Below, in pieces: positions 1 through 64,000 of a stretch of 64,000 nucleotides of DNA. This DNA is from Candidatus Binatota bacterium. GTDB lineage: Bacteria > Desulfobacterota > Binatia > UBA1149. Below the pieces are notes generated by a model. The model saw only the letters and a program-made list of their open reading frames with translations, had not been told where the DNA came from and did not search any database. The stretch's first letter is position 1. The number at the start of each line of letters is the position of its first letter. The DNA is taken from assembly GCA_012960245.1 (NCBI GenBank), contig DUBO01000050.1, positions 102,039 through 166,038 of the forward strand, written 5' to 3'. The position numbers were made by a program, and so were the translations under genes.

Positions 1-516
1 CTTGAGGAAGAACAGCTTTCGCGTGAAGAAGTACTTGAACTGGGCCAGCTTGGGGTCGTTCGCGATAAACTTGTTGGCCTCGTTCTCAAAAGGCAACTGT
101 ATGTTGACGCCGAAGCTGCGCTCTTTGCCGGCGCCTTCCTGGCAGGCCTCCATGATGCCGGGGCCGGCACCGGTAATGATCATGAAACCGGCGCGGGCGG
201 CCGCCTCAGAAAAGTTACGCGCGAGGTGATACTCGCCGTGGTCGGCAGGCGTACGCGCGGATCCGAAGGTGGTGATCTTGCGCGTGTCGTTCCAGGGCTG
301 AAAACAGGCCAGCCCCCTGCGAATTTCGGCGAAGGCGGCCGTGACCAGTTTTATGTCGGCCATGTCAGCACCGCCCCTGACCATGGCGAGGCATTCTTCG
401 ATAATCTCGCGCAGGTAGGGTAGTGATTTGCGCTCCACGGGTTCGGGCAGGGCCTGGGCGAGCAGGTCGGTTATGGTGTCGGTGAGGCCGGTGTCGTTTT
501 TCTGCCTGGTTGCCAA
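1..516 (-). CDS. LOG-family nucleotide phosphoribohydrolase-like protein (partial)
   Basis: The C-terminal part lies beyond the left edge; 172 codons are visible. After an N-terminal helical extension of about 75 residues, a Rossmann-type core begins with the glycine-rich loop ITGAGPGIMEACQEGAG, which marks LOG/TIGR00730 ('lysine decarboxylase-like') proteins. Characterised relatives hydrolyse nucleoside monophosphates to base and ribose phosphate; the catalytic PGGxGTxxE motif would lie off the window. The long N-terminal extension resembles the larger YgdH/PpnN-like members more than the small cytokinin-activating type. The assumed start is a TTG at 516, one base after the apbE stop, with no clear ribosome binding site, so the start is uncertain. 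It is probably the last gene of the leftward iron/flavin operon, although a functional link is not evident. Confidence 0.8.
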   Translation of the reverse strand, partial: MATRQKNDTGLTDTITDLLAQALPEPVERKSLPYLREIIEECLAMVRGGADMADIKLVTAAFAEIRRGLACFQPWNDTRKITTFGSARTPADHGEYHLARNFSEAAARAGFMIITGAGPGIMEACQEGAGKERSFGVNIQLPFENEANKFIANDPKLAQFKYFFTRKLFFLK

Positions 517-517
517 A

Positions 518-1582
518 TTACTTGTGTCCCGCCGAGCTGGGGCCTGTAGGGGCGGCTGAATCCTGGCTCTCTGCCCGCTGGCGTTCCAGAGGGAAACCCT
601 GGGTTATGACAACGCCCGCCGGGTCTTCAAACACAACTTCAACGCCCGCGTCGCGCGCGGCCTGTACCCCCATTCTGCCAAGCACGACCAGCGCCGTCGA
701 CCAGGCCTCGGCAGTTGCGCCGTCGGCCGCCAGTACGGTAGCGATTCGTGGTTCGGTGACAGGCCGCTGCGAGCTGGGGTCAATGATGCTGCCCGCCGGG
801 TCGCCCGCTGGCGTGGAGCGCGACGTAGACAGAGATCGGCCGTCGAGCAGTACGCTGCCATGCACGGTGGTGGCATCGAGGGCCGCTACGGCTACCCGCC
901 AGGGCCTGCCCCTGGAGTCGCTGCCGAAAGCCGCCTGGCTTGAGCCACCGAAATTGAGCCAGGCCCCGCGCGATCCGAGCGAGAGCAAAAGGTCAACGGC
1001 CGCGTCGAGAGCCAGGCCCTTGCCTATGCCGCCGGAGTCCAGGGCGGAGTTGGCCAGGAGGCTGGCACGGTCTCCGTTGAGCTCAAGAGCGGAGGCTATC
1101 CTGACCTCCGGCCCCGCTGCAGCGGGCGCCGCGAGGCCTGGATGCTCGCGCCAGTAATTGACCAGTGGGCCCACGGCCGGATCAAAGGCGCCGCCTGTGT
1201 CCCCTGACAAGCGCAGCATGCTGGCCAGAGCCGTGGCCAGGTCGTGGCCGATGCGCTGCGGGCCTTCACCGGCCCGCTGGTTGAAGCGGTACAGCTGGCC
1301 CTCGCTTCTCCAGGTGGTGAGCACGTCGTCCCAGTGGGCAACGAGTTGCTGGGCGCGGTCGGCCAGCTTGGCGGCCGTGGCCTTGTCGGGGGCGGTTACC
1401 CTGAGCTCGAGCACGGTGCCCATGACGGGCCACCCCCGCGCAGCTTCAAACAGCAAGGCCTCGGGGGAGTGAGCGGCTTCAGCCGGGTGAGCGGCCGGGG
1501 TGCCGGCCGAAGAGGCAGAGCAGCCCGAAATGGACGCTGCCAGCAGTAGTGTGCAGGCGCTGTAACCGCGCACGCGCTTCAC
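518..1582 (-). CDS. apbE: ApbE-family FAD:protein FMN transferase, lipoprotein
   Basis: The family transfers FMN from FAD onto a Thr of periplasmic FMN-binding proteins. This 354-aa protein starts with a lipoprotein signal peptide ending in the lipobox SISGC, so it is anchored at the periplasmic face. Family blocks visible are DSGGIGKGLALD (the usual DLGGIAKGYAVD) and SIIDPSSQRPV near the C-terminus. In most homologues the latter block reads HIIDPxTGxP, so the conserved His and Thr-Gly are replaced here. The GTG start at 1582 overlaps the stop of the upstream membrane-protein gene in a GTGA, which implies translational coupling. The natural substrate is the FMN-binding protein encoded two genes upstream. 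The family call is firm; activity is less certain because of the changed motif. Confidence 0.9.
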   Translation of the reverse strand: MKRVRGYSACTLLLAASISGCSASSAGTPAAHPAEAAHSPEALLFEAARGWPVMGTVLELRVTAPDKATAAKLADRAQQLVAHWDDVLTTWRSEGQLYRFNQRAGEGPQRIGHDLATALASMLRLSGDTGGAFDPAVGPLVNYWREHPGLAAPAAAGPEVRIASALELNGDRASLLANSALDSGGIGKGLALDAAVDLLLSLGSRGAWLNFGGSSQAAFGSDSRGRPWRVAVAALDATTVHGSVLLDGRSLSTSRSTPAGDPAGSIIDPSSQRPVTEPRIATVLAADGATAEAWSTALVVLGRMGVQAARDAGVEVVFEDPAGVVITQGFPLERQRAESQDSAAPTGPSSAGHK

Positions 1583-2091
1583 GTATCGCCGTTGTAGTCC
1601 GAGGGTGTGTTGAACAGCAACGCCCGGGCCACGAGCAACATCAAGCACAGTATCGTCGTTTCGAGCAGCAGGAAGGAGAACACCTTGGCCCAGGCAAAAC
1701 CCGGGTGAACAAAACGCACCCCCCAGCCCGCGGCCTCGTTGGCCAGCCCCGCGCCGAAGCTGAGAGCGATCCCCCAGGCCTTGGTCTTCAGCGACAACGG
1801 CACAAACAGCATCAGGTGGGTGAGGGTGAGCAGCAGTATGCCCATCGCGAACGAGTGAAAGTGCAGCACCTCGAGCAGGCCGAGCATGCTGCGGGGTTGG
1901 CGGAAGGTAGCGGGGTCGCCCAGGTAGTAACTCACCACCGAATCGGGATTCAGCGACATCTTCGAGAAATACAGCGCCGCGTTGCTGGCCCAGAGCAGGG
2001 CCGTGTAGATCAGGAAGCACAGTACTATGGTCTTCAGCAGACGGTTACGCGTCCACTCCCCTGTGACTACGAATCTCACGGCGTCCTGCAA
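1579..2091 (-). CDS. Four-helix inner-membrane protein of the flavin/iron operon
   Basis: I do not recognise a named family. The 170-aa product has about four hydrophobic segments: roughly residues 20-42, 75-98, 104-122 and 133-158. Segment two carries histidines at 77, 79 and 92, and another lies at 129. A 13-residue His spacing within one helix is compatible with haem or metal binding, but this is only suggestive. The gene sits between the FMN-binding protein gene (3 bp upstream) and apbE (4-bp overlap), so it probably passes electrons across the inner membrane to the periplasmic flavoprotein or anchors it. The assumed start is TTG at 2091; a GTG at 2079 is an alternative. Confidence 0.75.
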   Translation of the reverse strand: MQDAVRFVVTGEWTRNRLLKTIVLCFLIYTALLWASNAALYFSKMSLNPDSVVSYYLGDPATFRQPRSMLGLLEVLHFHSFAMGILLLTLTHLMLFVPLSLKTKAWGIALSFGAGLANEAAGWGVRFVHPGFAWAKVFSFLLLETTILCLMLLVARALLFNTPSDYNGDT

Positions 2092-2094
2092 AAC

Positions 2095-2667
2095 CTACGG
2101 CAAGTCGGCTCCGGGAGCCAGCAGCACCTGCCAGGTAGCCAGCGCCCGGCGTATGCCGCCCTCCACGGCCCTGGCCGAGAGCGTGGCGCCGGTGATGCCG
2201 GCGATGGCGCGACCCACGCGGAGGTCGTCGTCGAGATCCTGGTCGTCAAATTGTTTCAGCCAGCGCGGGGGAGGCATGTACTCAGTGGGCTCGTGGAAGG
2301 CCAGCATGTGGGTGGCCGTCACCTTGCCCGAAGGGGCCACCACCACGAGAAAGGTCTCGGGCAGAGTGCGCACGTTGTGAGTGTCGAGCAGGGCCCAGCC
2401 GGTGACCCGGCCGTCGCGCCGACCCTCGTAGGCGGTGAGCAGCTGCGAATCGAAACGCGCTCGGGCGAGTTCTTCGAGCAGGGTCTTCTGCTCGCCGGTG
2501 ATAATGAAACTGCGCGTAACAACCTCGTCGGCATCGGGAAACGCCAGCTCCAGCATTTCGTCGCGGGCGTAGAACACCACCGCGTCGGCCGGCTGTCGCC
2601 CCAGCAGGGTCGCCGATACGACCAGGGCCAGCAATGCCGCCCGCGTCCAGTTGGCCCGGGATTTCAT
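2095..2667 (-). CDS. Periplasmic FMN-binding domain protein (covalent FMN carrier)
   Basis: The 190-aa product has an N-terminal signal peptide (hydrophobic residues about 9-24, cleavage near ADA) followed by a compact domain. It ends with the FMN_bind attachment motif GITGATLS at about residues 157-164, in which Thr162 is the expected site of phosphoester-linked FMN. Proteins with this motif (RnfG, NqrC, NosR and the flavin carriers of extracellular electron transfer) are flavinylated by ApbE, and an apbE gene lies two genes downstream. The ATG overlaps the porin stop by one base. A periplasmic one- or two-electron shuttle is the likely role; a ferric or chelate reductase role is inferred from the Fur-like operator upstream of the operon. 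Confidence 0.85.
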   Translation of the reverse strand: MKSRANWTRAALLALVVSATLLGRQPADAVVFYARDEMLELAFPDADEVVTRSFIITGEQKTLLEELARARFDSQLLTAYEGRRDGRVTGWALLDTHNVRTLPETFLVVVAPSGKVTATHMLAFHEPTEYMPPPRWLKQFDDQDLDDDLRVGRAIAGITGATLSARAVEGGIRRALATWQVLLAPGADLP

Positions 2668-3959
2668 TAGAACACGAAGCCCGCGCCCAGGCGCAGCTCG
2701 TCGCCGGGGTCACTGTCCGTCTCGGCGTCGCTGAAGTCACGCCAGTCGAGTTTTATGACTACGTTGGAGATTGGCTTCCAGGCCAGGCCCACTTCGAGCA
2801 ACTCGCGATCCGCCGAGGGGTCGGCGCTGAAGCCCGCGGGGACGTCGGCGTTGGTATCCAGGGCTGAGTAGCGCAGCCACGGAGCGAGGTACTGGTCGCT
2901 GCCCGGACTGAGCAGTGGCATAAGATCGTAAGCGACCTCGGCGTACCAGCCCTCCATGGCGGAGCCTATCGTTTTCCCGTTGGCCGTGCTCAGCACGTCG
3001 GCGTCGTCGAGGTCAACGGTCACGCCCAGCGCGCGCAGCTCCAGCCCGTGCGAGCGGTACTGCAGGTGGGCCTCGTACATCTGCATGAAGACGTCAGCTT
3101 CAACGTCTGCAGTGATGGGATTACTGTCCATGTCGGCGGCGATGCCGTCCTGTCCCTGGTCGCCCAGGTAGGCCGATGCACCCAGCAGCAGCTCGGGCGT
3201 TGGCTCCCAGTCGAGTCGGCCGACCCAGGAAAAATCGTTGGCGAGTTCCTTTGAGCCTTTCTGTCGTCCGCCGCGGATATCGCCGGATTTGAAGCCACTG
3301 GCGTCCAGGCTGGTGACTACGTAACTGCGGTAACTCAGGCCGGGCGCCAGCTCGCCGAAGAGGCCCAGGCCGTTGGCTCTCCAGGTGCTGGGGATGATAC
3401 GGCGCTCGACAATGGGCCGCTGGTTGCCATGGTAGAAAGGAGGCTCGTGCATTTCGTTGACGAAGCCCACCGGCACCAGTACGAGTCCGGCGCGGACGTT
3501 GGCTCGCTGGTTGATGAGGAAGTCGAGGTACGCGAACTCGACCGACACCGAACCGCTCTTGCCGGTCGAGGCGTGCTCGTACTCGATCTCGGTGTTGAGC
3601 AGGATCTTGTCGCTGAACTTGTATCCGAGGTAGGTCACCAGCCGCAGGAAGTCGGCGGTGTCATCGCCACCTTCGACGTGGGCAAAGTTGAATTCGCCGT
3701 AGCCGGCTATCGACAGCCCGCTCTCAACGCCGTAGACCTTTGACGCCGCCGGCCCCATGCCCCACTCGCTTTTGAGCTCGGTGGTTTCGGGGATGACCTG
3801 CGCCTCTTTCACGCGCCCGAGTTCTTCGGCGAGCACCTTGATCTGCCGCTCGAGTTCGTTGATGCGCTTGTCCATGGCCTGGTCGGCCCAGGCGTTGCTT
3901 ACGTTTGCCGTCAACAGGGTGCAGGCCAGGGCTATGGCCCGCAGGCTGGAAGTTCTCAT
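2667..3959 (-). CDS. Outer-membrane porin-like beta-barrel with N-terminal coiled coil
   Basis: The 430-aa protein begins with a signal peptide (residues about 1-25, cleavage near AWA), then a short heptad-rich segment (MDKRINELERQIKVLAEEL) like the periplasmic coiled coils of some trimeric porins. A long stretch of alternating hydrophobic and aromatic strands follows, and the chain ends in Phe (GAGFVF), the usual outer-membrane assembly signal. It resembles phosphate-selective-porin or carbohydrate-porin type barrels, but I cannot assign a substrate. No TonB box or plug domain is visible, so it is not a TonB-dependent receptor. It is the first gene of the leftward operon, just downstream of the Fur-like site, which suggests iron-related passage of a substrate or chelator. 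Confidence 0.8.
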   Translation of the reverse strand: MRTSSLRAIALACTLLTANVSNAWADQAMDKRINELERQIKVLAEELGRVKEAQVIPETTELKSEWGMGPAASKVYGVESGLSIAGYGEFNFAHVEGGDDTADFLRLVTYLGYKFSDKILLNTEIEYEHASTGKSGSVSVEFAYLDFLINQRANVRAGLVLVPVGFVNEMHEPPFYHGNQRPIVERRIIPSTWRANGLGLFGELAPGLSYRSYVVTSLDASGFKSGDIRGGRQKGSKELANDFSWVGRLDWEPTPELLLGASAYLGDQGQDGIAADMDSNPITADVEADVFMQMYEAHLQYRSHGLELRALGVTVDLDDADVLSTANGKTIGSAMEGWYAEVAYDLMPLLSPGSDQYLAPWLRYSALDTNADVPAGFSADPSADRELLEVGLAWKPISNVVIKLDWRDFSDAETDSDPGDELRLGAGFVF

Positions 3960-4004
3960 TTCAATTAATCTCCTTTACCGGGGGGCAGGGCCGGCTCACC
4001 GGTT

Positions 4005-4029
4005 GACTTTGACAATGATAGTCAAAGTC
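4005..4029. promoter_or_regulatory. Fur-like operator in the divergent promoter region
   Basis: A perfect 9-bp inverted repeat (GACTTTGAC at 4005-4013, GTCAAAGTC at 4021-4029) is separated by AATGATA. Its core TGACAATGATAGTCA (4010-4024) fits the 7-1-7 Fur box TGATAATnATTATCA at 11 of 14 positions. It lies 45 bp before the porin start codon on one side and about 74 bp before exbB on the other. A -35-like TTGACA (4009-4014) is embedded in it. Iron-responsive repression of both operons is the natural reading; another Fur-family regulator such as Zur or Mur cannot be excluded. Confidence 0.7.
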
Positions 4030-4102
4030 GAAACGCTGTGTCAAGGCCCGGTGATTGGCGCAAAAGCTGGCCACGGCGTTGCTTTAGTGCCCCGGGCGGC
4101 CA

Positions 4103-4774
4103 ATGGATGGCGGCATGGATGCAGCGATACTGTTGGCCAGGGGCGGCGCTGTTATGTACGTACTGCTCGCCCTCTCGGTGGCCGCCGGGGCTATCGTTAT
4201 TTTTAAAGGCTGGCAATTTACGCGCCTGGGCCTGCGCGACTGGGACTTTGTTGAGCCGGGCCTCGAGGCCCTCGGGCAGAACCCGGCAGCGGCCGGCGCG
4301 CTGTTTGCGGCCGCAAAGAACCCGGCCGCGCGCGTGCTCGGAGCGGTCTGTGGACAGCCCCTGCAGTTTGTCGAGTCCGAGATGGCGCGCAGGGGCAGCG
4401 CCCTTATTCGCGAGCTCGAGTCCTGGCTGCGGGCGTTGTCGGGCATCGCCCACCTGAGTCCCTTGCTGGGTCTGCTGGGAACCGTGCTGGGAATGATACG
4501 CGCTTTCATGGCCGTTGAGGCAGCCGGCTCGCGGGTCGACCCGGCCATGCTCTCGGGCGGCATATGGGTAGCCTTGCTCACCACGGCCTTCGGACTGCTG
4601 GTGGCGATACCCGCCATGGCTGCCTTCTACTGGCTGGAGGGCCGACTCGATAGTTTTGCGGGCACACTCAAGGACGCCTGCGCACGGGCTCTCGAGCGCC
4701 GTGGCTTGCGGTCGTCGGGGACGGCGACCGAGGGCGGCCGGGTGAATCTGGCTGACGAGGACTATGGAGTTTGA
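4103..4774 (+). CDS. exbB: ExbB/TolQ-type proton channel subunit
   Basis: This inner-membrane subunit of the TonB energising complex uses proton motive force to drive TonB. The 223-aa protein has three transmembrane segments (about 15-34, 117-137, 153-177). The MotA/TolQ/ExbB signature spans segments two and three, with PLLGLLGTVLGMI carrying the conserved pore Thr and GGIWVALLTTAFGLLVAIPA as the third helix. The gene overlaps exbD by 11 bp and is followed by tonB, which favours ExbB over TolQ. The ATG at 4103 is the first plausible start after the Fur-like operator. Confidence 0.93.
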   Translation: MDGGMDAAILLARGGAVMYVLLALSVAAGAIVIFKGWQFTRLGLRDWDFVEPGLEALGQNPAAAGALFAAAKNPAARVLGAVCGQPLQFVESEMARRGSALIRELESWLRALSGIAHLSPLLGLLGTVLGMIRAFMAVEAAGSRVDPAMLSGGIWVALLTTAFGLLVAIPAMAAFYWLEGRLDSFAGTLKDACARALERRGLRSSGTATEGGRVNLADEDYGV

Positions 4775-5204
4775 CCGTCGCTCACGCCTGCGCCCGCGGC
4801 TGAGCGTAGCTCCGCTCGTAGACGTAGTTTTTCTCCTGTTGATATTTTTCCTGCTTACCAGCAGCTACGAGAAGAGCGGGGCCATGCAACTCGACCTCCC
4901 CCGGGCACAGTCTGCCCGGCCGGTCGGTGACAGTGCCATAACGGTAAGCCTGGCCGCCGACGGCAGCACCCGGTTAAACGGCCGCCAGGTGGCCGGCGCA
5001 GACCTCAAGGCGGAGCTCGAGCTATTGCTCAGCGCCGACCAGGCTGTACTCCTACGCGCCGATCGCACGGTGGCAGTGGCCGAACTGGTGAGGGTGATGG
5101 ATTCCGTGCGGCAGGCCGGTGGCCGGGTTCTTTCGTTGGCCACGGGTTTTCCGGTTCCCGCTGGAGGCCCTGACGTCGACAGGGCCGATGATGACGGCGG
5201 CTGA
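4764..5204 (+). CDS. exbD: ExbD/TolR-type subunit
   Basis: Partner of ExbB. The 146-aa protein has one N-terminal membrane helix (PLVDVVFLLLIFFLL, about residues 17-31) with the essential proton-carrying Asp at position 20, followed by a periplasmic domain. Its start overlaps the exbB stop by 11 bp and its 3' end overlaps tonB by 17 bp, so the three genes are one translationally linked operon. The C-terminal tail is rich in Asp and Gly (residues 137-146). Confidence 0.93.
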   Translation: MEFDRRSRLRPRLSVAPLVDVVFLLLIFFLLTSSYEKSGAMQLDLPRAQSARPVGDSAITVSLAADGSTRLNGRQVAGADLKAELELLLSADQAVLLRADRTVAVAELVRVMDSVRQAGGRVLSLATGFPVPAGGPDVDRADDDGG

Positions 5205-5841
5205 CAGCAGGCTACTTGCCGGGCTATCCTTGCTGGCGTCGCTGCTGCTGCACGCGCTGCTCGTGCTGGGCCTACCTGATATGCGAGCTGCCGTTGTCCT
5301 GCCTCCCGCTGCGCTTGAGTTCAGCTTTGCCAACCTCGGCCAGCGCCACGTTTCGCCCGAGCTTGAAAATCAAAGGCCCGAGCCACCGCCGTCAGTGGAT
5401 AAGGCAGCTGCAGTAAAAAAGCCTTTGGCAAAAAAAGCGTCTGTAAAGGAGCCGCCGACAGGGGCCGCAGTTTTGCAACCCAGCCCTCCCCGGCCCTCGC
5501 CTGCCGCGAGCGAGGCCGTGGCTGCGGCGCGGGCTTCCCGGGATCGGGCCCTGTACCAGCAAACCCTGGCGGGCTGGATCGCTCGGCACAAAAGCTATCC
5601 CGAGATCGCGCGACGGCGCGGCGTGACGGGCAGTGGATTGCTCAGGGTTCGCATCGCCCGCGACGGCCGAATACTCGAGCAGTCCATCGAGCAGTCCACG
5701 GGAAGCGCCCTGCTCGACCGGGCGGCCGCCGACATGCTGGACAGGGCTTCACCGCTTCCGCCTGTACCCGAAAACCTGCCCGCCGGCGATTTCGAGTTTC
5801 TGCTGCCGGTAGAGTATCGCCTGGCCGCCGCCGCGGATTGA
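5188..5841 (+). CDS. tonB: TonB energy transducer
   Basis: Links ExbBD to outer-membrane receptors. From the ATG-ATG pair at 5188/5191 the protein has a single N-terminal membrane anchor (about residues 7-26), a Pro/Lys-rich periplasmic spacer (PEPPPS, KKPLAKKASVKEPP), and a C-terminal TonB domain (about 127-214) beginning at YPEIARRRGVTGSGLLRVRI and ending LLPVEYRL. An in-frame ATG at 5119 exists but lies deep inside exbD and would add 23 residues before the anchor, so 5188 is preferred. No TonB-dependent receptor is encoded nearby; receptors must lie elsewhere. A weak hairpin (5881-5898) follows the gene. Confidence 0.9.
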   Translation: MMTAADSRLLAGLSLLASLLLHALLVLGLPDMRAAVVLPPAALEFSFANLGQRHVSPELENQRPEPPPSVDKAAAVKKPLAKKASVKEPPTGAAVLQPSPPRPSPAASEAVAAARASRDRALYQQTLAGWIARHKSYPEIARRRGVTGSGLLRVRIARDGRILEQSIEQSTGSALLDRAAADMLDRASPLPPVPENLPAGDFEFLLPVEYRLAAAAD

Positions 5842-5922
5842 CTCGCTGTCGTCCGCCCGCCGCCGCCGCTGAGCCCGCCCCTGGCGCTTTTTGGCCAGTA
5901 ACGGCGCGGTTTTTGGGGACTG

Positions 5923-5952
5923 TTGCCCGCCGGGGTAGCCTGCCGGTACAAT
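5923..5952 (+). promoter_or_regulatory. Sigma70-like promoter for the coiled-coil protein gene
   Basis: TTGCCC (5923-5928) and TACAAT (5947-5952) are separated by 18 bp, about 50 bp before the start codon at 6006. Each hexamer differs from consensus at one or two positions. Confidence 0.5.
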
Positions 5953-6005
5953 AGACCGCAGTTGTGTGGGGGAGATTGTGGCGGAAATAAGGGGAGTGAG
6001 GAGCT

Positions 6006-6533
6006 ATGGCTGATTGGACAATGGTGGTACCGGAAGCGCTGGGGGGCACCCTGGCAAATCTGAGTCGTGGCAGCAGGCTGGCCTCGGGGCTGGCCAGGGA
6101 CCTGACGAGCGCGATTGAAAACGGTCGTCGGGGTTTGTCGTCGGTGACTCACGAGGTCCGAACGGGAGCCATGCGCATGGCTGGCTACCTGGCCGAGGTG
6201 GGCGGGGACATGGTCCTGCCGCGCAGTTCGGCATGGGGCGAAAGGCTCTTCTCCAGACTGGGCATCGCTTCGGTCGGGTTGCTGCGGGAGCTCGACGAAA
6301 GGATTGAAGACGTTGAGTGCAAGGTCGACGAGGTTGGCCGTGGCCAGGCGGCGCGCGAGCTGTTGCTGCTCAGGCAGAGGGTGGGCGAGCTCGAGTCGAT
6401 AATCTCCGAGGTTGACGACCGCGAAGGCCAGACCGCTATTCACCTGCTGGTCGATCGCCTGGGCGAGCTGGAGTCGCGCATAGACACCCTGCCTTCGCCT
6501 ACCATAGACGTCAGCGACGCCGTAACTTACTGA
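6006..6533 (+). CDS. Hypothetical protein with C-terminal coiled coil
   Basis: No family recognised. The 175-aa protein is soluble (no signal peptide or membrane helix). The first half is Gly/Arg/Leu-rich; the second half (about residues 93-160) is strongly heptad-like, with repeated LLREL..RIEDVE and RVGELESIISEV stretches typical of phasin-like or scaffold proteins. A good ribosome binding site (GAGGAG, 6 bases before ATG) supports the start. It overlaps the convergent glcF gene by 23 bp at the 3' ends. A phasin-like or envelope-structural role is possible but unsupported. Confidence 0.7.
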   Translation: MADWTMVVPEALGGTLANLSRGSRLASGLARDLTSAIENGRRGLSSVTHEVRTGAMRMAGYLAEVGGDMVLPRSSAWGERLFSRLGIASVGLLRELDERIEDVECKVDEVGRGQAARELLLLRQRVGELESIISEVDDREGQTAIHLLVDRLGELESRIDTLPSPTIDVSDAVTY

Positions 6534-7773
6534 GCCTCGAGGAGGCAGCAGCCGGCGCCGGACCTTTGCGGTAGGCGCGCGCGAGCAGCTCCACCGGGTG
6601 TAGCAACTCGGCGCTTATCCCGGCACGGCGCGCGTGCATCTCTATCTGCAGAATACAGCCCACGTTGCCCACGGCGAGCACCGAGGCGTCGCTTGCACCC
6701 AGCGCCGCCGCTTTTCGCCGTCCCAGCCGTGCCGCCATGGACGGCTGCTCGAGGTTGTAGCTGCCCGCGCTGCCGCAACAGAGCTCACTTTCGGCCAGCT
6801 CCAAGGGCTCCCGGCCCACGGCTGCGCGCGTGATTATGCGTGGTTGTTCGGCCACTGAACAGCCGTGCAGCAGGTGACAGGCATCATGGTAGGCCACCGG
6901 CCCGATGTCGGTCAGCGGTTGCATGGGAGGGTCGAAGCCTGCTTCTACGAGCAGCTCGGAGACGTCGCGGGTAGCTCCCGCCAGGCGTTGCGCGGCGCCA
7001 GAGAGCAGGTTGTCGTGGGCGAGCAGGCTGTCGTACTCGCGCATGAAGGCTCCGCAACCGGCCACCGTGGTCACCACGTGGTCCAGGCCTGCGGCATCGA
7101 GCAGGCGCACGTTGTGGCGGGCGAGTTCGGCGGCGCGTTCGCGGTCGCCCGCGTGTGCGTACAGCGCTCCACAACAACCCTGGCCGGCCACGTCGACCAC
7201 GGTGATGCCGTTTCGCTCGAGCACTTCCCTTGCGTCACGGGTTATGCCGGGCGCCACCGCGTTGCCCACGCAGCCCTGCAGCAGGGCCACGCGCAGGCCG
7301 CTTGAGCGTTTGCCGGGGCTGCCGATCGTGAGGCCGCCGGCCCTGAGCTTGCGCTTGCGTCCGGGCATCAACGCCAGGCCGGGTAGCAGTCGCCGCAGTC
7401 GTTCGAGCCCGAGCAGGTCGAGCAGTCGCGCGGTGCGGGCAGCGATTTTCAGCAGCAGGGGAAAGCGCGTTACCAGCAGCGCCGCTCTCCTGCCCGGGGC
7501 CAGTCGGTGGGCGGCCGCCAGGCGGGGGCGAAACTTATCCATGCGTTCGGAAAAACCGACGCCACTCGGGCAGGCGGTCTCGCAGGCCTTGCAAGCGAGG
7601 CAGCCCTCGAGGTGTGCGCGCGCGGGCGCGTCAAGCTCCTGCTCGCCGGCTTCGATGGCTTCCATGAGATAGATGCGCCCGCGCGGCGAATCGGCTTCGC
7701 TACCCAGCTCGCGGTAGGTGGGGCAGCTGTGCAGGCAGAGACCGCAGTGTACGCAGGGCAGACCGGTATCCAC
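6511..7773 (-). CDS. glcF: Glycolate oxidase iron-sulfur subunit GlcF
   Basis: The 420-aa protein carries two [4Fe-4S] motifs, Cys7/10/13/17 (CVHCGLCLHSC) and Cys58/61/64/68 (CLACKACETAC), followed by two CCG-type domains with GCVGN..GCCG and CHLLHG..ELCCGSAG. It passes electrons from the flavin subunits GlcD/GlcE to the quinone pool. The GTG start overlaps the glcE stop by one base. Length and domain order match E. coli GlcF. It is the last of three leftward glycolate genes. Confidence 0.93.
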   Translation of the reverse strand: MDTGLPCVHCGLCLHSCPTYRELGSEADSPRGRIYLMEAIEAGEQELDAPARAHLEGCLACKACETACPSGVGFSERMDKFRPRLAAAHRLAPGRRAALLVTRFPLLLKIAARTARLLDLLGLERLRRLLPGLALMPGRKRKLRAGGLTIGSPGKRSSGLRVALLQGCVGNAVAPGITRDAREVLERNGITVVDVAGQGCCGALYAHAGDRERAAELARHNVRLLDAAGLDHVVTTVAGCGAFMREYDSLLAHDNLLSGAAQRLAGATRDVSELLVEAGFDPPMQPLTDIGPVAYHDACHLLHGCSVAEQPRIITRAAVGREPLELAESELCCGSAGSYNLEQPSMAARLGRRKAAALGASDASVLAVGNVGCILQIEMHARRAGISAELLHPVELLARAYRKGPAPAAASSRLSKLRRR

Positions 7774-9116
7774 TACAGGCCACCGGCCAGTCGGCCCGGG
7801 GACAGTATGCCAACGGGGTCAAAGCGCTTTTTCAGTTCTCGCATCAGTCCCAGTCCTGCCGGGCGCCCGTGCCAGCAGTCGACGAGTTCATACAGCTCGG
7901 CGGGCGCCTGCTCGACCACCACGCGCGCCTTGTAGTCGAAGGCGGCCTGCCTGAGTTCGACCAGCAGCGCGGCCATCTCCCGGGGCGATCGCCCACCGGC
8001 GGCAGTCTGCCTGGCTTTCACCGGTGGTAGGGGCTCAAGGCCTATCACGGTTTCGCCCGAGCAGAGGTGGGTCAGCAACTGGTAGCTCCCGCCGGCCTTG
8101 ACGAGGGTCGTTATCCTGTCGGCGAAGGCCAGCGCCTGGCCGGGCATCGAAACCGCGCGCAGGCGCAGCAGCCAGTCCTGGTGGAGCGCGTCGTGGTGGT
8201 CGGGCGGGTTGTCGGATCTCGCCAACGGCGCGCAGCCGAGCAGCTCGCGCAGCCGTGCCTGCTGGTAGTCGAGCTCGGAGTTTCCACCCTCGATGCGAAG
8301 CAGCAGCAGGGGCCGCTCGTGGTCGTTATCGGGCGAGCTGCCGGCGCTGTCTCTACCGCCGCTTTGCAGCAGGTCCATCATCACCGGCGAGAGTTCGCTG
8401 TTGAGCAGGCTCGCGCGGGTAGCCACGGCCGCCGCGGTGTCGGCGAGGCGATACTGGAGGGTGAGTGCCGCCACTGGCCGCGGGAAGGTGCGCAGCGTGA
8501 GCTGGGTGATAATTGCCAGGCTGCCGTTGGAGCCTGCGAGAAGGCGCACGAGGTCATAGCCGGCCACGTTCTTTACCACCTGTCCGCCTACCGTGAGCTC
8601 TCGCCCCGAGCCGTCGATGGCGTTCAGGCCCAGCACCATGTCGCGAAAACAACCAAATCCAGCAGAAGAGCTGCAGGTGGTGTCGGCGGCCACGAGGCCA
8701 CCCAGCGTGGCTTGCCCGGCGAGCGGCGGGTCGAGCGGCAGGCGCTGACCCGAGGCCGCAAGCGTGCGGTTGAGTTCGGTGAGCGTCGCTCCGGCGCTGA
8801 TGGTGACGACCATGTCGTTGGGGCGAGCGTCGACCGGTCCACCGAGGCCGCGGGTGGACAGCAGCAGGTCGAGTGCGCGCGGGGGGTTGGCCGCGCCCAT
8901 GGCCGTGCCTCCACCGGTGACCACCAGCGCCAGCCCCTCGCTTCGTGCCGTGTTTACGCAGCTGAGCAGTTCCTGCTGGTCGCGCGGCGAGAGGACAGTG
9001 GGCGCAGTCAGGCCTGACAAGGTCTCGTCGGGGCGGGCGTCACGGGAGGGCACCCCCTTGGTGCCGGCGGCGAGTGCCGCGCTCCTGGCCCTGGTTCCGT
9101 TCTGGCTTGCCTGCAC
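7773..9116 (-). CDS. glcE: Glycolate oxidase FAD-binding subunit GlcE
   Basis: The 447-aa protein has a PCMH-type FAD-binding fold in its N-terminal half (about residues 38-215), with VVTGGGTAMG and the conserved QVVKNVAGYDLVRLLAGS block, and a shorter C-terminal region ending with the FDPVGILSPGR helix shared with GlcD. It is a known second flavin subunit of the D-2-hydroxyacid oxidising complex. It starts with GTG at 9116, two bases after the glcD stop codon. It is somewhat longer than E. coli GlcE because of an N-terminal extension of about 30 residues. Confidence 0.92.
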   Translation of the reverse strand: MQASQNGTRARSAALAAGTKGVPSRDARPDETLSGLTAPTVLSPRDQQELLSCVNTARSEGLALVVTGGGTAMGAANPPRALDLLLSTRGLGGPVDARPNDMVVTISAGATLTELNRTLAASGQRLPLDPPLAGQATLGGLVAADTTCSSSAGFGCFRDMVLGLNAIDGSGRELTVGGQVVKNVAGYDLVRLLAGSNGSLAIITQLTLRTFPRPVAALTLQYRLADTAAAVATRASLLNSELSPVMMDLLQSGGRDSAGSSPDNDHERPLLLLRIEGGNSELDYQQARLRELLGCAPLARSDNPPDHHDALHQDWLLRLRAVSMPGQALAFADRITTLVKAGGSYQLLTHLCSGETVIGLEPLPPVKARQTAAGGRSPREMAALLVELRQAAFDYKARVVVEQAPAELYELVDCWHGRPAGLGLMRELKKRFDPVGILSPGRLAGGL

Positions 9117-9118
9117 TG

Positions 9119-10567
9119 TCAGCCGCCTCCCCTTGGGCGCGGGCGTGTGACCTCTACGCAGTGGCGGTCACTGGGCAGAATCTTGTGGGGATTGCACAGC
9201 GAGCGCGGGTTGAATACCTCGCGCAGGTCGGCCATTGCGGCAAGGGTAGCGGGCCCAAAGCTGGCCGGCATGAGATCGGTTTTTTCTATGCCTATTCCGT
9301 GCTCACCGGTTACCGAGCCGCCCAGTTCGAGGCAGGCCAGGAGTATGTCGCGGCCGGCGTCGAGCACGCGGGTGACCTGCTCGGGATCGTTCTCATCGTA
9401 GAGCAACAGTGGATGAATGTTGCCGTCACCGGCGTGCATGAGATTGGCTATGCGCAGCTTGTAGCGGCGGCCGATTTCGCCGACGCGCTCGACTATTTCG
9501 GGTAGGGCGCTGCGTGGGACAACGCCGTCCTGGGTGCAGTATGACGGCGCCAGTCGGCCCATGGCGCCAAACGCGCGCTTGCGCGATTTCCACAGCAACT
9601 CGCGTTCCCGGGGGTCGTCGGCGCGGCGGATTTCGCTCGCGCCCTGCTCGTTGCAGGCCTCGGTTACCTGCACGCACTGCTCGTCGAGGGCTGCCGCCAA
9701 TCCGTCCAGCTCGATGATGAGCACTGCCCCGGCGTCGGCCGGAAATCCAAAACCGTAGGCGGCCTCGACCGCCTTGATCACCAGCGCGTCCATCATTTCG
9801 AGCGCGGCGGGCACCAGCCCGGCCGCGATGATGGCCGACACCGCCCGGCTGGCTTCGAGCACACCGGGGAACACGGCCAGCATGGTCGCCACCGCTTGCG
9901 GGGTTCTGACCAGCGCCAGCGTGGCCGAGGTTATGATGCCCAGCGTGCCCTCGCTGCCGGTTACAACGCCGGCCAGGTCAAATCCACCGCTGCCGGCCTC
10001 GCGCGACAGTTGCAGCACTTCGCCGTCGGGCAGCACCAGCTCAAGGCCGAGCAAGTGGTTCACGGTCACGCCGTACTTGAGAGTGTGCGGGCCGCCGCTG
10101 TTCTCGGCGACGTTGCCTCCTATGGTGCAGGCGGCCTGGCTCGAGGGATCGGGCGCGTAGTGCAAGCCATCGCCTTGGACCAGGCGGGTGACGTCGAGGT
10201 TGACCACGCCCGCTTCGACTTCGACGCGGCGGTTGTCGAGATCCACGTTGCGGATTCGTCGCATGCGACTGGTGCCTATCATCACCGGGATGTCGGCTGG
10301 CAGGCAGCCACCGCTCACGCCCGTGCCTGCGCCGCGCGGTACAAAGGCGATACCGGCCTTGTGGAGCAGCTCTACCGAGCGCGACACCTCCTGGGTCGTG
10401 GCGGGCAGCAGCACCAGGGCCGGCCGGGCTTTTTCGAGCGTGTAGCCGTCGCACTCGTAAACCCTCAACGCGGCTTCGCCGGTGAGCAGTCCCTCCTCTC
10501 CCAGCATCCGCCTCAGTCTGGTCACCAGCCCGGCGTCCAGCGGCGGGTTGCTCAAGGTAGCGCTCAC
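9119..10567 (-). CDS. glcD: Glycolate oxidase catalytic subunit GlcD
   Basis: The 482-aa FAD-linked oxidase converts glycolate (or another D-2-hydroxyacid) to glyoxylate. Visible blocks are the PCMH FAD domain (PRGAGTGVSGGCLP, NVAENSGGPHTLKYG, VVTGSEGTLGIIT) and the C-terminal FAD-oxidase domain with NLMHAGDGNIHP, GGSVTGEHGIG and FNPRSLCNPHKILP. Gene order glcD-glcE-glcF is standard. Starts with GTG at 10567. The divergent aminotransferase at 10640 supports a glyoxylate-producing role over a D-lactate dehydrogenase. Confidence 0.93.
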   Translation of the reverse strand: MSATLSNPPLDAGLVTRLRRMLGEEGLLTGEAALRVYECDGYTLEKARPALVLLPATTQEVSRSVELLHKAGIAFVPRGAGTGVSGGCLPADIPVMIGTSRMRRIRNVDLDNRRVEVEAGVVNLDVTRLVQGDGLHYAPDPSSQAACTIGGNVAENSGGPHTLKYGVTVNHLLGLELVLPDGEVLQLSREAGSGGFDLAGVVTGSEGTLGIITSATLALVRTPQAVATMLAVFPGVLEASRAVSAIIAAGLVPAALEMMDALVIKAVEAAYGFGFPADAGAVLIIELDGLAAALDEQCVQVTEACNEQGASEIRRADDPRERELLWKSRKRAFGAMGRLAPSYCTQDGVVPRSALPEIVERVGEIGRRYKLRIANLMHAGDGNIHPLLLYDENDPEQVTRVLDAGRDILLACLELGGSVTGEHGIGIEKTDLMPASFGPATLAAMADLREVFNPRSLCNPHKILPSDRHCVEVTRPRPRGGG

Positions 10568-10639
10568 GCATTGAATCTAACGGCTGCGGCCCACCCGCGC
10601 CAGAGGGCCCCCGGGTTGTCTTCGGGAGGGGGGCGCCTT

Positions 10640-11827
10640 ATGCAGCTGATCGTGAGCGATAAAACTCAGCAGGCTTCTTTTGTTCCGCCCGATAGGCTGT
10701 TGCTTGGCCCCGGTCCGGCCATGGTGCACGAGCGGGTTTACGCTGCCATGTCGCGGCCGATTATCGGCCATCTTGACCCCGCTTTCCTGGATCTCATGGA
10801 CAGGGTGCAGGGCAATCTTCGTCGGGCGTTCGGAACCGAAAATGCAATGACCCTGCCGGTGTCGGGTACCGGGTCGGCCGGCATGCAGGCTTGTTTTGCC
10901 AACCTGCTTGAAGTTGGCGACGAAGTTGTGGTGGGCGTGAACGGGGTGTTCGGCACGCGCATGGCCGACGTTGCCGAGCGGCTGGGTGCGCGCGTGCGCA
11001 GGGTCGAGGCCGAGTGGGGCGAGGTGATACCCGTCGAGGCGCTGGCCGAGGCGCTCGCTGCATGCGACAGCCCACGTTTGCTCGCCGTGGTGCACGCTGA
11101 GACTTCCACCGGCGCCTGGCAGCCGGTGCAGGGGCTGGGCCAGCTGGCCCACGACTCGGGTGCCCTGTTGATGGTGGATGCCGTTACCTCGCTGGCCGGC
11201 TGCCCGCTGGAGGTCGACGCCTGGGAAATCGACGCCTGTTACAGCGGTACACAGAAGTGCCTCAGTTGCCCGCCTGGGCTGTCGCCGTTGACGATGAGCG
11301 AGCGCGCCATGCAACGCGTGGCCGACAGGAAGAGCGCCGTTTCGAGCTGGTATCTCGACCTGGGCTTGATCGCCGGTTACTTCGGAAGCGCACGCGTGTA
11401 TCACCACACCGCGCCCATCTCGATGCTTTACGCGCTGGACGAGGCACTGCTGCTGGTGCACGAGGAAGGGCTTCACGCGCGCTGGGACAGGCACCGCTCC
11501 AACCACGAAGCGTTGTGGGCTGGCCTGGCTACGCTCGGCCTGGAGCCCGCCGCGAGCGAGGGGCACCGGTTGTGGATGCTCAACAGCGTGCTCGTGCCCG
11601 ATGGCGTAGACGAGGCGGGCCTGCGGCGCTCATTGCTCGAGGATAACGGTATCGAAATAGGCCCCGGTCTTGGCCCGTTGGCTGGGCGCGTGTGGCGTAT
11701 AGGCCTGATGGGCGAGTCGAGCAGGGCGGCCAACGTACTGCGCTTGCTCGGCGCCCTGGCGCAGCTGTTGGGCGGCGACGCCGCGAAGGCGCGGCGCGCG
11801 GCCGAGCAGTCCGGCCTGCAGGGCTGA
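10640..11827 (+). CDS. Class V aminotransferase, serine/alanine-glyoxylate type
   Basis: This 395-aa PLP enzyme is of the AGT/SPT group, which makes glycine from glyoxylate with alanine or serine as amino donor. N-terminal LLGPGPAMVHERV and GHLDPAF are characteristic; PLP-pocket features are the SGTGSAGM loop, VHAETSTGAWQPV, MVDAVTSLAG and the lysine in YSGTQKCLSCPPG. The start is fixed by a strong upstream GGGAGGGG sequence. It is divergent from glcDEF with only 72 bp between the start codons, so co-regulation of glycolate oxidation and glyoxylate amination is likely. The amino donor cannot be read from sequence. Confidence 0.9.
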   Translation: MQLIVSDKTQQASFVPPDRLLLGPGPAMVHERVYAAMSRPIIGHLDPAFLDLMDRVQGNLRRAFGTENAMTLPVSGTGSAGMQACFANLLEVGDEVVVGVNGVFGTRMADVAERLGARVRRVEAEWGEVIPVEALAEALAACDSPRLLAVVHAETSTGAWQPVQGLGQLAHDSGALLMVDAVTSLAGCPLEVDAWEIDACYSGTQKCLSCPPGLSPLTMSERAMQRVADRKSAVSSWYLDLGLIAGYFGSARVYHHTAPISMLYALDEALLLVHEEGLHARWDRHRSNHEALWAGLATLGLEPAASEGHRLWMLNSVLVPDGVDEAGLRRSLLEDNGIEIGPGLGPLAGRVWRIGLMGESSRAANVLRLLGALAQLLGGDAAKARRAAEQSGLQG

Positions 11828-11879
11828 AGTCTCGGCCCGCTCATTAAGCGATTAGTGTGCATTTGATCGCTCGCAGCTG

Positions 11880-11907
11880 TTGACATCTGTGGGGCTCGAA
11901 TCACAAT
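11880..11907 (+). promoter_or_regulatory. Sigma70 promoter upstream of mltA
   Basis: A perfect -35 TTGACA (11880-11885) is followed after 16 bp by CACAAT (11902-11907), about 72 bp upstream of the mltA start. Confidence 0.5.
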
Positions 11908-11978
11908 AGAAAGGTGGCGCTGAGGTCGGTCCCATGGCGGACAGGCTACGGTGGTGAGGCAGGAGATTGAGGCGGAGG

Positions 11979-13277
11979 ATGAGGTGGCCCCTAGGGTTAA
12001 GGAGCGGTGGATTGCTGCTCTTGTTGGTCTTTCTTCCCTCCTGCGGCGTGCTCCCCCTGGATTTTAATTCATCCCCCGCAACTTCCTACGAGCGCACCCA
12101 ACGTGTCGGTGTCATAGGCGACGATCTCGACGTGGAAAGCCTCCTGGCCGCGGCCTCGGCCAGCCTCGACTACTACGACAGCCGGGGTCGGCGCAAGCGT
12201 TACTCGCTCGATCACGATACTTACAGCGCCAAGCAGCTCCGCCACAGCGTGGAGCATTTTGTTGAGCTGGTTCGGCACACGCCCACCGCCTTGCTTCACC
12301 AGCGCCTGGCAGAGGAGTGCCGCGCCTACGCGCCCAACGAGGGAGCGCGGTTCACGGCCTACTACGAGCCGGTGCTCGAGGCGCGCAGCAGCCCCGACGA
12401 AAAATTTCGTCACCCGGTCTACGCGCGCCCCGACGAGCTCACGCGTGTGGAGCTGGGGCGCTTCTTCAAGGGAGACCAGAGGCTCATCCACGGCAAGGTA
12501 AAGGACGGTGACCTCGTGCCCTACCTCACGCGTGAAGAGATCGACGGCAGCCGGCTTCTCGAGGGTCGTGATCTCGAACTGGCGTGGGTGGACGACCCGG
12601 TCGCGCTGTACTTTTTGCATGTGCAGGGTTCAGGCCGCTTGCGCATGGAAGACGGCCGTGTGATGCGCGTGAACTTCTCGGCGAGCAACGGCTTGTCTTA
12701 CTTCAGCGTGGGCAGGTGGATGCTCGACAACCGCGTGCTGGGGCCGGGGCAGGGTTCGTCGAGTTCCATACGTTCCTGGCTCACCCTCAATCCCGAGCAG
12801 CGCGACGGCGTGCTGTTTCGCAACCCGCGTTACATATTTTTTCGCGAGGTTGATCTCGCCGACAACCAGGGGCCCATAGGTTCGCTGGGAGTTCCCCTGA
12901 TCGGCGGGCGCTCGATAGCCACAGACCCGAGCTTCGTTCCGCCCGGGGCGCTCACTTACATCGTCAGCCGCCGTCCCCAGCTCAACGACAAGGGACAGGT
13001 GGCCAGCTGGCGGCACTTTGCCCGCTTTGCTTTCAACCACGATACCGGCGGCGCCATCAAGGGAGCCGGCCGCGCTGACATTTACTGGGGCGAGGGCGAA
13101 AAGCGGGGGCTGGAGGCCGGTTACATGAACGAGCCCGGTCGCATGGCGGTGCTGCTCTGCGGCGTGCAACCGCGGCCCACGTCGCCCACGCGGCAAGCAG
13201 CCGTAAACAAAATGGGTAAGGTCAGCTGGCCTTACTTCAAGCCTGTGTCTCCCACCGTCGTTGCTTCCGCGGGCTGA
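11979..13277 (+). CDS. mltA: Membrane-bound lytic murein transglycosylase A
   Basis: Cleaves peptidoglycan glycan strands to form 1,6-anhydromuropeptides. The protein (432 aa from ATG 11979) starts with a lipoprotein signal (LLLLLVFLPSCG). The MltA barrel domain (FTAYYEPVLEA ... YFLHVQGSGRL) is followed by the C-terminal 3D domain with GRSIATDPSFVPPGA and FNHDTGGAIKGAGRADIYWG, the latter holding the catalytic Asp region. A TTG at 11967 is a possible earlier start, but ATG 11979 gives a better spaced Shine-Dalgarno and a normal signal peptide. It is likely an outer-membrane lipoprotein. Confidence 0.93.
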   Translation: MRWPLGLRSGGLLLLLVFLPSCGVLPLDFNSSPATSYERTQRVGVIGDDLDVESLLAAASASLDYYDSRGRRKRYSLDHDTYSAKQLRHSVEHFVELVRHTPTALLHQRLAEECRAYAPNEGARFTAYYEPVLEARSSPDEKFRHPVYARPDELTRVELGRFFKGDQRLIHGKVKDGDLVPYLTREEIDGSRLLEGRDLELAWVDDPVALYFLHVQGSGRLRMEDGRVMRVNFSASNGLSYFSVGRWMLDNRVLGPGQGSSSSIRSWLTLNPEQRDGVLFRNPRYIFFREVDLADNQGPIGSLGVPLIGGRSIATDPSFVPPGALTYIVSRRPQLNDKGQVASWRHFARFAFNHDTGGAIKGAGRADIYWGEGEKRGLEAGYMNEPGRMAVLLCGVQPRPTSPTRQAAVNKMGKVSWPYFKPVSPTVVASAG

Positions 13278-13322
13278 GCCCCGGCAGTTGACCCGGGACT
13301 GCAGGCCGGAAAACTCGCGGCT

Positions 13323-14120
13323 TCACCAGGCGGCGTAGCCGCCGTCCACGGGTATCACCGAGCCGGTCACGTAAGACGAAGCGGGTGACGCCAGGAACAG
13401 GCAGGCCGTCCTCAGTTCGCCCGCCCGCCCCATTCGGTTCATGGGGCAACCGCGGCTCATTCGGTCGACCACGCTTTCCTTGGCGGTGCTGCCGCCGGTC
13501 ATTTCGCTGGGAAACCAGGCCGGCGCGATGGCGTTCACCGTTATACCATCGCCCGCCCACTCAACGGCCAGCTGCCGGGTGAGGTTAGTGAGCCCGCCCT
13601 TGGAAGCGCTGTACGCAGCCAGCCGGAACAGCGAGCTGCCGAGACTGCCGAAGATCGAACTTACGTTGATTATGCGCCCGCCTCGCCCGCTTGCGCGCAT
13701 GCCTTCGGCGGCCAGCAATGAGAGTTGGAAAGCGGCGCTGAGGTTGACGGCGAGCGAATCGTCCCAGGCCTTGGGCCACTGAGTTTCGGCCCGCCCGGTC
13801 ACCGATATGCCCGCGTTGTTGACCAGTATGTCTACACCGCCGGCCTCGGCCGACAGTTTGGGCCACGCTGCCGCCACCGCTTCACGCTCGCTTATGTCGA
13901 GCGCGTGCGTGGTCACGGTGGCCCCCCAGCGTTGGCGTAGCAGTTCGGCCTGTTCGTCGAGCTGCTGCTTGCGCCTGGCCACGAGCAGCAGCGAGGCCCC
14001 GGCCGAGGCCAGCGCGTCGGCAAACTCGGTGCCAAGGCCCGACGACGCGCCGGTCACCAGCGCGACGCGACCCGCGAGAGAAAACAATTCCGCGGGCGAT
14101 TCCGCTTCAACCGTGCTCAT
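13323..14120 (-). CDS. Short-chain dehydrogenase/reductase
   Basis: The 265-aa classical SDR has the cofactor motif TGASSGLG (about residues 24-31), NNAG, the catalytic Ser (NVSS) and YSASKGG with Tyr/Lys, and the C-terminal PVDGGYAAW end. ARRK after the second strand suggests NADP(H). The start overlaps the LOG gene stop by 4 bp (ATGA). The substrate is unknown; the gluconate 5-dehydrogenase-like or FabG-like group is the closest general match. Confidence 0.9.
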   Translation of the reverse strand: MSTVEAESPAELFSLAGRVALVTGASSGLGTEFADALASAGASLLLVARRKQQLDEQAELLRQRWGATVTTHALDISEREAVAAAWPKLSAEAGGVDILVNNAGISVTGRAETQWPKAWDDSLAVNLSAAFQLSLLAAEGMRASGRGGRIINVSSIFGSLGSSLFRLAAYSASKGGLTNLTRQLAVEWAGDGITVNAIAPAWFPSEMTGGSTAKESVVDRMSRGCPMNRMGRAGELRTACLFLASPASSYVTGSVIPVDGGYAAW

Positions 14121-14764
14121 GGTGTTGCTCCACTGCGGGCAGTATTCGCGAACACGCCACGGCTCGCCAGCAATTCTACCGCGCTGTCGATGTCGTCGCA
14201 GAGATCAATCAGTTTCATGTGGCGTTCGCCGAGTTCGGTGAGCCCGCTCAGGCTTTCGAGCGCAGCTGGCCATTCGCTGCCCACCAGCAGCAGGGGCCGC
14301 GCCGGGAGTAGGCTCATGTAGATTTCGTTCCACGCCAGGAAAATTTCGACCAGCGTGCCTATGCCTCCGCCCAGAGCTACCCACGCGTCGCTGCCGTGAA
14401 TAAGACCCTGCAGGCGCTCGTAGAGATCGCCGCAGGGGCGTTCTTCGCTGAGAAACTCGTTGGGCTCGCGGCCAGGAAAATCGGGCACGGTAAAGCCCAG
14501 TGCGTGGCCGCCTGCAGCCCGGGCGCCGCGCGAAACCGCTTCCATCACACCGCCGTAGCCACCGGAGGCAACTCGCGCTCCACGCTCGGCCAGCATCCGC
14601 CCCAGCCGCTCGGCCGATCGGTACAGCTCGTCGCCCGCGGGCGCCATCGAGCTGCCGAATACTGTTACTACCGTAGACTTGTTTTCATCCGTCACTGGAA
14701 ACCGTTTTCCTCTGGGTACAGGATGCATATCTCCGCGGCCCGGGTTTGTCACGGTCGCTCGCAT
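14117..14764 (-). CDS. LOG-family protein (TIGR00730-like)
   Basis: This 215-aa protein carries both hallmarks of the LOG fold: the nucleotide loop SGGYGGVMEAVSRGA and the catalytic-type LGGGIGTLVEIFLAWNE (usually PGGxGTxxE). Family members hydrolyse nucleoside 5'-monophosphates to base plus ribose 5-phosphate. The first about 30 residues are not conserved-looking; starts at 14728 (ATG) or 14695 (GTG) are equally possible. Coupled to the downstream SDR by an ATGA overlap. A second LOG-family gene lies at the left edge of the window. Confidence 0.85.
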   Translation of the reverse strand: MRATVTNPGRGDMHPVPRGKRFPVTDENKSTVVTVFGSSMAPAGDELYRSAERLGRMLAERGARVASGGYGGVMEAVSRGARAAGGHALGFTVPDFPGREPNEFLSEERPCGDLYERLQGLIHGSDAWVALGGGIGTLVEIFLAWNEIYMSLLPARPLLLVGSEWPAALESLSGLTELGERHMKLIDLCDDIDSAVELLASRGVFANTARSGATP

Positions 14765-14825
14765 AGCGAGGCCTCACCTGGCTACCAGGCACTGACACTA
14801 CCGCGGGGACCAGGACTGACAGTCA

Positions 14826-15680
14826 ATGAAACACTTCAGGGTAGATAGCAACGGCCAGCGCATAAACGTGACCGATTGGGGTGGGCAGGGTCGCACGCTG
14901 CTGTTCTCGCATCCCACGGGTTTTCTCGGCGCGGTATGGAAGCCGGTCATCGACGAGCTGCGTGGCATCGGTTTCGACGGTCGCGTCTTGTCGATCGATC
15001 ACCGTGGGCATGGTCTCAGCTCCAAGCCCGACGACGGTTACCAGTGGAGTAACTTCGTGGACGATCTCGAAGGCGTCATGGCCCGGCTCGAACTCGAAGT
15101 TGCCCTGGGCGTGGGCCACTCGGGCGGTGCCACTACGCTGGCTGGTGTGGCGGCGGCTGACGGGAAACGATTCGAGCGGCTGCTGCTGATCGATCCGATT
15201 CTTTTTGATCCCGTGGCCGACGCTTCGTTCGCCGAAGTGGACAACCCCATGTCGGCGCGTACGCGTACCCGCCGCATGGTGTGGCCGTCGCGCGAATACC
15301 TGTACGAAGTCTTTGCCTCCAAGCCCCCCTACGACACCTGGACCGAAGCGGCCCTGCGCGCATACGTTGAGCACGGCAGCTTTGATCGGCCCGACGGCGA
15401 GATAGAGCTGCTGTGCCCTGCTCGCCTCGAGGCGCGGGTATACCAGGGTGCAGCAGAGTCCAATGGCTTTGCCTATCTCGAGGCCCTCGACCTGCCGGTA
15501 CTCGTGGTAAAGGGAGAGACCACCGACTCGTTTTCTGATGAGCGCGCCGCGCGTGCGATGGATCGCCTGTCGCAAGGCCGCCTGCTTGTCGTGCCCGGCA
15601 GCACGCACTTCGTGCCCATGGAGTTTCCTCGAGCCATCGCCGACTTGATAGTTGAAGAACTCGACGACTCTGCCGCCTGA
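14826..15680 (+). CDS. Alpha/beta-fold hydrolase
   Basis: The 284-aa cytosolic protein shows SHPTGFLG (oxyanion loop, usually HGxxG), IDHRGHGLSS, the nucleophile elbow GHSGGA (Ser about 98) and a C-terminal catalytic His in PGSTHFVPME. The lid region is about residues 125-195. Substrate unknown; esterase, lactonase and haloalkane-dehalogenase-like members share this pattern. It ends 14 bp before the convergent small gene at 15695. Confidence 0.85.
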   Translation: MKHFRVDSNGQRINVTDWGGQGRTLLFSHPTGFLGAVWKPVIDELRGIGFDGRVLSIDHRGHGLSSKPDDGYQWSNFVDDLEGVMARLELEVALGVGHSGGATTLAGVAAADGKRFERLLLIDPILFDPVADASFAEVDNPMSARTRTRRMVWPSREYLYEVFASKPPYDTWTEAALRAYVEHGSFDRPDGEIELLCPARLEARVYQGAAESNGFAYLEALDLPVLVVKGETTDSFSDERAARAMDRLSQGRLLVVPGSTHFVPMEFPRAIADLIVEELDDSAA

Positions 15681-15694
15681 CCGGGTGGACCTGG

Positions 15695-15850
15695 TCAGTG
15701 CTCGTGGTTCTGTTGGTGATCGGCAGGCGAGGCCTGGGACGGGAAATGGCCGTCTGGCGAATGCGGGCTGTGCCCCAGGTAGCGGGCAAACGGCAGCGCG
15801 GCCAGTAGCAGACCCAGCAGTATCGCGGCGAGCAGGCGCGCGTCGTTCAC
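15695..15850 (-). CDS. Small membrane protein with His-rich tail (51 aa)
   Basis: This short gene starts with GTG at 15850 inside the stop codon of the upstream membrane gene (GTGA overlap), which suggests translational coupling. The product has one membrane helix (LLAAILLGLLLAALPFA, residues 5-21) and a hydrophilic tail containing seven histidines (YLGHSPHSPDGHF ... DHQQNHEH). A single-pass accessory subunit or metal-binding tail is possible; there is no family match by eye. It ends 14 bp from the convergent hydrolase gene. Confidence 0.55.
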   Translation of the reverse strand: MNDARLLAAILLGLLLAALPFARYLGHSPHSPDGHFPSQASPADHQQNHEH

Positions 15851-16263
15851 TCCCTGTCTGCCGATCGTTGCATGGTCACGGTTACGGCCACGAGCAGGAT
15901 CGCGGGCAGGTACACGGCCGGAAAATCGAGCAGCCAGTGATTGGCGGGCACCAGCCCGCGGGCGGTGTCGAGCACGTGCACGGCAGCGTGCAAAAGGTAG
16001 AAAAGACTTACCAGCACCATCACCGGCAGCCTGACGGGCGGTCGAACTGCGGCCCAGGCAAGCCCGAGGCCCATCATGCCGAAGGTGGCGCCCACGTCAC
16101 GAATGAAGTGCTCGTTGGCGGGACCGAAGTCGGGCACGGCGGCCGGAATGCCGTGATACCAGCCAATCGGGTCGGCCAGCATCCAGGAGGCATTGGCCAG
16201 GTTGCCGAGGGCAAATAGCGCGAGCGTCCACGCCCAGGGGTCGTTCTTGAGCTCTTTGGTCAT
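15847..16263 (-). CDS. Four-helix membrane protein, uncharacterised
   Basis: The start ATG at 16263 has a Shine-Dalgarno GGAAGA a few bases upstream; an earlier in-frame ATG at 16323 lacks one. The 138-aa product has about four membrane segments. The loop between the first two segments contains GPANEHFIRDVGATFG, and the third holds LLHAAVHVLD; these charged residues and histidines within or near the membrane look conserved-family-like, but I cannot name the family. It is coupled to the small His-rich protein gene downstream. Confidence 0.75.
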   Translation of the reverse strand: MTKELKNDPWAWTLALFALGNLANASWMLADPIGWYHGIPAAVPDFGPANEHFIRDVGATFGMMGLGLAWAAVRPPVRLPVMVLVSLFYLLHAAVHVLDTARGLVPANHWLLDFPAVYLPAILLVAVTVTMQRSADRE

Positions 16264-16372
16264 GTTTTCTTCCCCGATCCTGCTCGTCACAAAGGTATAG
16301 ACCAGCGCTGACGCAGTGCACAACCCGGCCGGGATGGTTTGCCAAAGCGCGGTATGGGGCTATACGGAGCCG

Positions 16373-17083
16373 ATGCAGGCTGGTGTTTCGAGTGGGGGGC
16401 CCGTGGCCCGGGCGGTGGCCTGGGCGGTTCATTTATACACGGCCTCGGGCGTCGTGCTGGGTTTTCTCGCTTTGCAGGCGGCTTTTGTCGGTGACCACCG
16501 CACTTGTTTTATCATGCTTGCCGCCGCCCTGGCCGTAGATTCAACCGATGGCACCCTGGCCCGTGCCGCCAACGTGAAGCACGTGCTGCCCTGGTTCGAC
16601 GGCGCCATGCTCGACAACCTGGTCGACTATCTCAACTACGTCATCGTACCCGTGGCCGTGTTCATGCAACCGGGCATGCTGCCCGACGAGTTCAGGTTGG
16701 TGCCGCTGGCCGTGCTGGCGGCGAGCGCCTACGGGTTTTCGCGGGCCGACGCCAAGGGCGTTGTCGAACACTACTTCCTGGGCTTTCCTTCCTACTGGAA
16801 CATCATCGCGTTCTACTTCGTGGTGCTTGGCACCGGCCCGATGATGAACCTGCTGGTGTTGGTCACCGCGCTGGTGCTGGTGTTTGTGCCGCTGAGATGG
16901 CTGTACCCCAGCCGCAGCGAAATACTGCGCCGGCGCACGCTCGGCCTGGGCGCAGTGTGGGCGGCGATGGCGCTGGTGTTGGTGCTGCGCTTGCCCGAAG
17001 TGCAACCCCTGCTCGGGGCGGCGTCGTTGTTCTACCCGCTTTACTACATCGGGGCGTCGTTGGTGTATCACCGGCAGGGCTGA
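16373..17083 (+). CDS. pcs: CDP-alcohol phosphatidyltransferase, phosphatidylcholine synthase-like
   Basis: The 236-aa integral membrane enzyme has the full CDP-alcohol phosphotransferase motif DSTDGTLAR followed by G-AMLD-NLVD. The sequence around it (VKHVLPWFDGAMLDNLVDYL) and the overall length resemble bacterial phosphatidylcholine synthases, which condense CDP-diacylglycerol with choline. About eight membrane segments. ATG 16373 is preferred over the upstream in-frame ATG at 16316 because of a nearby GGAG and a more normal N-terminus. Substrate assignment is by similarity only; phosphatidylserine synthase is the main alternative. Confidence 0.75.
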   Translation: MQAGVSSGGPVARAVAWAVHLYTASGVVLGFLALQAAFVGDHRTCFIMLAAALAVDSTDGTLARAANVKHVLPWFDGAMLDNLVDYLNYVIVPVAVFMQPGMLPDEFRLVPLAVLAASAYGFSRADAKGVVEHYFLGFPSYWNIIAFYFVVLGTGPMMNLLVLVTALVLVFVPLRWLYPSRSEILRRRTLGLGAVWAAMALVLVLRLPEVQPLLGAASLFYPLYYIGASLVYHRQG

Positions 17084-17121
17084 AGCCCGGGCGGCCTGCT
17101 CAATAGCTGCGCTGCAGGTTT

Positions 17122-17913
17122 TCAGCCGTCGCTTTTTTCGCCCGCCGCTTCTTCGACCTGCAGCGTTTGCAGGCTCGGCGTCTGTGGTTGCTCCATTCTC
17201 TCAAACGCTCGTGCGTGCAAAGTGTGAAGCGCTTGCTCAACTTCGACCCTGAGCAGTTCGGCGGCATTGTCTTTGTTGCCCGCGGTGAATGGTCCGAGAG
17301 TCTCCAGGCTCACCCTGCTGAAGGGCAGCGGCAGGGCAAAGCGGTCCCAGCCCGGCGCGTACCAGCAGCGCCGGCTGCTGCCACACACTGCGTAGACCGG
17401 TAGACCGGTGCGCGCAGCCACCACTGCAAAACCCACCTTGCAGGCCCCGGCCGGCCCCTGCGAGCCATCGGGGGTGATGTAGGTGCAGGCGCCGGTGTCG
17501 CGGGTTTCTGCGACGGCTTCGAGCAGGTAATCAACAGCCGGACGTCGGCGACTGGCGCGACTGCTCGAGCCACCTCTCAGCGCGCGGTAGCCATAAAGAC
17601 GACAGAGCCCGGCTATGACATCGCCGATGTCGCCTATGCTCACCAGCGTGTGCATGCGCGAGCCGGCGAAGAAGAATGCCAGGTAGAGTAAGCCCTGGTG
17701 CAGGCTCACCACGATGCAATCCTTGCCAGCGGCGGCATCGGCCAGTGCCCGGCGGCCGGCCTTGTCTATGCTCACGCCGCTGGTCAGGCGCACAAAGGCC
17801 AGCCAGCCCCTGAGTAGCCACGGCACCACGCGCGCGGCCGCGGCGACGCCGGCTTTTTTGAGACGCCGGGCCGGGCGCAGCTTAGCGGTTGCAGCATGGT
17901 CACGTTGGGTCAT
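17122..17913 (-). CDS. DUF374-type lysophospholipid/lipid A acyltransferase-like protein
   Basis: This 263-aa protein shows the DUF374 pattern: HQGLLYLAFF (in place of the usual HGRLLL), a GYRALRGGSSSR block, ITPDGSQGPAG (the TPDGPRGP motif) and WDRFALPLPFSRV near the C-terminus. Members are acyltransferases related to LpxL/PlsC that act at the inner membrane. The N-terminus is basic with one hydrophobic stretch. It is convergent with the phosphatidylcholine-synthase-like gene, so a role in envelope lipid synthesis is plausible. Confidence 0.8.
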   Translation of the reverse strand: MTQRDHAATAKLRPARRLKKAGVAAAARVVPWLLRGWLAFVRLTSGVSIDKAGRRALADAAAGKDCIVVSLHQGLLYLAFFFAGSRMHTLVSIGDIGDVIAGLCRLYGYRALRGGSSSRASRRRPAVDYLLEAVAETRDTGACTYITPDGSQGPAGACKVGFAVVAARTGLPVYAVCGSSRRCWYAPGWDRFALPLPFSRVSLETLGPFTAGNKDNAAELLRVEVEQALHTLHARAFERMEQPQTPSLQTLQVEEAAGEKSDG

Positions 17914-18033
17914 GACGACTGACTGCCCAGCGCTCGGGGCATTGTCAAAGCAGCAGACTGTCGATGCTGAGCAAGCTCGTCGCTATCTGCCGTTTCTTGA
18001 CGCAGTCAAGGCAGGCCGTCAGGTTACGCGGCT

Positions 18034-18816
18034 ATGAACAGACTTGATGAAAAGACGGCGATCATAACCGGTGGCGCATCGGGCATAGGGCTGGCAACGG
18101 CGCGGGCGTTTACCGAGGCGGGTGCGACGGTGGTGCTGGCCGACGTGCAGGACGGTTCGGAAGTGGCCGCCGAACTGGGCGCGACTTTCATGCGTTGTGA
18201 TGTCACCGACCCCGAGCAGGTGCAGGCGCTGGTAGACTCAGTGGTAAGCGCGCGGGGCCGCCTCGATCTCTACTTCAATAATGCCGGCGTCGAGATCAAC
18301 GGTCCGTTGATCGACACCGACCCCGCTGAGCATCGCCGCCTCATGGACGTAAACGTCAACGGCGTGTTTTATGGATTGCGTTCGGCCGTGAGCGCCATGC
18401 TCAAGAACCCCGGCCCGGTGCGTGGAGCTATCGTCAACACTGCCTCGGTGGCCGGACTCGTGGGCGTGCCCGGCATGATCAGCTACAACGCGAGCAAGGG
18501 AGCGGTGGTACTCATGACGCGTGAGGCGGCGGTGGAGTACGCAGCCGAAGGCATCAGGGTCAACGCAGTCTGCCCGGGCGTCATACGAACCCCGATGGCA
18601 GACACGGCGATGGCCGTGCTCGGTGGAGACGGTGAGCTGCTCGAGGAAATAGGCAGGCGTAGCCACCCGCTGGGTCGCGTGGGCGAGCCCGAAGAAGTGG
18701 CTTCCGTTGTGAGATTTCTATGCAGCGACGACGCGTCGTTCGTGACCGGCGTCGCCCTGCCTGTGGATGGCGGCATGACGGCCGGCGTTATCTCGCCCGG
18801 CCCGCCACCCGAGTAG
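18034..18816 (+). CDS. Short-chain dehydrogenase/reductase
   Basis: The 260-aa classical SDR has TGGASGIG (residues about 12-19), acidic Asp in VLADVQD suggesting NAD(H), NNAGVEI, catalytic Ser (NTASVAG), YNASKGAV and VDGGMTAG at the end. The substrate is unknown; the sequence resembles glucose-dehydrogenase or cyclopentanol-dehydrogenase-like SDRs. It is monocistronic between the divergent DUF374 gene and convergent clpB. Confidence 0.9.
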   Translation: MNRLDEKTAIITGGASGIGLATARAFTEAGATVVLADVQDGSEVAAELGATFMRCDVTDPEQVQALVDSVVSARGRLDLYFNNAGVEINGPLIDTDPAEHRRLMDVNVNGVFYGLRSAVSAMLKNPGPVRGAIVNTASVAGLVGVPGMISYNASKGAVVLMTREAAVEYAAEGIRVNAVCPGVIRTPMADTAMAVLGGDGELLEEIGRRSHPLGRVGEPEEVASVVRFLCSDDASFVTGVALPVDGGMTAGVISPGPPPE

Positions 18817-18855
18817 GGCCGCCTTTCTCGGAGCCGTAGTTGTCTACCGGCCGTT

Positions 18856-21486
18856 TCAGGCGGCTTCTGCCACTGCTGCGCCGGTGAACGTAAGGCTGTC
18901 GCTCGAGGCGTCCACCAGTACGCGGCTGCCCGCCGGGAACTCGCCCACAACCAGGCGCCGAGCCAGCGGTGTTTCGACTTCTCGCCTGATGGCACGCTTG
19001 AGCGGACGCGCGCCGTAGGCCGGCTCGTAGCCCGACCGTGCCAGGTGGTCGAGCGCCGCTTCGGTCAGCACCAGTTCGATCTCGCGTGCGGCCAGGCGTT
19101 CCGCCAGCTCCCGGGTCTGCAGCTCGACTATCTCCCTGATCTGTTCGCGCTCGAGCGCGTGGAAGATCACGACCTCGTCGAGGCGGTTGAGAAACTCGGG
19201 CCTGAACTCCTGCTTGAGTAGCTCGAGCACGGCCTGTTTCATCTGCTCCCACGACCTCCCCTGCTCTTCGAGCGAAACGATCTCGCTGCTGCCCAGGTTC
19301 GAGGTCATCAGTATGACCGTATTTGAAAAGTCTACCGTGCGACCCTGGCTGTCGGTCAGGCGCCCGTCGTCGAGCACCTGCAGCAAGGTGTTGAAGACGT
19401 CGCGATGGGCCTTCTCGATTTCGTCGAGCAGGATGACGGCGTAGGGCCTGCGGCGCACGGCCTCGGTGAGTTGGCCGCCCTCTTCGTGACCCACGTAGCC
19501 GGGGGGCGCCCCGACCAGCCGCGACACGCTGTGTTTTTCCATGTACTCGGACATGTCGAGCCGAATCATCGCGTGCTCGTCATTGAACAGCTCTGCCGCC
19601 AGGGCCCGCGCCAGCTCTGTTTTGCCCACGCCCGTTGGTCCGAGGAAGAGGAACGAGCCGTCGGGGCGGCCAGCTTCGGACAGGCCCGAGCGCGCGCGCA
19701 CGACCGCGTCGGCCACTGCCTGCACGGCCTCGTCCTGGCCTATCACACGCTCGTGCAGGCGCTCGGCCAGGTGCACCAGCTTGTCGGCCTCGCCCTCGAG
19801 CAGGCTCGTGACTGGTATGCCGGTCCACCTCGCCACCACCGCGGCGATGTCGTCCTCGGTGACTTCTTCGCGCAGCATGGCGTGACCGTCGTCGGCCTGG
19901 GCGTCGGCCTGTTCGAGTTCACGTTCGAGCTCGGCCAGGCGGCCGTACTTGAGTTCGGCAGCGCGGTTGAGGTCGTAGGCCCGCTCGGCCTGCTCGACTT
20001 CGACGCGTAGAGAGTCGATCTGTTGCTTGAGCCCGCGCAGTTTCTGCACCTCGGCGCGCTCGACGTCCCACAGCGCTTTCTTTTCTTCGTAGTTGGCGCG
20101 CAGGCCGGCGAGTTCCTGCTTGAGCTTCTTTAGCCGCTCGCGCGAGGCCTTGTCTTTTTCGGCCTTGAGCCCTTCGCGCTCTATCTCGAGCTGCATTATG
20201 CGGCGGGACTGCTCGTCGAGATCGGCGGGCATGGAGTCCATCTGCGTGCGCAGGCGCGCGGCCGCCTCGTCGACCAGGTCTATGGCCTTGTCGGGCAGGA
20301 AGCGGTCGGCGATGTATCGGTCCGACAGCACGGCAGACTTCACCAGTGCCGCGTCGCGTATACGCACGCCGTGGTGAATCTCGTAGCGCTCCTTGAGCCC
20401 GCGCAGTATCGACACGGTGTCGGTCACGCTGGGTTGATCGACCTTGACGGGCTGAAAACGGCGTTCCAGGGCCGCGTCTTTTTCGACGTACTTGCGGTAC
20501 TCGGTGAGCGTGGTCGCGCCTATGCAGTGCAGCTCGCCGCGGGCCAGGGCGGGCTTGAGGAGGTTGCCCGCGTCCATCGAGCCCTCGGCCGCGCCCGCGC
20601 CGACCACGGTGTGCAGCTCGTCTATGAACAGCACGACCTGGCCGTCTGACTCCTGCACGGCCGTGAGCACGACCTTGAGCCGTTCTTCGAACTCGCCGCG
20701 GTACTTTGCGCCCGCCACCAGCGCGCCCATGTCGAGCGACACCACGCGGCGGTCCTTCAGGCTCTCGGGCACGTCGCCGGCAACGATGCGGCGGGCCAGG
20801 CCCTCCACGATCGCGGTCTTGCCCACGCCGGGCTCGCCTATGAGCACGGGGTTGTTCTTGGTGCGTCGCGATAGGACTTCTATCGTTCGGCGTATTTCTT
20901 CGTCGCGGCCGATGACGGGATCGAGCTTACCGGCCTCGGCGTCACTCGTCAGGTCGCGCCCGTACTGCTCGAGCGGAGATTTGCCGTCGGGCTGTTCGGT
21001 ATCCAGGTGGCTGTTTCTGCCAGTCGCTCGCAGCCCGGCCAGCGCCTGCTCGAGAACTTCGACTGTAAGGCCGGTCTCCCCCAGCGCCCGGCCGGCCTCG
21101 CCCTTGTCGGCGAGCAGGCCTTCTACGAGGTGTTCGACGCCGAGGTGTTCGACGGCCGAGTGTTCTACGGCGGAGTGGGAGTCATTGCGTCGTTTCGTGG
21201 CGCGTTCGGCCGTTCGCATTACGCGGGCAAAACGGGTTCCGGCACGTAGCTCCTGTTCGGGGGAGGCGTTGCCGGGCAGGGCCTCGAGCGAGCGCGTTAC
21301 GCTGGTTGATAAAGCGGCCGGCTCTCGGCCTACGCCGCGTAGCAGGGTGCTGAGCAGACCGCCTTCCTGCCCGAGTAAGGCCGCCAGGAGGTGCTCAGGC
21401 TCAAGGGTTTCGTTGTGGTTGTCCAGCGCCAGTCCCTGCGCTTCGGCTATTGCCAGCCGGGCTTTTTCTGTCATTTGTTTGTCCAT
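18856..21486 (-). CDS. clpB: Disaggregase ClpB
   Basis: This AAA+ chaperone (876 aa) rescues aggregated proteins with DnaK. Domains in order: N-terminal Clp-N repeat domain (about 1-150), AAA1 with Walker A GEPGVGKT and Walker B VVLFIDE, the long coiled-coil M domain (about 400-530), and AAA2 with GPTGVGKT and [10 protein letters not shown]. The M domain separates it from ClpA/ClpC. The ATG at 21486 (MDKQMTEK) is chosen; ATG 21474 is an alternative. The Clp-N linker carries a short tandem repeat ([15 protein letters not shown]). No CIRCE element or clear sigma32 site was seen upstream. Confidence 0.96.
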
Positions 21487-21614
21487 CTCTTCTCTCTCGT
21501 ACCGGCCACGCCAGGTGCGCGCGAGAGCCTTACGGCCCGGCGCAGTGAGCCGGTCTGTAGACAGAAGATAAGCACGAAACGGCCGCGGGCAAGGTCGCCG
21601 GAGAGCTTGGCGTT

Positions 21615-22265
21615 TCAGGCGGACTGGGTTTCGGCGGTGAGGGGACGGTGGAATCCCCTGAGCATGAGCGCGGCGAAGCAGCCGAAGGAAAAGCCGCCCA
21701 GGTGGGCCCACCAGGCCGTTGCCAGGTCTGCCGAGAACACGCCCAGCACCTGCGTGGCCAACCAGGCCACGATGAAGACCATGGCTGGTATCCACACCCG
21801 GATGAGCACGAAGGTGAACTGCACGCGCGCCAGCGGAAAGTAAACCAGGTAGGCACCCAGCACGGCGCTCACGGCTCCCGACGCGCCCACCATGGGCACG
21901 CTGGAGTAGGGGTCGGCCAGCACGTGCATGATGCCGGCTGACAGCGCGCCCGACAGGTACAGCAGCACGAACAAGAAGCTTCCCAGCCGTTGCTCCACGC
22001 GGTGGCCGAACACGAAAAGGTAGAGCTGGTTGCTTGCCAGGTGAAAGAATCCGCCGTGCAGAAAGGCTGCGGTGATGGTGCTCAACAGCACAGCGGGAGA
22101 CGCCGAGGCTTCCAGGCGATAGGGAAACATTGCCCAGGTGGCGAGCAGCTCTTCGGGCTTGGAGGAAACGACAAGAAAATAAAAAGCCGTGCAGTTACCA
22201 GCTATGAGCAGCCAGGTGGCGGGCGCAAATCGGTAAGGTCCCAGCGTGTCGCGTATGGGGTACAT
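21615..22265 (-). CDS. Rhomboid-family intramembrane serine protease
   Basis: The 216-aa, six-helix membrane protein has the rhomboid catalytic dyad: Ser129 in GASGAVSAVLG and His188 in WWAHLGGFSFG. The HxxxN motif (HLASN, residues 75-79) that helps form the oxyanion hole is present. ATG 22265 gives a normal short cytoplasmic N-terminus and matches the bacterial rhomboid length. Substrates unknown. Confidence 0.93.
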   Translation of the reverse strand: MYPIRDTLGPYRFAPATWLLIAGNCTAFYFLVVSSKPEELLATWAMFPYRLEASASPAVLLSTITAAFLHGGFFHLASNQLYLFVFGHRVEQRLGSFLFVLLYLSGALSAGIMHVLADPYSSVPMVGASGAVSAVLGAYLVYFPLARVQFTFVLIRVWIPAMVFIVAWLATQVLGVFSADLATAWWAHLGGFSFGCFAALMLRGFHRPLTAETQSA

Positions 22266-22440
22266 GGCTTCACTGTGGGCCACGCTGCAGGCGAGGCCCA
22301 GTCTAAAAGAATAAGCCCCGTGGGGGCGCTCCACAATGGGCTTGGCCGTTTTCGTTACACGGCGGGGGGTAATGGCGCCGCCGTGGGCTGGAACCGTAGG
22401 CCCAGCCTGCCTACAATGCGCCGCTGGAAGTACGCCCGCG

Positions 22441-22686
22441 TTGAAAAGAAAAGCACTGAGATGGTTTCGCCTGACGGCGGGCAGCGCCCTGCTGCTGTTG
22501 GGATTCGTGGGTGGGTTTATTCCCGTGCTGCAGGGCTGGGTGTTCGTGCTGGCGGGTCTTGGGCTCATGGCCCCGGAGAGTCGGCGGGCCCGGCGGGCGC
22601 TGGACTGGGCCCGGGCACGTGTTAAGCGAGACAAGGCCGATGTTTCATCGACGGCCGCGAGCAGGGAGAAGACGACGGATGAGTAG
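22441..22686 (+). CDS. Small two-helix membrane protein (PGPGW/DUF454-like)
   Basis: From the TTG at 22441 (GGAAG ten bases upstream) the 81-aa product has a basic N-terminus, two closely spaced membrane helices with the Gly/Pro turn LLLLGFVGGFIPVLQGW and LGLMAPESRRARRA, and a charged tail. This layout resembles the PGPGW and DUF454 groups of small inner-membrane proteins. An in-frame ATG at 22336 would add 35 residues that look non-native. It overlaps the next gene by 8 bp. Confidence 0.6.
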   Translation: MKRKALRWFRLTAGSALLLLGFVGGFIPVLQGWVFVLAGLGLMAPESRRARRALDWARARVKRDKADVSSTAASREKTTDE

Positions 22687-22993
22687 CAAGGACAAGTTTG
22701 GCGACAAGCTCAAGGACAAGGAAAAAGCCGAAGAGGACAGGTACTTCGCGCAAAAGGACCGCGAACGGCTCGACGCCATACGCGAGGCCGACCAGCCGCC
22801 GGCTCCAAAGGGACTGTGCCCGCGCTGCGGGGTGGCACTGGCCGAGCGCGACCACAGCGGCGTTGCCATTGACGAGTGCGCCGATTGCGGCGGCATCTGG
22901 CTGGACAAGGGCGAGCTCGAGTCTATCGAGGAGCGCGACGGCGAGGGCTGGATGAGCCGCTGGGTGCGCAGCCTGCTCGAAGGCCGCGGCTGA
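22679..22993 (+). CDS. Zinc-ribbon (zf-TFIIB) protein
   Basis: The 104-aa protein has a Lys/Asp-rich N-terminus (MSSKDKFGDKLKDKEKAEED) followed by a TFIIB-type zinc ribbon: CPRCG at about residue 43 and CADCGGIWLDKGELESI at about residue 66, the typical family form. Molecular role unknown for the family. The start overlaps the previous gene by 8 bp (ATGAGTAG), suggesting translational coupling. Confidence 0.85.
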   Translation: MSSKDKFGDKLKDKEKAEEDRYFAQKDRERLDAIREADQPPAPKGLCPRCGVALAERDHSGVAIDECADCGGIWLDKGELESIEERDGEGWMSRWVRSLLEGRG

Positions 22994-23010
22994 AGCAGCC
23001 AACCCACACC

Positions 23011-23607
23011 GTGTTTACCGGCATCATCGAAGACCTGGCCAGCGTGGCCTCAGTATCGCCGCTGGAGCAGGGCTGCCGACTGGAGATAACTACCGCGCTG
23101 CCCACTGCTGAGCTGGTTATGGGCGAGAGCATCACCCTGAACGGAGCCTGCATGACGGTGGTGGTCATTGGCGACACCGGCTTCAGTGTAGACGTTTCAT
23201 CGGAGTCGCTCAGGTGTACGACGCTTGGTGACCTGGGCGAGGGTGCGCCGGTTAACCTCGAGCGCTCGCTGCGCATGGGTGATCGCCTGGGTGGCCATGT
23301 CGTGACCGGTCACGTCGACGGTGTTGGCCGCGTGCGCACCGTGCGCGAAGAAGGCGAATCGTCGGTGTACACCTTCGAGACTTCCCCCGAACTGCTGGTA
23401 CGGCTGGTCGAGAAAGGCTCGGTGGCTGTCGACGGTGTGAGCCTGACCTGCTACGCGCTCACCGACGACAGCTTCGACGTGGCGCTCATTCCCCACACGA
23501 TGACCGTCACCACGCTGGGGCAGCGGGCAGCGGGCGACGCCGTTAACCTCGAGCTCGACGTGCTGGGCAAGTACGTGGAGAGGTTGCTCGAGGGGCGGGT
23601 TGGCTGA
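23011..23607 (+). CDS. ribE: Riboflavin synthase alpha chain
   Basis: Catalyses dismutation of two 6,7-dimethyl-8-ribityllumazines into riboflavin and a pyrimidine. The 198-aa protein shows two tandem lumazine-binding barrels: the N-terminal FTGIIEDLA, then GESITLNGACMTV with GGHVVTGHVDGVG, and the second repeat with GSVAVDGVSLT. Starts with GTG at 23011, immediately ahead of the conserved FTGII; there is no strong Shine-Dalgarno. The other riboflavin genes are not adjacent; ribBA lies at 41859. No FMN riboswitch was recognised upstream. Confidence 0.94.
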   Translation: MFTGIIEDLASVASVSPLEQGCRLEITTALPTAELVMGESITLNGACMTVVVIGDTGFSVDVSSESLRCTTLGDLGEGAPVNLERSLRMGDRLGGHVVTGHVDGVGRVRTVREEGESSVYTFETSPELLVRLVEKGSVAVDGVSLTCYALTDDSFDVALIPHTMTVTTLGQRAAGDAVNLELDVLGKYVERLLEGRVG

Positions 23608-23701
23608 CCCTCCAGTAACGTAGCCCGCCGCGAAGAAATCGTGCCTGCAGGTAAAAACTCCTGGCCCGCCCTTCCTCCAAGTACTCGGGCCGCGGCAAGG
23701 G

Positions 23702-23811
23702 CGTATCACTCCAGGCCGGCCAGGAAGGGCACCATGGCCTTTACCGGGTCTACCTGTGAGTCGAGCTGTTTGCCCAGGCCGCTGAGCAGACCCATCACGC
23801 GCAGCACCAGC
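23702..23811 (-). repeat. Direct repeat copy A: duplicated 3' end of the ubiB-family gene (truncated pseudogene fragment)
   Basis: These 110 bp match 26920-27029 with a single mismatch (23719 G versus 26937 A). Read leftward they encode the last about 34 residues of the UbiB-family protein up to its stop codon (23706-23708), with one Ala-for-Val change. The rest of the gene is absent. Weaker similarity continues on both sides: about 25-30 gapped bases inward (GRVVKSRLVLR versus GNPIVKAGSDLLLVLR in translation), and about 60 bases beyond the stop towards ribE. The copy closes the three-gene cassette on the side opposite the intact gene. Apart from it, 23608-23875 shows no gene. Confidence 0.92.
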
Positions 23812-23875
23812 CGCGACTTCACAACACGCCCCTCGGTGGAACCTGGCTCGGGATACAGCCGCCCGCTTTGTTTTC

Positions 23876-24844
23876 CTATCCGTGTGCGTCGGGGCTCCGG
23901 ACCCACTGCCGCAGTAACCATCTGGGATGATCGGGATCTTCCGTGTAGGCGTCCCGGTCGTGGGCGACGACGCGATTTGCTATCCAGAGCATGTCGCCAG
24001 CGGAGAGGTCAAGGCGGAACATGTGCTCCTCGCGGGAGAGTTCTTCGTCCAGGGAGTCCATTGCCTTCCTCTCTTCTTCCAGGATAGGCACGCCGGTAAT
24101 GCGGTGACCGGTTTCGATCCAGTAGCGCATGTAACGCAGGGTCAGTCCCTCTTCGTGTTGAAAGATCGGGAACCGGTTGTCGGCGATGCTGGCGGGGGCT
24201 CGGTCGGCTCCAGGAGTTACGATGTCGCGAATGAAGTCCCGGTAGAGAACCTCCAGGGCGCTTGGGTTGAGACGGCGCAAGGCCTCGTGGGCCTGGGTTG
24301 CGCTGGCGATCCTCGACCCGCCGCCGCTTCGAGCCGGCCTCTGGCAGAGCAGTCCGACATAGTCCGGGACGTTGCCCAGACGGGAACTGTCGGTGTGCAT
24401 CCCGGTGGATTCGCGCGTCTGCGATACCGGGATCGCGGTTTTCTTGTAGCTCTCGCCCTGATCGACCACGTCGTATAGCGGCCCGTAGGTCTCGATGACT
24501 TCTCCCATGGCCGCACCGAGGGCGAGGTACAGTAGCGAGGCGGTAGTCGGATCTCCTTCCACGGGAATTCCCGTTACCCAGGCAACCCCTGAGCGGGTGT
24601 CCAGTTGCTCGCGGATCGCGACGGCCAGGGCGGTTGTTTCGGGAAGATCGATGACCCCGTGTCGGTAGCTCGCGATGGCATCGTGTTGCTCGGCTGCCCA
24701 TTCGGCCAGTCTTGTGCGCTCGCGAAGCAGCGATCCCGGAGCGCCGAGTTTCCAGCCGGAATCGCGAAGCAGGGTATCCACGTCAAAGCGGCGTTCGTCG
24801 AGCGGCTCGGGTGCTACCGGGTAGCTCTTTCTATCGACCCGCAC
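23876..24844 (-). CDS. TauD/TfdA-like Fe(II)/2-oxoglutarate-dependent dioxygenase
   Basis: The 322-aa enzyme has the iron facial triad: His150 and Asp152 in MHTDSSRLG, and distal His295 in ANRVVAHDRDAY. Arg308 or Arg312 in HPRWLLRQWV would bind 2-oxoglutarate. The Asp is present, so it should hydroxylate or otherwise oxidise rather than halogenate. The end pattern (NR..H.RDA....D.PRxLLRxW) is that of the PF02668-like group found in many natural-product and amino-acid hydroxylases. It is the last of three co-directional genes, 3 bp after the methyltransferase. Substrate unknown. Confidence 0.88.
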   Translation of the reverse strand: MRVDRKSYPVAPEPLDERRFDVDTLLRDSGWKLGAPGSLLRERTRLAEWAAEQHDAIASYRHGVIDLPETTALAVAIREQLDTRSGVAWVTGIPVEGDPTTASLLYLALGAAMGEVIETYGPLYDVVDQGESYKKTAIPVSQTRESTGMHTDSSRLGNVPDYVGLLCQRPARSGGGSRIASATQAHEALRRLNPSALEVLYRDFIRDIVTPGADRAPASIADNRFPIFQHEEGLTLRYMRYWIETGHRITGVPILEEERKAMDSLDEELSREEHMFRLDLSAGDMLWIANRVVAHDRDAYTEDPDHPRWLLRQWVRSPDAHG

Positions 24845-24847
24845 CGG

Positions 24848-25618
24848 CTACTCCTGTTTCTCGACCGAAAAAAGCAGGTGGAGCGGCTGGTCGAGAAGGG
24901 GCTCGAAGAAGTCGCGATCCAGGTTGACGTGTTCCGGCTGAACCCTCAGTTCCATGACTTTCGGCATGCCGGTCCACCCGGCATTCCCAAGCGCTTCGAA
25001 GTAGACCTCCAGCGGCTTGTGTACGCAACGCACTGGAACAGCCACTCCATCCCTCCGCCAGATCGACCCTTCGAGGGTCTTATCCCTTGCACTGAAGTAG
25101 CCGGTGCCGTCCCGACGAAAGAAGAACGGGGGCTCCTCGCCGCGCATGAACGGCAGGCTCGGATGGGGAACGGTGAACACGAAACGACCACCGGGCGCGA
25201 GCCAGGAGCGAACGCTGCGGATCACCTCGGTCATTACGTCGCTTGTCACGTAGTTGAAGAGAAAAACGGCGGCGATGCGGTCAAAGGCCGCTTCGGAGAG
25301 ATCCTGCAGATCCGCAGCATCTCCCTGTCGATATTCGATGCCCTGCGGATTCCTCTTCTCTTCGGCGCGAGCCTCATCGATCATTCCTTCGGACAGATCG
25401 ATTCCGAGAACAGACGCGGCACCCGCCGCCTTGATCTGCCGTGCAACGAAGCCTTCACCGCACCCCAGGTCGAGAACGCGTTGATCCGAGAGTGGCTCAA
25501 GTTGCTCCAGCACGTATGGGCGCGCCGTGAAGTCACTGAGCAACAACTTCTCGTTGCGCGCCCATTTGGGCGAAGCGCTGTCGTAGATTTCCCGCGTGGA
25601 GCGGGGACCGTCAGTCAT
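24848..25618 (-). CDS. Class I SAM-dependent methyltransferase
   Basis: The 256-aa protein has the Rossmann SAM motif VLDLGCGEGFVARQI (residues about 48-62), an acidic end of strand two (VLGIDLSEGMI), and motif GRFVFTVPHPS. It is of the small-molecule methyltransferase type (Methyltransf_11/25). The C-terminal region with HPSLPFMRGEEPPFFF and RRDGVAVPVRCVHKPLEVYF probably builds the acceptor pocket. Its start overlaps the diiron enzyme gene by 8 bp and the dioxygenase begins 3 bp after its stop, so the three act together. Acceptor unknown. Confidence 0.88.
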   Translation of the reverse strand: MTDGPRSTREIYDSASPKWARNEKLLLSDFTARPYVLEQLEPLSDQRVLDLGCGEGFVARQIKAAGAASVLGIDLSEGMIDEARAEEKRNPQGIEYRQGDAADLQDLSEAAFDRIAAVFLFNYVTSDVMTEVIRSVRSWLAPGGRFVFTVPHPSLPFMRGEEPPFFFRRDGTGYFSARDKTLEGSIWRRDGVAVPVRCVHKPLEVYFEALGNAGWTGMPKVMELRVQPEHVNLDRDFFEPLLDQPLHLLFSVEKQE

Positions 25619-26756
25619 CTGCGTACGCCTCCGGGTTCAGCGCGCGCTCGTGGAGCCAACTCCAGAAATCAGCACGCAAGGAGAGGGCCTTGTGCATTCC
25701 GCGTGCGAGGTCGAATCGACCTTCAGGCGTCACCGCAAGATCGATGGCGATTCTCGCGAGGGCGGCCTGGTGGTGGTCGTCGACGGCCGTGTGGAGAGGG
25801 AAGAACACGGCGTCCCTTGCACCGATATCGCCTACGGATTCGATGGCCCTGACGAAGGGAACGTAGATCTGCCGGACGATGTTCTCGGTGCCCAGGCCGA
25901 GGGCGCCCACGGCTTCAGCGGACGAACCATAGCTGAGAGCGTTGAGAAACATGTCGCGCCAACAAACTACCTCGATATGCTCCTCCCCGGCTGATTTTTC
26001 GTTCATTCCCAGTGCTTCCCGAAAGCGCTGGAACAGCAACGGGTGAGGAACGCCGACGACCCACTCCGCTTCGATCCCGATTTCCGTGAGCAGGGCCAGG
26101 CCCTCATCGTCGTACTGTCCTGACTCTTCGGTCAGGTTCTCCAGCAGAGCCTCGCGATGTTCGGTTTTTTCCAGCCGAGAAATGAGCGCGGTGAGGTAGC
26201 GGGGGAAGTGCGAGGAGTAGCCGTTATAGTGCCTTGCGAAATCTGTCAGAGCCCAACTCATGTCTGGAAGGTTGCCGGCGGCCAGGTCGGAGAGGTAGGG
26301 GTGCCGAAGCGCACGGTGGGACGTCGCCGAGGCTGCGAGTTCTTCGACGAACGCACGAGGCTCGATCTCGCTGCCCTTTTCGCCAACCCGCAGGCGCGAC
26401 TGCTGCAGCGCGGTGAGAGCTTCGAGGATTACGGTGATATCGCGGGGCTGTTCGCACAGTGCCCGAAACAATTCCTGCCGCTCGATGCGCCTCGCCTTTA
26501 CCGGTCCTACCGCCGAAGCCGTGGCCGTCCGCGGCCGGTTGTCCAGGAAGGCCATCTCCCCGAGAAGGTCTCCTGTTTTCAGCATGGTCGGAGCCGGATC
26601 GGTGTCGACGGAAACTTCTCCCGAAAGAATGTGGAACAGGTGTGTGTCGCAATCGCCGAACTGGATCATGCAATCGCGGTCACCAAAATCCTGGACTTCA
26701 CCGATCTTCAGAATAACGTCCAGCAAGGCCGGCGAAAAGCCGTGTGTCCAGTTCAT
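25611..26756 (-). CDS. Cyclic-nucleotide-binding domain fused to a haem-oxygenase-like diiron enzyme
   Basis: The 381-aa protein has two parts. Residues about 10-120 form a CAP/PKA-type cyclic-nucleotide-binding domain with a complete phosphate-binding cassette (GDLLGEMAFLDNRPRTATA, residues 62-80). Residues about 145-370 match the 'iron-containing redox enzyme' haem-oxygenase-like fold (HDO): FARHYNGYSSHFPRYL, ENLTEESG (206-213), PHPLLFQRFREALG and PLHTAVDDHHQAAL (320-333). These supply candidate metal ligands Glu210/211, His322, Asp326 and His328/329. HDO enzymes use a labile diiron site for N-oxygenation, C-C cleavage or desaturation. The fusion suggests control by cAMP or cGMP. The start ATG 26756 has no clear ribosome binding site; a GTG at 26879 would add 41 residues. 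Confidence 0.85.
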   Translation of the reverse strand: MNWTHGFSPALLDVILKIGEVQDFGDRDCMIQFGDCDTHLFHILSGEVSVDTDPAPTMLKTGDLLGEMAFLDNRPRTATASAVGPVKARRIERQELFRALCEQPRDITVILEALTALQQSRLRVGEKGSEIEPRAFVEELAASATSHRALRHPYLSDLAAGNLPDMSWALTDFARHYNGYSSHFPRYLTALISRLEKTEHREALLENLTEESGQYDDEGLALLTEIGIEAEWVVGVPHPLLFQRFREALGMNEKSAGEEHIEVVCWRDMFLNALSYGSSAEAVGALGLGTENIVRQIYVPFVRAIESVGDIGARDAVFFPLHTAVDDHHQAALARIAIDLAVTPEGRFDLARGMHKALSLRADFWSWLHERALNPEAYADD

Positions 26757-26919
26757 GATGGTCTTAGATATCGAATCTGCTGCCCAATGGGAAGTTCGAG
26801 TTATGGAGCCTGCCGCGAGGGAGTTCTGGTTGCAGGTATAAACTTGGTTCGCCTTTCCACCAGATACGCCGGCTGACACGGCGCTGCCCCGACACGGCTT
26901 CGGGTCGCGTAGTCAGGGA

Positions 26920-27029
26920 CGTATCACTCCAGGCCGACCAGGAAGGGCACCATGGCCTTTACCGGGTCTACCTGTGAGTCGAGCTGTTTGCCCAGGCCGC
27001 TGAGCAGACCCATCACGCGCAGCACCAGC
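26920..27029 (-). repeat. Direct repeat copy B inside the 3' end of the intact ubiB-family gene
   Basis: Partner of the repeat at 23702-23811 (109 of 110 bases identical, spacing 3218 bp, same orientation). Here it forms the natural C-terminal coding end of the UbiB-family gene and its stop codon (26924-26926). Confidence 0.93.
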
Positions 27030-28228
27030 AGCAGGTCGGAACCTGCCTTTACTATGGGATTGCCCCTCAGGGCGTGCCACAGCTCGTCGTTGATGCGCTC
27101 CACCATTGCCGGGTCGGCGTAGGCGCGGCCGCTCGCGAGAGCCTGCCCCAGCATAAGTTCGGCTATTGTGGCGAAGACCTCGTCGTCCTGGTCGCGGGTC
27201 TCAAAGCCCAGCTCGCGAAAAGCGCTGGCCACGCGCGCGGGGTCGTCGGCCACGACGGCGGCTGCGAGGCGGGCTGCCGACTTGCGTTTTTCGGGTGTGA
27301 ACTCGCGCGCCAGCCCGAGGTCGAGCAACACCAGCACCGGGCCGGGTCTCACCAGGAGGTTGCCCGGGTGAGGGTCGGCGTGAAAAAACCCGTGCTTGAG
27401 TATCTGCACGAGGTAGCAGCGCACCAGTCGCTCGGCTACTTCGTGTGGGTCTATGCCCAGCCGTTTCAGCGCCGCCAGGTCGGTGGGCTTGACCCCTTCC
27501 ATGAAGTGCATGGTCAGCACCGTTCGGCAGGTGAGCTCCTCGATGGGTTCGGGAAACTCCACGCCGGGGTCGTCGGCAAAGTTGTCACGAAACTTTCGTG
27601 CGTTGGCCGCTTCGTTGACGAAGTCGAGTTCGAGCGGCACGTAGGTGGCGATTTCCGAGAGCAGCACGCGCAGGTCAAAGCTGCGCTCTATTCGCGCCAG
27701 CAAGCGCACGAAGAACCCGAAATTGGCTATGTCTGTGGCGATCACCCGGTCTATGCCGGGGTACTGTACCTTGACGGCCACCGGGGTGCCGTCATGCAGG
27801 GTGGCGCGGTACACCTGTGCCAGCGACGCGGCGGCAATGGGCTGCGTGTCGAAGCTGGAGTAGGCCTGCTCGAGCGTCTTGCCGAGCTGCTGCTCCAGCC
27901 AGGGTTTCATTTCGGTGAAGGGCCTGGGCGGTACGCGGTCGTGAAGCTCGGACAGTATTTCTATCCAGGCCGGTGGCAGCACGTCGGCGCGGCTGCCGGC
28001 AAACTGGCAGGCCTTGATCAGCAGGCCTTCCATCGCCAGCGCGGTGTTGCGCAGGCGCAACGCGCTCGCGTGGTGACAGCCGTCGTACCAGTCGTGGTGG
28101 TGGCGTCGGCCGGTCAGCAGGCCCAGCACCTGCCGGCTCTTGTAGCGACAGTAGATGGCCAGCACCATGCTGGCGACGCCCAGGAACCTGCGCGTGCGGG
28201 TGAGAAGTGGCAGGGGCGCGCCGGTCAA
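26924..28228 (-). CDS. ubiB: ABC1/UbiB-family protein kinase-like ATPase
   Basis: The 434-aa protein has the atypical kinase fold of the UbiB/COQ8 family, linked to quinone synthesis or lipid homeostasis. Visible are an Ala-rich nucleotide loop (AAASLAQVYRA), VAVKVQYPG with the ATP-binding Lys, ELDFVNEAAN, catalytic loop FFHADPHPGNLLV and DLGLAREF in place of DFG. The KxGQ motif reads KACQ (LLIKACQFAGSRADVLP), with Gly replaced by Cys. The TTG start at 28228 overlaps the ccmD stop (TTGA), suggesting coupling to the cytochrome c maturation genes. Its last 110 bp are duplicated at 23702. Confidence 0.88.
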   Translation of the reverse strand: MTGAPLPLLTRTRRFLGVASMVLAIYCRYKSRQVLGLLTGRRHHHDWYDGCHHASALRLRNTALAMEGLLIKACQFAGSRADVLPPAWIEILSELHDRVPPRPFTEMKPWLEQQLGKTLEQAYSSFDTQPIAAASLAQVYRATLHDGTPVAVKVQYPGIDRVIATDIANFGFFVRLLARIERSFDLRVLLSEIATYVPLELDFVNEAANARKFRDNFADDPGVEFPEPIEELTCRTVLTMHFMEGVKPTDLAALKRLGIDPHEVAERLVRCYLVQILKHGFFHADPHPGNLLVRPGPVLVLLDLGLAREFTPEKRKSAARLAAAVVADDPARVASAFRELGFETRDQDDEVFATIAELMLGQALASGRAYADPAMVERINDELWHALRGNPIVKAGSDLLLVLRVMGLLSGLGKQLDSQVDPVKAMVPFLVGLE

Positions 28229-28368
28229 TTACTGTCCGGCAGGGAACGCTCGAGCTCGGCTATCCGTTGTTCCAGTTCGCGGCAACGCAAGCCGACTCTC
28301 CAGGCGTAAAGCAGTACCAGTGTCCAAACGACCAGGAAGGCCGCGCCGAGAAATTGCAGGTTGTTCAT
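28225..28368 (-). CDS. ccmD: CcmD-like haem exporter accessory protein (47 aa)
   Basis: This short gene starts ATG at 28368, overlapping the ccmC stop (ATGA). The product MNNLQFLGAAFLVVWTLVLL... has one membrane helix (residues about 6-24) followed by a charged helical tail (RELEQRIAELERSLPDSN), the normal CcmD topology. CcmD helps release holo-CcmE from the CcmABC haem handling complex. Position directly after ccmC supports the call. Confidence 0.85.
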   Translation of the reverse strand: MNNLQFLGAAFLVVWTLVLLYAWRVGLRCRELEQRIAELERSLPDSN

Positions 28369-29132
28369 ACGGTTGCCTCTCCCGTGCTTGTATTGCTGCC
28401 CGTGGCCATGGCCAGGCGGTCACCACGTTCTTCGAGCAGCGCCACCTGGTCGTCAAGTCGCAGCGAACGCGCACCCAGCGCCCACAGCCACGCGAACATG
28501 ATCATAAAGGTAAGCGTGCACAGTATCAGCGTGGTGATCATGCGCGGGTCGGAAAGCCCGGAGCCGCCTTCGCTGGTCTTGAGCACGGCCGGGTGGACGG
28601 TACGCCACAGGCGCGTGGAGAGCATGATCAGTGGGATGTCCAGCGTGCCCACTATGGCGAGTACCGCCGCAAAGCGAGCCCCCGAGGAGCCACCGTCACG
28701 CTCGCCCGAGAACGCGCGCAGGAGCAGGTAGGCAGCAAAGATCAACCACAGCACGAGCATGGTCGTCAGCCGTGAGTCCCAGGTCCACCACACGCCCCAG
28801 ATCGGCCGCGCCCAGATTGGCCCGGTAATGAGTACGGCGGTGGCAAACAGCATGCCGGTTTCAACCGCGGCGCGGGCGGCGTTGTCCCAGTCGCGGTGGC
28901 GTTTCCACAGGTAGGCTGCGCTGGTCACCGATGCCAGGCCGAAGGCCAGGAAGCAGCACCAGGCCGAGGGGACATGGAAATAAAATATGCGCTGCACGGC
29001 GCCCTGCACGCGCTCGGTGGGCACCCACCAGAACACGGCACACAGCGAAGCCAGCATACCCAGCGCCACCGGCAGGGGAAGCACGCGCATGAGCAGGGAC
29101 TCGGTTTTGTAGAGAAAGGGGACGGTAGTCAT
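28365..29132 (-). CDS. ccmC: Haem exporter/handling protein CcmC
   Basis: The 255-aa inner-membrane protein has six helices and the WWD haem-handling signature WGVWWTWDSRLT (about residues 112-123). Haem-ligand His candidates lie in RIFYFHVPSAW and in RLWRTVHPAVL. CcmC loads haem onto the chaperone CcmE in system I cytochrome c maturation. The C-terminus has an extra charged tail of about 25 residues. Operon order ccmA-ccmB-ccmC-ccmD is standard. Confidence 0.95.
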   Translation of the reverse strand: MTTVPFLYKTESLLMRVLPLPVALGMLASLCAVFWWVPTERVQGAVQRIFYFHVPSAWCCFLAFGLASVTSAAYLWKRHRDWDNAARAAVETGMLFATAVLITGPIWARPIWGVWWTWDSRLTTMLVLWLIFAAYLLLRAFSGERDGGSSGARFAAVLAIVGTLDIPLIMLSTRLWRTVHPAVLKTSEGGSGLSDPRMITTLILCTLTFMIMFAWLWALGARSLRLDDQVALLEERGDRLAMATGSNTSTGEATV

Positions 29133-29135
29133 AAC

Positions 29136-29795
29136 TTAATCAGTGGCCACGTATTCAAAGGCCAGCCAGCCGGCAACCACGAACAGCAGGTCGAAGCCAA
29201 GTAACAGTCTGACCCAGCTGTCACCCCAGGGGAAACCGCCGCCGGCCATGATTACGCGGGTGATCTTGACGGAGGCTATGAGCAATGGCACCTCCAACGG
29301 CAGCAGCAGTATGGGCAGGGCCAGGTCGCGGCCGCCTCCGCCCACCGTAACCAGGGCGAACAGGGTCCCCACTGCCGCCAGGCCGATGCTGCCAAGCAAC
29401 AACGCCAGTGCCAGCGGTGCGAGTACGGGCAGCACCGACAGTTCAAAGAACAGCGCGAACACCGGAAGCAGCATGGCTTCGAACAGCAGCAACAGCAGCA
29501 GGTTGACGGTGAACTTGGCGAGGTAGACCGAGCCGCGGTCCAGCGGCGAAGCCACTATGGCGTCAATGCAGCCGTTCTCTCGTTCGCCAACGAAGCCGTG
29601 GCCGGCGGCGAGTCCGGCCGAGAAAAGTACAGCCACCCACAGTATGCCCGGAGCCAACGCGGCCACGTTGTCTGGCGACAGGTCGAGAGAGAAGTTGAAG
29701 GCCAGCAGCATGAGCACGCCCATCACGAAGGAGGAGGCCAACAGCTCACCCCTGCGAAACTGCAACCTCAGATCACGCGTGAGCAGCGTCAGCAC
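29136..29795 (-). CDS. ccmB: Haem exporter membrane subunit CcmB
   Basis: The 219-aa protein has six membrane segments and the CcmB N-terminal pattern (LLTRDLRLQFRRGELL), GERENGCIDAIVASPLDRG and the LLLPLEVPLLIASVKIT block. It forms the ABC complex with CcmA and CcmC that releases holo-CcmE. The start overlaps ccmA by 7 bp. Confidence 0.94.
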   Translation of the reverse strand: MLTLLTRDLRLQFRRGELLASSFVMGVLMLLAFNFSLDLSPDNVAALAPGILWVAVLFSAGLAAGHGFVGERENGCIDAIVASPLDRGSVYLAKFTVNLLLLLLFEAMLLPVFALFFELSVLPVLAPLALALLLGSIGLAAVGTLFALVTVGGGGRDLALPILLLPLEVPLLIASVKITRVIMAGGGFPWGDSWVRLLLGFDLLFVVAGWLAFEYVATD

Positions 29796-30535
29796 GTTTG
29801 CGTTCCCCCGTCGGTGGCAGCGCGGCCACCTTGGCTACTGGTCGTGTCACGCCATGCCTGTTCAAGTCGTTCCGGCGCCAGGTCGTTCCCTTGTCCCTGC
29901 CAGGCCACGCGTCCGCGCCCGAGCAACACGGCCTGGTCGGCCAGCAGTGACACGCGCGTGAGATCGTGGGTGACCATAAGTATGCTCGTGCCGGCCGTCC
30001 GTTGCTCGGCCACCAGGTTTTCGAGTAACTCGACGCCGTCTCGGTCCAGGCCGGTAAACGGTTCGTCGAGAAGAAGCAGTTCGGGGTCGTGCAGCAGGGT
30101 GCGCGCGAGCGAAAGGCGCTGCACCATGCCACGCGAAAAACTACGCACGCGCCTCGATGCTGCTCGTGTCATGCCCACCCGTTCGAGTAGCGAGTCAACC
30201 GAGCCATCATCGCTGACGCCATAGAGTCGGCAGTAGAACTCCAGGTTTTCACGGGCGCTCAGGTCACCGTACAGCCAGCTCTCATGACCGAGGTAGCCCA
30301 GCTTCCGGCGCAGGACGGCCGTTGAGGGCAGTGGGTGCCCGAGCACCGTGGAGCTACCACCGTCGGCGCGTAACAGTCCCGCCAGGAGTCGCAGCAGGGT
30401 TGTTTTACCCGATCCATTTGCACCCAGCAGGGCCATGCTCGCCCCGCGCTCGAGCTCCAGGTCAAGACCGCGCAGTACGCCAACGCGGCCGAAGCTGCGC
30501 GTGAGTCCGCGGCAGGTAACGGCGGCTTCAGGCAA
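29789..30535 (-). CDS. ccmA: Haem exporter ATPase CcmA
   Basis: The 248-aa ABC ATPase has Walker A GANGSGKTT, signature region SFSRGMVQRLSLAR (degenerate LSGGQ typical of CcmA), Walker B LLLLDEP and switch His in VTHD. It powers the CcmABC complex of cytochrome c biogenesis. The last about 20 residues are a divergent tail. It overlaps the upstream phosphotransferase gene by 8 bp, so ccmABCD, ubiB and the fusion gene appear to be one leftward transcription unit. Confidence 0.94.
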   Translation of the reverse strand: MPEAAVTCRGLTRSFGRVGVLRGLDLELERGASMALLGANGSGKTTLLRLLAGLLRADGGSSTVLGHPLPSTAVLRRKLGYLGHESWLYGDLSARENLEFYCRLYGVSDDGSVDSLLERVGMTRAASRRVRSFSRGMVQRLSLARTLLHDPELLLLDEPFTGLDRDGVELLENLVAEQRTAGTSILMVTHDLTRVSLLADQAVLLGRGRVAWQGQGNDLAPERLEQAWRDTTSSQGGRAATDGGTQTC

Positions 30536-31760
30536 GGCCCGCGTCTCCGGTTGCCTGCTTGCGGCGGTCAGTAATTATCCACAAGAGGTAGTAAACGTGC
30601 GCCGCCACGGCGCAGGCCCACAAGAACAGGTCCGGTCTTCCGGCCACGGTGGTGAGCAGCAGCGCCCAGGCGGTGCCGTTACGGTTGGCGAAGCGGCTGG
30701 CGAAACTCGCGGGGCGCACGTGCAGAAAACCTGGCGCGCGGTCGCGATCGCGGGTCCACTGGGCGTGGAAGATTCTCTTCCACGCCAGCCACGCGCTGAG
30801 CACTACACCGGCGAAGGCCACCGAGGCCAGCAGCTCGCCGTGTACCCCACTGTCGGCGCGACCAGACAGCGCCCACAGCATGGCCGCCATAACGGCGAGG
30901 TCGCCGTAGAAGTCGGCCTTTTCGCCCGACGAGCCATCCTTGATCGCGGCGCGTGCGAGGTCCGACGAGACCCCGTCCAGCACCCGCGAAAGGAAGAAAA
31001 GCAGCGCGCCGGCGACACCGGTCAGCCAGGATCCGGCGGTAATCACCCACGCGGCCAGCAACCCGAGAGCGATCTTGGCCGCCGACACGTGCAGCGGCAG
31101 CACGCTGGTGGCAGCCAGGCGGCGGGTGATGGGCAAGGTGAGGTAGTTCTGCACCAGGCGCAGCAGCGGCGACTCGCGCTTGACGCCCGCGCGGTTGAAG
31201 AGCTTGGTCTCGGCACGGTCCACTGCCACGCTGTCGCTCAGTCGGTGGCGTTCGGTAGCCGGGAGGTCCACCAACATAGAGTTGGCATCAGAGTTGCGGT
31301 TTATCAGTTCGCCCGACGGCGTGTTGGCCAGCGCGGGAATTATGCGCTTGAGCGAGGCCACGCTCATGCGCGCGAGCGGCGCTACTTCTCGTGTCCTGTC
31401 GTTGAAGCGGGCGAGCGCGGGGCCGGTGGTGCTCTCGATGAAATCCACCACAGCGCCGGGCGACACGTACCAGTCGCCAGCGAGTACCAGCACCTGCCTG
31501 TCATCGTCGCCGGCCTCGGTGTTGAAGGCGTTGGACGGCACGCAGCTCACGCGCTGCCCCACCGCGCCGCTGATCTCAGCGCCCAGGGCGCGCATGCTGC
31601 CCGGGTAGAGCACCAGCGGCTCGTAACCCAGGCGCTCGGCCACCGCCGCGTGCCTCGCCACCGACGGCATACCGCCTATCGTGGCCACGGCGGTACGGCC
31701 CGTGACCAGTAGCACCAGCGGTTCTCGTTCGAGGCAGCCCAGGGGTGGCGGGAGTTCCAC
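30528..31760 (-). CDS. Nucleotidyltransferase-like domain fused to CDP-alcohol phosphotransferase
   Basis: The 410-aa protein has an N-terminal sugar-nucleotidyltransferase-like domain (about 1-180; ARHAAVAERLGYEPLVLYPG, VLAGDWYVSPG) and a C-terminal membrane CDP-alcohol phosphotransferase domain (about 200-400). This layout recalls the bifunctional CTP:inositol-1-phosphate cytidylyltransferase / di-myo-inositol-phosphate-phosphate synthase proteins. The CAPT motif DxxDGxxAR reads DGVSSDLAR, so the second Asp and Gly are replaced by Ser-Ser, while G-EKAD-FYGD is intact. Missing a metal-binding Asp, it may be altered in activity. GTG start at 31760. Confidence 0.75.
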   Translation of the reverse strand: MELPPPLGCLEREPLVLLVTGRTAVATIGGMPSVARHAAVAERLGYEPLVLYPGSMRALGAEISGAVGQRVSCVPSNAFNTEAGDDDRQVLVLAGDWYVSPGAVVDFIESTTGPALARFNDRTREVAPLARMSVASLKRIIPALANTPSGELINRNSDANSMLVDLPATERHRLSDSVAVDRAETKLFNRAGVKRESPLLRLVQNYLTLPITRRLAATSVLPLHVSAAKIALGLLAAWVITAGSWLTGVAGALLFFLSRVLDGVSSDLARAAIKDGSSGEKADFYGDLAVMAAMLWALSGRADSGVHGELLASVAFAGVVLSAWLAWKRIFHAQWTRDRDRAPGFLHVRPASFASRFANRNGTAWALLLTTVAGRPDLFLWACAVAAHVYYLLWIITDRRKQATGDAGLA

Positions 31761-31858
31761 GCAACCGAGTCTAGCTACAGCGGCGGCGGGAATCGAATCC
31801 GGCCCGGACTGAAGGGCGTGGTCGGCGGCTGTTTGCCTGGGATCCGTTACGCGGCAAG

Positions 31859-32881
31859 ATGCTGTCCGTCATGGCAACAAATTCATTGGTTTCGAACTGG
31901 CTCCAGGTACTGCAGACCCAGAATCTCGAAGAAGGCCGCCGCGTGGACCTGTTGTCGCGCTGGTTGCTCATCGTGCGCGCAAGCGTTTTTCCGATGACCT
32001 TGTTCTCGGCCTGCGTGGGGGGCTTGCTTGCCGCCCACGGAGGCAACGCCGACTGGGGCCTGTTTGCGCTCGCGACTTTCGGTCTACTCGTGGCCCACGC
32101 GGCCAACAACATGATCAACGACTACTTCGACACCGACTCGGGAGTAGACACCGAGGGTTACGTTCGCACGCAGTACGCGCCGCACCCGATCTTCTCTGGC
32201 CTCGTATCCAAGCGCGGGTTGATCGCCGCCATAGCGCTGGCCAACATCGTTGACCTGCTCATACTGATTTACTTCGTCGAGCTTCGTGGGCCGATGGTGG
32301 CGTGGTTTGCGATGGGCGGGTTGTTCATCAGCGTGTTCTACGTCGCGCCGCCGCTGCGGCTTAAACACCACGGGTTGGGCGAGCCCGGCGTATTCATCGT
32401 CTGGGGCCCGCTCATGGTGGGTGGTACCTGCTACGTTGCTACGGGCGCGGCGCCCGCCGATGTCCTGCTGGCCAGCCTGCCCTACGCGCTGCTGGTGACC
32501 TCGGTTCTGTTCGGCAAGCATATAGACAAGATAGAGGCCGACTCGGCCAAGGGTATACGCACGCTGCCGGTCATTCTCGGCCCGACCCGGGCGCTGCGAT
32601 GGGCTAAGGCCATGATGGTGGTGTTTTACCCGGCCACGGGTGCCTTGGTGCTGGCCGGGCTGCTGACGCCATGGGCGCTGCTGGTGTTGGCCGGCCTGCC
32701 CATGCTGCGCGAAACCCTGGCGACCTTGAGCGAGCCTCCGCCGGACGAGGCCCCCGAGGGATTTCCGCTGTGGCCCTTGTGGTACGTGGCCTGGGCGTTT
32801 CGTCACACCCGACGTGCGGGTGGGCTGTTCGTGCTGGCGCTGGCTCTTGACCTGTTAGTCCCGCTTTCGCTGCCCTTCTGA
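31859..32881 (+). CDS. UbiA-family prenyltransferase (MenA-like)
   Basis: The 340-aa membrane protein has about eight to nine helices and both Asp-rich prenyl-diphosphate motifs: NDYFDTDSGVD (first, N/DxxxD) and DKIEADSAKGIRTLPVILG (second). The GIRTLPV stretch after the second motif recalls MenA (1,4-dihydroxy-2-naphthoate polyprenyltransferase). UbiA and other aromatic prenyltransferases are alternatives. The first ATG (31859) is used; ATG 31871 is equally possible. Confidence 0.8.
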   Translation: MLSVMATNSLVSNWLQVLQTQNLEEGRRVDLLSRWLLIVRASVFPMTLFSACVGGLLAAHGGNADWGLFALATFGLLVAHAANNMINDYFDTDSGVDTEGYVRTQYAPHPIFSGLVSKRGLIAAIALANIVDLLILIYFVELRGPMVAWFAMGGLFISVFYVAPPLRLKHHGLGEPGVFIVWGPLMVGGTCYVATGAAPADVLLASLPYALLVTSVLFGKHIDKIEADSAKGIRTLPVILGPTRALRWAKAMMVVFYPATGALVLAGLLTPWALLVLAGLPMLRETLATLSEPPPDEAPEGFPLWPLWYVAWAFRHTRRAGGLFVLALALDLLVPLSLPF

Positions 32882-33049
32882 GCGATCGCCGGGCCCCCTG
32901 CTTGCCGTGTTGGCTGAACCGGCGTTCTGGCGTAGTGTCCCGGGGCGATATCGTGTTCCGGGGCAGCTTGTTCCCGGGCAACGAAGTGTAGCCGCGGAGC
33001 GGACGCGAGTATTTTCCGCAATCAAGAAAGCACTGGAGTTTTTACCAAG

Positions 33050-34234
33050 ATGAGAGAAGCCGTAATTGTTTCGAGCATGCGCACCGGCATGGCCAAGTCC
33101 TACCGTGGCAGTTTTAACGTCACCCGTCCCGATGAGCTTTGCAGCCACGCCCTGGTTTCGGCGCTAGACGCCGTACCCAACGTGGATAAATCCGAGATCG
33201 AGGATGTGGTAATAGGTTGCGGTTTTCCCGAGGGGCCGCAGGGAATGAACGTCGCGCGCGTGGCGACCCTGGGAGCTGGTCTACCCGATACGGTGGCCGC
33301 CACCACGGTCAACCGCTTCTGTTCTTCGGGCCTGCAGGCCGTGGCGATGGCCGCGCACCAGGTAATTGCCGAGGGCGCCGAGGTGTCCATAGGCGGCGGC
33401 GTGGAGAGCATCACCCTGGGCCAGGGACAGGCCAACCAGAACGGTATTTTCAGCGAGAAGATCAATGAAAAATGGCCCGGTGTTTACATGGGCATGGGCG
33501 ACACGGCCGAGGTAGTGGCTGAGCGCTACAACATCTCGCGCGAAGACCAGGACGCTTTCGCGCTGCGCAGCCAGCAGCGCTACGCGGCGGCGCTTGAGTC
33601 GGGCATCATGGCCGAAGAGATCGCTCCCTTGTCGGCCACCTGGGCAAAGAAAAACAAGGAGACCGGCGAGACAGAGATGGTGGAGGTCAACGTTGATCAC
33701 GACGAGTGTAACCGTCCGACCACCACGCTCGAGGGACTGGCGTCTCTCAAGCCGGTGTTCAAGGAAGACGGCAGCGTGACAGCCGGCAATGCCAGCCAGA
33801 TGAGCGATGGTGCTTCTGCCACCGTGCTGATGTCTGCCGAGCGAGCCAAGCAACTCGACGTACAGCCGATGGGCGTGTTCCGCGGTTTCGCGGTGGCCGG
33901 TTGCCGGCCCGAAGAGATGGGCATAGGCCCGGTCTTCGCGGTGCCCAAGCTCTTGTCGCGACACGGATTGAAGATAGAAGACATCGACATCGTGGAGCTC
34001 AACGAGGCGTTCGCTTCGCAGGCGCTCTACTGCATGCGCGAGCTGGGTATCACCGACGAGCAGATCAATCCCAACGGCGGCTCGATCGCCATCGGTCACC
34101 CCTACGGCATGACCGGCTCACGCATGGTCGGTCACCTGCTGCGCGAGCTCAAGAGGCAGGGCAAGCGCTACGGCATAGTCACCATGTGCATAGGCGGTGG
34201 CCAGGGAATGGCCGGCCTGTTCGAGGCCTGCTAG
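33050..34234 (+). CDS. Acetyl-CoA C-acyltransferase (thiolase)
   Basis: The 394-aa thiolase has catalytic Cys in VNRFCSSGLQA (about residue 89), NEAFAS, active His in IGHPYGMTGSRM and the second Cys in CIGGGQGMA. It cleaves 3-ketoacyl-CoA or condenses two acyl-CoAs; the sequence resembles FadA/FadI-type degradative thiolases. It is monocistronic here; other beta-oxidation genes are not in the window. Confidence 0.93.
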   Translation: MREAVIVSSMRTGMAKSYRGSFNVTRPDELCSHALVSALDAVPNVDKSEIEDVVIGCGFPEGPQGMNVARVATLGAGLPDTVAATTVNRFCSSGLQAVAMAAHQVIAEGAEVSIGGGVESITLGQGQANQNGIFSEKINEKWPGVYMGMGDTAEVVAERYNISREDQDAFALRSQQRYAAALESGIMAEEIAPLSATWAKKNKETGETEMVEVNVDHDECNRPTTTLEGLASLKPVFKEDGSVTAGNASQMSDGASATVLMSAERAKQLDVQPMGVFRGFAVAGCRPEEMGIGPVFAVPKLLSRHGLKIEDIDIVELNEAFASQALYCMRELGITDEQINPNGGSIAIGHPYGMTGSRMVGHLLRELKRQGKRYGIVTMCIGGGQGMAGLFEAC

Positions 34235-34364
34235 GGCCTGGCAGTAAGCCGCGCCAGCCACAGCAGCGCTCGTACTGCTGCGAGCAGTTCCTTTAGCGTT
34301 TTTCCTTGCATCACCGCTGGGCCGGGGTCTTATCATGGTGTGGGCAGAAAGACCTGGGGCCACG

Positions 34365-35015
34365 ATGAACGATCGCAAGGAAGAAATACGCCGCCTGCTG
34401 GGACTTTTCAGGCGCGGCAGTCTGGACGAGGAATTGTTACTCGAACAGTTGGCCGAGATACAGGATAACGGCGAGCAGTCCGATGGCGCGGTCCTCGTCG
34501 AGTTGTCGGCTGAAGAGCCAGCGAGCAAAGAGCCAACGAGCAAAGAGACAGTGAGCGAAGACAACGATTCAACCACCCTGCTGGCCGGCAGGCTCGACTC
34601 CTGGCGTGCTGCCGAGAGGTCGGGTTCGTTGACACTGGCCGCCTGGGCCGACAACACCGACGACGAGGAGCTTGGCGGCGGTCTCCGTGGCGCCGCTGCG
34701 CGGGCGGCTGCCCACGCTGAGCTGTTCGAACGTCGCCTGGCCGACCTCGGTGCCGACGCCGTCGCCGCGGTGCCAGCCTGGATGGAGAAGTACAACGCTG
34801 CGCTGCTGGACCCGGTGGCCAGTGACGCCGATCGCCTGGCCGCCGTGGTGGCGGAGTTTCCCGACGTGGAAGACGCGGTGAGGCCGCTGCGCGAGTTTGC
34901 CGAGGCTTTGCAGGCTGATCCGCTTACGCAGCAGTTGCTGCTGACAGTGTGCGAAGACCAGGTGGCCACCCTGACGTGGTTTCATCGCGCCAGGCAGGCG
35001 CGAAAAGCGCAGTAG
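34365..35015 (+). CDS. Hypothetical acidic, helical protein
   Basis: No family recognised. From ATG 34365 the 216-aa protein begins with a short helix (DRKEEIRRLLGLFRRGSLDEELL, not a signal peptide) reminiscent of small-domain SHOCT-like tails. An acidic linker follows with a short repeat (EPASKEPTSKETVSED, residues about 48-63). The rest (about 95-216) is a helical region rich in Glu/Ala with EFAEALQADPLTQQLLLTVCED. A ferritin-like bundle is conceivable but metal-ligand patterns are not clear. An alternative ATG lies at 34335. Confidence 0.65.
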   Translation: MNDRKEEIRRLLGLFRRGSLDEELLLEQLAEIQDNGEQSDGAVLVELSAEEPASKEPTSKETVSEDNDSTTLLAGRLDSWRAAERSGSLTLAAWADNTDDEELGGGLRGAAARAAAHAELFERRLADLGADAVAAVPAWMEKYNAALLDPVASDADRLAAVVAEFPDVEDAVRPLREFAEALQADPLTQQLLLTVCEDQVATLTWFHRARQARKAQ

Positions 35016-35023
35016 CCGGGCGC

Positions 35024-35680
35024 TCAGTTCTTGGAGTTTAGTTCGGGATATTCGGCCAGGCCCTTTGCCAGTCGCCACCCGGCGTCTCTTTTCGAGAGCA
35101 GGGGAAGAAAGCGTTCCTCGTGGCCGAGCAGCCAGCTTTTCAATTCCAAGCCGCCGGCGTAGCCGGTAAGGGTGCCGTCGGCTCCCACCACACGGTGGCA
35201 GGGGATGATGATGGGCAGGGGGTTCGCGCCCTGCGCGCGGCCGGTAGCTCGCACTGCCTTGGGGCGGCCCGCGTTCCGCGAAATCTGGCCGTAGGACAGG
35301 TAGCCGCCGAAGGGGATCTTTTCAACGGCCTTCCACACTTCCACCTGGAAGTCGGTACCCACCATCATCAGCGGCAGGTCAAAGGCGGCCCGCTTGCCGG
35401 CAAAGTACTCGGACAGCTGTTCGGTGGCGCGCCTGAGCACCGGCGTGATGCCACGACTTACCTTGGCCTGCGGGAAGTGCATCGCGAGCCACACGTTCAT
35501 TCGTATGGACGCGTTGTCTCCAGGCAACTCCATCCGTACCAGGCTGGTGTTGGTAGACCCCAGGTAGATCCTGCCCACGGGGGTGTCTGTGAAGGAGCTG
35601 AAGATCCTGTCCACCAGAGCATTTTCTGTCCGCGACCGGACTTTCCGGGGTGTGCGGGGCGTCTTTGTTGTGCGAGGCAT
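35024..35680 (-). CDS. ogt: Methylated-DNA-protein cysteine methyltransferase (Ogt)
   Basis: Repairs O6-alkylguanine by irreversible transfer of the alkyl group to its own Cys. The 218-aa protein has the signature IIIPCHRVVGADG with the acceptor Cys, the helix-turn-helix recognition region (GYLSYGQISRNAGRPKAVRAT) and the N-terminal RNase H-like domain. There is a basic N-terminal extension (MPRTTKTPRTPRKVRSRT). ATG 35680 is chosen over the earlier in-frame ATG at 35743. Confidence 0.92.
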   Translation of the reverse strand: MPRTTKTPRTPRKVRSRTENALVDRIFSSFTDTPVGRIYLGSTNTSLVRMELPGDNASIRMNVWLAMHFPQAKVSRGITPVLRRATEQLSEYFAGKRAAFDLPLMMVGTDFQVEVWKAVEKIPFGGYLSYGQISRNAGRPKAVRATGRAQGANPLPIIIPCHRVVGADGTLTGYAGGLELKSWLLGHEERFLPLLSKRDAGWRLAKGLAEYPELNSKN

Positions 35681-35755
35681 GATGCTTGTTTTTAGTACAT
35701 TTGGGTACTTGAATACAAGGGCTGGAGGTCGTTTGCGAAACATTTTTACCTAGTC

Positions 35756-35794
35756 GGGGGGCAGCCAGATTCATTGCTGGGACTTGAGCCCCCC
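35756..35794. other. Hairpin in the intergenic region before the LMW-PTP-like gene
   Basis: A 7-bp perfect inverted repeat (GGGGGGC 35756-35762, GCCCCCC 35788-35794) with a 25-base loop lies between ogt and the gene at 35872. No T-run follows, so a terminator is unlikely. A possible -10 element TATAGT (35817-35822) lies just downstream, 50 bp before the next start codon. Confidence 0.35.
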
Positions 35795-35871
35795 CGGTTG
35801 GGGAGGCTACAACTGCTATAGTAGGGGCATCAGCTATGAGGACTTAATGTTCGCGTGGCGGGGTGGATTGT

Positions 35872-36384
35872 ATGCAGGAGCAAGCGATTAGCGACGGGCC
35901 CAGGCAGGTGGCGGTGGTAGGTTCGGACAGTGTGGCGCTGTTGCTGGCCACCGCGAGCATCCTCGGCGAATGCGCTGCGCGGCATGGTTGGTCGGAGCGG
36001 CTGCGCGTGTCGGCCGTCGGGCGCGGTAGTGCGGCGGGCCGCGCGGGGGCTGATGATCTGGCCTTGCTCGCCAGGGCCGGGGTAAAGCCAGGCAGCGATT
36101 CCTGCCCGGAAATAGTGGGCCAACAGGGGATTATCTCTGCTGCCGATACGCTGGTGGGATGGTCGAGCCCCGACGCTGATTACCTGCTCGAGCTCGACGA
36201 AAGCATTGGCAAGCCGGTGCTGTGCCTGCAGGAATTGTTGGGCGCAGAGGGTTCCTGCGACGGTGAGTTGCCCCTCGAAGAGCTCGTTGAGAACATGCGC
36301 GAGTTGATGCCGGTGCTGTTGCGCCAGATCATCGCCGGCAGCAGTGAGCTAGACGACGACATCTGCTTCACGTCAGACTTCTAA
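35872..36384 (+). CDS. Degenerate LMW protein-tyrosine-phosphatase-like protein
   Basis: The 170-aa protein has a pattern that follows the LMW-PTP/ArsC fold: an N-terminal strand and loop (QVAVVGSDSVALLLATASIL), RLRVSAVGRGSA (in place of VxSAGT), DDLALLARAGVKP and ADTLVGWSS. The CxxxxxR phosphate loop is absent, so any phosphatase activity is unlikely; a regulatory or substrate-binding role is possible. The assignment is by pattern only. A GGGGTGG ribosome binding site supports ATG 35872. The 3' end overlaps the convergent UspA-like gene by 12 bp. Confidence 0.5.
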   Translation: MQEQAISDGPRQVAVVGSDSVALLLATASILGECAARHGWSERLRVSAVGRGSAAGRAGADDLALLARAGVKPGSDSCPEIVGQQGIISAADTLVGWSSPDADYLLELDESIGKPVLCLQELLGAEGSCDGELPLEELVENMRELMPVLLRQIIAGSSELDDDICFTSDF

Positions 36385-36831
36385 TAATGTAAATTTGAAT
36401 TTCTCGCGCAGGTCGTCGAGAAACCTGTTTTGCTTCACGAGACGGAATACTGAGCGTTTTCTTTGTTCAATTACAACGCAATCGGGGGTCAAGCTGGTGA
36501 TCACCGCTGCGGTTTCCGCCACGGCGTCGCCGCGCCTGAACTCCAGGCGGCAGGCCAGCCCCTTTTCCTGGAATTCCCCCACCAGCTGTTGGGACTGATC
36601 GACCAGTAATTTTTCCTGCCTTTCGTGCAGGGTGTCGGCCAGGTCACCGGACGGGCGCGAGCCGATCTGCCCGGCCTCACACACGCGGCTGACGATATCC
36701 GAGACCCTCTCGGGGTCGGACACGGCGAGCAGCACGAGTTCGGTTCCCGCCTTTGAAGCCCGGTTGGCTGCCGCTTCGACGAGCTCCCCGTCAGCGCCAG
36801 CCGGTCCAAGTATGAGCAGGACGGTGTCCAC
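36373..36831 (-). CDS. Universal stress protein (UspA)-like protein
   Basis: The product (about 152 aa from GTG 36831) has a Usp-type alpha/beta layout: strand VDTVLLILGPAG, helix VEAAANRASKAG, strand ELVLLAVSD, and C-terminal VITSLTPDCVVIEQRKRSVF, which occupies the place of the GxxGxx(9)GS ATP loop but lacks its glycines. Most likely a non-ATP-binding Usp-like protein. The start codon is uncertain; other in-frame starts exist upstream up to 36894. Confidence 0.55.
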   Translation of the reverse strand: MDTVLLILGPAGADGELVEAAANRASKAGTELVLLAVSDPERVSDIVSRVCEAGQIGSRPSGDLADTLHERQEKLLVDQSQQLVGEFQEKGLACRLEFRRGDAVAETAAVITSLTPDCVVIEQRKRSVFRLVKQNRFLDDLREKFKFTLLEV

Positions 36832-36925
36832 CCTCGAACTGTATACCCGTGGGCCTCGGCAGTCTATGTCGGCAGCGGCCCACGCTCGGAGCAACGCGGG
36901 AGCGGGCTTATCGACTGGCTACGGC

Positions 36926-37495
36926 TCAGCGCCTGAACAGCACGGGGGTGCCGGTTTCGACCAACTCGTGGAGTTCGGTAATGTCACTGTTGCTGAGCGC
37001 CACGCAGCCCCTGGTCCAATCCGTGTCGCCATCGTGAGCGCTATCGCTTCCGTGCAGTCCCAGGCCCGAACCTATGGCCAATGCCTTGCCGCCCAGGATC
37101 GGGACCCGCTCTTCTTCGAGCAGTCGTTTATAGCGTTTATGGTCGCCCCGGTTTGGGTAGTCGATGGCGAGAAAATAGGCCCAGCGGTAGTGGGGTTTTT
37201 TAGAAGAGATTCGGTACAGCCCTTCGGGAGTTCGCATGTCGCCCTGGAAGCGCTTGGCACCGCTGGGTCGCCGGCCCAGGTTGACCGGGTAACGGCGGTA
37301 GAGCTCACCTTTGCGGTAAACCGACAGCTGGCGCGAAGACTTATCGAGCAGCAGGGCTACCGATTCGTTGGCGAGCCCCGCTGGCAGCGCCGTGCTGTCA
37401 CCGCCGCTCAGGGTGGCGCGCGGGTTGCCCGCACAGGCCGCGAGCATCAGCGGCAGCAACAGGGTGGCAATTACCCGTAGCCCTGCCGCCACCAT
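36926..37495 (-). CDS. L,D-transpeptidase (YkuD family) lipoprotein
   Basis: Cross-links or anchors peptidoglycan stem peptides. The 189-aa protein has a lipoprotein signal (LLLPLMLAACAG) and a YkuD domain (about 45-188) ending with the catalytic block HGSDSAHDGDTDWTRGCVAL, in which His, Arg and Cys are present. ATG 37495 is chosen because it begins a proper signal sequence; an earlier ATG at 37576 adds 27 unlikely residues. Confidence 0.9.
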   Translation of the reverse strand: MVAAGLRVIATLLLPLMLAACAGNPRATLSGGDSTALPAGLANESVALLLDKSSRQLSVYRKGELYRRYPVNLGRRPSGAKRFQGDMRTPEGLYRISSKKPHYRWAYFLAIDYPNRGDHKRYKRLLEEERVPILGGKALAIGSGLGLHGSDSAHDGDTDWTRGCVALSNSDITELHELVETGTPVLFRR

Positions 37496-37652
37496 ATCGG
37501 GGCTGTGCCGCGTGGGGGTATAATGTTCGGGGCCACAAGCTTGGGCCCTGTTCAGTAGAGGTTGTAGTGGTTTCACGTCCCCCTATTTTCTGGGATGGTA
37601 ATGTAAGGTTCAACAGCCCTGGGTCGATTGTTGCGACAAATATAGAAGCGAA

Positions 37653-38525
37653 GTGATCTCAATCAGGCAAAAATTCTCGCCCCGCAGGCTTTATGCTCGG
37701 ATTCTACGGCTGTCGGCCCTGGGGTTGCTGCTGGTCTTGTCGGCGGGCGCGGGCCTGGTAGCAGCCGGATCGGCAGCCACGCAGCAGTGGGAGCTGGCCC
37801 GCTTGCGCGAGCCTTCGGGCCTGGTGCTGCACCCGGGGCGCAACACGCTTTTCGTGGTGGGCGACGAGGGGGACGTGGCCGAAGTGGGTCTCGACGGAGA
37901 ACTGCTTCGCATCTCGGTGCTCGGTGGCGACCTCGAAGGTGTGACCTGCGATCCCTCGAGCGGACTGGTCTACGTGCTGCGCGAGGGACCCGACGAGATC
38001 GTCGAGATAGATCCCGACACCTTCAAAGCCCTCAGGCGCTTTCGTCTTGACCGGGGCTGGGCGGGCGACCGCGAGTACATCAAGCCCGGCGGCGATGGGC
38101 TTGAAGGACTTACTTTTGTCGCCTCGTCCGAGCAGGCCGAGGGAGGCAGCTTCTTTGCAGTCAACCAGAACGACCCCCCCGCCCTGCTCGAGCTGCTGCT
38201 GCCCCTGCGTAGTGGACGGGGCGACGCTGCTGCTCGCATAGTGGCTGCCCACGAACTGGGCCCGGCCGCACTTTCGGCGGTCGTGTGGCTGCCTGGGCGC
38301 GAGCTTTTTCTCATAACGAGCGCGCTTTCGGGGCGCGTGGCGCTGGTCGGCCGTGACGGTTCGGCCCACGGAACGTTCAGGATTCCGGGTTTTCTGCCCG
38401 AAGGGCTGGCCCTGCTGCCCGGGGGTGTATTCATTATCGCGCAGGACACCGGGGGATTGATACAATGGAAACCCGGTGAGGATCCCCTGCCGGGGCTGCT
38501 GGATGGCAAAAGACATGGCGACTGA
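37653..38525 (+). CDS. SdiA-regulated-like beta-propeller protein
   Basis: The 290-aa protein has a membrane anchor or uncleaved signal (LSALGLLLVLSAGAGLVAAG, residues about 20-39) followed by a periplasmic domain of NHL/SMP30-like repeats: EPSGLVLHPGRNTLFVVGDE, LEGVTCDPSSGLVYVL, GLEGLTFV, FLPEGLALLPGG. This order matches the SdiA-regulated/phytase-like esterase propeller group; its biochemical role is unknown. GTG start at 37653. An isolated TATAAT (37519-37524) lies upstream but has no good -35. The 3' end overlaps glmU by 23 bp. Confidence 0.7.
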   Translation: MISIRQKFSPRRLYARILRLSALGLLLVLSAGAGLVAAGSAATQQWELARLREPSGLVLHPGRNTLFVVGDEGDVAEVGLDGELLRISVLGGDLEGVTCDPSSGLVYVLREGPDEIVEIDPDTFKALRRFRLDRGWAGDREYIKPGGDGLEGLTFVASSEQAEGGSFFAVNQNDPPALLELLLPLRSGRGDAAARIVAAHELGPAALSAVVWLPGRELFLITSALSGRVALVGRDGSAHGTFRIPGFLPEGLALLPGGVFIIAQDTGGLIQWKPGEDPLPGLLDGKRHGD

Positions 38526-39963
38526 CAAAACTGGAAAAACAAAAGGCCGTGCGCGGCGACCCCTCGCGGTGGTCGTACTGGCCGCTGGTGAGGGCAAGCG
38601 CATGCGCTCAGACCTGCCCAAGGTGCTGCACGAGGTGGCCGGTCGGGCGATGATCGACCACGTGCTCGGGTCGGCGCGGGCGCTTAAGCCCGAGCGCCTC
38701 GTGGTGGTGGTGGGTGATGGTGCCGAGGCCGTGCGCTCTCGCGTGGGTGACGATGACGGCGGTGATCTGCGCTGCGTGTTGCAGGCCGAGCAGCTCGGAA
38801 CCGGCCACGCGGTGTTGCAGGCAAGATCGGCTCTACGCGGCTTTGATGGCGACGTGCTCGTACTGTGCGGCGACGTTCCCCTGCTGACGACATCAACCCT
38901 GCGCTCGCTGCTCAAGCAGCATGGCCGCAACGCTGCCCTGGCCACGGTGCTTGGCATGGCGGTAGACGACCCCTCTGGCTACGGGCGCATTATAAGAGAA
39001 ATGGACGGCCGACTGTCGGTTGTCGAACACCGCGACGCCACAGCTGCTCAGCGCGAGGTCTTCGAGGTCAACAGTGGCACCTGGTGTTTCGATGCCCGCT
39101 TCATGCTCAAGGCCCTGGCCGGGCTTGGCAGGGACAACGCCCAGGGCGAGTATTATCTTACCGACCTGTTGGCCATGGCCTCGGCCAGGGACAGCGCCGC
39201 TGCCTGGGTGATGGACGACGACAGCGAGGGGCTGGGAGTAAACTCCCGGCATGACCTGGCGCAGGCAGAGATGCTGATGCAGGAACGACTGATAGCCGGC
39301 TGGATGGACAAGGGCGTGAGCTTTCTCGATCCGGCTACGGTGACTCTTTCCTGCGACGCGCGCCTGGGCCGCGACACCGTGGTGGGGCCCGGCGCTCGCA
39401 TCTGGGGCAACACGCGTATCGGCCGCAACTGCGTGCTCGATGGCAACTGTTTTCTCAATGACAGCCAGGTCGGCGACCGTGTGCACCTGCGCTGGGGCGT
39501 AGTGGCCACCGAGGCCAGCGTAGGTAAGGGGTCACTGCTGGGACCCTACGCGCATCTGCGACCCGAAGCCCGCTTGGACGAGGAAGTTCATGTGGGGAAT
39601 TTTGTTGAGATCAAGAAGAGCCGGCTCGGCCGTGGCTCGAAGGCCAATCACCTCAGTTACATCGGTGATGCGCAGCTTGGCAGGGACGTGAACGTGGGCG
39701 CCGGGACCATCACTTGCAACTACGACGGCTACCAGAAGTACCCGACCATCATAGGAGACCGGGTGCAGATAGGCAGCGACACCCAGTTGGTGGCGCCGGT
39801 ACGGCTGGGCAACGACAGCTACGTTGCTGCAGGCTCGACGGTGTCGAGCGACGTGGAAGACGGAGCGCTGGTGTTCAACGACAAGCCGCAGCGGGTGCGC
39901 AAGGGCTGGGTCGCGGGTTTTCGCCGCCGCATGAAGCGATTAAAGAAGGGAGGCGCTTCCTGA
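38503..39963 (+). CDS. glmU: Bifunctional UDP-GlcNAc pyrophosphorylase/glucosamine-1-P acetyltransferase
   Basis: The 486-aa protein has an N-terminal pyrophosphorylase domain (LAAGEGKRMRSDLPKVLHEV; about residues 20-250) and a C-terminal left-handed beta-helix acetyltransferase (VGPGARIWGNTRIG, GAGTITCNYDGY). It makes UDP-GlcNAc for peptidoglycan and lipid A. It is followed one base later by glmS, giving a complete amino-sugar operon. ATG 38503 (MAKDMATDK) is chosen; 38515 is possible. Confidence 0.96.
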   Translation: MAKDMATDKTGKTKGRARRPLAVVVLAAGEGKRMRSDLPKVLHEVAGRAMIDHVLGSARALKPERLVVVVGDGAEAVRSRVGDDDGGDLRCVLQAEQLGTGHAVLQARSALRGFDGDVLVLCGDVPLLTTSTLRSLLKQHGRNAALATVLGMAVDDPSGYGRIIREMDGRLSVVEHRDATAAQREVFEVNSGTWCFDARFMLKALAGLGRDNAQGEYYLTDLLAMASARDSAAAWVMDDDSEGLGVNSRHDLAQAEMLMQERLIAGWMDKGVSFLDPATVTLSCDARLGRDTVVGPGARIWGNTRIGRNCVLDGNCFLNDSQVGDRVHLRWGVVATEASVGKGSLLGPYAHLRPEARLDEEVHVGNFVEIKKSRLGRGSKANHLSYIGDAQLGRDVNVGAGTITCNYDGYQKYPTIIGDRVQIGSDTQLVAPVRLGNDSYVAAGSTVSSDVEDGALVFNDKPQRVRKGWVAGFRRRMKRLKKGGAS

Positions 39964-39964
39964 C

Positions 39965-41794
39965 GTGTGCGGCATTGTAGGTTACGTCGGCTCGAGACCA
40001 GCCGACGAGGTATTGGTAGCCGGCCTGCGTAAGCTCGAGTACCGAGGGTACGATTCAGCCGGGGTGGCGACGCTCAATGGCGGCAAAATAGAAGTACGCC
40101 GCGCCGTGGGCAAGCTCGATAACCTGGTGGCGGTACTGGCCGAGAACCCGGTGGAGGGCAGATCGGGCATCGGCCACACACGCTGGGCTACGCACGGGCG
40201 GCCGTCCGAAGAGAACGCGCATCCGCACCGCGCAGGTGACGTCGTTCTTATTCACAACGGCATAATCGAAAACTACGTCGAACTGCGCGAACAGCTGCGC
40301 GAGCAGGGTTGCGAGATGCAGTCCGAGACCGACACCGAGGTGATATCCCACCTGGTCGACCTCGAGCTCAAGAAATCAGGCGACCTGCTCGCGGCGGTCC
40401 GCTCGACGATAGAGCTTCTCGACGGTTCGTTTGCCATCGTGGTCATGTCGGCCGCTGAGCCCGGGCGGCTGGTGGCGGTAAAGAACGCCACGCCTGTGGT
40501 CATAGGGCTCGGAGAGGGCGAGAGCTTCGTGGCCTCCGACGTTCCCGCCCTGCTCGAGTACACCCGCGACGTGGTCTTTCTCGAAGACGGCGAGGTAGCT
40601 GAGCTGACCACCGATGGAGTATCGCTGTCGGATTTTTCGGGCGCGGAGGTCACCAGGAAAGCCCAGCGCATTACCTGGGATCCGGTCACGGCCCGCAAGG
40701 GCGGTTACGAGCATTTTCTCATCAAGGAGATACACGAGCAGCCGCAGGCCATCATCGACACTACCCGTGGGCGTATCGCCCAGGAGAGCAGTCGCGTGGC
40801 CCTGCCCGAACTCGATGCTATCGCCGACCGTCTCGACGGCATAAAGCGGGCGACCATGGTTGCCTGTGGCACAGCGTGGCACTCCTGCCTCGTGGGAAAG
40901 TTCATATTCGAGCGGTTCGCGAGGCTGCCCACCGAGGTGGATTACGGCAGCGAGTTTCGCTACCGCGATCCGCTGGTCGACGAACACACACTGGCGGTGG
41001 TGGTGTCGCAGTCAGGTGAAACGGCTGACACGCTGGCGGCAATGGAATCGGCACGCGAGCGCGGCGCGCCAGTGTTGGCGGTGTGCAACGTGGTCGACTC
41101 GTCCATCGCGCGCAAGGCCGACGCGGTCATCTACACCCACGCTGGCCCCGAGATCAGCGTTGCCAGTACCAAGGCGTTCACCACCCAACTCACGGCGTTG
41201 TACCTGCTGGGCCTCTACCTGGGCGACCGCGCGGGAACCGTTGATCGCCAGCTCGAGGACGAGTGCATACAGGCACTGGTGCAGCTGCCCGCGTTGGTAG
41301 AAAAAACGCTGCAGTGCGAGGCCGAGGTCGAAAAGGCGGCGCGTCGTTTCGCGTCGGCCTCCGACCTGCTCTTTCTCGGTCGCGGCATCAACTACCCCAT
41401 AGCCCTCGAGGGTGCGCTCAAGCTCAAGGAGATTTCTTACATACACGCCGAGGGCTATCCCGCCGGTGAGATGAAGCACGGGCCCATCGCGCTGATAGAC
41501 GAGAACCTCCCGGTGGTTGTGCTCATCCCGCGTGACGAGGTCTACGAGAAAACCCTGAGCAACCTGCGCGAGGTCGAGGCACGAGGTGGTCGTATTATTG
41601 CCATCACTGATAATGCCGACGACGACCTCAGGGCGGTGGCCGAGTGCGTGATAACCGTGCCCAGCACGAGCACGTCGTTGCTCCCGGTGCTGCTCACCGT
41701 GCCGCTGCAGTTGCTGGCCTACCACGTGGCCGTGGAACGCGGTACCGACGTGGACCAGCCGCGTAATCTCGCCAAGAGCGTCACCGTCGAGTAG
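39965..41794 (+). CDS. glmS: Glutamine-fructose-6-phosphate aminotransferase
   Basis: Makes glucosamine-6-phosphate from fructose-6-phosphate and glutamine. The 609-aa protein begins MCGIVGYVG with the catalytic Cys2 of the glutaminase domain, includes RWATHG and HNGIIEN, and carries two SIS domains (CGTAWHSC, SQSGETADT, STKAFTTQ) with the C-terminal NLAKSVTVE. GTG start at 39965. Confidence 0.96.
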   Translation: MCGIVGYVGSRPADEVLVAGLRKLEYRGYDSAGVATLNGGKIEVRRAVGKLDNLVAVLAENPVEGRSGIGHTRWATHGRPSEENAHPHRAGDVVLIHNGIIENYVELREQLREQGCEMQSETDTEVISHLVDLELKKSGDLLAAVRSTIELLDGSFAIVVMSAAEPGRLVAVKNATPVVIGLGEGESFVASDVPALLEYTRDVVFLEDGEVAELTTDGVSLSDFSGAEVTRKAQRITWDPVTARKGGYEHFLIKEIHEQPQAIIDTTRGRIAQESSRVALPELDAIADRLDGIKRATMVACGTAWHSCLVGKFIFERFARLPTEVDYGSEFRYRDPLVDEHTLAVVVSQSGETADTLAAMESARERGAPVLAVCNVVDSSIARKADAVIYTHAGPEISVASTKAFTTQLTALYLLGLYLGDRAGTVDRQLEDECIQALVQLPALVEKTLQCEAEVEKAARRFASASDLLFLGRGINYPIALEGALKLKEISYIHAEGYPAGEMKHGPIALIDENLPVVVLIPRDEVYEKTLSNLREVEARGGRIIAITDNADDDLRAVAECVITVPSTSTSLLPVLLTVPLQLLAYHVAVERGTDVDQPRNLAKSVTVE

Positions 41795-41858
41795 GCGCCC
41801 GCCAGCTAGAAAGCCACCCGTTTTCTCTACCCCGCGTCAGGGCTATAAAGCCTACTCA

Positions 41859-43046
41859 GTGGCCGATAACGACACAGGACAGGAAAGCGGGCTCGCCGGG
41901 GGCAACTCACCCGTCAGTTCGATAGAAGACGCGGTCGAGGACATACGCCTCGGGCGGATGATAATCCTCGTGGATGACGAGGACCGTGAGAACGAGGGTG
42001 ACATCTTTGTCGCCGCCGACAAGGTGACGCCCGAGCACATCAATTTCATGATGCGCGAGGCCCGCGGGCTTATATGCCTGCCGCTGACCGCTTCGCGGGC
42101 CGACGAACTCGGGCTGCGCATGATGGTGCCCGAAAACACCACTCCGCTGGGCACCGGTTTCACGGTGTCGATAGACTCGCGCAAGTGCGCGGGACTGGGT
42201 ATGACCGCGTCCGATCGAGCGCTTACCATCAGGGAGGCGGTGCGCGAGGGGGCCACGGCGTCTGATTTTTTGAGCCCGGGGCACGTGTTTCCGCTGCGCG
42301 CCCGCGACGGTGGCGTGCTGGTTCGCACCGGGCAGACCGAGGGGTCGGTGGACATGTCGCGCCTTGCCGGCTTGTCGGCGGCCGGTGTCATCTGCGAGAT
42401 TCTCAACGAGGACGGCACCATGGCGCGCATGCCCGAGCTGGTGGAGTTCAGCCACCGTCACTCGATAAGGATAGCGACTATCGCCGACCTCATACAGTAC
42501 AGGTTGCAGACCGAATCGCTGGTCAAGCGTCTCGCGTCGTCGCGGTTGCCCACGCGCACCGCCGGCGAGTTCGAGGTCCACGTGTATGGCAGCGACGTGG
42601 AAGACGGCGAGCACGTGGCCCTGGTCAAAGGCAGGATCGACCCCGACAAGCCGGTACTGGTGCGCACCCACGCCGAGTACCTGCCGGGCGACGTTTTTGC
42701 CTACAGCCACCGCAACACCGGTGCCCTGCTCGAGGCATCCATGCGACGCATCGACGAAGAGGGGGCGGGCGTGGTGCTGTACGTGAGGCGGCACGGGCGC
42801 GGTGCAGAGTCGCTGTCAGCTGGTAGCGACGGGGTCGTGTCGACCAGTCCAGCCAGCCGCCTGGCGGCGTTCAAGGACTACGGCATCGGCGCACAGATCC
42901 TGCGAGACCTGGGCGTGAGGCGCATAAGGCTGCTCACCAATACCCCGCCGAGGCTGCCCAACCTGGCCGGCTACGGTCTGGAAGTAGTTGAGACGGTGCC
43001 CATCGCCCTGCCCGACGATCTTGGCTCGGGCGCTACGACGACCTGA
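41859..43046 (+). CDS. ribBA: RibBA-like protein with altered catalytic motifs in both halves
   Basis: The family joins 3,4-dihydroxy-2-butanone-4-phosphate synthase (RibB) and GTP cyclohydrolase II (RibA). In the 395-aa product, the RibB half (about 15-220) keeps DDEDRENEGD and PLRARDGGVLVR, but the conserved GHTEA reads GQTEG, replacing the metal-binding His. The RibA half (about 225-395) has lost the zinc cysteines: the usual SECLTGDxxxSxRCDC region reads HAEYLPGDVFAYSHRNTGALL, so a GTP cyclohydrolase activity is not expected. GTG start at 41859. Whether another ribA/ribB exists elsewhere cannot be judged here. Confidence 0.85.
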   Translation: MADNDTGQESGLAGGNSPVSSIEDAVEDIRLGRMIILVDDEDRENEGDIFVAADKVTPEHINFMMREARGLICLPLTASRADELGLRMMVPENTTPLGTGFTVSIDSRKCAGLGMTASDRALTIREAVREGATASDFLSPGHVFPLRARDGGVLVRTGQTEGSVDMSRLAGLSAAGVICEILNEDGTMARMPELVEFSHRHSIRIATIADLIQYRLQTESLVKRLASSRLPTRTAGEFEVHVYGSDVEDGEHVALVKGRIDPDKPVLVRTHAEYLPGDVFAYSHRNTGALLEASMRRIDEEGAGVVLYVRRHGRGAESLSAGSDGVVSTSPASRLAAFKDYGIGAQILRDLGVRRIRLLTNTPPRLPNLAGYGLEVVETVPIALPDDLGSGATTT

Positions 43047-43053
43047 CCCCGGG

Positions 43054-43641
43054 TCAGCGCAGGGTCACGAGGACAAAGTGGGTGTTGATGCCCGAGTTGG
43101 CGTCGGCCCACAATCCTGCGTGCGAAAGATGGCGCAGGCGGTAGCCGACGGCCAGTAGTTTTCCACCGGTCGTGGGCAGGTCGAAGCCCACTCCGACCTG
43201 GTCGCTGAACAGTATGCGCGAACCCAGGTTCAATCCGCGCAGGTCCGACCACGCGATACCCACGCCGCCTTCTATCCATGGGCGCAGCAGGCCTTGGCCA
43301 GTTCCCTGCCAGCGCAACATCGGCACCAGTTGCAGGTCGAAGCTTTCGCGGTCGCCCGCGAACAAAGTGAGCAATGGCTCGAGCACGGTGGCGATTGTGC
43401 CCCCGTGACGACGCGCCGCGGCGTCAAGAAAATCCGGCCCCCGCCATTCGTAGCGGTATCCCAGCGAGAGGCTGTACATGGAGACGTCGCCCTTTTCGGA
43501 AAAGCCCACCGCGACTACCGGTCCCGACAGGGTGGCGCTCGCGGTGTCGGCAGGGGGCGATTCGCCTGACCATGCGCTGTTTGCGCCCAGCCAGAATGTT
43601 GCCAGCAGGACGGCTGAAAACAGTCTTGCCACGTTTCTCAT
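43054..43641 (-). CDS. pagL: PagL-like lipid A 3-O-deacylase
   Basis: Removes the 3-O acyl chain of lipid A in the outer membrane. The 195-aa product has a signal peptide (about 1-25, cleavage near SAWS) and an eight-strand barrel pattern; the catalytic region is YRLRHLSHAGLWADANSGIN with the His-Ser pair (HLS). ATG 43641 precedes a normal signal peptide; the earlier in-frame start at 43770 is unlikely. It ends in a polar residue (LVTLR), unlike typical barrels. It is divergent from dsbD. Confidence 0.8.
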   Translation of the reverse strand: MRNVARLFSAVLLATFWLGANSAWSGESPPADTASATLSGPVVAVGFSEKGDVSMYSLSLGYRYEWRGPDFLDAAARRHGGTIATVLEPLLTLFAGDRESFDLQLVPMLRWQGTGQGLLRPWIEGGVGIAWSDLRGLNLGSRILFSDQVGVGFDLPTTGGKLLAVGYRLRHLSHAGLWADANSGINTHFVLVTLR

Positions 43642-43778
43642 GGTCGTTGCATCCCGCTTGTTATATCCACGTAACAAGAAATACCCGGCCGCGAGCAGGC
43701 TCGCAAACCGGTGCCAGGACAGGTAGGCTGGAGAACGTGTCGTTTTTTTCAAGGGGGGTATGGCAACCACGCTCGCGG

Positions 43779-45527
43779 ATGATATCCGGACAGCGTTCTG
43801 CTGCAGCGCCAGGCCTGATGTTGTCCGCCGCGATGTTGTCCGCCGCGATCTGGATCGTCGCCCCGGTGCCAGCCTGGGCGGCCACCGTCCAGGGCCCGGC
43901 CCGCGCCGAGTTCAAGCTGAGTGATAACCGACTTCTTCCCGGTGACAGCAGCACGGTTGAACTCACGCTGTCTATCGCCGATGGCTGGCACATCAACGCT
44001 ATCGATCCCGGTCTCAAGTTCCTCGTGCCTGCCAGTCTTGATTTTAAGCTTCCTGAGGGCGTGTCAGTTTCCGAGCTGACCTGGCCTGTCCCCCAGCGCA
44101 CCCGGGTCCGCTTTGCCGGGGGCAACGACATCTACACCCATGAGGGCAGCATCACGGTCAGTGGCCAATTGCACTACGATAGCATCGCTCCAGCCGGTGG
44201 TCGCGCGGTGGCCATACTCGGCTACCAGGCCTGCAACGAAACACTGTGCCTGCGACCCGAGACTATAAGGGTGCCGCTGGCGATAGAGTTCGTTCCCCTG
44301 CAAGCGGCCGAGCACGCCGGACCGGGCTACTACAGCAACCTTGGCCATCACGCCGGGCTCGCGCTCGGCGGACTGTCGCGGGATGGAAGCCGGGCTCTTC
44401 TGCTCGGCCTGCTGCTGGTAGGGCTGGCGATCAACCTTGTCCCCTGCGTCGGCCCCCTGCTGGGCTCGTCGGCGAGGGCGCTCGACCAGGTCTCGAGCTC
44501 GGGCTCATTGCGGGCGTCGGTGGGTCTTCTGGCATACGCGGTAGGTAGTTCACTGGTACTTGCCTCGCTGGTGGGCGTGGCCGCTTCGCTCGAATCAGGT
44601 CCACTGGCCGGCAACTCGGTGGTCTACCGGGCAGCCCTGGCGATGCTGGTCGTGGCGTTGTGCTCGCTGGGCCTGGCCGTGCGGTCGCCGCGTTCGGTGC
44701 CGGGCTCGGCTGTTGCCTGGCTGTTTCTCGCGGGTATGGCAGCCGGCCTGCTCGGAGCACCGCTGGTTGCCCTGGTGACGGTGGCGATTTCGAAAACAGG
44801 CGCTTCTCAACCGTGGGTGCTGGCCGCGGCGGCGGCCGTGGTTGCCTTGCTGCCCTCGCTTGCGCTGGTGATGCTGGCCCGCTCGGGAGCTGACGCGGAC
44901 ACCGTTCCCGCCTGGGTGGAGCACTTGTTCGGCTGCGCGTTGCTGGTGGTAGCCTGCAGGCTGGCGGCACCCGTGCTGCCCGAGCCCCTATCGACTTCGC
45001 TCGTGCCGGCCTTCGTGTTCCTGGCCGCGTTGTACATCGGCCTTGTCGATCGCCCGGGGCCGCTGTCGATCTCTGCGGGCTCGCTGGCTCGCACCGCGGG
45101 CGCGGCCCTGCTGCTGGTGGCCACCGCCTCGGTTGCGGCTCCTGCGCCGCAGGCGACCGGCCTGGCCTGGCAGGAATTCTCGGCCGAAGTTTATGACGCT
45201 AATCAGCGTAGCGGGCGCCCCATGGTGATGGAGTTCACCGCCGATTGGTGCCTGCCCTGCCAGGAAATGAAAGAACAGACTTTCAGTGATGAAGGGGTCG
45301 TAAGGGCGTCAGAGGGCATCGATCTGTTGAGCGTGGACATAACCGCCATCAACGATTTCGTGGACAGGGTAATGAAGTCCTTCAAAGTGCAGAGCGCCCC
45401 GACAACGATATTTTTTGACTCCTCGGGCAAGGAAGTCACGCGACGAGCGGGTTTTATAGGGGCGGCCGACTTTATCCGGTTGCTCCGGCAGGCAGGCGAA
45501 GGTACACCTGCGAAGACCGGTATCTGA
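43779..45527 (+). CDS. dsbD: DsbD-like thiol:disulfide interchange protein (lacks second membrane Cys)
   Basis: DsbD carries reducing power from thioredoxin to periplasmic proteins. The 582-aa protein has a signal peptide (about 1-33), an N-terminal DsbD-alpha domain (about 40-170; YQACNETLCL with Cys pair), a membrane domain (about 200-440), and a C-terminal thioredoxin domain with DWCLPCQEM. In the membrane domain the first conserved Cys is present (NLVPCVGPLLG), but the second motif (normally GLxxSPCTxAP) reads GLLGAPLVAL without Cys. ATG 43779 gives the only good signal peptide. Confidence 0.85.
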   Translation: MISGQRSAAAPGLMLSAAMLSAAIWIVAPVPAWAATVQGPARAEFKLSDNRLLPGDSSTVELTLSIADGWHINAIDPGLKFLVPASLDFKLPEGVSVSELTWPVPQRTRVRFAGGNDIYTHEGSITVSGQLHYDSIAPAGGRAVAILGYQACNETLCLRPETIRVPLAIEFVPLQAAEHAGPGYYSNLGHHAGLALGGLSRDGSRALLLGLLLVGLAINLVPCVGPLLGSSARALDQVSSSGSLRASVGLLAYAVGSSLVLASLVGVAASLESGPLAGNSVVYRAALAMLVVALCSLGLAVRSPRSVPGSAVAWLFLAGMAAGLLGAPLVALVTVAISKTGASQPWVLAAAAAVVALLPSLALVMLARSGADADTVPAWVEHLFGCALLVVACRLAAPVLPEPLSTSLVPAFVFLAALYIGLVDRPGPLSISAGSLARTAGAALLLVATASVAAPAPQATGLAWQEFSAEVYDANQRSGRPMVMEFTADWCLPCQEMKEQTFSDEGVVRASEGIDLLSVDITAINDFVDRVMKSFKVQSAPTTIFFDSSGKEVTRRAGFIGAADFIRLLRQAGEGTPAKTGI

Positions 45528-45563
45528 GCCTCGCCCCGTCCGGGGCCGCCAGGAGGAATCACC

Positions 45564-46904
45564 ATAGAGTTTGCTGAACTTGACCTTCCCGAACAGGTAA
45601 GACGCGGTATTGCGTCGGCGGGATTCACCCACTGCACGCCTATACAGGAGCAGTCGCTTCCGCTTGCCTTGCAAGGACGAGACGTGGCCGGACAGGCCCA
45701 GACGGGCACGGGTAAAACCGCCGCTTTTCTCATTGCCATGTTCAGCCTTTTGCTGCGCCGGGATGCGCGCAGGCCCGAGGACGGTGGGTCCGCTCCGCGC
45801 TGCCTCATCGTTGCTCCTACGCGCGAGCTAGCCGTGCAGATACGCGACGAAGCCATCCTGCTGGGCCGATACTGCGACATGGAGATTGCCGCTGTTTACG
45901 GTGGCGTGGATTACGAGAAACAGCTCAACCACGTGAAGTCGGGCATAGACGTGCTCGTGGGGACGCCCGGGCGCTTGATCGACTACTACAAGCAGAGAGC
46001 TTTCACGCTTGATCACCTCGAGGTTCTCGTCATCGACGAGGCCGATCGCATGTTCGACATGGGGTTTATCGACGATATCCGTTACATGCTGCGCAACATG
46101 CCTCCGCCTGACCGTCGCGTGTCGTTTCTCTACTCCGCGACCTTATCGCAGAGGGTGGTCGAACTCGGCTACGAGCACCTGAGCGAACCTACGCAGGTGG
46201 AGGTGTCGCCCGAGCAGGTGACCGCCGACAACATCGAGCAGACCGTTTACCACGTGGGCATGGACGAAAAGTTTTCGTTGTTGCTGGGACTGCTGCGTCG
46301 CGAAAAGCCCGATCGCGCGCTGCTGTTTGTAAACACAAGAATAATGGCGACCCAGCTGGCCGAGAGGCTCACTCTCGAAGGTTTCAGCGCCGGGGCCCTG
46401 GCGGGCGACGTGGATCAGCGCAAGCGGCTGAAGTTGCTCAACGGTTTCAAGGAGGGCTCGATCAGCCTGCTCGTGGCCACCGATGTGGCCTCGCGGGGGC
46501 TGCACATTGAAGAGGTCAGCCACGTTTTTAACTACGACCTGCCGCAGGACCCCGAGGACTACGTCCACCGCATAGGCCGAACCGCCCGTGCCGGGGCTTC
46601 GGGCAAGGCGATTTCGCTGGCCTGCGAGCGCTACGTGTATTCTTACGAGGCTATCGAGGAATTCGTCGGCTACAGTCTGCCCTTTGAATTTCCGGCCGAA
46701 GAGTTGCTGGCGAAGCCCAAGCGGTGGACTCCCAAGCGGGTTAAGCGGGGCGGGCCCGGTGGTGCCAGGGGCGGACCGGGCGGCGGCCGCGGCGGTGGCC
46801 GCGGGGGTGGCCGCGGGGGTGATCCAGGAAGGTCGTCGGGTGGCGGTGGCCGTCAGGGGCGACGGAGATCGACGGGGTCCGGTTCGGGCGCCCGGACCGG
46901 CTGA
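45564..46904 (+). CDS. DEAD-box ATP-dependent RNA helicase, apparently with an ATA start codon
   Basis: The protein has the Q-motif (EFAELDLPEQVRRGIASAGF ... TPIQ), Walker A AQTGTGKT, PTRELA, IDEADRMFDMGF, YSAT, and HRIGRTAR, followed by a C-terminal RGG-rich tail (RGGGRGGGRGG, residues about 400-420). It is a RhlE/RhlB-like helicase acting in RNA decay or ribosome assembly. There is no ATG, GTG or TTG in frame between the dsbD stop and the Q-motif. A strong AGGAGG (45551-45556) is followed 7 bases later by ATA GAG TTT, so ATA at 45564 is the likely start. The first normal in-frame start (TTG 45669) would delete the Q-motif. Confidence 0.85.
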   Translation: MEFAELDLPEQVRRGIASAGFTHCTPIQEQSLPLALQGRDVAGQAQTGTGKTAAFLIAMFSLLLRRDARRPEDGGSAPRCLIVAPTRELAVQIRDEAILLGRYCDMEIAAVYGGVDYEKQLNHVKSGIDVLVGTPGRLIDYYKQRAFTLDHLEVLVIDEADRMFDMGFIDDIRYMLRNMPPPDRRVSFLYSATLSQRVVELGYEHLSEPTQVEVSPEQVTADNIEQTVYHVGMDEKFSLLLGLLRREKPDRALLFVNTRIMATQLAERLTLEGFSAGALAGDVDQRKRLKLLNGFKEGSISLLVATDVASRGLHIEEVSHVFNYDLPQDPEDYVHRIGRTARAGASGKAISLACERYVYSYEAIEEFVGYSLPFEFPAEELLAKPKRWTPKRVKRGGPGGARGGPGGGRGGGRGGGRGGDPGRSSGGGGRQGRRRSTGSGSGARTG

Positions 46905-46919
46905 CCGGGAGAAGGGGCG

Positions 46920-48611
46920 TTGGCGGTACTGGCAGCGGTTGTCTGTCTGGCGTGTTATGCCGCGACCTATCGTTTCTACGCGGGCTATCTTTCCTCGCGC
47001 ATTTTCTCGCTGCGCGCAGATGTTGCGACTCCGGCCCACCAACTACGTGACGACATAGACTACGTACCCGCGCCGCGGGGCGTTCTCTTCGGCCATCATT
47101 TTGCTTCCATAACCGGCTTGTCGCCGATGCTCGGTCCGGCCATCGCCGTGATCTGGGGATGGCTGCCGGCCATGATCTGGGTAGTGGCGGGTTCGCTGTT
47201 TATAGGTTGCGTGCACGACATGAGCGCTCTCGTGTTGTCGGTGCGGGCGCGCGGCTTGTCGGTGGGGGCCATTACCGAGGGCATCATCGGCGCGCGGGCC
47301 AAGACGATGTTTCACGTCGTCATCTTTTTTGGCGTGGCACTCGCCATGGGTGTGTTCGTGTCGATTCTCTGCGACCTGTTCATGCCCGGGGCTTACCCCC
47401 AGGCCGTGATGCCGTCGGCTGTTATCATGGCGCTGGCCGTGGTCACGGGCGTGGCTTCGTACAAGCGGGGTGTGTCGATGACCCGGCTCGCTACGGCAGC
47501 TTTCGTGATCACCTTGCTGGCCGTGTTCCTGGCGGCTACCAACGAGTGGCTGTCGCCGCAGTGGGACAGCCGCGGTGGCTGGGGAGCCCTGCTGCTGGCT
47601 TACGCTTTCGGTGCCTCGGTGCTGCCGGTCTGGCTGCTGCTGCAGCCGAGGGATTTTATCAACTCGCTGCTGCTGTATCTCGGCATGGGTCTTATGTACG
47701 GCGGTTTTTTTGTCCTCGCGCCCGAGTTTTCTTCGCCCGCGGTGGTGCTCAATCCCGAGGGAGCGCCGCCGATGTTTCCCTTCGTGTTCGTGGTCATCGC
47801 CTGTGGGGCGGTGTCCGGCTTTCACGGGCTGGTGGCCTCGGGAACGACCGCCAAGCAGCTCGACCGTGAAACCGACGCGCGGGCTATCGGCTACGGCGGC
47901 ATGATGGGCGAGTCGTTGCTGGGCCTGATGGCGGTGCTGGCCTGCACGGCCGGCTTCAGCTCCGCGGGTTCCTGGCACGAGCACTACTCAAGCTGGGGGG
48001 CGGCCAATACCCTCGGCGGTAAGCTGGGCGTGTTCATAGAGGGCGGTGCACGTTTTGTTTCGACCCTCGGGCTGCCCTCTGAGTTGTCTACCGCGTTGAT
48101 ATCGGTAGTGGTGGTGTCGTTTGCTCTCACTACCCTCGACTCGGCTACGCGCCTGCTCAGGTACAACATTGCCGAAATGGGGCAGGGCTTCGGCGTGAAG
48201 CGCGAAAACCGTTTTGTGACCTCGGCGTTGGCCGTGGTGGTGATAGGCTTCTTTGCCTTCTACGAGGTGGACGGCCAGCCGATGGGGCTCACCCTCTGGG
48301 GCCTGTTCGGTACCACCAACCAGTTGCTCGCCAGCCTGACGCTTATCCTCGTGTCGTTGTACCTGTACCAGCGAGGCCGCAACCCGCTGGTCGCCGCCGT
48401 GCCCGCGGTCTTCATGACGATTACGACCGTGGTGGCGATGGTGAACAATCTCGGTCGTTTCTACGACGCCGGCCAGCACCTGTTGTTCGCGGTCGGCCTG
48501 CTCCTGCTGCTGCTGGCCCTGGGCGTCGTGGGCGAGGGGCTGCTCGCGCTCAGGCGTGCAACCACTGCCAGGGCTGCCGGCCCGCCGCTCGACCGCCTCT
48601 CGGTATTCTGA
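46920..48611 (+). CDS. cstA: CstA-family carbon-starvation/pyruvate transporter
   Basis: The 563-aa inner-membrane protein has about 14-16 helices. Family blocks are YVPAPRGVLFGHHFASITGL, GCVHDMSAL, ITEGIIGARAK, LLLQPRDFINS and FGTTNQLLASLTL. CstA/BtsT relatives import pyruvate or peptides. The start is TTG at 46920, preceded by GAGAAGGGG; it follows the helicase gene by 15 bp. Confidence 0.92.
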   Translation: MAVLAAVVCLACYAATYRFYAGYLSSRIFSLRADVATPAHQLRDDIDYVPAPRGVLFGHHFASITGLSPMLGPAIAVIWGWLPAMIWVVAGSLFIGCVHDMSALVLSVRARGLSVGAITEGIIGARAKTMFHVVIFFGVALAMGVFVSILCDLFMPGAYPQAVMPSAVIMALAVVTGVASYKRGVSMTRLATAAFVITLLAVFLAATNEWLSPQWDSRGGWGALLLAYAFGASVLPVWLLLQPRDFINSLLLYLGMGLMYGGFFVLAPEFSSPAVVLNPEGAPPMFPFVFVVIACGAVSGFHGLVASGTTAKQLDRETDARAIGYGGMMGESLLGLMAVLACTAGFSSAGSWHEHYSSWGAANTLGGKLGVFIEGGARFVSTLGLPSELSTALISVVVVSFALTTLDSATRLLRYNIAEMGQGFGVKRENRFVTSALAVVVIGFFAFYEVDGQPMGLTLWGLFGTTNQLLASLTLILVSLYLYQRGRNPLVAAVPAVFMTITTVVAMVNNLGRFYDAGQHLLFAVGLLLLLLALGVVGEGLLALRRATTARAAGPPLDRLSVF

Positions 48612-48727
48612 GGGCAAGGCGCCCGACAGGGGCGAAGCGCACGGGGACGCCTCGCCATTCTGGAGAGGACGGTGTTGTGCGAAAACCATTGGCAGACGCG
48701 CCGTAGCCTGATAGGTTACGTCTGGAG

Positions 48728-49651
48728 ATGGCTTTGGACTCTTTTCCCGACGCGGTCCATAGCGTACCGCTTGCCAGTCAGGAAGCTTCCCCACGCAAAA
48801 GTTTTGCCCTTGACGAAGAGGGGCGCCGGCGCCTGGCTGAGGCCACGGCACCACGAGTAAACGAGGCTATCGAGGCGGGATCAGCCGATAATTATGGTCT
48901 TGACCTTGCCTTCCGCTCCCGCTCGGAACCGCTGTTCAAGTTTCTTTTTGACAACTACTGGCGGGTCGATCTGCAAGGGCTCGAAAACCTGCCCGAGCAG
49001 GGTGGCGCCATACTCGTGGGTAATCACTCGGGTGCGCTGCCCCTGGACGCGACCATGGTCTGCTACGCGCTGTCCAACGTCTGGAAGCCCGGCCGCGTGG
49101 TCCGGCCGCTCTTTGACGCTTTTGTAGAGGGCATGGGGCCGGTGGCGGACGCTTACCGAAAGATGGGCGGGGCGCCGGCTCGCTACGCGGTTGCCGACCA
49201 ACTTCTCGGCCGTGGCGAAATGCCCCTTATATTTCCCGAGGGCGTAAACGGTGTCGCCAAGCTCTTCGACGAGCGTTACAAGCTGCGTCGCTTTGCCACT
49301 TCGGCTGCCAGGCTCAGCCTGCGCCACCGTGTGCCCATCATTCCCTTTGCCGTCATCGGGGCGGAGGAAACCTACCCCGTCATCGGTCGCAGCAGGAGGC
49401 TGGGCCGTCTGCTCGGCGCGCCCTACATGCCCATCACCCCGCTGTTTCCACTGCTCGGCCTGGGTGGATTGTTGCCGCTGCCCACGCGTTGGACCCTGGT
49501 GTTCGGCAGGCGGATTTACCTCTACCGTGAGAATCGTTTTCGCGGTGAAGGCAGCACAGATTTTGACGCCATGTCGCAAAGGCTTCGGCGTACCGTGCAG
49601 GTGCTCATTCGCCGTAAGCTGGGCCAGCGCAAGTCGATCTTCCTTGGCTGA
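48728..49651 (+). CDS. PlsC-like lysophospholipid acyltransferase
   Basis: The 307-aa protein carries the PlsC motifs NHSGALPLD (HxxxxxD), RKMGGAPARYAVA (block II), and FPEGVNG (block III, EG). It acylates a glycerophospholipid or ornithine lipid acceptor at the inner membrane. A C-terminal extension (about 230-307) contains TPLFPLLGLGGLLPLP. It lies 28 bp upstream of the sulfatase-like gene. Confidence 0.88.
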   Translation: MALDSFPDAVHSVPLASQEASPRKSFALDEEGRRRLAEATAPRVNEAIEAGSADNYGLDLAFRSRSEPLFKFLFDNYWRVDLQGLENLPEQGGAILVGNHSGALPLDATMVCYALSNVWKPGRVVRPLFDAFVEGMGPVADAYRKMGGAPARYAVADQLLGRGEMPLIFPEGVNGVAKLFDERYKLRRFATSAARLSLRHRVPIIPFAVIGAEETYPVIGRSRRLGRLLGAPYMPITPLFPLLGLGGLLPLPTRWTLVFGRRIYLYRENRFRGEGSTDFDAMSQRLRRTVQVLIRRKLGQRKSIFLG

Positions 49652-49679
49652 GCATCTTCGCTACCCATCGTCGCGACCA

Positions 49680-51191
49680 ATGACGGCCAACAGCATGGTT
49701 GTCGCGACAATACTGTTGCTCAGCGTCGCCGCCTGTCGCCCGTCTTCTACCGTTGCGCCTACTACTGTTACGCCCATGCCGGGCATACCGATACTGTTGC
49801 TGACCGTAGACGCGCTGCGGGCCGACCACCTGTCGATATACGGTTATCCGAGAGACACCGCTCCCGCGCTCAGTCGGTTGGCCGAGGACGCGGTTGTTTT
49901 TGAACGTGCGTTTACCCCCTGCCCCCGTACCAGCCCGGCCTTCGCGTCGTTGTTTACCGGAAAATATCCGCACGGCCACGGGCTGAGGCAACTGGGGCAG
50001 GAGCTGGCCGGCGATAATCTCACCCTGGCCGAATTGCTCGCGGAGGCTGGTTACAGCAGTCGCGGATTCGTGAGCAGCACGGTGCTGGTCGGCCAACTCT
50101 CGGGTCTTGACCAGGGCTTTGATGCCTGGGATGACCTGCTGCCGGCGCGCGAACGCAACCGTGAGAACTATCAGCGCATCGCGGCCGAGACCGTGGCCAG
50201 CGTCTCCCGCGAGCTGGACGGGGGGTGGCAACCCGGTTTTCTTTTTCTGCACCTCATCGATCCGCACGGACCCTACGCAGCACCCGAGCCGCGTAGCTTT
50301 GCGCCCGGCCCGGCGGCGTCTGCCTCCGGGCTGTTCGAGCCCTCGCTGGTACCCGAATACCAACGGCTCGACCAACGGCCGCGCCTGCGTGATTACATCG
50401 ACGCCTACGATGCCGAGATAAGTTATGCCGATGCCTGGCTGGGGCGCTTGCTTGAGAGGCTGCGGCAGACCGACCTCTACGACAGGGCGTTGATAGTGGT
50501 CACGGCCGATCACGGCGAGGCATTCGGCGAACACGGTTCCTGGTTCAGGCACGGGGCGACACTGCACGAAGAGTCGACCAGGGTGCCGTTGCTGATTAAG
50601 CTGCCCGCCGGCCCGCGCGCCGCGGCGCCCGCGCGGGTGACGGCAGCGGTATCATTGGTAGACCTGCTTCCCACCCTGCTCGACTACGCGGGGGTGTCGC
50701 CACCACCCGGCCTGCACGGTAGCAGCTTGCGGGGCCTGCTCGAGGGTGACTCGCAAAGCTCCCGCGCCGTGTTTTCTACCCGGACAGGGAGGACCATCAA
50801 GTGGGCAGCCCACACCCGCCAGGGCACACTGCTGGCGTCGGACTGCCCCGGCGGTGACCCCGGGCTGTGCGCGTGGAGTTGGTTCGACGCCGCCGACGCT
50901 GACAGCCGCGACGGCTTGCCGGCCGCCAGCGCTCCAGCGGGCACGGCCGAAAAACTGCGCGACTTCGTTACCCGCTCGCGAGCAGCCACACTGTCGTTCG
51001 CTGTAGCGAGGCGCTATCGTCCGTCGGACAGGGATTTTGTTGGGAGCTTCATGCAGGAGCACAACCGCGGCGAGGCTGGCCTGGACAGGCAGCAGCGACT
51101 CGCACTCGAGGAGCTGGGCTACCTGCAACCCCTCGCCGACGATGAGCCCCCTGCCGGCCGGAAGCCGTCCGAGCAGGATCACAGGAGGTAA
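49680..51191 (+). CDS. Sulfatase-fold lipoprotein with Thr at the nucleophile position
   Basis: The 503-aa protein has a lipoprotein signal (ILLLSVAACRP) and an alkaline-phosphatase-superfamily domain: metal-binding VDALRADHLSIYGY, catalytic segment RTSPAFASLFTGKYPHGHG, HLIDPHGPY and TADHGEAFGEHG. At the position of the formylglycine Cys/Ser of true sulfatases there is Thr (T in RTSPAF), so it is more likely a phosphotransferase/phosphodiesterase-type member than a sulfatase. The overlap with the acyltransferase operon and the periplasmic location suggest envelope lipid or glycan modification. The stop overlaps the glutaredoxin start (TAATG). Confidence 0.85.
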   Translation: MTANSMVVATILLLSVAACRPSSTVAPTTVTPMPGIPILLLTVDALRADHLSIYGYPRDTAPALSRLAEDAVVFERAFTPCPRTSPAFASLFTGKYPHGHGLRQLGQELAGDNLTLAELLAEAGYSSRGFVSSTVLVGQLSGLDQGFDAWDDLLPARERNRENYQRIAAETVASVSRELDGGWQPGFLFLHLIDPHGPYAAPEPRSFAPGPAASASGLFEPSLVPEYQRLDQRPRLRDYIDAYDAEISYADAWLGRLLERLRQTDLYDRALIVVTADHGEAFGEHGSWFRHGATLHEESTRVPLLIKLPAGPRAAAPARVTAAVSLVDLLPTLLDYAGVSPPPGLHGSSLRGLLEGDSQSSRAVFSTRTGRTIKWAAHTRQGTLLASDCPGGDPGLCAWSWFDAADADSRDGLPAASAPAGTAEKLRDFVTRSRAATLSFAVARRYRPSDRDFVGSFMQEHNRGEAGLDRQQRLALEELGYLQPLADDEPPAGRKPSEQDHRR

Positions 51192-51409
51192 TGACTACCG
51201 TGGCAGTAACGCTTTATGTAAAGACCGGGTGTCCGTACTGCTCGGCCCTGCGCGGCCGCCTGCAGGCCGAGGGAAAGCCGTTCTCGGAGATAAATGTACT
51301 CGATCAACCAGAGCGCGTGCCCGAGTTACTTAAGCTGAGTGGCGGTGAGCGTATAGTGCCGGTGCTTGTAGACGGGGGCCGCGTGGAGGTAGCCCCCGAG
51401 GGGGGTTGA
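51191..51409 (+). CDS. Glutaredoxin-like protein
   Basis: The 72-aa protein has the classical CPYC redox site (TGCPYCSALRG) at residues about 14-17, and RIVPVLVDGG, close to the usual TVP cis-Pro segment. It is compact and cytosolic. The ATG overlaps the preceding stop by one base. A GGGGC-TCG-GCCCC hairpin (51474-51486) lies downstream without a T-run. Confidence 0.85.
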   Translation: MTTVAVTLYVKTGCPYCSALRGRLQAEGKPFSEINVLDQPERVPELLKLSGGERIVPVLVDGGRVEVAPEGG

Positions 51410-51592
51410 GGGTTTTAGAACGCGGCCGTGTGCCGCATAATCCAACTACTATTTCCGTCCCGGCCGTTGGCTTGGGGCTCGGCCCCGGGCCGCCTCCGCG
51501 GGCACGAAAATTGCCGGTAATTTGTTTGCATAAAAGTCTTGCTAAGCGGCCTCAACCCGTTGTAGTGTTCGAGTCAAGCATGGAATTTATCG

Positions 51593-51889
51593 ATGAGGGG
51601 TATAAGGCAATTTCTTCGCCTCGGTGACCGCGTCTGGCAGGAGTACCGGGAGGATTGGGGTAACGGCGTGGTCGTCGAGGTCATGACCTCAACGATAATC
51701 GGCGGCACCTGCCTGGTGCGCATTCTCTTCGAAGACGGTCAGCAGCGTACCTTCAACAACGACCTTAACAGCGAGATGTGTTGCGCCCGCATGGGCATGT
51801 GCAGGGAGCACGTTCTCGGTCGGGGCCGCGATCGCAGCGACAGCCGCAGGCCGGTCACCCGCCAGTTAACGGCCGCAGAGCTTGGCTGA
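51593..51889 (+). CDS. DUF3553-like small protein
   Basis: The 98-aa protein has the pattern RLGDRVWQEYREDWGNGVV and FEDGQQRTFNNDL, which resembles the SH3-like DUF3553 domain (found in UvrD/PcrA C-termini and as stand-alone proteins). A Cys-rich stretch CCARMGMC and a basic tail follow. Function unknown; nucleic-acid or RNA polymerase binding is conceivable for SH3-like folds. The start codon is uncertain. Confidence 0.65.
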   Translation: MRGIRQFLRLGDRVWQEYREDWGNGVVVEVMTSTIIGGTCLVRILFEDGQQRTFNNDLNSEMCCARMGMCREHVLGRGRDRSDSRRPVTRQLTAAELG

Positions 51890-51916
51890 GAGCTCCTTTC
51901 TATAGACCGCCGGCGG

Positions 51917-52156
51917 TCAGTCTTCAGTATCAGCCTGGGCAGTGTTGTCGGCGGCTCCAGCCGGGGCTGCCGTGTCGCTTGATCGGCTGTCTTCGGCCGG
52001 TAGCGGCTTGCCCCAGGGGTCGGTGGGAGCGATGCCTATCTTGTCGAGCGTAGCCAGGGTGTCCGTGTTGACCCATTCCGTTCCCATAACGCAGGGCCTG
52101 GGCTGACCGTTCTCGTCAACGGTCGACGGGCCGGCGACATTGAAGTCCAATTGCAT
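51917..52156 (-). CDS. Hypothetical protein, acidic
   Basis: The 79-aa product (from ATG 52156; a GTG at 52186 would add 10 residues) has no signal peptide or membrane helix. It begins MQLDFNVAGPSTVDENGQ and ends in an Ala/Asp-rich tail (DTAAPAGAADNTAQADTED). No family recognised. It lies between the DUF3553-like gene and ileS on the opposite strand. Confidence 0.5.
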   Translation of the reverse strand: MQLDFNVAGPSTVDENGQPRPCVMGTEWVNTDTLATLDKIGIAPTDPWGKPLPAEDSRSSDTAAPAGAADNTAQADTED

Positions 52157-52259
52157 TCTCTTTGCCACGGTCGAGTACCCTGCCACGGATACGACCGAGT
52201 TGCCAGCCTGCCGTTAAGTTGATATCGCTGCTCTTTCGGCCCTCCTGCGGCTAAAGGCG

Positions 52260-55013
52260 ATGGACTACAAGGACACACTCAACCTCCCGAGCACTTCGTT
52301 TCCCATGCGTGCCAAGTTGCCACAGCGGGAGCCCGAGTTGCTCAAGCGTTGGCAGGAGGAGGGGCTCTGGCAGCAGATGCGACAGCTGCGGGAGGGCTCC
52401 ACGCCCTTCCTGTTTCATGACGGTCCGCCTTACGCCAACGGTAACATCCACGCGGGCCATGTTCTGAACAAGGTGCTCAAGGACATAGTGGTCAAGTATC
52501 GGCACCTTGCCGGCTTCCGGGTCTCGTTTCGTCCCGGCTGGGACTGCCACGGATTGCCCATAGAGCTGGAGGTCGAGAAAAAACTCGGCCGCAAGAAGAG
52601 AGCGGATACCAGCCGCGTTGAAGTACGGCAGCTGTGCAGGGATTACGCCCTGGACTGCGTTGACCGCCAGCGCGAAGACTTCAAGCGCCTGGGCATACAG
52701 GCCGACTGGGACAATCCGTACCTTACACTGGACAAGGCCTACGAGGCTGACGAACTGCGCGAGCTTGCACACCTGGCTGACTCGGGTGCGTTGTATCACG
52801 GGAGGCGTCCGGTCCACTGGTGCTCATCCTGCCGCACTGCCCTGGCCGAGGCCGAGGTCGAGTATTCGGATCACAGTTCGAGGTCGGTTTATGTTCGCTT
52901 TGCGTTTGCCGGTGCGACCGGTGACTTGCAGGCGCTGGTCGAAGAGGGGCTGGGCGTTGCCATCTGGACCACCACGCCGTGGACCTTGCCCGCCAACCTC
53001 GCCATCTGCGTGAACCCCGGTTTTGATTACGTCGTCGTAGACGCGCCCGGCGGCCCCCTGCTGGTCGCCGAGGGCATGCTCGAGCAGTTACGCGAGGTGT
53101 TGGGCCTGGGTGCCACGCGCGCCACCATCGCCGGCCGCGAACTGGAGGGCATGACGGCTCGCCATCCCTGGCTGGACCGGGATTCGCTGCTCGTGCTCGG
53201 CGACCACGTGACCCTGGAGGCCGGAACCGGCTGCGTGCACACGGCCCCCGGGCACGGCCACGACGACTACGTGGTAGGCCGTCGTTATGGGCTGGAGGTC
53301 TACGCGCCGGTAGACGCTGCCGGTTGTTTTACCTCCGAGCTACCCGAGCTGGAGGGCAAGCACGTCTTCAGCGTCGATGACACGGTGGTCGAGATCCTGC
53401 AGGCTGCCGGCGCCCTGCTGGCCGAAGAAACCATACAGCACAGTTATCCGCACTGCTGGCGCTGCCGGCGACCGATAATATTCAGGGCCACCGACCAGTG
53501 GTTCGTGTCGATGGACAGTATTCGCGAGCGCGCTCTCGAATGCGTGGACGAGGTGAAGTGGATACCGTCGTGGGGACGGGATCGCATACACGGCATGATA
53601 GCCGGCCGACCTGACTGGTGCCTGTCGCGACAACGGGCCTGGGGCGTACCGGTTCCCGCCCTGCACTGCACTGATTGCGGGCAGGCCACCTGTGACGGCG
53701 ATGTCGTCAGGCACGTGGCCGATCTCTTCGAGGAGGAGGGCTCTGACGCTTGGTTTACGCGGGACATCGAGGACCTGCTTCCCGCGGGCTTCGCCTGCCC
53801 GTCCTGCTCGGGCACGAACTTTGAGCGCGACAACGACATCCTCGACGTATGGTTTGATTCGGGCTCGAGCTTCTCCTCGGTGATGGAGCGCGACCACGGC
53901 GAGGGGACCGTTTCGGACCTGTACCTCGAGGGAAGCGACCAGCACCGGGGCTGGTTTCATTCTTCCTTACTCACCAGCGTGGCCACGCGCGACCGTGCGC
54001 CTTACCGCGCGGTGTTGACGCACGGCTTCCTGCTCGACGGAAAAGGTCGCAAGCAGTCCAAGTCGCTCGGTAACGTGGTCGAGCCGGCCAAGGTACTCAA
54101 GCAGTACGGCGCTGACATCATGCGCTTGTGGGTTTCGTCGGAGGACTACCGCGACGACGTGAGCCTGTCGGATGAAATCCTCAAGCGGGTCTCCGACTCC
54201 TACCGCAGGATACGCAACACTGCGCGCAACCTGCTGGGGAACCTGCACGATTTTGACCCCGTGGCCGACGCCGTTGCCTGGGACGACATGGACGATCTCG
54301 ACCGCTGGGTGCTGGCGGAGCTGCACGGTTTCGTGGACCGTTGCCGGGGGGCTTACGAGGGCTGTGAATTTCACGTCGTCTACCGCGAACTCAACAATTT
54401 CTGCAGCGTCGAGCTGAGCTCCCAGTACTTCGACATCGTCAAGGACCGGCTCTATTGCGGGGGACGCGATTCGCGCGAGCGGCGCAGCGCGCAGACCGCT
54501 ATGCGCTCTGTGCTGGAAACCCTTACAGTGCTGGTTGCTCCGGTGTTGTCGTTTACTGCCGAAGAGATATGGGGCCAGATCCCGGGCAACGATGACGCGG
54601 CGAGCGTTTTCATGCAGGATTTTCCCGTGCCTGACGAGAACTGGAACAACGAGATGCTGCTCATGCGCTGGCAGGCCACCTGGACGGCGCGGGCAGCCGT
54701 GACGCGCGCGCTGGAAGAGAAACGCCAGGCCGGCGATATCGGTCACTCGCTCGACGCGAGCGTGGTGCTGGCGGTGCCGTCCGCCGACTTCGAGTTGCTT
54801 GAGCAGGTTGGCGAAGAAACCCTGGCCGCGGTGATCATCGTATCGCAACTGGAGTTGATCCGTTCGGATGGAGACGACACGCGGGTGGAAGTGGCCGCGG
54901 CGCGAGGTGGCAAGTGCGCCCGCTGCTGGAATTACGATGAGCTGGTAGACGAGGGTGACGACACGAAGTTGTTGTGTGGTCGTTGCGGCGATGTGGTCGC
55001 CTCGATCGGATGA
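52260..55013 (+). CDS. ileS: Isoleucyl-tRNA synthetase
   Basis: The 917-aa class I synthetase has HIGH as HAGH (GNIHAGHVLNKVLKDI) and KMSKS as KQSKS (GRKQSKSLGN), the editing domain (WTTTPWTLPANLAI), GWDCHGLPIE, DVWFDSGSS and a C-terminal zinc finger (CARCWNY ... CGRCG). Length matches bacterial type-1 IleRS. The stop overlaps the lspA start (ATGA). The ileS-lspA pair is a conserved order. Confidence 0.96.
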   Translation: MDYKDTLNLPSTSFPMRAKLPQREPELLKRWQEEGLWQQMRQLREGSTPFLFHDGPPYANGNIHAGHVLNKVLKDIVVKYRHLAGFRVSFRPGWDCHGLPIELEVEKKLGRKKRADTSRVEVRQLCRDYALDCVDRQREDFKRLGIQADWDNPYLTLDKAYEADELRELAHLADSGALYHGRRPVHWCSSCRTALAEAEVEYSDHSSRSVYVRFAFAGATGDLQALVEEGLGVAIWTTTPWTLPANLAICVNPGFDYVVVDAPGGPLLVAEGMLEQLREVLGLGATRATIAGRELEGMTARHPWLDRDSLLVLGDHVTLEAGTGCVHTAPGHGHDDYVVGRRYGLEVYAPVDAAGCFTSELPELEGKHVFSVDDTVVEILQAAGALLAEETIQHSYPHCWRCRRPIIFRATDQWFVSMDSIRERALECVDEVKWIPSWGRDRIHGMIAGRPDWCLSRQRAWGVPVPALHCTDCGQATCDGDVVRHVADLFEEEGSDAWFTRDIEDLLPAGFACPSCSGTNFERDNDILDVWFDSGSSFSSVMERDHGEGTVSDLYLEGSDQHRGWFHSSLLTSVATRDRAPYRAVLTHGFLLDGKGRKQSKSLGNVVEPAKVLKQYGADIMRLWVSSEDYRDDVSLSDEILKRVSDSYRRIRNTARNLLGNLHDFDPVADAVAWDDMDDLDRWVLAELHGFVDRCRGAYEGCEFHVVYRELNNFCSVELSSQYFDIVKDRLYCGGRDSRERRSAQTAMRSVLETLTVLVAPVLSFTAEEIWGQIPGNDDAASVFMQDFPVPDENWNNEMLLMRWQATWTARAAVTRALEEKRQAGDIGHSLDASVVLAVPSADFELLEQVGEETLAAVIIVSQLELIRSDGDDTRVEVAAARGGKCARCWNYDELVDEGDDTKLLCGRCGDVVASIG

Positions 55014-55486
55014 CTGCCCGCGCCGTCGGCTTGTTGGCCGCAACCGTCCTGCTGCTCGACCGCCTGACCAAGATGCTACTGCTCGAGTATCTTCCGCGCG
55101 GCGGCTACGTCGAAGTCATCCCCGGTTTCTTCTCGCTTGTCCACGTTCGCAACACCGGCGCTGCCTTCGGCTTGCTGGCCCACGACGGCTGGACCTGGCG
55201 CAGCGTTCTGCTGTCGGTAGTGGCCGCGGCGGCCGTGATCGGCTTGGGCTGGCTGGTTTCCAAGGTGCCCGTGGAGCGCAGGGCCTACAGGGCATCGCTG
55301 GCGGCCATCATGGGTGGCGCGTTGGGAAACCTCTGGGACAGGGTCGCGCACGGCGCGGTACTCGATTTTGCAGACTTCTACCTGGGCGCGTGGCACTGGC
55401 CGGCCTTCAACGTGGCCGACAGTGCCATCAGCGTGGGCGTGGTGGTGCTGCTTTGGTGTACCTGGCGCGAAGGACCGACTGCCTGA
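55010..55486 (+). CDS. lspA: Lipoprotein signal peptidase
   Basis: Cleaves signal peptides of prolipoproteins at the lipid-modified Cys. The 158-aa protein has four membrane segments and the conserved blocks VRNTGAAFGLL, GALGNLWDRV, GAVLDFADFY (catalytic Asp) and FNVADSAISVG (second Asp). The ATG at 55010 overlaps the ileS stop. Confidence 0.95.
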   Translation: MTARAVGLLAATVLLLDRLTKMLLLEYLPRGGYVEVIPGFFSLVHVRNTGAAFGLLAHDGWTWRSVLLSVVAAAAVIGLGWLVSKVPVERRAYRASLAAIMGGALGNLWDRVAHGAVLDFADFYLGAWHWPAFNVADSAISVGVVVLLWCTWREGPTA

Positions 55487-55616
55487 TCTACTGGTGCGCC
55501 CGGCCCCCGGCGTCACTCCAGCGGGAAGGGCTGTTGACGATCCGGGCTTCGGCTGGAACCATGTGCACAGGGCGCTCGGCCAGAGTGTCGCCCTTTTGTC
55601 ACCATTGGAGGAAAAT

Positions 55617-55943
55617 ATGTACACAGGAAAATTTGCAGCCTTTTCATTGGCGATGGTCTTTGTCGCCGCCTGCGCGTCGGGCCCTCTTACCCAGCGCGAA
55701 AAAGGGACCATCACCGGGGCGCTGCTGGGAGCGGGGACCGGTGCCATCATCGGTAACCAGGGTGGCAACGCAGCCGAGGGTGCGGCCATCGGGGCTGCGC
55801 TCGGGGCGCTGAGCGGGGCCAGGGCCGGTGATCAGCAGCAGCGACAGAGCGAGGATCTCGACGGGCTTGAGCGCAAGCTGGACGAGCAGGAGCGCGAAAT
55901 CGAAAACCAGAAACGCCAGATAGAAGAGCTGGAGGCGCGATGA
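55617..55943 (+). CDS. Glycine-zipper lipoprotein
   Basis: The 108-aa protein has a lipoprotein signal (AFSLAMVFVAACAS) followed by a glycine-zipper helix (GALLGAGTGAIIGNQGGN, GAAIGAALGALSGA) and a coiled-coil tail (ERKLDEQEREIENQKRQIEEL). A GGAGGA ribosome binding site sits 5-6 bases before ATG 55617. The N-terminal 60 residues are a close paralogue of the next gene, which it overlaps by 4 bp (ATGA). Confidence 0.85.
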   Translation: MYTGKFAAFSLAMVFVAACASGPLTQREKGTITGALLGAGTGAIIGNQGGNAAEGAAIGAALGALSGARAGDQQQRQSEDLDGLERKLDEQEREIENQKRQIEELEAR

Positions 55944-56686
55944 GATCAGCCCAGGTAAAAGGTTCTCAGCTATCCAGGCTGCGCTTGCTTGCGGTTCTTC
56001 CCGCGATCGCCCTCCTGCTGGCTTCCTGCGCGTCGGGGCCGGCCACCCAGCGCGAAAGGTCTACCGCCACCGGGGCGCTGATCGGCGCCGGCGCCGGCGC
56101 TATCATCGGCAACCAGAGCGGTGACGCGGCCGAGGGTGCTGCCATAGGTGCCGCATTGGGTGCCTTGACGGGTGCCGCCGCGGGAGACCAACAGCAACAG
56201 GCCCGCCAGCGGGGCCAGCGAATCCAACGCCGCCTGGCGGCCCAGGAGCGCGAGCTGGAGCGCAATCGTCGCCTGCTGGCCAGGCTCAGGGCACGCGACC
56301 TCTCGGCGACGGAGTCTGACCGTGGCGTCGTGGTTACCTTGCCCGACGTATTGTTCGAGTTCGGTAGTTCATCGCTCACCCGCGCGGCCAAGCGCAAGAC
56401 CAGGGACGTGGCCGACATCGTGAGTGCCGAGGCTCCGGGCCGCCGCGTGATGGTTGAGGGGCACACCGATTCGATCGGGGCTGCTCTGTACAACCAGGGT
56501 CTCTCTGAACGCCGTGCCCGCGTGGTCGCGGAGTCGCTGTCTACGCATGGAGTTTCGCCGGCGCTGGTCAAGGCGGGCGGCTACGGCGAAAAATACCCGG
56601 TGGCGCCAAACGCCCACCCGGACGGCAGCGACAATCCCACGGGACGCGCGCGCAACAGGCGAGTTGAGGTAGTTATCCTCAACTGA
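55940..56686 (+). CDS. OmpA-family lipoprotein with glycine zipper
   Basis: The 248-aa protein has a lipoprotein signal (LLASCAS), a glycine zipper (GALIGAGAGAIIGNQSGD) almost identical in plan to the preceding gene, a basic coiled-coil linker, and a C-terminal OmpA/peptidoglycan-binding domain (VLFEFGSSSL, VEGHTDSIG, GYGEKYPVAPN, NRRVEVVI). It probably tethers the outer membrane to peptidoglycan, as in YiaD/Pal-like proteins. A terminator follows at 56705-56736. Confidence 0.92.
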   Translation: MRSAQVKGSQLSRLRLLAVLPAIALLLASCASGPATQRERSTATGALIGAGAGAIIGNQSGDAAEGAAIGAALGALTGAAAGDQQQQARQRGQRIQRRLAAQERELERNRRLLARLRARDLSATESDRGVVVTLPDVLFEFGSSSLTRAAKRKTRDVADIVSAEAPGRRVMVEGHTDSIGAALYNQGLSERRARVVAESLSTHGVSPALVKAGGYGEKYPVAPNAHPDGSDNPTGRARNRRVEVVILN

Positions 56687-56704
56687 CAACCGGGAGCAGC
56701 CCGC

Positions 56705-56736
56705 AAAAAAAAGGGCCGCCCCAGTGGGGGCGGCCC
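56705..56736 (-). terminator. Rho-independent terminator of glnA (possibly bidirectional)
   Basis: A perfect 10-bp stem (GGGCCGCCCC 56713-56722 with GGGGCGGCCC 56727-56736) and an AGTG loop. Read leftward, the stem is followed by eight T (A-run at 56705-56712), so it fits the end of glnA, which ends at 56769. It lies just after the OmpA-family gene and might also stop that transcript. Confidence 0.88.
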
Positions 56737-56768
56737 TGCGTATTCCAAGCCTGTTGGTCCTTGACGAC

Positions 56769-58238
56769 TCAGCCGTCGTAGTACAGGGCCAACTCCCAGG
56801 GATGCGGACGCAGCTTCATGTCGGTGACCTGGGCCTGCTTCATGTCGATCCAGGTCTCAAGCAGGCCCTCGTTGAACACGTCGCCCTTGAGCAGGAAGTC
56901 GTGGTCCTTGGTCAGGGCCGCCAGCGAGTCTTCGAGCGAAGAGGGCACGCTTGCTACCTTTGCCTTGCGAAGCTCGGCCTTTGACAGCGAGTAGATGTCC
57001 TTGTCCAAGGGCTGTCCCGGGTCCAGTTTCCGCTCGATGCCGTCCAGTCCCGCCATCAGCATGGCCGCAAACGCCAAGTAGGGGTTGGCCATCGGGTCTG
57101 GAAAGCGAACCTCAATGCGCTTGGCCTTGGGTGAAGGCGAGTAGGTCGGGATTCTCACCGCGGCTGAGCGGTTGCGGCTCGAGTAGGCCAGGTTGATCGG
57201 AGCCTCGAAGCCCGGCACCAGCCGGCGGTAGGAGTTCGTGGTCGGGTTGGTGAACGAGCACAAGGCCGGTGCGTGTTGCAGTATGCCGGCTATGTAGTGC
57301 ATGGCGGTCTTCGACATGCCCGCGTACTCGTTACCGGCGAAGGTCGGCTTGTTGCCCTTCCAGATCGACTGGTGGGTGTGCATGCCGGTACCGTTGTCTC
57401 CAAACACGGGCTTGGGCATGAACGTGGCCGTCTTGCCGTTGCGGCGAGCTACGTTCTTGACGACGTACTTGTACCAGAGCAACGCGTCGCCCATTGGTAC
57501 CAGCGGCAGGCGGTAGAGGTCTATCTCTGCCTGGCCGGCGGTCGCCACTTCATGGTGATGCTTCTCGACGTGCAGGCCCACTTCTTCCATGGTCTGTACC
57601 ATCTCGGTGCGCAGGTCGCTCATGCTGTCGACCGGCGAAACCGGGAAGTAGCCTTCCTTGTAGCGTGGCTTGTGGCCCAGGTTCTGGCCGCCGTCCTCGC
57701 CGGTGTTCCACTGGCCCTCGACCGAGTCGACTTCGTAGAAGGCCGAGTTTTCGGTCTGGTCGTAGCGAACGCTGTCGAAGACGAAGAACTCGGGCTCGGG
57801 GCCGAACACAGCGTCGGAGCCCAGTCCGGTGGACTTCAGGAAGTTGACTGCTTTCGCACCGATGTAGCGGGGGTCCCTGTCGTAGGGCTCCCGCGTCATC
57901 GGGTCTTCGATGTTGCACACCAGTGACAGCGTGGGTCGCTCAAAGAACGGGTCGATGACCGCGCTGTCGGGGTCCGGGATGACCAGCATGTCGGAGTTGT
58001 CGATGGTCTTCCAGCCGCGGATAGAAGATCCGTCAAAGCCCAAGCCGTTCTCAAATACGTCTTCTTCGAACTCGCTCAGTGGGGTCGTGAAGTGCTGCCA
58101 GGTTCCGGGAAGGTCGCAGAACTTGTAGTCGATCATCTCGACGCCGTTCTTCTTTGCATTGGCGATGACCTTGGCGCCCGCCGATGCCTTTGCAGCCGAC
58201 CTGCTCTTTTTTGTCTGGGTTTTCTTTTTCGTTGCCAT
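56769..58238 (-). CDS. glnA: Glutamine synthetase, type I
   Basis: The 489-aa enzyme (glutamate + ammonia + ATP to glutamine) has FDGSSIRGW, metal residues in [12 protein letters not shown] and [13 protein letters not shown], the NGTGMHTH active-site block and [19 protein letters not shown]. The adenylylation Tyr region ([11 protein letters not shown]) is present, so GlnE-type control is possible. There is an N-terminal Lys/Ser-rich extension ([16 protein letters not shown]). Ribosome binding site AAGGAG at about 12 bases. It follows glnB on the same strand, separated by a terminator. Confidence 0.96.
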
Positions 58239-58343
58239 GTCGGGGTGGTTCTCCTTAAGCGCTTAGTGTTGCGATGCTGGCCTCGTGCATTCGGCGGGGC
58301 CGTGGGGGTCGTTCAAGTCTGTATAGTCCAAAGCGGTAACATT

Positions 58344-58373
58344 AAAAAACGGGCCGGCACATGACCGACCCGT
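58344..58373 (-). terminator. Rho-independent terminator after glnB
   Basis: Read leftward, ACGGGTCGG (58365-58373) pairs with CCGGCCCGT (58349-58357, one G-U pair) around a 7-base loop, followed by a run of six T. It separates glnB from glnA, so glnA probably has its own promoter in 58239-58343. Confidence 0.8.
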
Positions 58374-58412
58374 CCGGGGATCCCTCGTGAATGCTTCCCC
58401 GTACGAGTTTGG

Positions 58413-58754
<342 letters not shown>

Positions 58755-58877
58755 TCATGGCCTCCAGTCAGCAGGGGCGCTCTCCGTTCCAAGCGGCGTA
58801 TATTAGTCAATAGACCCGGTGTGTAAAGGGAGTGAGCAGTATTTTTTGCCGTCCTGGACAAGGATACCGCCACGGCT

Positions 58878-58983
58878 CGCTCCTCAGCACCGCACCCCTT
58901 GTTAGCAAGGCCGGTGCCAGACCTCTCGAGCCGGCGATCCACGCCAACCGTGGGTTCTTTTCAGCAGGAGGTGCTGAGGAGCG
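58878..58983. repeat. 14-bp perfect inverted repeat flanking 78 bp in the glnB-djlA intergenic region
   Basis: CGCTCCTCAGCACC (58878-58891) and GGTGCTGAGGAGCG (58970-58983) are perfect reverse complements. The intervening DNA is GC-rich with shorter internal complementarities. No T-run follows and no open reading frame explains it. The whole intergenic stretch 58752-59030 otherwise shows no gene. Confidence 0.6.
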
Positions 58984-59030
58984 GCCTTCGGCTGCACGAA
59001 AAACCGGCACTGCACGTGTCTTGGGCAGGT

Positions 59031-59834
59031 TCAGGAGGCCAATCCGGCTTCTTTGAGAGTCTGCCAGGCCGCGTTTATGTCTTTCATTCGGCGTTCGGCC
59101 AGGTCCCGGAACTCCGGGCCCAGCTGGCGGACCCTGTCGGGGTGATTCTCGAGCGAAAGGTTGCGCCATGCTGTCTTGATCTGCTCGGCCGAGGCGTTTC
59201 GATCCTGCCCCAGCGTGGCCAGGGCCCGGTCTACCTGTGATTCGTGGTCGGCCCGCGCCTGCCCGGCCCCGCCGGCGTAAGCTCCAGCTCCAGCAAAGGC
59301 GCCCAGGCCCAGGAGATTGACCACCTGTTCGAGAAAGAGTTGTTCGGGCTCGCTGACCTCGCCGTCTGCCCTTGCGACCTCGCCCAGTAATTCGAGCAAC
59401 ATCAGCCTTTCGCGTAACCCGAAGCGGTTGGAGAACTCGTGGCACAGAGATTCAACCGACTCCTGGGAGCTGGCCGCATCCTTGATGAGGTCGCGGATCC
59501 ACAGCAGCCGTTCGTCTCGGTAGCCGAGCCGATGGTGGAAGAACTCGCGTATTACGCTGACTTCACGGCGGTCGAGATTGCCGTCCACCTGCGCCATGCG
59601 GGTCATGAGGGCGACCAGCAGCTCAACGAAGCGGTTGTGGGCCTCGGTCTGGCTCTTCGTGTAGAACTCGACCGCACGGTGGCGTAGCCACCAGCTTATG
59701 GCAGCCCCGGCTACTCCTACTACCACCACGAAGGCCAGCAGCAGGCGCAGCACGCCTATGAGTAGCGGGGATCCTCCCACCAGCAGCAACAGCAGGGCGA
59801 TCCAAAGACACCCGAGGTTTCCCCTGTAGCTCAT
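59031..59834 (-). CDS. DjlA-like membrane J-domain protein with TerB domain
   Basis: The 267-aa protein has an N-terminal membrane segment or hairpin (about 8-48), a TerB/DjlA helical domain (about 65-170; LLVALMTRMAQVDGNLDRRE, LGEVARADGEVS), a Gly/Ala-rich linker, and a C-terminal J domain (about 203-267) with the HPD motif (LENHPDRVRQLG). It recruits DnaK to the membrane in the manner of DjlA. Confidence 0.88.
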   Translation of the reverse strand: MSYRGNLGCLWIALLLLLVGGSPLLIGVLRLLLAFVVVVGVAGAAISWWLRHRAVEFYTKSQTEAHNRFVELLVALMTRMAQVDGNLDRREVSVIREFFHHRLGYRDERLLWIRDLIKDAASSQESVESLCHEFSNRFGLRERLMLLELLGEVARADGEVSEPEQLFLEQVVNLLGLGAFAGAGAYAGGAGQARADHESQVDRALATLGQDRNASAEQIKTAWRNLSLENHPDRVRQLGPEFRDLAERRMKDINAAWQTLKEAGLAS

Positions 59835-59867
59835 AGTCTAAGCCGCTTTTTTCCGCCGGAAACAAAG

Positions 59868-59944
59868 TGGTCGGGGTGAGAGGATTTGAACCTCCGGCTC
59901 CTGCGACCCGAACGCAGTACTCTACCAGACTGAGCTACACCCCG
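59868..59944 (-). tRNA. tRNA-Pro (anticodon CGG)
   Basis: The 77-nt gene includes encoded CCA. Acceptor stem CGGGGTG/CACCCCG, D arm, anticodon stem CTGCG/CGCAG with loop TTCGGGT (anticodon CGG, reading CCG), T arm GGAGG-TTCAAAT-CCTCT, and discriminator A all fit bacterial tRNA-Pro. Confidence 0.96.
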
Positions 59945-60019
59945 AACTAGAAACCGGGAAACGAGGGTGGAATACCACGCCCACCGCCAAAAGCGAAGCC
60001 CGTAGGCAGGGGGGTCTTG

Positions 60020-60667
60020 TCAGGCGGCGTGCATGGCGGCGATGGTCTCGCTGTAATCGGCGGCGCCGAATATCCCGGATCCCGACACGACCACGTCAAC
60101 GCCGGCTTCTACGACCCTCGAGATGTTGTCGGCTTTTACGCCACCGTCGACTTCAAGCAAGCATTTACTGCCCGTTTTCTTCTTGAGATCGCTCAGGGTT
60201 TGCAGCTTGGGCAGGGAGTTTTCCATGAAACTCTGACCACCGAAACCGGGCACCACGCTCATTATGAGTATCATCGCCGCCCTCTCGATCCAGGGCGAGA
60301 CGGCTTCTACCGGTGTTGCAGGGTTGATGGCCAGCGACGCACGGCAGCCGTGGCTTTCTATGGCCGACAGGGCGGCTTCGACGTCGTCGACAACTTCGCA
60401 ATGCACGGTGATCCAGTCGGCTCCCGCCCGGACGAAGGACTCGACGAAATCAAGGGGTTTTTCGACCATGAGGTGGACGTCCAGCGGCAGCTCGGTGGCC
60501 TTGTCCAGGGCCCCCACCAGGTCGGGGCCCAGGGTGAGGTTGGGTACGAAGTGGCCGTCCATGACGTCCACGTGGATGAGGTCGGCACCGGCCAGTTCAA
60601 CCGCGCGGGCTTCTTCGGCCAGGCGACCGAAGTCGGCGGCGAGTATGGATGGAGCGATAAGGGCCAT
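60020..60667 (-). CDS. rpe: Ribulose-phosphate 3-epimerase
   Basis: Interconverts ribulose-5-phosphate and xylulose-5-phosphate in the pentose phosphate pathway. The 215-aa TIM barrel has IAPSILAADFG, HVDVMDGHFVPNLTLGP, DVHLMV, MSVVPGFGGQSF and EVDGGVKADN, containing the metal-binding His and Asp residues. It lies 79 bp downstream of rsmB in the same direction. Confidence 0.96.
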   Translation of the reverse strand: MALIAPSILAADFGRLAEEARAVELAGADLIHVDVMDGHFVPNLTLGPDLVGALDKATELPLDVHLMVEKPLDFVESFVRAGADWITVHCEVVDDVEAALSAIESHGCRASLAINPATPVEAVSPWIERAAMILIMSVVPGFGGQSFMENSLPKLQTLSDLKKKTGSKCLLEVDGGVKADNISRVVEAGVDVVVSGSGIFGAADYSETIAAMHAA

Positions 60668-60746
60668 GCGCGTTTATACGGATCGTGTCCGGGACGGGCA
60701 AACGCCGGTCGCTGCCCGCGGCGTCGCGGCTGCCTGAAGGCCGGTC

Positions 60747-62066
60747 TCAGCGACGGCGCAGCCGCGCGGCAAAGAAGCCGTCGCAGCCGTGCAGGTGAGG
60801 AAAGGTACGAAGCCGCCCGCGGGCATCGAGCAGGGGCTGCAGGCAGGCGGCTGCCTCATCGTTGGCCACCGGTTCGGTGAAGTCGTCGTTCTCGGCCAGG
60901 AAACGGTCTACCACTGCGTCGTTTTCGGCGTCCACCAGTGTGCAGGTCGAGTAGACCAGCACCCCGCCCGGAGCAACGCGCTCGGCGGCGAGCTGCAGTA
61001 GCTCGCCTTGTCGGGACGCGAGGTCGGCGAGGTCCGACGGCTGTCGTCGCCAACGTATTTCAGGGTTCTGCCTCAGGGTTCCCAATCCCGAGCAGGGCGC
61101 GTCGACCAGTACGGCGTCAAAATCGTCGTCCGTGTCGAGCTGCCGCAACGTGCAGGCGTGGAATTCCACGTTTTCCTGTCCGCTGGCCTCCAGGGTCAAG
61201 GCCACGCGGGATCGGGCTCCACGAGCCGGGTCGACTGCAATCACGTGCCCATTTTCGCCGCCCGGTCCCTGGCCTGCCAGGCGTGCCGCGTAGGCGGTTT
61301 TACCACCGGGCGCGGCGCAGGCGTCGAGCACGCGCTGCCCGGGTCGGGGGTCGAGATACAACACGACCAGCTGCGAGGCCTCGCCCTGGGACACGGCTAT
61401 GCCACTCCAGTCCCCGGTGTTGAGAGCCAGCAACGCGTCGGGGGCGTAGTGCGCAGCTGTTGCCTCTACCCCGCGCGCGGCCAACTCGGCCAGGGCCTGT
61501 TCACGTGGCAGCAGGCAGCGCAGCACGGTGGGCGCGGCCGTGTTGTTGGCCGCCAGCAACGCAACGGTCTCGTCTTTACCGAGCTGGTCGAGCCAGTCCT
61601 GCACCAGCCACCGCGGGTGCGAGTATTCCAGCGACAGTCGTGCCGCTGTTCCCACCCTCGCGGCATCGGGCAGCGCTGGAGCGCCCTGTCGTATGGCCCT
61701 GCGGAGCACGGCGTTGACCATGCCCGCGGCGCGGCGCTGGTGGCGACGCGCGAGGTCTACCGAACTGTTGACCGCGGCCCACTCGGGTACGCGGTCGAGG
61801 TGGCGCAGCTGGAACAGCCCGAGCCTGATGGCTTCGAGCACCGGAGCATCGATGGCGCTGAGCTTGCGGTTCGAAAGCGTTTTTATCTCGTGGTCCAGTG
61901 CCAGGCGCCAGGCCAGCGATCCGTATACCAGCAGCGTGGCCAGTGCGCTGTCACGTCGGTCGAGCTGGTCGAGCTCCAGCTGACGGGACAGGGCGGCGTC
62001 GGAGAAGGCGCCCACGTTTACCCGCAGCAACACCTCCAGGGCCACCGATCGTGAATCAGCTTTCAT
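60747..62066 (-). CDS. rsmB: 16S rRNA m5C967 methyltransferase (RsmB/Sun)
   Basis: The 439-aa protein has an N-terminal NusB-like RNA-binding domain (about 1-140; VALEVLLRVNVGAFSD, AGMVNAVLRRAIR) and a C-terminal SAM methyltransferase domain with VLDACAAPGGKTAYAA, DAPCSGLGTLRQNPEIRW (catalytic Cys) and YSTCTL (second Cys). ATG 62066 overlaps fmt by 11 bp, the normal order def-fmt-rsmB. Confidence 0.95.
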   Translation of the reverse strand: MKADSRSVALEVLLRVNVGAFSDAALSRQLELDQLDRRDSALATLLVYGSLAWRLALDHEIKTLSNRKLSAIDAPVLEAIRLGLFQLRHLDRVPEWAAVNSSVDLARRHQRRAAGMVNAVLRRAIRQGAPALPDAARVGTAARLSLEYSHPRWLVQDWLDQLGKDETVALLAANNTAAPTVLRCLLPREQALAELAARGVEATAAHYAPDALLALNTGDWSGIAVSQGEASQLVVLYLDPRPGQRVLDACAAPGGKTAYAARLAGQGPGGENGHVIAVDPARGARSRVALTLEASGQENVEFHACTLRQLDTDDDFDAVLVDAPCSGLGTLRQNPEIRWRRQPSDLADLASRQGELLQLAAERVAPGGVLVYSTCTLVDAENDAVVDRFLAENDDFTEPVANDEAAACLQPLLDARGRLRTFPHLHGCDGFFAARLRRR

Positions 62067-63087
62067 CGCCCAGTTGTGATGGTTGGCTGGACGGTCCCAG
62101 CCCGCGCAGCCAGGAATCACAGTCCATGGGTTTTTTGCCCTCGGGCTGTACGCGCAGCAGTCTCAGTGCGCCCCGGCCGCAGGCTACCAGCAGCCCCCGC
62201 TCCCATGACAGCACGCGCCCGGGTTCGCCCGCCGCCGCGTCGGTGGTGGCAGCCCCGGCATCGGCCATGATCTCTACGCTCAGCACTTTCAGGCGCCGGT
62301 CGCCCAGGGTGGTAAAAGCCCCGGGCCGGGGATGGAAGGCGCGCACCTGTCGATCGATCTCGACCGCGTCTCGGCTCCAGTCCACACGCATGTCTTCGTT
62401 TTGCAGCGCCGGGGCCCAGCTGGCCAGCGAGTCGTCCTGGGGGGTCCAGTCGGCCGTGCCGTTGGCTATACGCTGCACTGCCCGCTCGAGCAGGCGGGCC
62501 GAAAGATCAGCCAGCGTTGCGCGCAGTTCTCCACCGTCGGTCTGCCCGCTGAGCGTTACTTTCTCGGTCAACAGCACGTCGCCCTCGTCGAGTCCGGCGT
62601 TGACCCGCATGATGCTCACCCCGCTTTCGCTGCGGCCCTCCATTATGGCGCGCTCTATGGGTGCGGCTCCACGCAGGTGGGGGAGCAGCGACGCGTGGGC
62701 GTTGATGCAGCCCAGCCGTGGCAGCTCGAACAAGGAGGCCGGCAGTATCCTGCCGTAGGCCACCACTACGCCGAGGTCGGGGCGCAGGTCGCGGAGCCGG
62801 GAGTGGACGCCGGCGTCGGCCGGATCGGTGGGCTGCAACACTTCTATTCCGTGCCTGAGGGCGAGTTCCTTGACGGCCGGTTGCCGCAGCTTGCGGCCTC
62901 GCCCACTGGGCCTGTCGGGGCGCGTGAGCACGGCCACTACCCTGTGCGGCCCGGCCAGCAGCCGGTCGAGCGAGAGTGCCGCAAAGGGCGGTGTTCCCAT
63001 GAACAGCAGGCGCAGGCTGCCGTCGGGATCGGGGGGCGGCTGTTCGTCGGCCGCGGCTATGGGTTTTGCCTGCAAGGGTTCGCCCAC
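62056..63087 (-). CDS. fmt: Methionyl-tRNA formyltransferase
   Basis: Formylates initiator Met-tRNA. The 343-aa protein shows LLFMGTPPFAALSLDRLL, VVVAYGRILP, NAHASLLPHLRGAAPIERAI and the C-terminal OB-like domain. There is a 25-residue N-terminal extension before the normal start of the fold, so an internal start may be used. It sits 4 bp after the def stop. Confidence 0.95.
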   Translation of the reverse strand: MGEPLQAKPIAAADEQPPPDPDGSLRLLFMGTPPFAALSLDRLLAGPHRVVAVLTRPDRPSGRGRKLRQPAVKELALRHGIEVLQPTDPADAGVHSRLRDLRPDLGVVVAYGRILPASLFELPRLGCINAHASLLPHLRGAAPIERAIMEGRSESGVSIMRVNAGLDEGDVLLTEKVTLSGQTDGGELRATLADLSARLLERAVQRIANGTADWTPQDDSLASWAPALQNEDMRVDWSRDAVEIDRQVRAFHPRPGAFTTLGDRRLKVLSVEIMADAGAATTDAAAGEPGRVLSWERGLLVACGRGALRLLRVQPEGKKPMDCDSWLRGLGPSSQPSQLGDES

Positions 63088-63091
63088 CGTT

Positions 63092-63628
63092 TCAGATGCG
63101 TGGCACTCCGTCGTCGGGCAGCTCGCCGCTGCGTTTAATTTTCTTCAGCCGCTTGCGATACAGGCTCCGCTTCAGCGGCGACAGGTGATCGAGAAAGAGT
63201 TTGCCGTCGAGGTGATCTATCTCGTGTTGGAGGCACACCGCTTGCAGCCCGGTGGCCTCGATGCGGACTTCTTCCTGGTCCACGCTCCAGCCGCTCACCA
63301 GCACCCTAGCCGAGCGTTGCACCTCGGCGGTGTAGTCCACCACGCTCAGGCAGCCTTCTTCCCAGGTGATGTCACCCTCGGCTTCGACGACCTCGGGGTT
63401 GACCAGGCACAGGGGTGCCAGTCCACGGTTCTCACTGTCGGTGTCCACCACGATGGCGCGCTCGAGCAGGCCCACCTGCGGCGCCGCCAGGCCGATTCCG
63501 TTTGCCGCGTACATGGTTTCGACCATGTCGGCCACGTAACCCGCTACCCGGCCGTCTATCTGGGCTACGCGCTCGCTCGTGCGCGTGAGCAAGGGATCGG
63601 GGAAGGTGTGAATACTGAGTATCGCCAC
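63092..63628 (-). CDS. def: Peptide deformylase
   Basis: Removes the formyl group from nascent peptides. The 178-aa metalloenzyme has all three motifs: GIGLAAPQVG, EEGCLS (metal Cys) and QHEIDHLDG (two metal His and catalytic Glu). The basic C-terminal tail (KRSLYRKRLKKIKR) is common. It lies between priA and fmt. Confidence 0.96.
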   Translation of the reverse strand: MAILSIHTFPDPLLTRTSERVAQIDGRVAGYVADMVETMYAANGIGLAAPQVGLLERAIVVDTDSENRGLAPLCLVNPEVVEAEGDITWEEGCLSVVDYTAEVQRSARVLVSGWSVDQEEVRIEATGLQAVCLQHEIDHLDGKLFLDHLSPLKRSLYRKRLKKIKRSGELPDDGVPRI

Positions 63629-63687
63629 GCGCGAGATAAACCGCAGAAAATCTGCACTTGCAAGGGTTTACCCCGCCTCCCGGGCTG

Positions 63688-64000
63688 CTAGAGCATGCTC
63701 ACCGGGTCGACGTCTACCGACATGCGCACGTTGTCCTGCCGGCAAGGGTCTTTGAGTACGTCGCGTATCCAACCGGCTGCCGCAGCCGTAGTGGCGGCCG
63801 ACGGGGCGCGCAGCTGCAGCACGAAGCGCCAGCGACCGCGCAGGCGCTCGAGCGGGGCCGGTGCAGGTCCGCGGACTTCGAGCTCGCTCATCTCGCGCGC
63901 AGCCGACACCGCCAGCCCGGCCGCTCGCTCGGCCATCAGCGAGGCGGCGCCCTGCTCGGGGGATTCAAAACGCAGCATGACCATGCGCGACCAAGGGGGG
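63688..64000 (-). CDS. priA: Primosomal protein N' PriA (C-terminal part only)
   Basis: The gene runs off the right edge; only the last about 103 codons are visible. The sequence matches the PriA C-terminus: PPWSRMVMLRFES, GPAPAPLERLRGRWRFVLQLR and the terminal DVDPVSML. PriA restarts stalled replication forks. The ATG at 63984 is internal, not a start. The priA-def-fmt-rsmB order is common in many bacteria. Confidence 0.92.
   Translation of the reverse strand, partial: PPWSRMVMLRFESPEQGAASLMAERAAGLAVSAAREMSELEVRGPAPAPLERLRGRWRFVLQLRAPSAATTAAAAGWIRDVLKDPCRQDNVRMSVDVDPVSML

Follow-up and report, generated by a model that had tools for sequence, protein, structure and literature searches.

Introduction

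Haem-oxygenase-like diiron oxygenases (HDOs) number more than 10,000, of which about a dozen have been validated; those studied to date need no protein effector, and a 2026 review of the family makes no mention of fusions to a cyclic-nucleotide-binding (CNB) domain (PMC13108848). Characterised members include SznF, which carries a C-terminal cupin (PMC13108848), and the self-sacrificing pABA synthase CADD, which gives up Tyr27 and Lys152 (PMC11965152). CNB domains are found in receptors such as PKA regulatory subunits, CRP, HCN and PycTIR; in PycTIR, residues G86, E87, A89 and R97 contact the ribose and phosphate of cUMP (PMC11224242).

Here we describe a three-gene cassette from a Candidatus Binatota bacterium (UBP10/UBA1149 genus; assembly of 2.8 Mb in 60 contigs), located in a window of 64,000 nucleotides, the whole stretch of DNA that was analysed. 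The cassette encodes a CNB-HDO fusion protein, a methyltransferase (MT) and a TauD-type Fe(II)/2-oxoglutarate (2OG) dioxygenase. It is read, with a probability of about 0.6, as a metabolite-tailoring operon acquired horizontally, whose first gene encodes a 3H/3C diiron oxygenase, probably under cyclic-nucleotide control. The fusion had been proposed to be undescribed, and this was borne out within the open-access papers searched, in which none naming both "heme oxygenase-like" and "cyclic nucleotide-binding" was found. The architecture looks new, and its constituent domain kinds are known.

Layout of the cassette

The sequence-only reading had reported a CNB-HDO fusion, an MT and an Fe/2OG dioxygenase gene, closely packed, and open reading frame and Pfam analysis placed all three on the minus strand (Table 1). 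The HDO and MT genes overlap by 8 bp, and a gap of 3 bp separates MT from TauD. The open frame of the first gene extends 5′ of its ATG, to position 26879. Pfam scores, with cut-offs in brackets, were 41.3 bits (27.5) for PF00027 and 61.6 (28.9) for PF14518 in the fusion protein, 76.7 (27) for Methyltransf_25 and 109.5 (27) for TauD. No Rfam family was found between positions 23500 and 27500, and scanning for promoters and terminators gave no informative signal.

Table 1. Features of the cassette and its flanks (window positions).
Feature	Position	Strand	Remarks
CNB-HDO fusion protein, 381 aa, operon gene 1	25611..26756	-	ATG at 26756
CNB domain, residues 1-127: beta-roll 20-91, long C-helix 104-127	26376..26756	-	PF00027; secondary structure from the model
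Phosphate-binding cassette GEMAFLDNRPRTATA, residues 66-80 (predicted)	26517..26561	-	G66, E67, A69, R76
HDO domain, residues 133-378	25623..26360	-	PF14518; Foldseek to CADD, 9e-8; structural Z
Predicted ligands E211 and H238, with family-specific insertion between them	26043..26126	-	profile alignment
Predicted ligands E291, H322, D326 and H329	25770..25886	-	kept in 27/27
Class I SAM-dependent MT	24848..25618	-	Methyltransf_25; fold nearest to N-methyltransferase ToxA
TauD-type Fe(II)/2OG dioxygenase	23876..24844	-	PF02668; nearest solved relative FrbJ
ABC1-kinase gene 3′ end, upstream copy of direct repeat	26914..27032		flanks the cassette
Second copy of ABC1 3′ end	23696..23814		97% over 119 bp; far edge of the cassette

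HDO domain

The fusion protein was modelled with AF2 from 27 sequences (pLDDT 88.5, pTM 0.67) as a beta-roll joined by a long helix to an HDO bundle. In structural comparison (Foldseek, VIA-align) the HDO part matched HrmI (Z 25.0), CADD (24.5), BesC (23.1) and also FlcD and UndA. Since less than one Z unit separates HrmI from CADD, the fold does not pick a reaction.

In the profile alignment, CADD residues E81, H88, E142, H174, D178 and H181, which we take to be the CADD metal ligands, pair with E211, H238, E291, H322, D326 and H329, and each of these six positions is invariant in the 27 aligned proteins. The HDO domain would accordingly carry a 3H/3C set of metal ligands, in agreement with the earlier assignment of this part as an HDO, and its metal content is probably diiron. 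E211 and H238 are 27 residues apart, compared with 7 in CADD and BesC. Related HDOs have intermediate spacings (about 12 residues in L006 and 14 in L068), which supports the assignment of H238 even though the insertion moves it away from E211; the idea that the canonical His had been lost was dropped in view of these spacings and of the profile alignment. The domain resembles the HDO superfamily (CADD, BesC, HrmI, UndA, FlcD) in its fold (Z 20-25) and six predicted ligands, but differs in its N-terminal CNB and in an insertion of about 20 residues that separates the first Glu ligand from the first His. It is orthologous to none of the characterised members; against the BesC equivalog model it scored 12.8 bits, with 500 required.

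CNB domain

The CNB part matched HCN/CRP/PKA-type domains, with the HCN2 and HCN4 CNBDs at Z 17.4-18.1 (Foldseek, VIA-align); by sequence, the nearest solved CNB is that of PycTIR. A CNB is carried by 17 of the 27 aligned HDO proteins. G66, E67, A69 and R76, the equivalents of the four PycTIR contact residues, are kept in all 17, and the spacing of E67 and R76 is the same as in PKA. The fused CNB had been described as complete, and its predicted phosphate-binding cassette is indeed intact throughout; on the strength of these residues it is likely that the domain binds a cyclic mononucleotide (cNMP). The base specificity of CRP and PycTIR is set by a C-helix position that corresponds, by hand alignment to CRP, to L122, in a variable column; because this position is uninformative, no nucleotide can be named. 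Fold and phosphate-binding cassette are thus shared with the known CNB receptors, from which the protein differs in its output domain, a predicted diiron oxygenase. A putative class III cyclase is encoded in the host genome; near an HDO locus such a gene was seen in one of 34 neighbourhoods, as an ORF upstream of CNB-HDO (L018, 2-1273).

The CNBs of the fusion proteins group together in the tree (support 90/88), so the fusion is regarded as old. The CNB is missing from the other 10 relatives, and gating is therefore not required for the core reaction. On the HDO tree, in which many deep branches are weak, five changes are needed to explain CNB presence; the distribution as a whole would fit one old fusion followed by losses. 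An AU test that spoke against one CNB clade was set aside as an artefact, as the supposedly generic rows L098 and L103 are the L028 and L030 genes. The sole CNB of a non-HDO protein nested in the clade belongs to an M3 oligopeptidase (L018, 5120-7366), which has an N-terminal CNB and is encoded directly downstream of CNB-HDO and cupin. The CNB protein nearest to the clade (L097, 364-1821) has a C-terminus that by eye resembles a degenerate SAM fold.

MT and TauD enzymes

The SAM motif of the MT (D50-x-G52-C53-G54-E55-G56) is invariant in the alignment. Its model (pLDDT 82.7) is nearest in fold to the toxoflavin N-methyltransferase ToxA (Z 25.4; the best match from another family reaches 22.4), followed among the named relatives by XrdM (Z 22.2), both at 22-23% identity; none of the toxoflavin or dithiolopyrrolone genes was seen near the cassette. 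A PADLOC match of the MT to "mad2" was rejected, as it spans the SAM domain only.

In the TauD enzyme the metal triad (H150-x-D152, H295) and the 2OG-binding R308 are likewise invariant. Profile matches were obtained to FrbJ (1e-50), gamma-butyrobetaine dioxygenase (1e-16) and TmpA (1e-12), with which the enzyme shares the TauD fold, the triad and the 2OG-binding Arg, but not the gene company. MT and TauD both suggest small metabolites that are nitrogenous or acidic, without singling one out.

Distribution and gene neighbourhoods

When 84,980 species genomes were scanned with the HDO alignment, limited by two short peptide patterns, 26 relatives were obtained. HDOs at 55-64% identity occur in Planctomycetota, Myxococcota/"Deltaproteobacteria", Cyanobacteria and Proteobacteria; record titles included Microcystis elabens FACHB-917, Synechococcaceae, Polaromonas/Lautropia-type MAGs and one MAG titled Bacillota. 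Profile searches, whose counts include some relatives already found before, show that the family is rare within the sampled phyla: one of 247 genomes was positive in the window's own phylum (besides the known G001, from the window's genus, and G041), 4/292 in that of Microcystis, 10/284 in that of a Myxococcales MAG and 2/349 in that of a Lautropia-type MAG. No relative was found in viral contigs, and the matches in plasmids were distant HDOs only; in one, a Pantoea plasmid, the region forms part of a gene whose annotation is EctB diaminobutyrate transaminase (L074, 5001-5624).

MT and TauD are collinear with HDO in the window, G041 (= L012/L021), L019, L024, L026, L037 and L051-L053, and are convergent, on the strand opposite to HDO, in the planctomycetes L027, L029, L030, L033, L034 and L036. 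Among planctomycetes with a lone CNB-HDO, a TauD match was found elsewhere in all five genomes (two were fragments at contig ends), and MT and TauD lay side by side in the three regions read. Distance matrices of HDO correlated with those of TauD (r 0.93, p 0.0002) and MT (r 0.75, p 0.009) over seven lineages. The three genes thus behave as the unit that had been proposed, adjoining in two orders or pairing in trans. As the set recurs across phyla (42-62% identity) in both orders, chance assembly is excluded; it is common to scattered aquatic bacteria of several phyla.

The three-gene description stood in so far as the set recurs, but proved incomplete, since elsewhere the commonest further partner is a cupin, overlooked in the sequence-only reading because the window has none. 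The cupin (about 170 aa) adjoins HDO in many other members. In L019 it is fused to the N-terminus of HDO, whereas the cyanobacterial L051-L053, where MT and TauD are also present, have it at the C-terminal end. Its profile matched gentisate-dioxygenase cupins best among solved structures. It was not found in G000, G001, G041 or any planctomycete tested, and a TauD of the cassette family was not found in six of the cupin-bearing genomes tested (G058, G059, G061, G063, G064, G081). Because some members have HDO plus cupin without MT or TauD, these two are not obligatory.

Further genes were noted around particular members. In planctomycetes (L027-L036, L038), three tandem AIM24-family genes lie upstream of CNB-HDO, and NifU-like and Rieske ferredoxin genes, candidate electron donors, follow it. 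In L025 (1904-2634), MT and TauD are fragments left by an internal deletion, from decay or assembly error. In the distant L068, the next ORF after MT resembles an ATP-grasp ligase by eye. No RiPP precursor common to distant lineages was present among the small ORFs near the core genes.

Proposed function and alternatives

The tailoring-operon reading builds on the observed domain folds, the conserved residues of the metal site, the SAM motif and the cNMP cassette, the genetic coupling and the single CNB clade. The N-terminal sensor would bind a 3′,5′-cyclic mononucleotide and adjust O2 activation or the oligomeric state; that a cNMP gates HDO catalysis in this way has about even odds. The HDO would oxidise a small N-containing, probably amino-acid-like substrate, a class that we suggest with equally balanced expectation, by N-oxygenation, desaturation or C-C cleavage, which are indistinguishable here; the sequence-only reading had proposed that the substrate would be a free metabolite. 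The MT may add one or more methyl groups, for which nitrogen is the likeliest acceptor. The TauD enzyme may hydroxylate the product, and the cassette as a whole probably makes a small metabolite; in other lineages the cupin, adjacent or fused, could perform a further oxidation or rearrangement. Confidence in this order of steps is low. It is tentatively suggested, at somewhat less than even odds, that this is the first HDO gated by a cNMP through a built-in sensor, heading an undescribed pathway common to Binatota, Planctomycetota, Myxococcota, Cyanobacteria and Proteobacteria. If so, it would be the first enzyme of the family with a built-in second-messenger switch. As the sensor is fused in most sampled members, HDO regulation becomes directly testable, and the conserved MT, TauD and cupin partners offer a route to the product of the family.

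The enzyme set might be correctly read and the CNB nevertheless serve as a beta-roll for dimerisation or docking, or as a sensor of another ligand. The CNB evolves much faster than the HDO (the window protein shares 24-39% identity with the others in the CNB, but 53-61% in the HDO), it is missing from the relatives mentioned above, its N-terminal place is taken in L019 by the cupin, another beta-barrel, and in L016, L018 and L024 an Arg follows the phosphate-binding Arg. The conservation of G66, E67, A69 and R76 in every CNB across phyla argues against such a role, which is considered unlikely. A role in phage defence, as an effector of the PycTIR or PycTM kind that responds to cUMP or cCMP, would agree with PycTIR as the closest solved CNB and with a PADLOC PycTIR match (1.2e-10). 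That match is limited to the CNB, however, and the output domain is an HDO; no Pycsar cyclase is adjacent, the one neighbouring class III cyclase is not at the window locus, and the conserved MT and TauD partners suit metabolism, so that a defence role is very improbable.

Two further proposals concern the chemistry. In an SznF-like logic, MT would methylate a guanidine or amine, HDO would N-hydroxylate it and the cupin would rearrange the product to an N-nitroso or N-N compound. The HDO-cupin fusions of L051-L053, accompanied by MT and TauD, recall SznF and related N-nitrosating enzymes, which likewise combine a cupin-linked HDO with a methyltransferase in the pathway. This scheme is nonetheless improbable: the predicted pattern has six ligands (3H/3C), against seven (3H/4C) in SznF, and no carboxylate of the family could be assigned as a seventh; the Fe/2OG enzyme is extra, SznF was not among the solved structures matched by the cupin profile, and a cupin of this type is lacking from the window protein and genome and from the planctomycetes. 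The absence of SznF from the VIA-align matches listed speaks neither for nor against the scheme. Kinship with CADD, with a role in folate synthesis, would agree with CADD being among the nearest relatives in sequence and fold. It is the least probable of the alternatives, as the sacrificed Tyr27 and Lys152 of CADD align with Leu and Phe in CNB-HDO and TIGR04305 gives 45.3 bits, with 200 required.

Probable horizontal acquisition of the cassette

By sequence, the cassette looks horizontally acquired, as proposed in the tailoring-operon reading. Its GC content is 0.61, with GC3 of 0.72-0.73 compared with 0.80-0.83 in three neighbouring genes, and in the tree the HDO of the window clusters with those of cyanobacteria (97/94), not with the HDO of its class-mate G041. 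Through a direct repeat, the ABC1 3′ end and a portion of the CNB-HDO leader recur at the cassette's far edge; beyond the near-identical stretch (Table 1), weaker similarity continues to about 23615, paired with 26830-27032. The repeat is the mark left by an insertion or a tandem duplication. In G002, of the same genus, the interval between ABC1 and ribE (L011, 5590-10573) holds unrelated genes, by eye beta-lactamase-like, DUF4143-type ATPase and GIY-YIG-like, from which it is concluded that this interval is a variable site.
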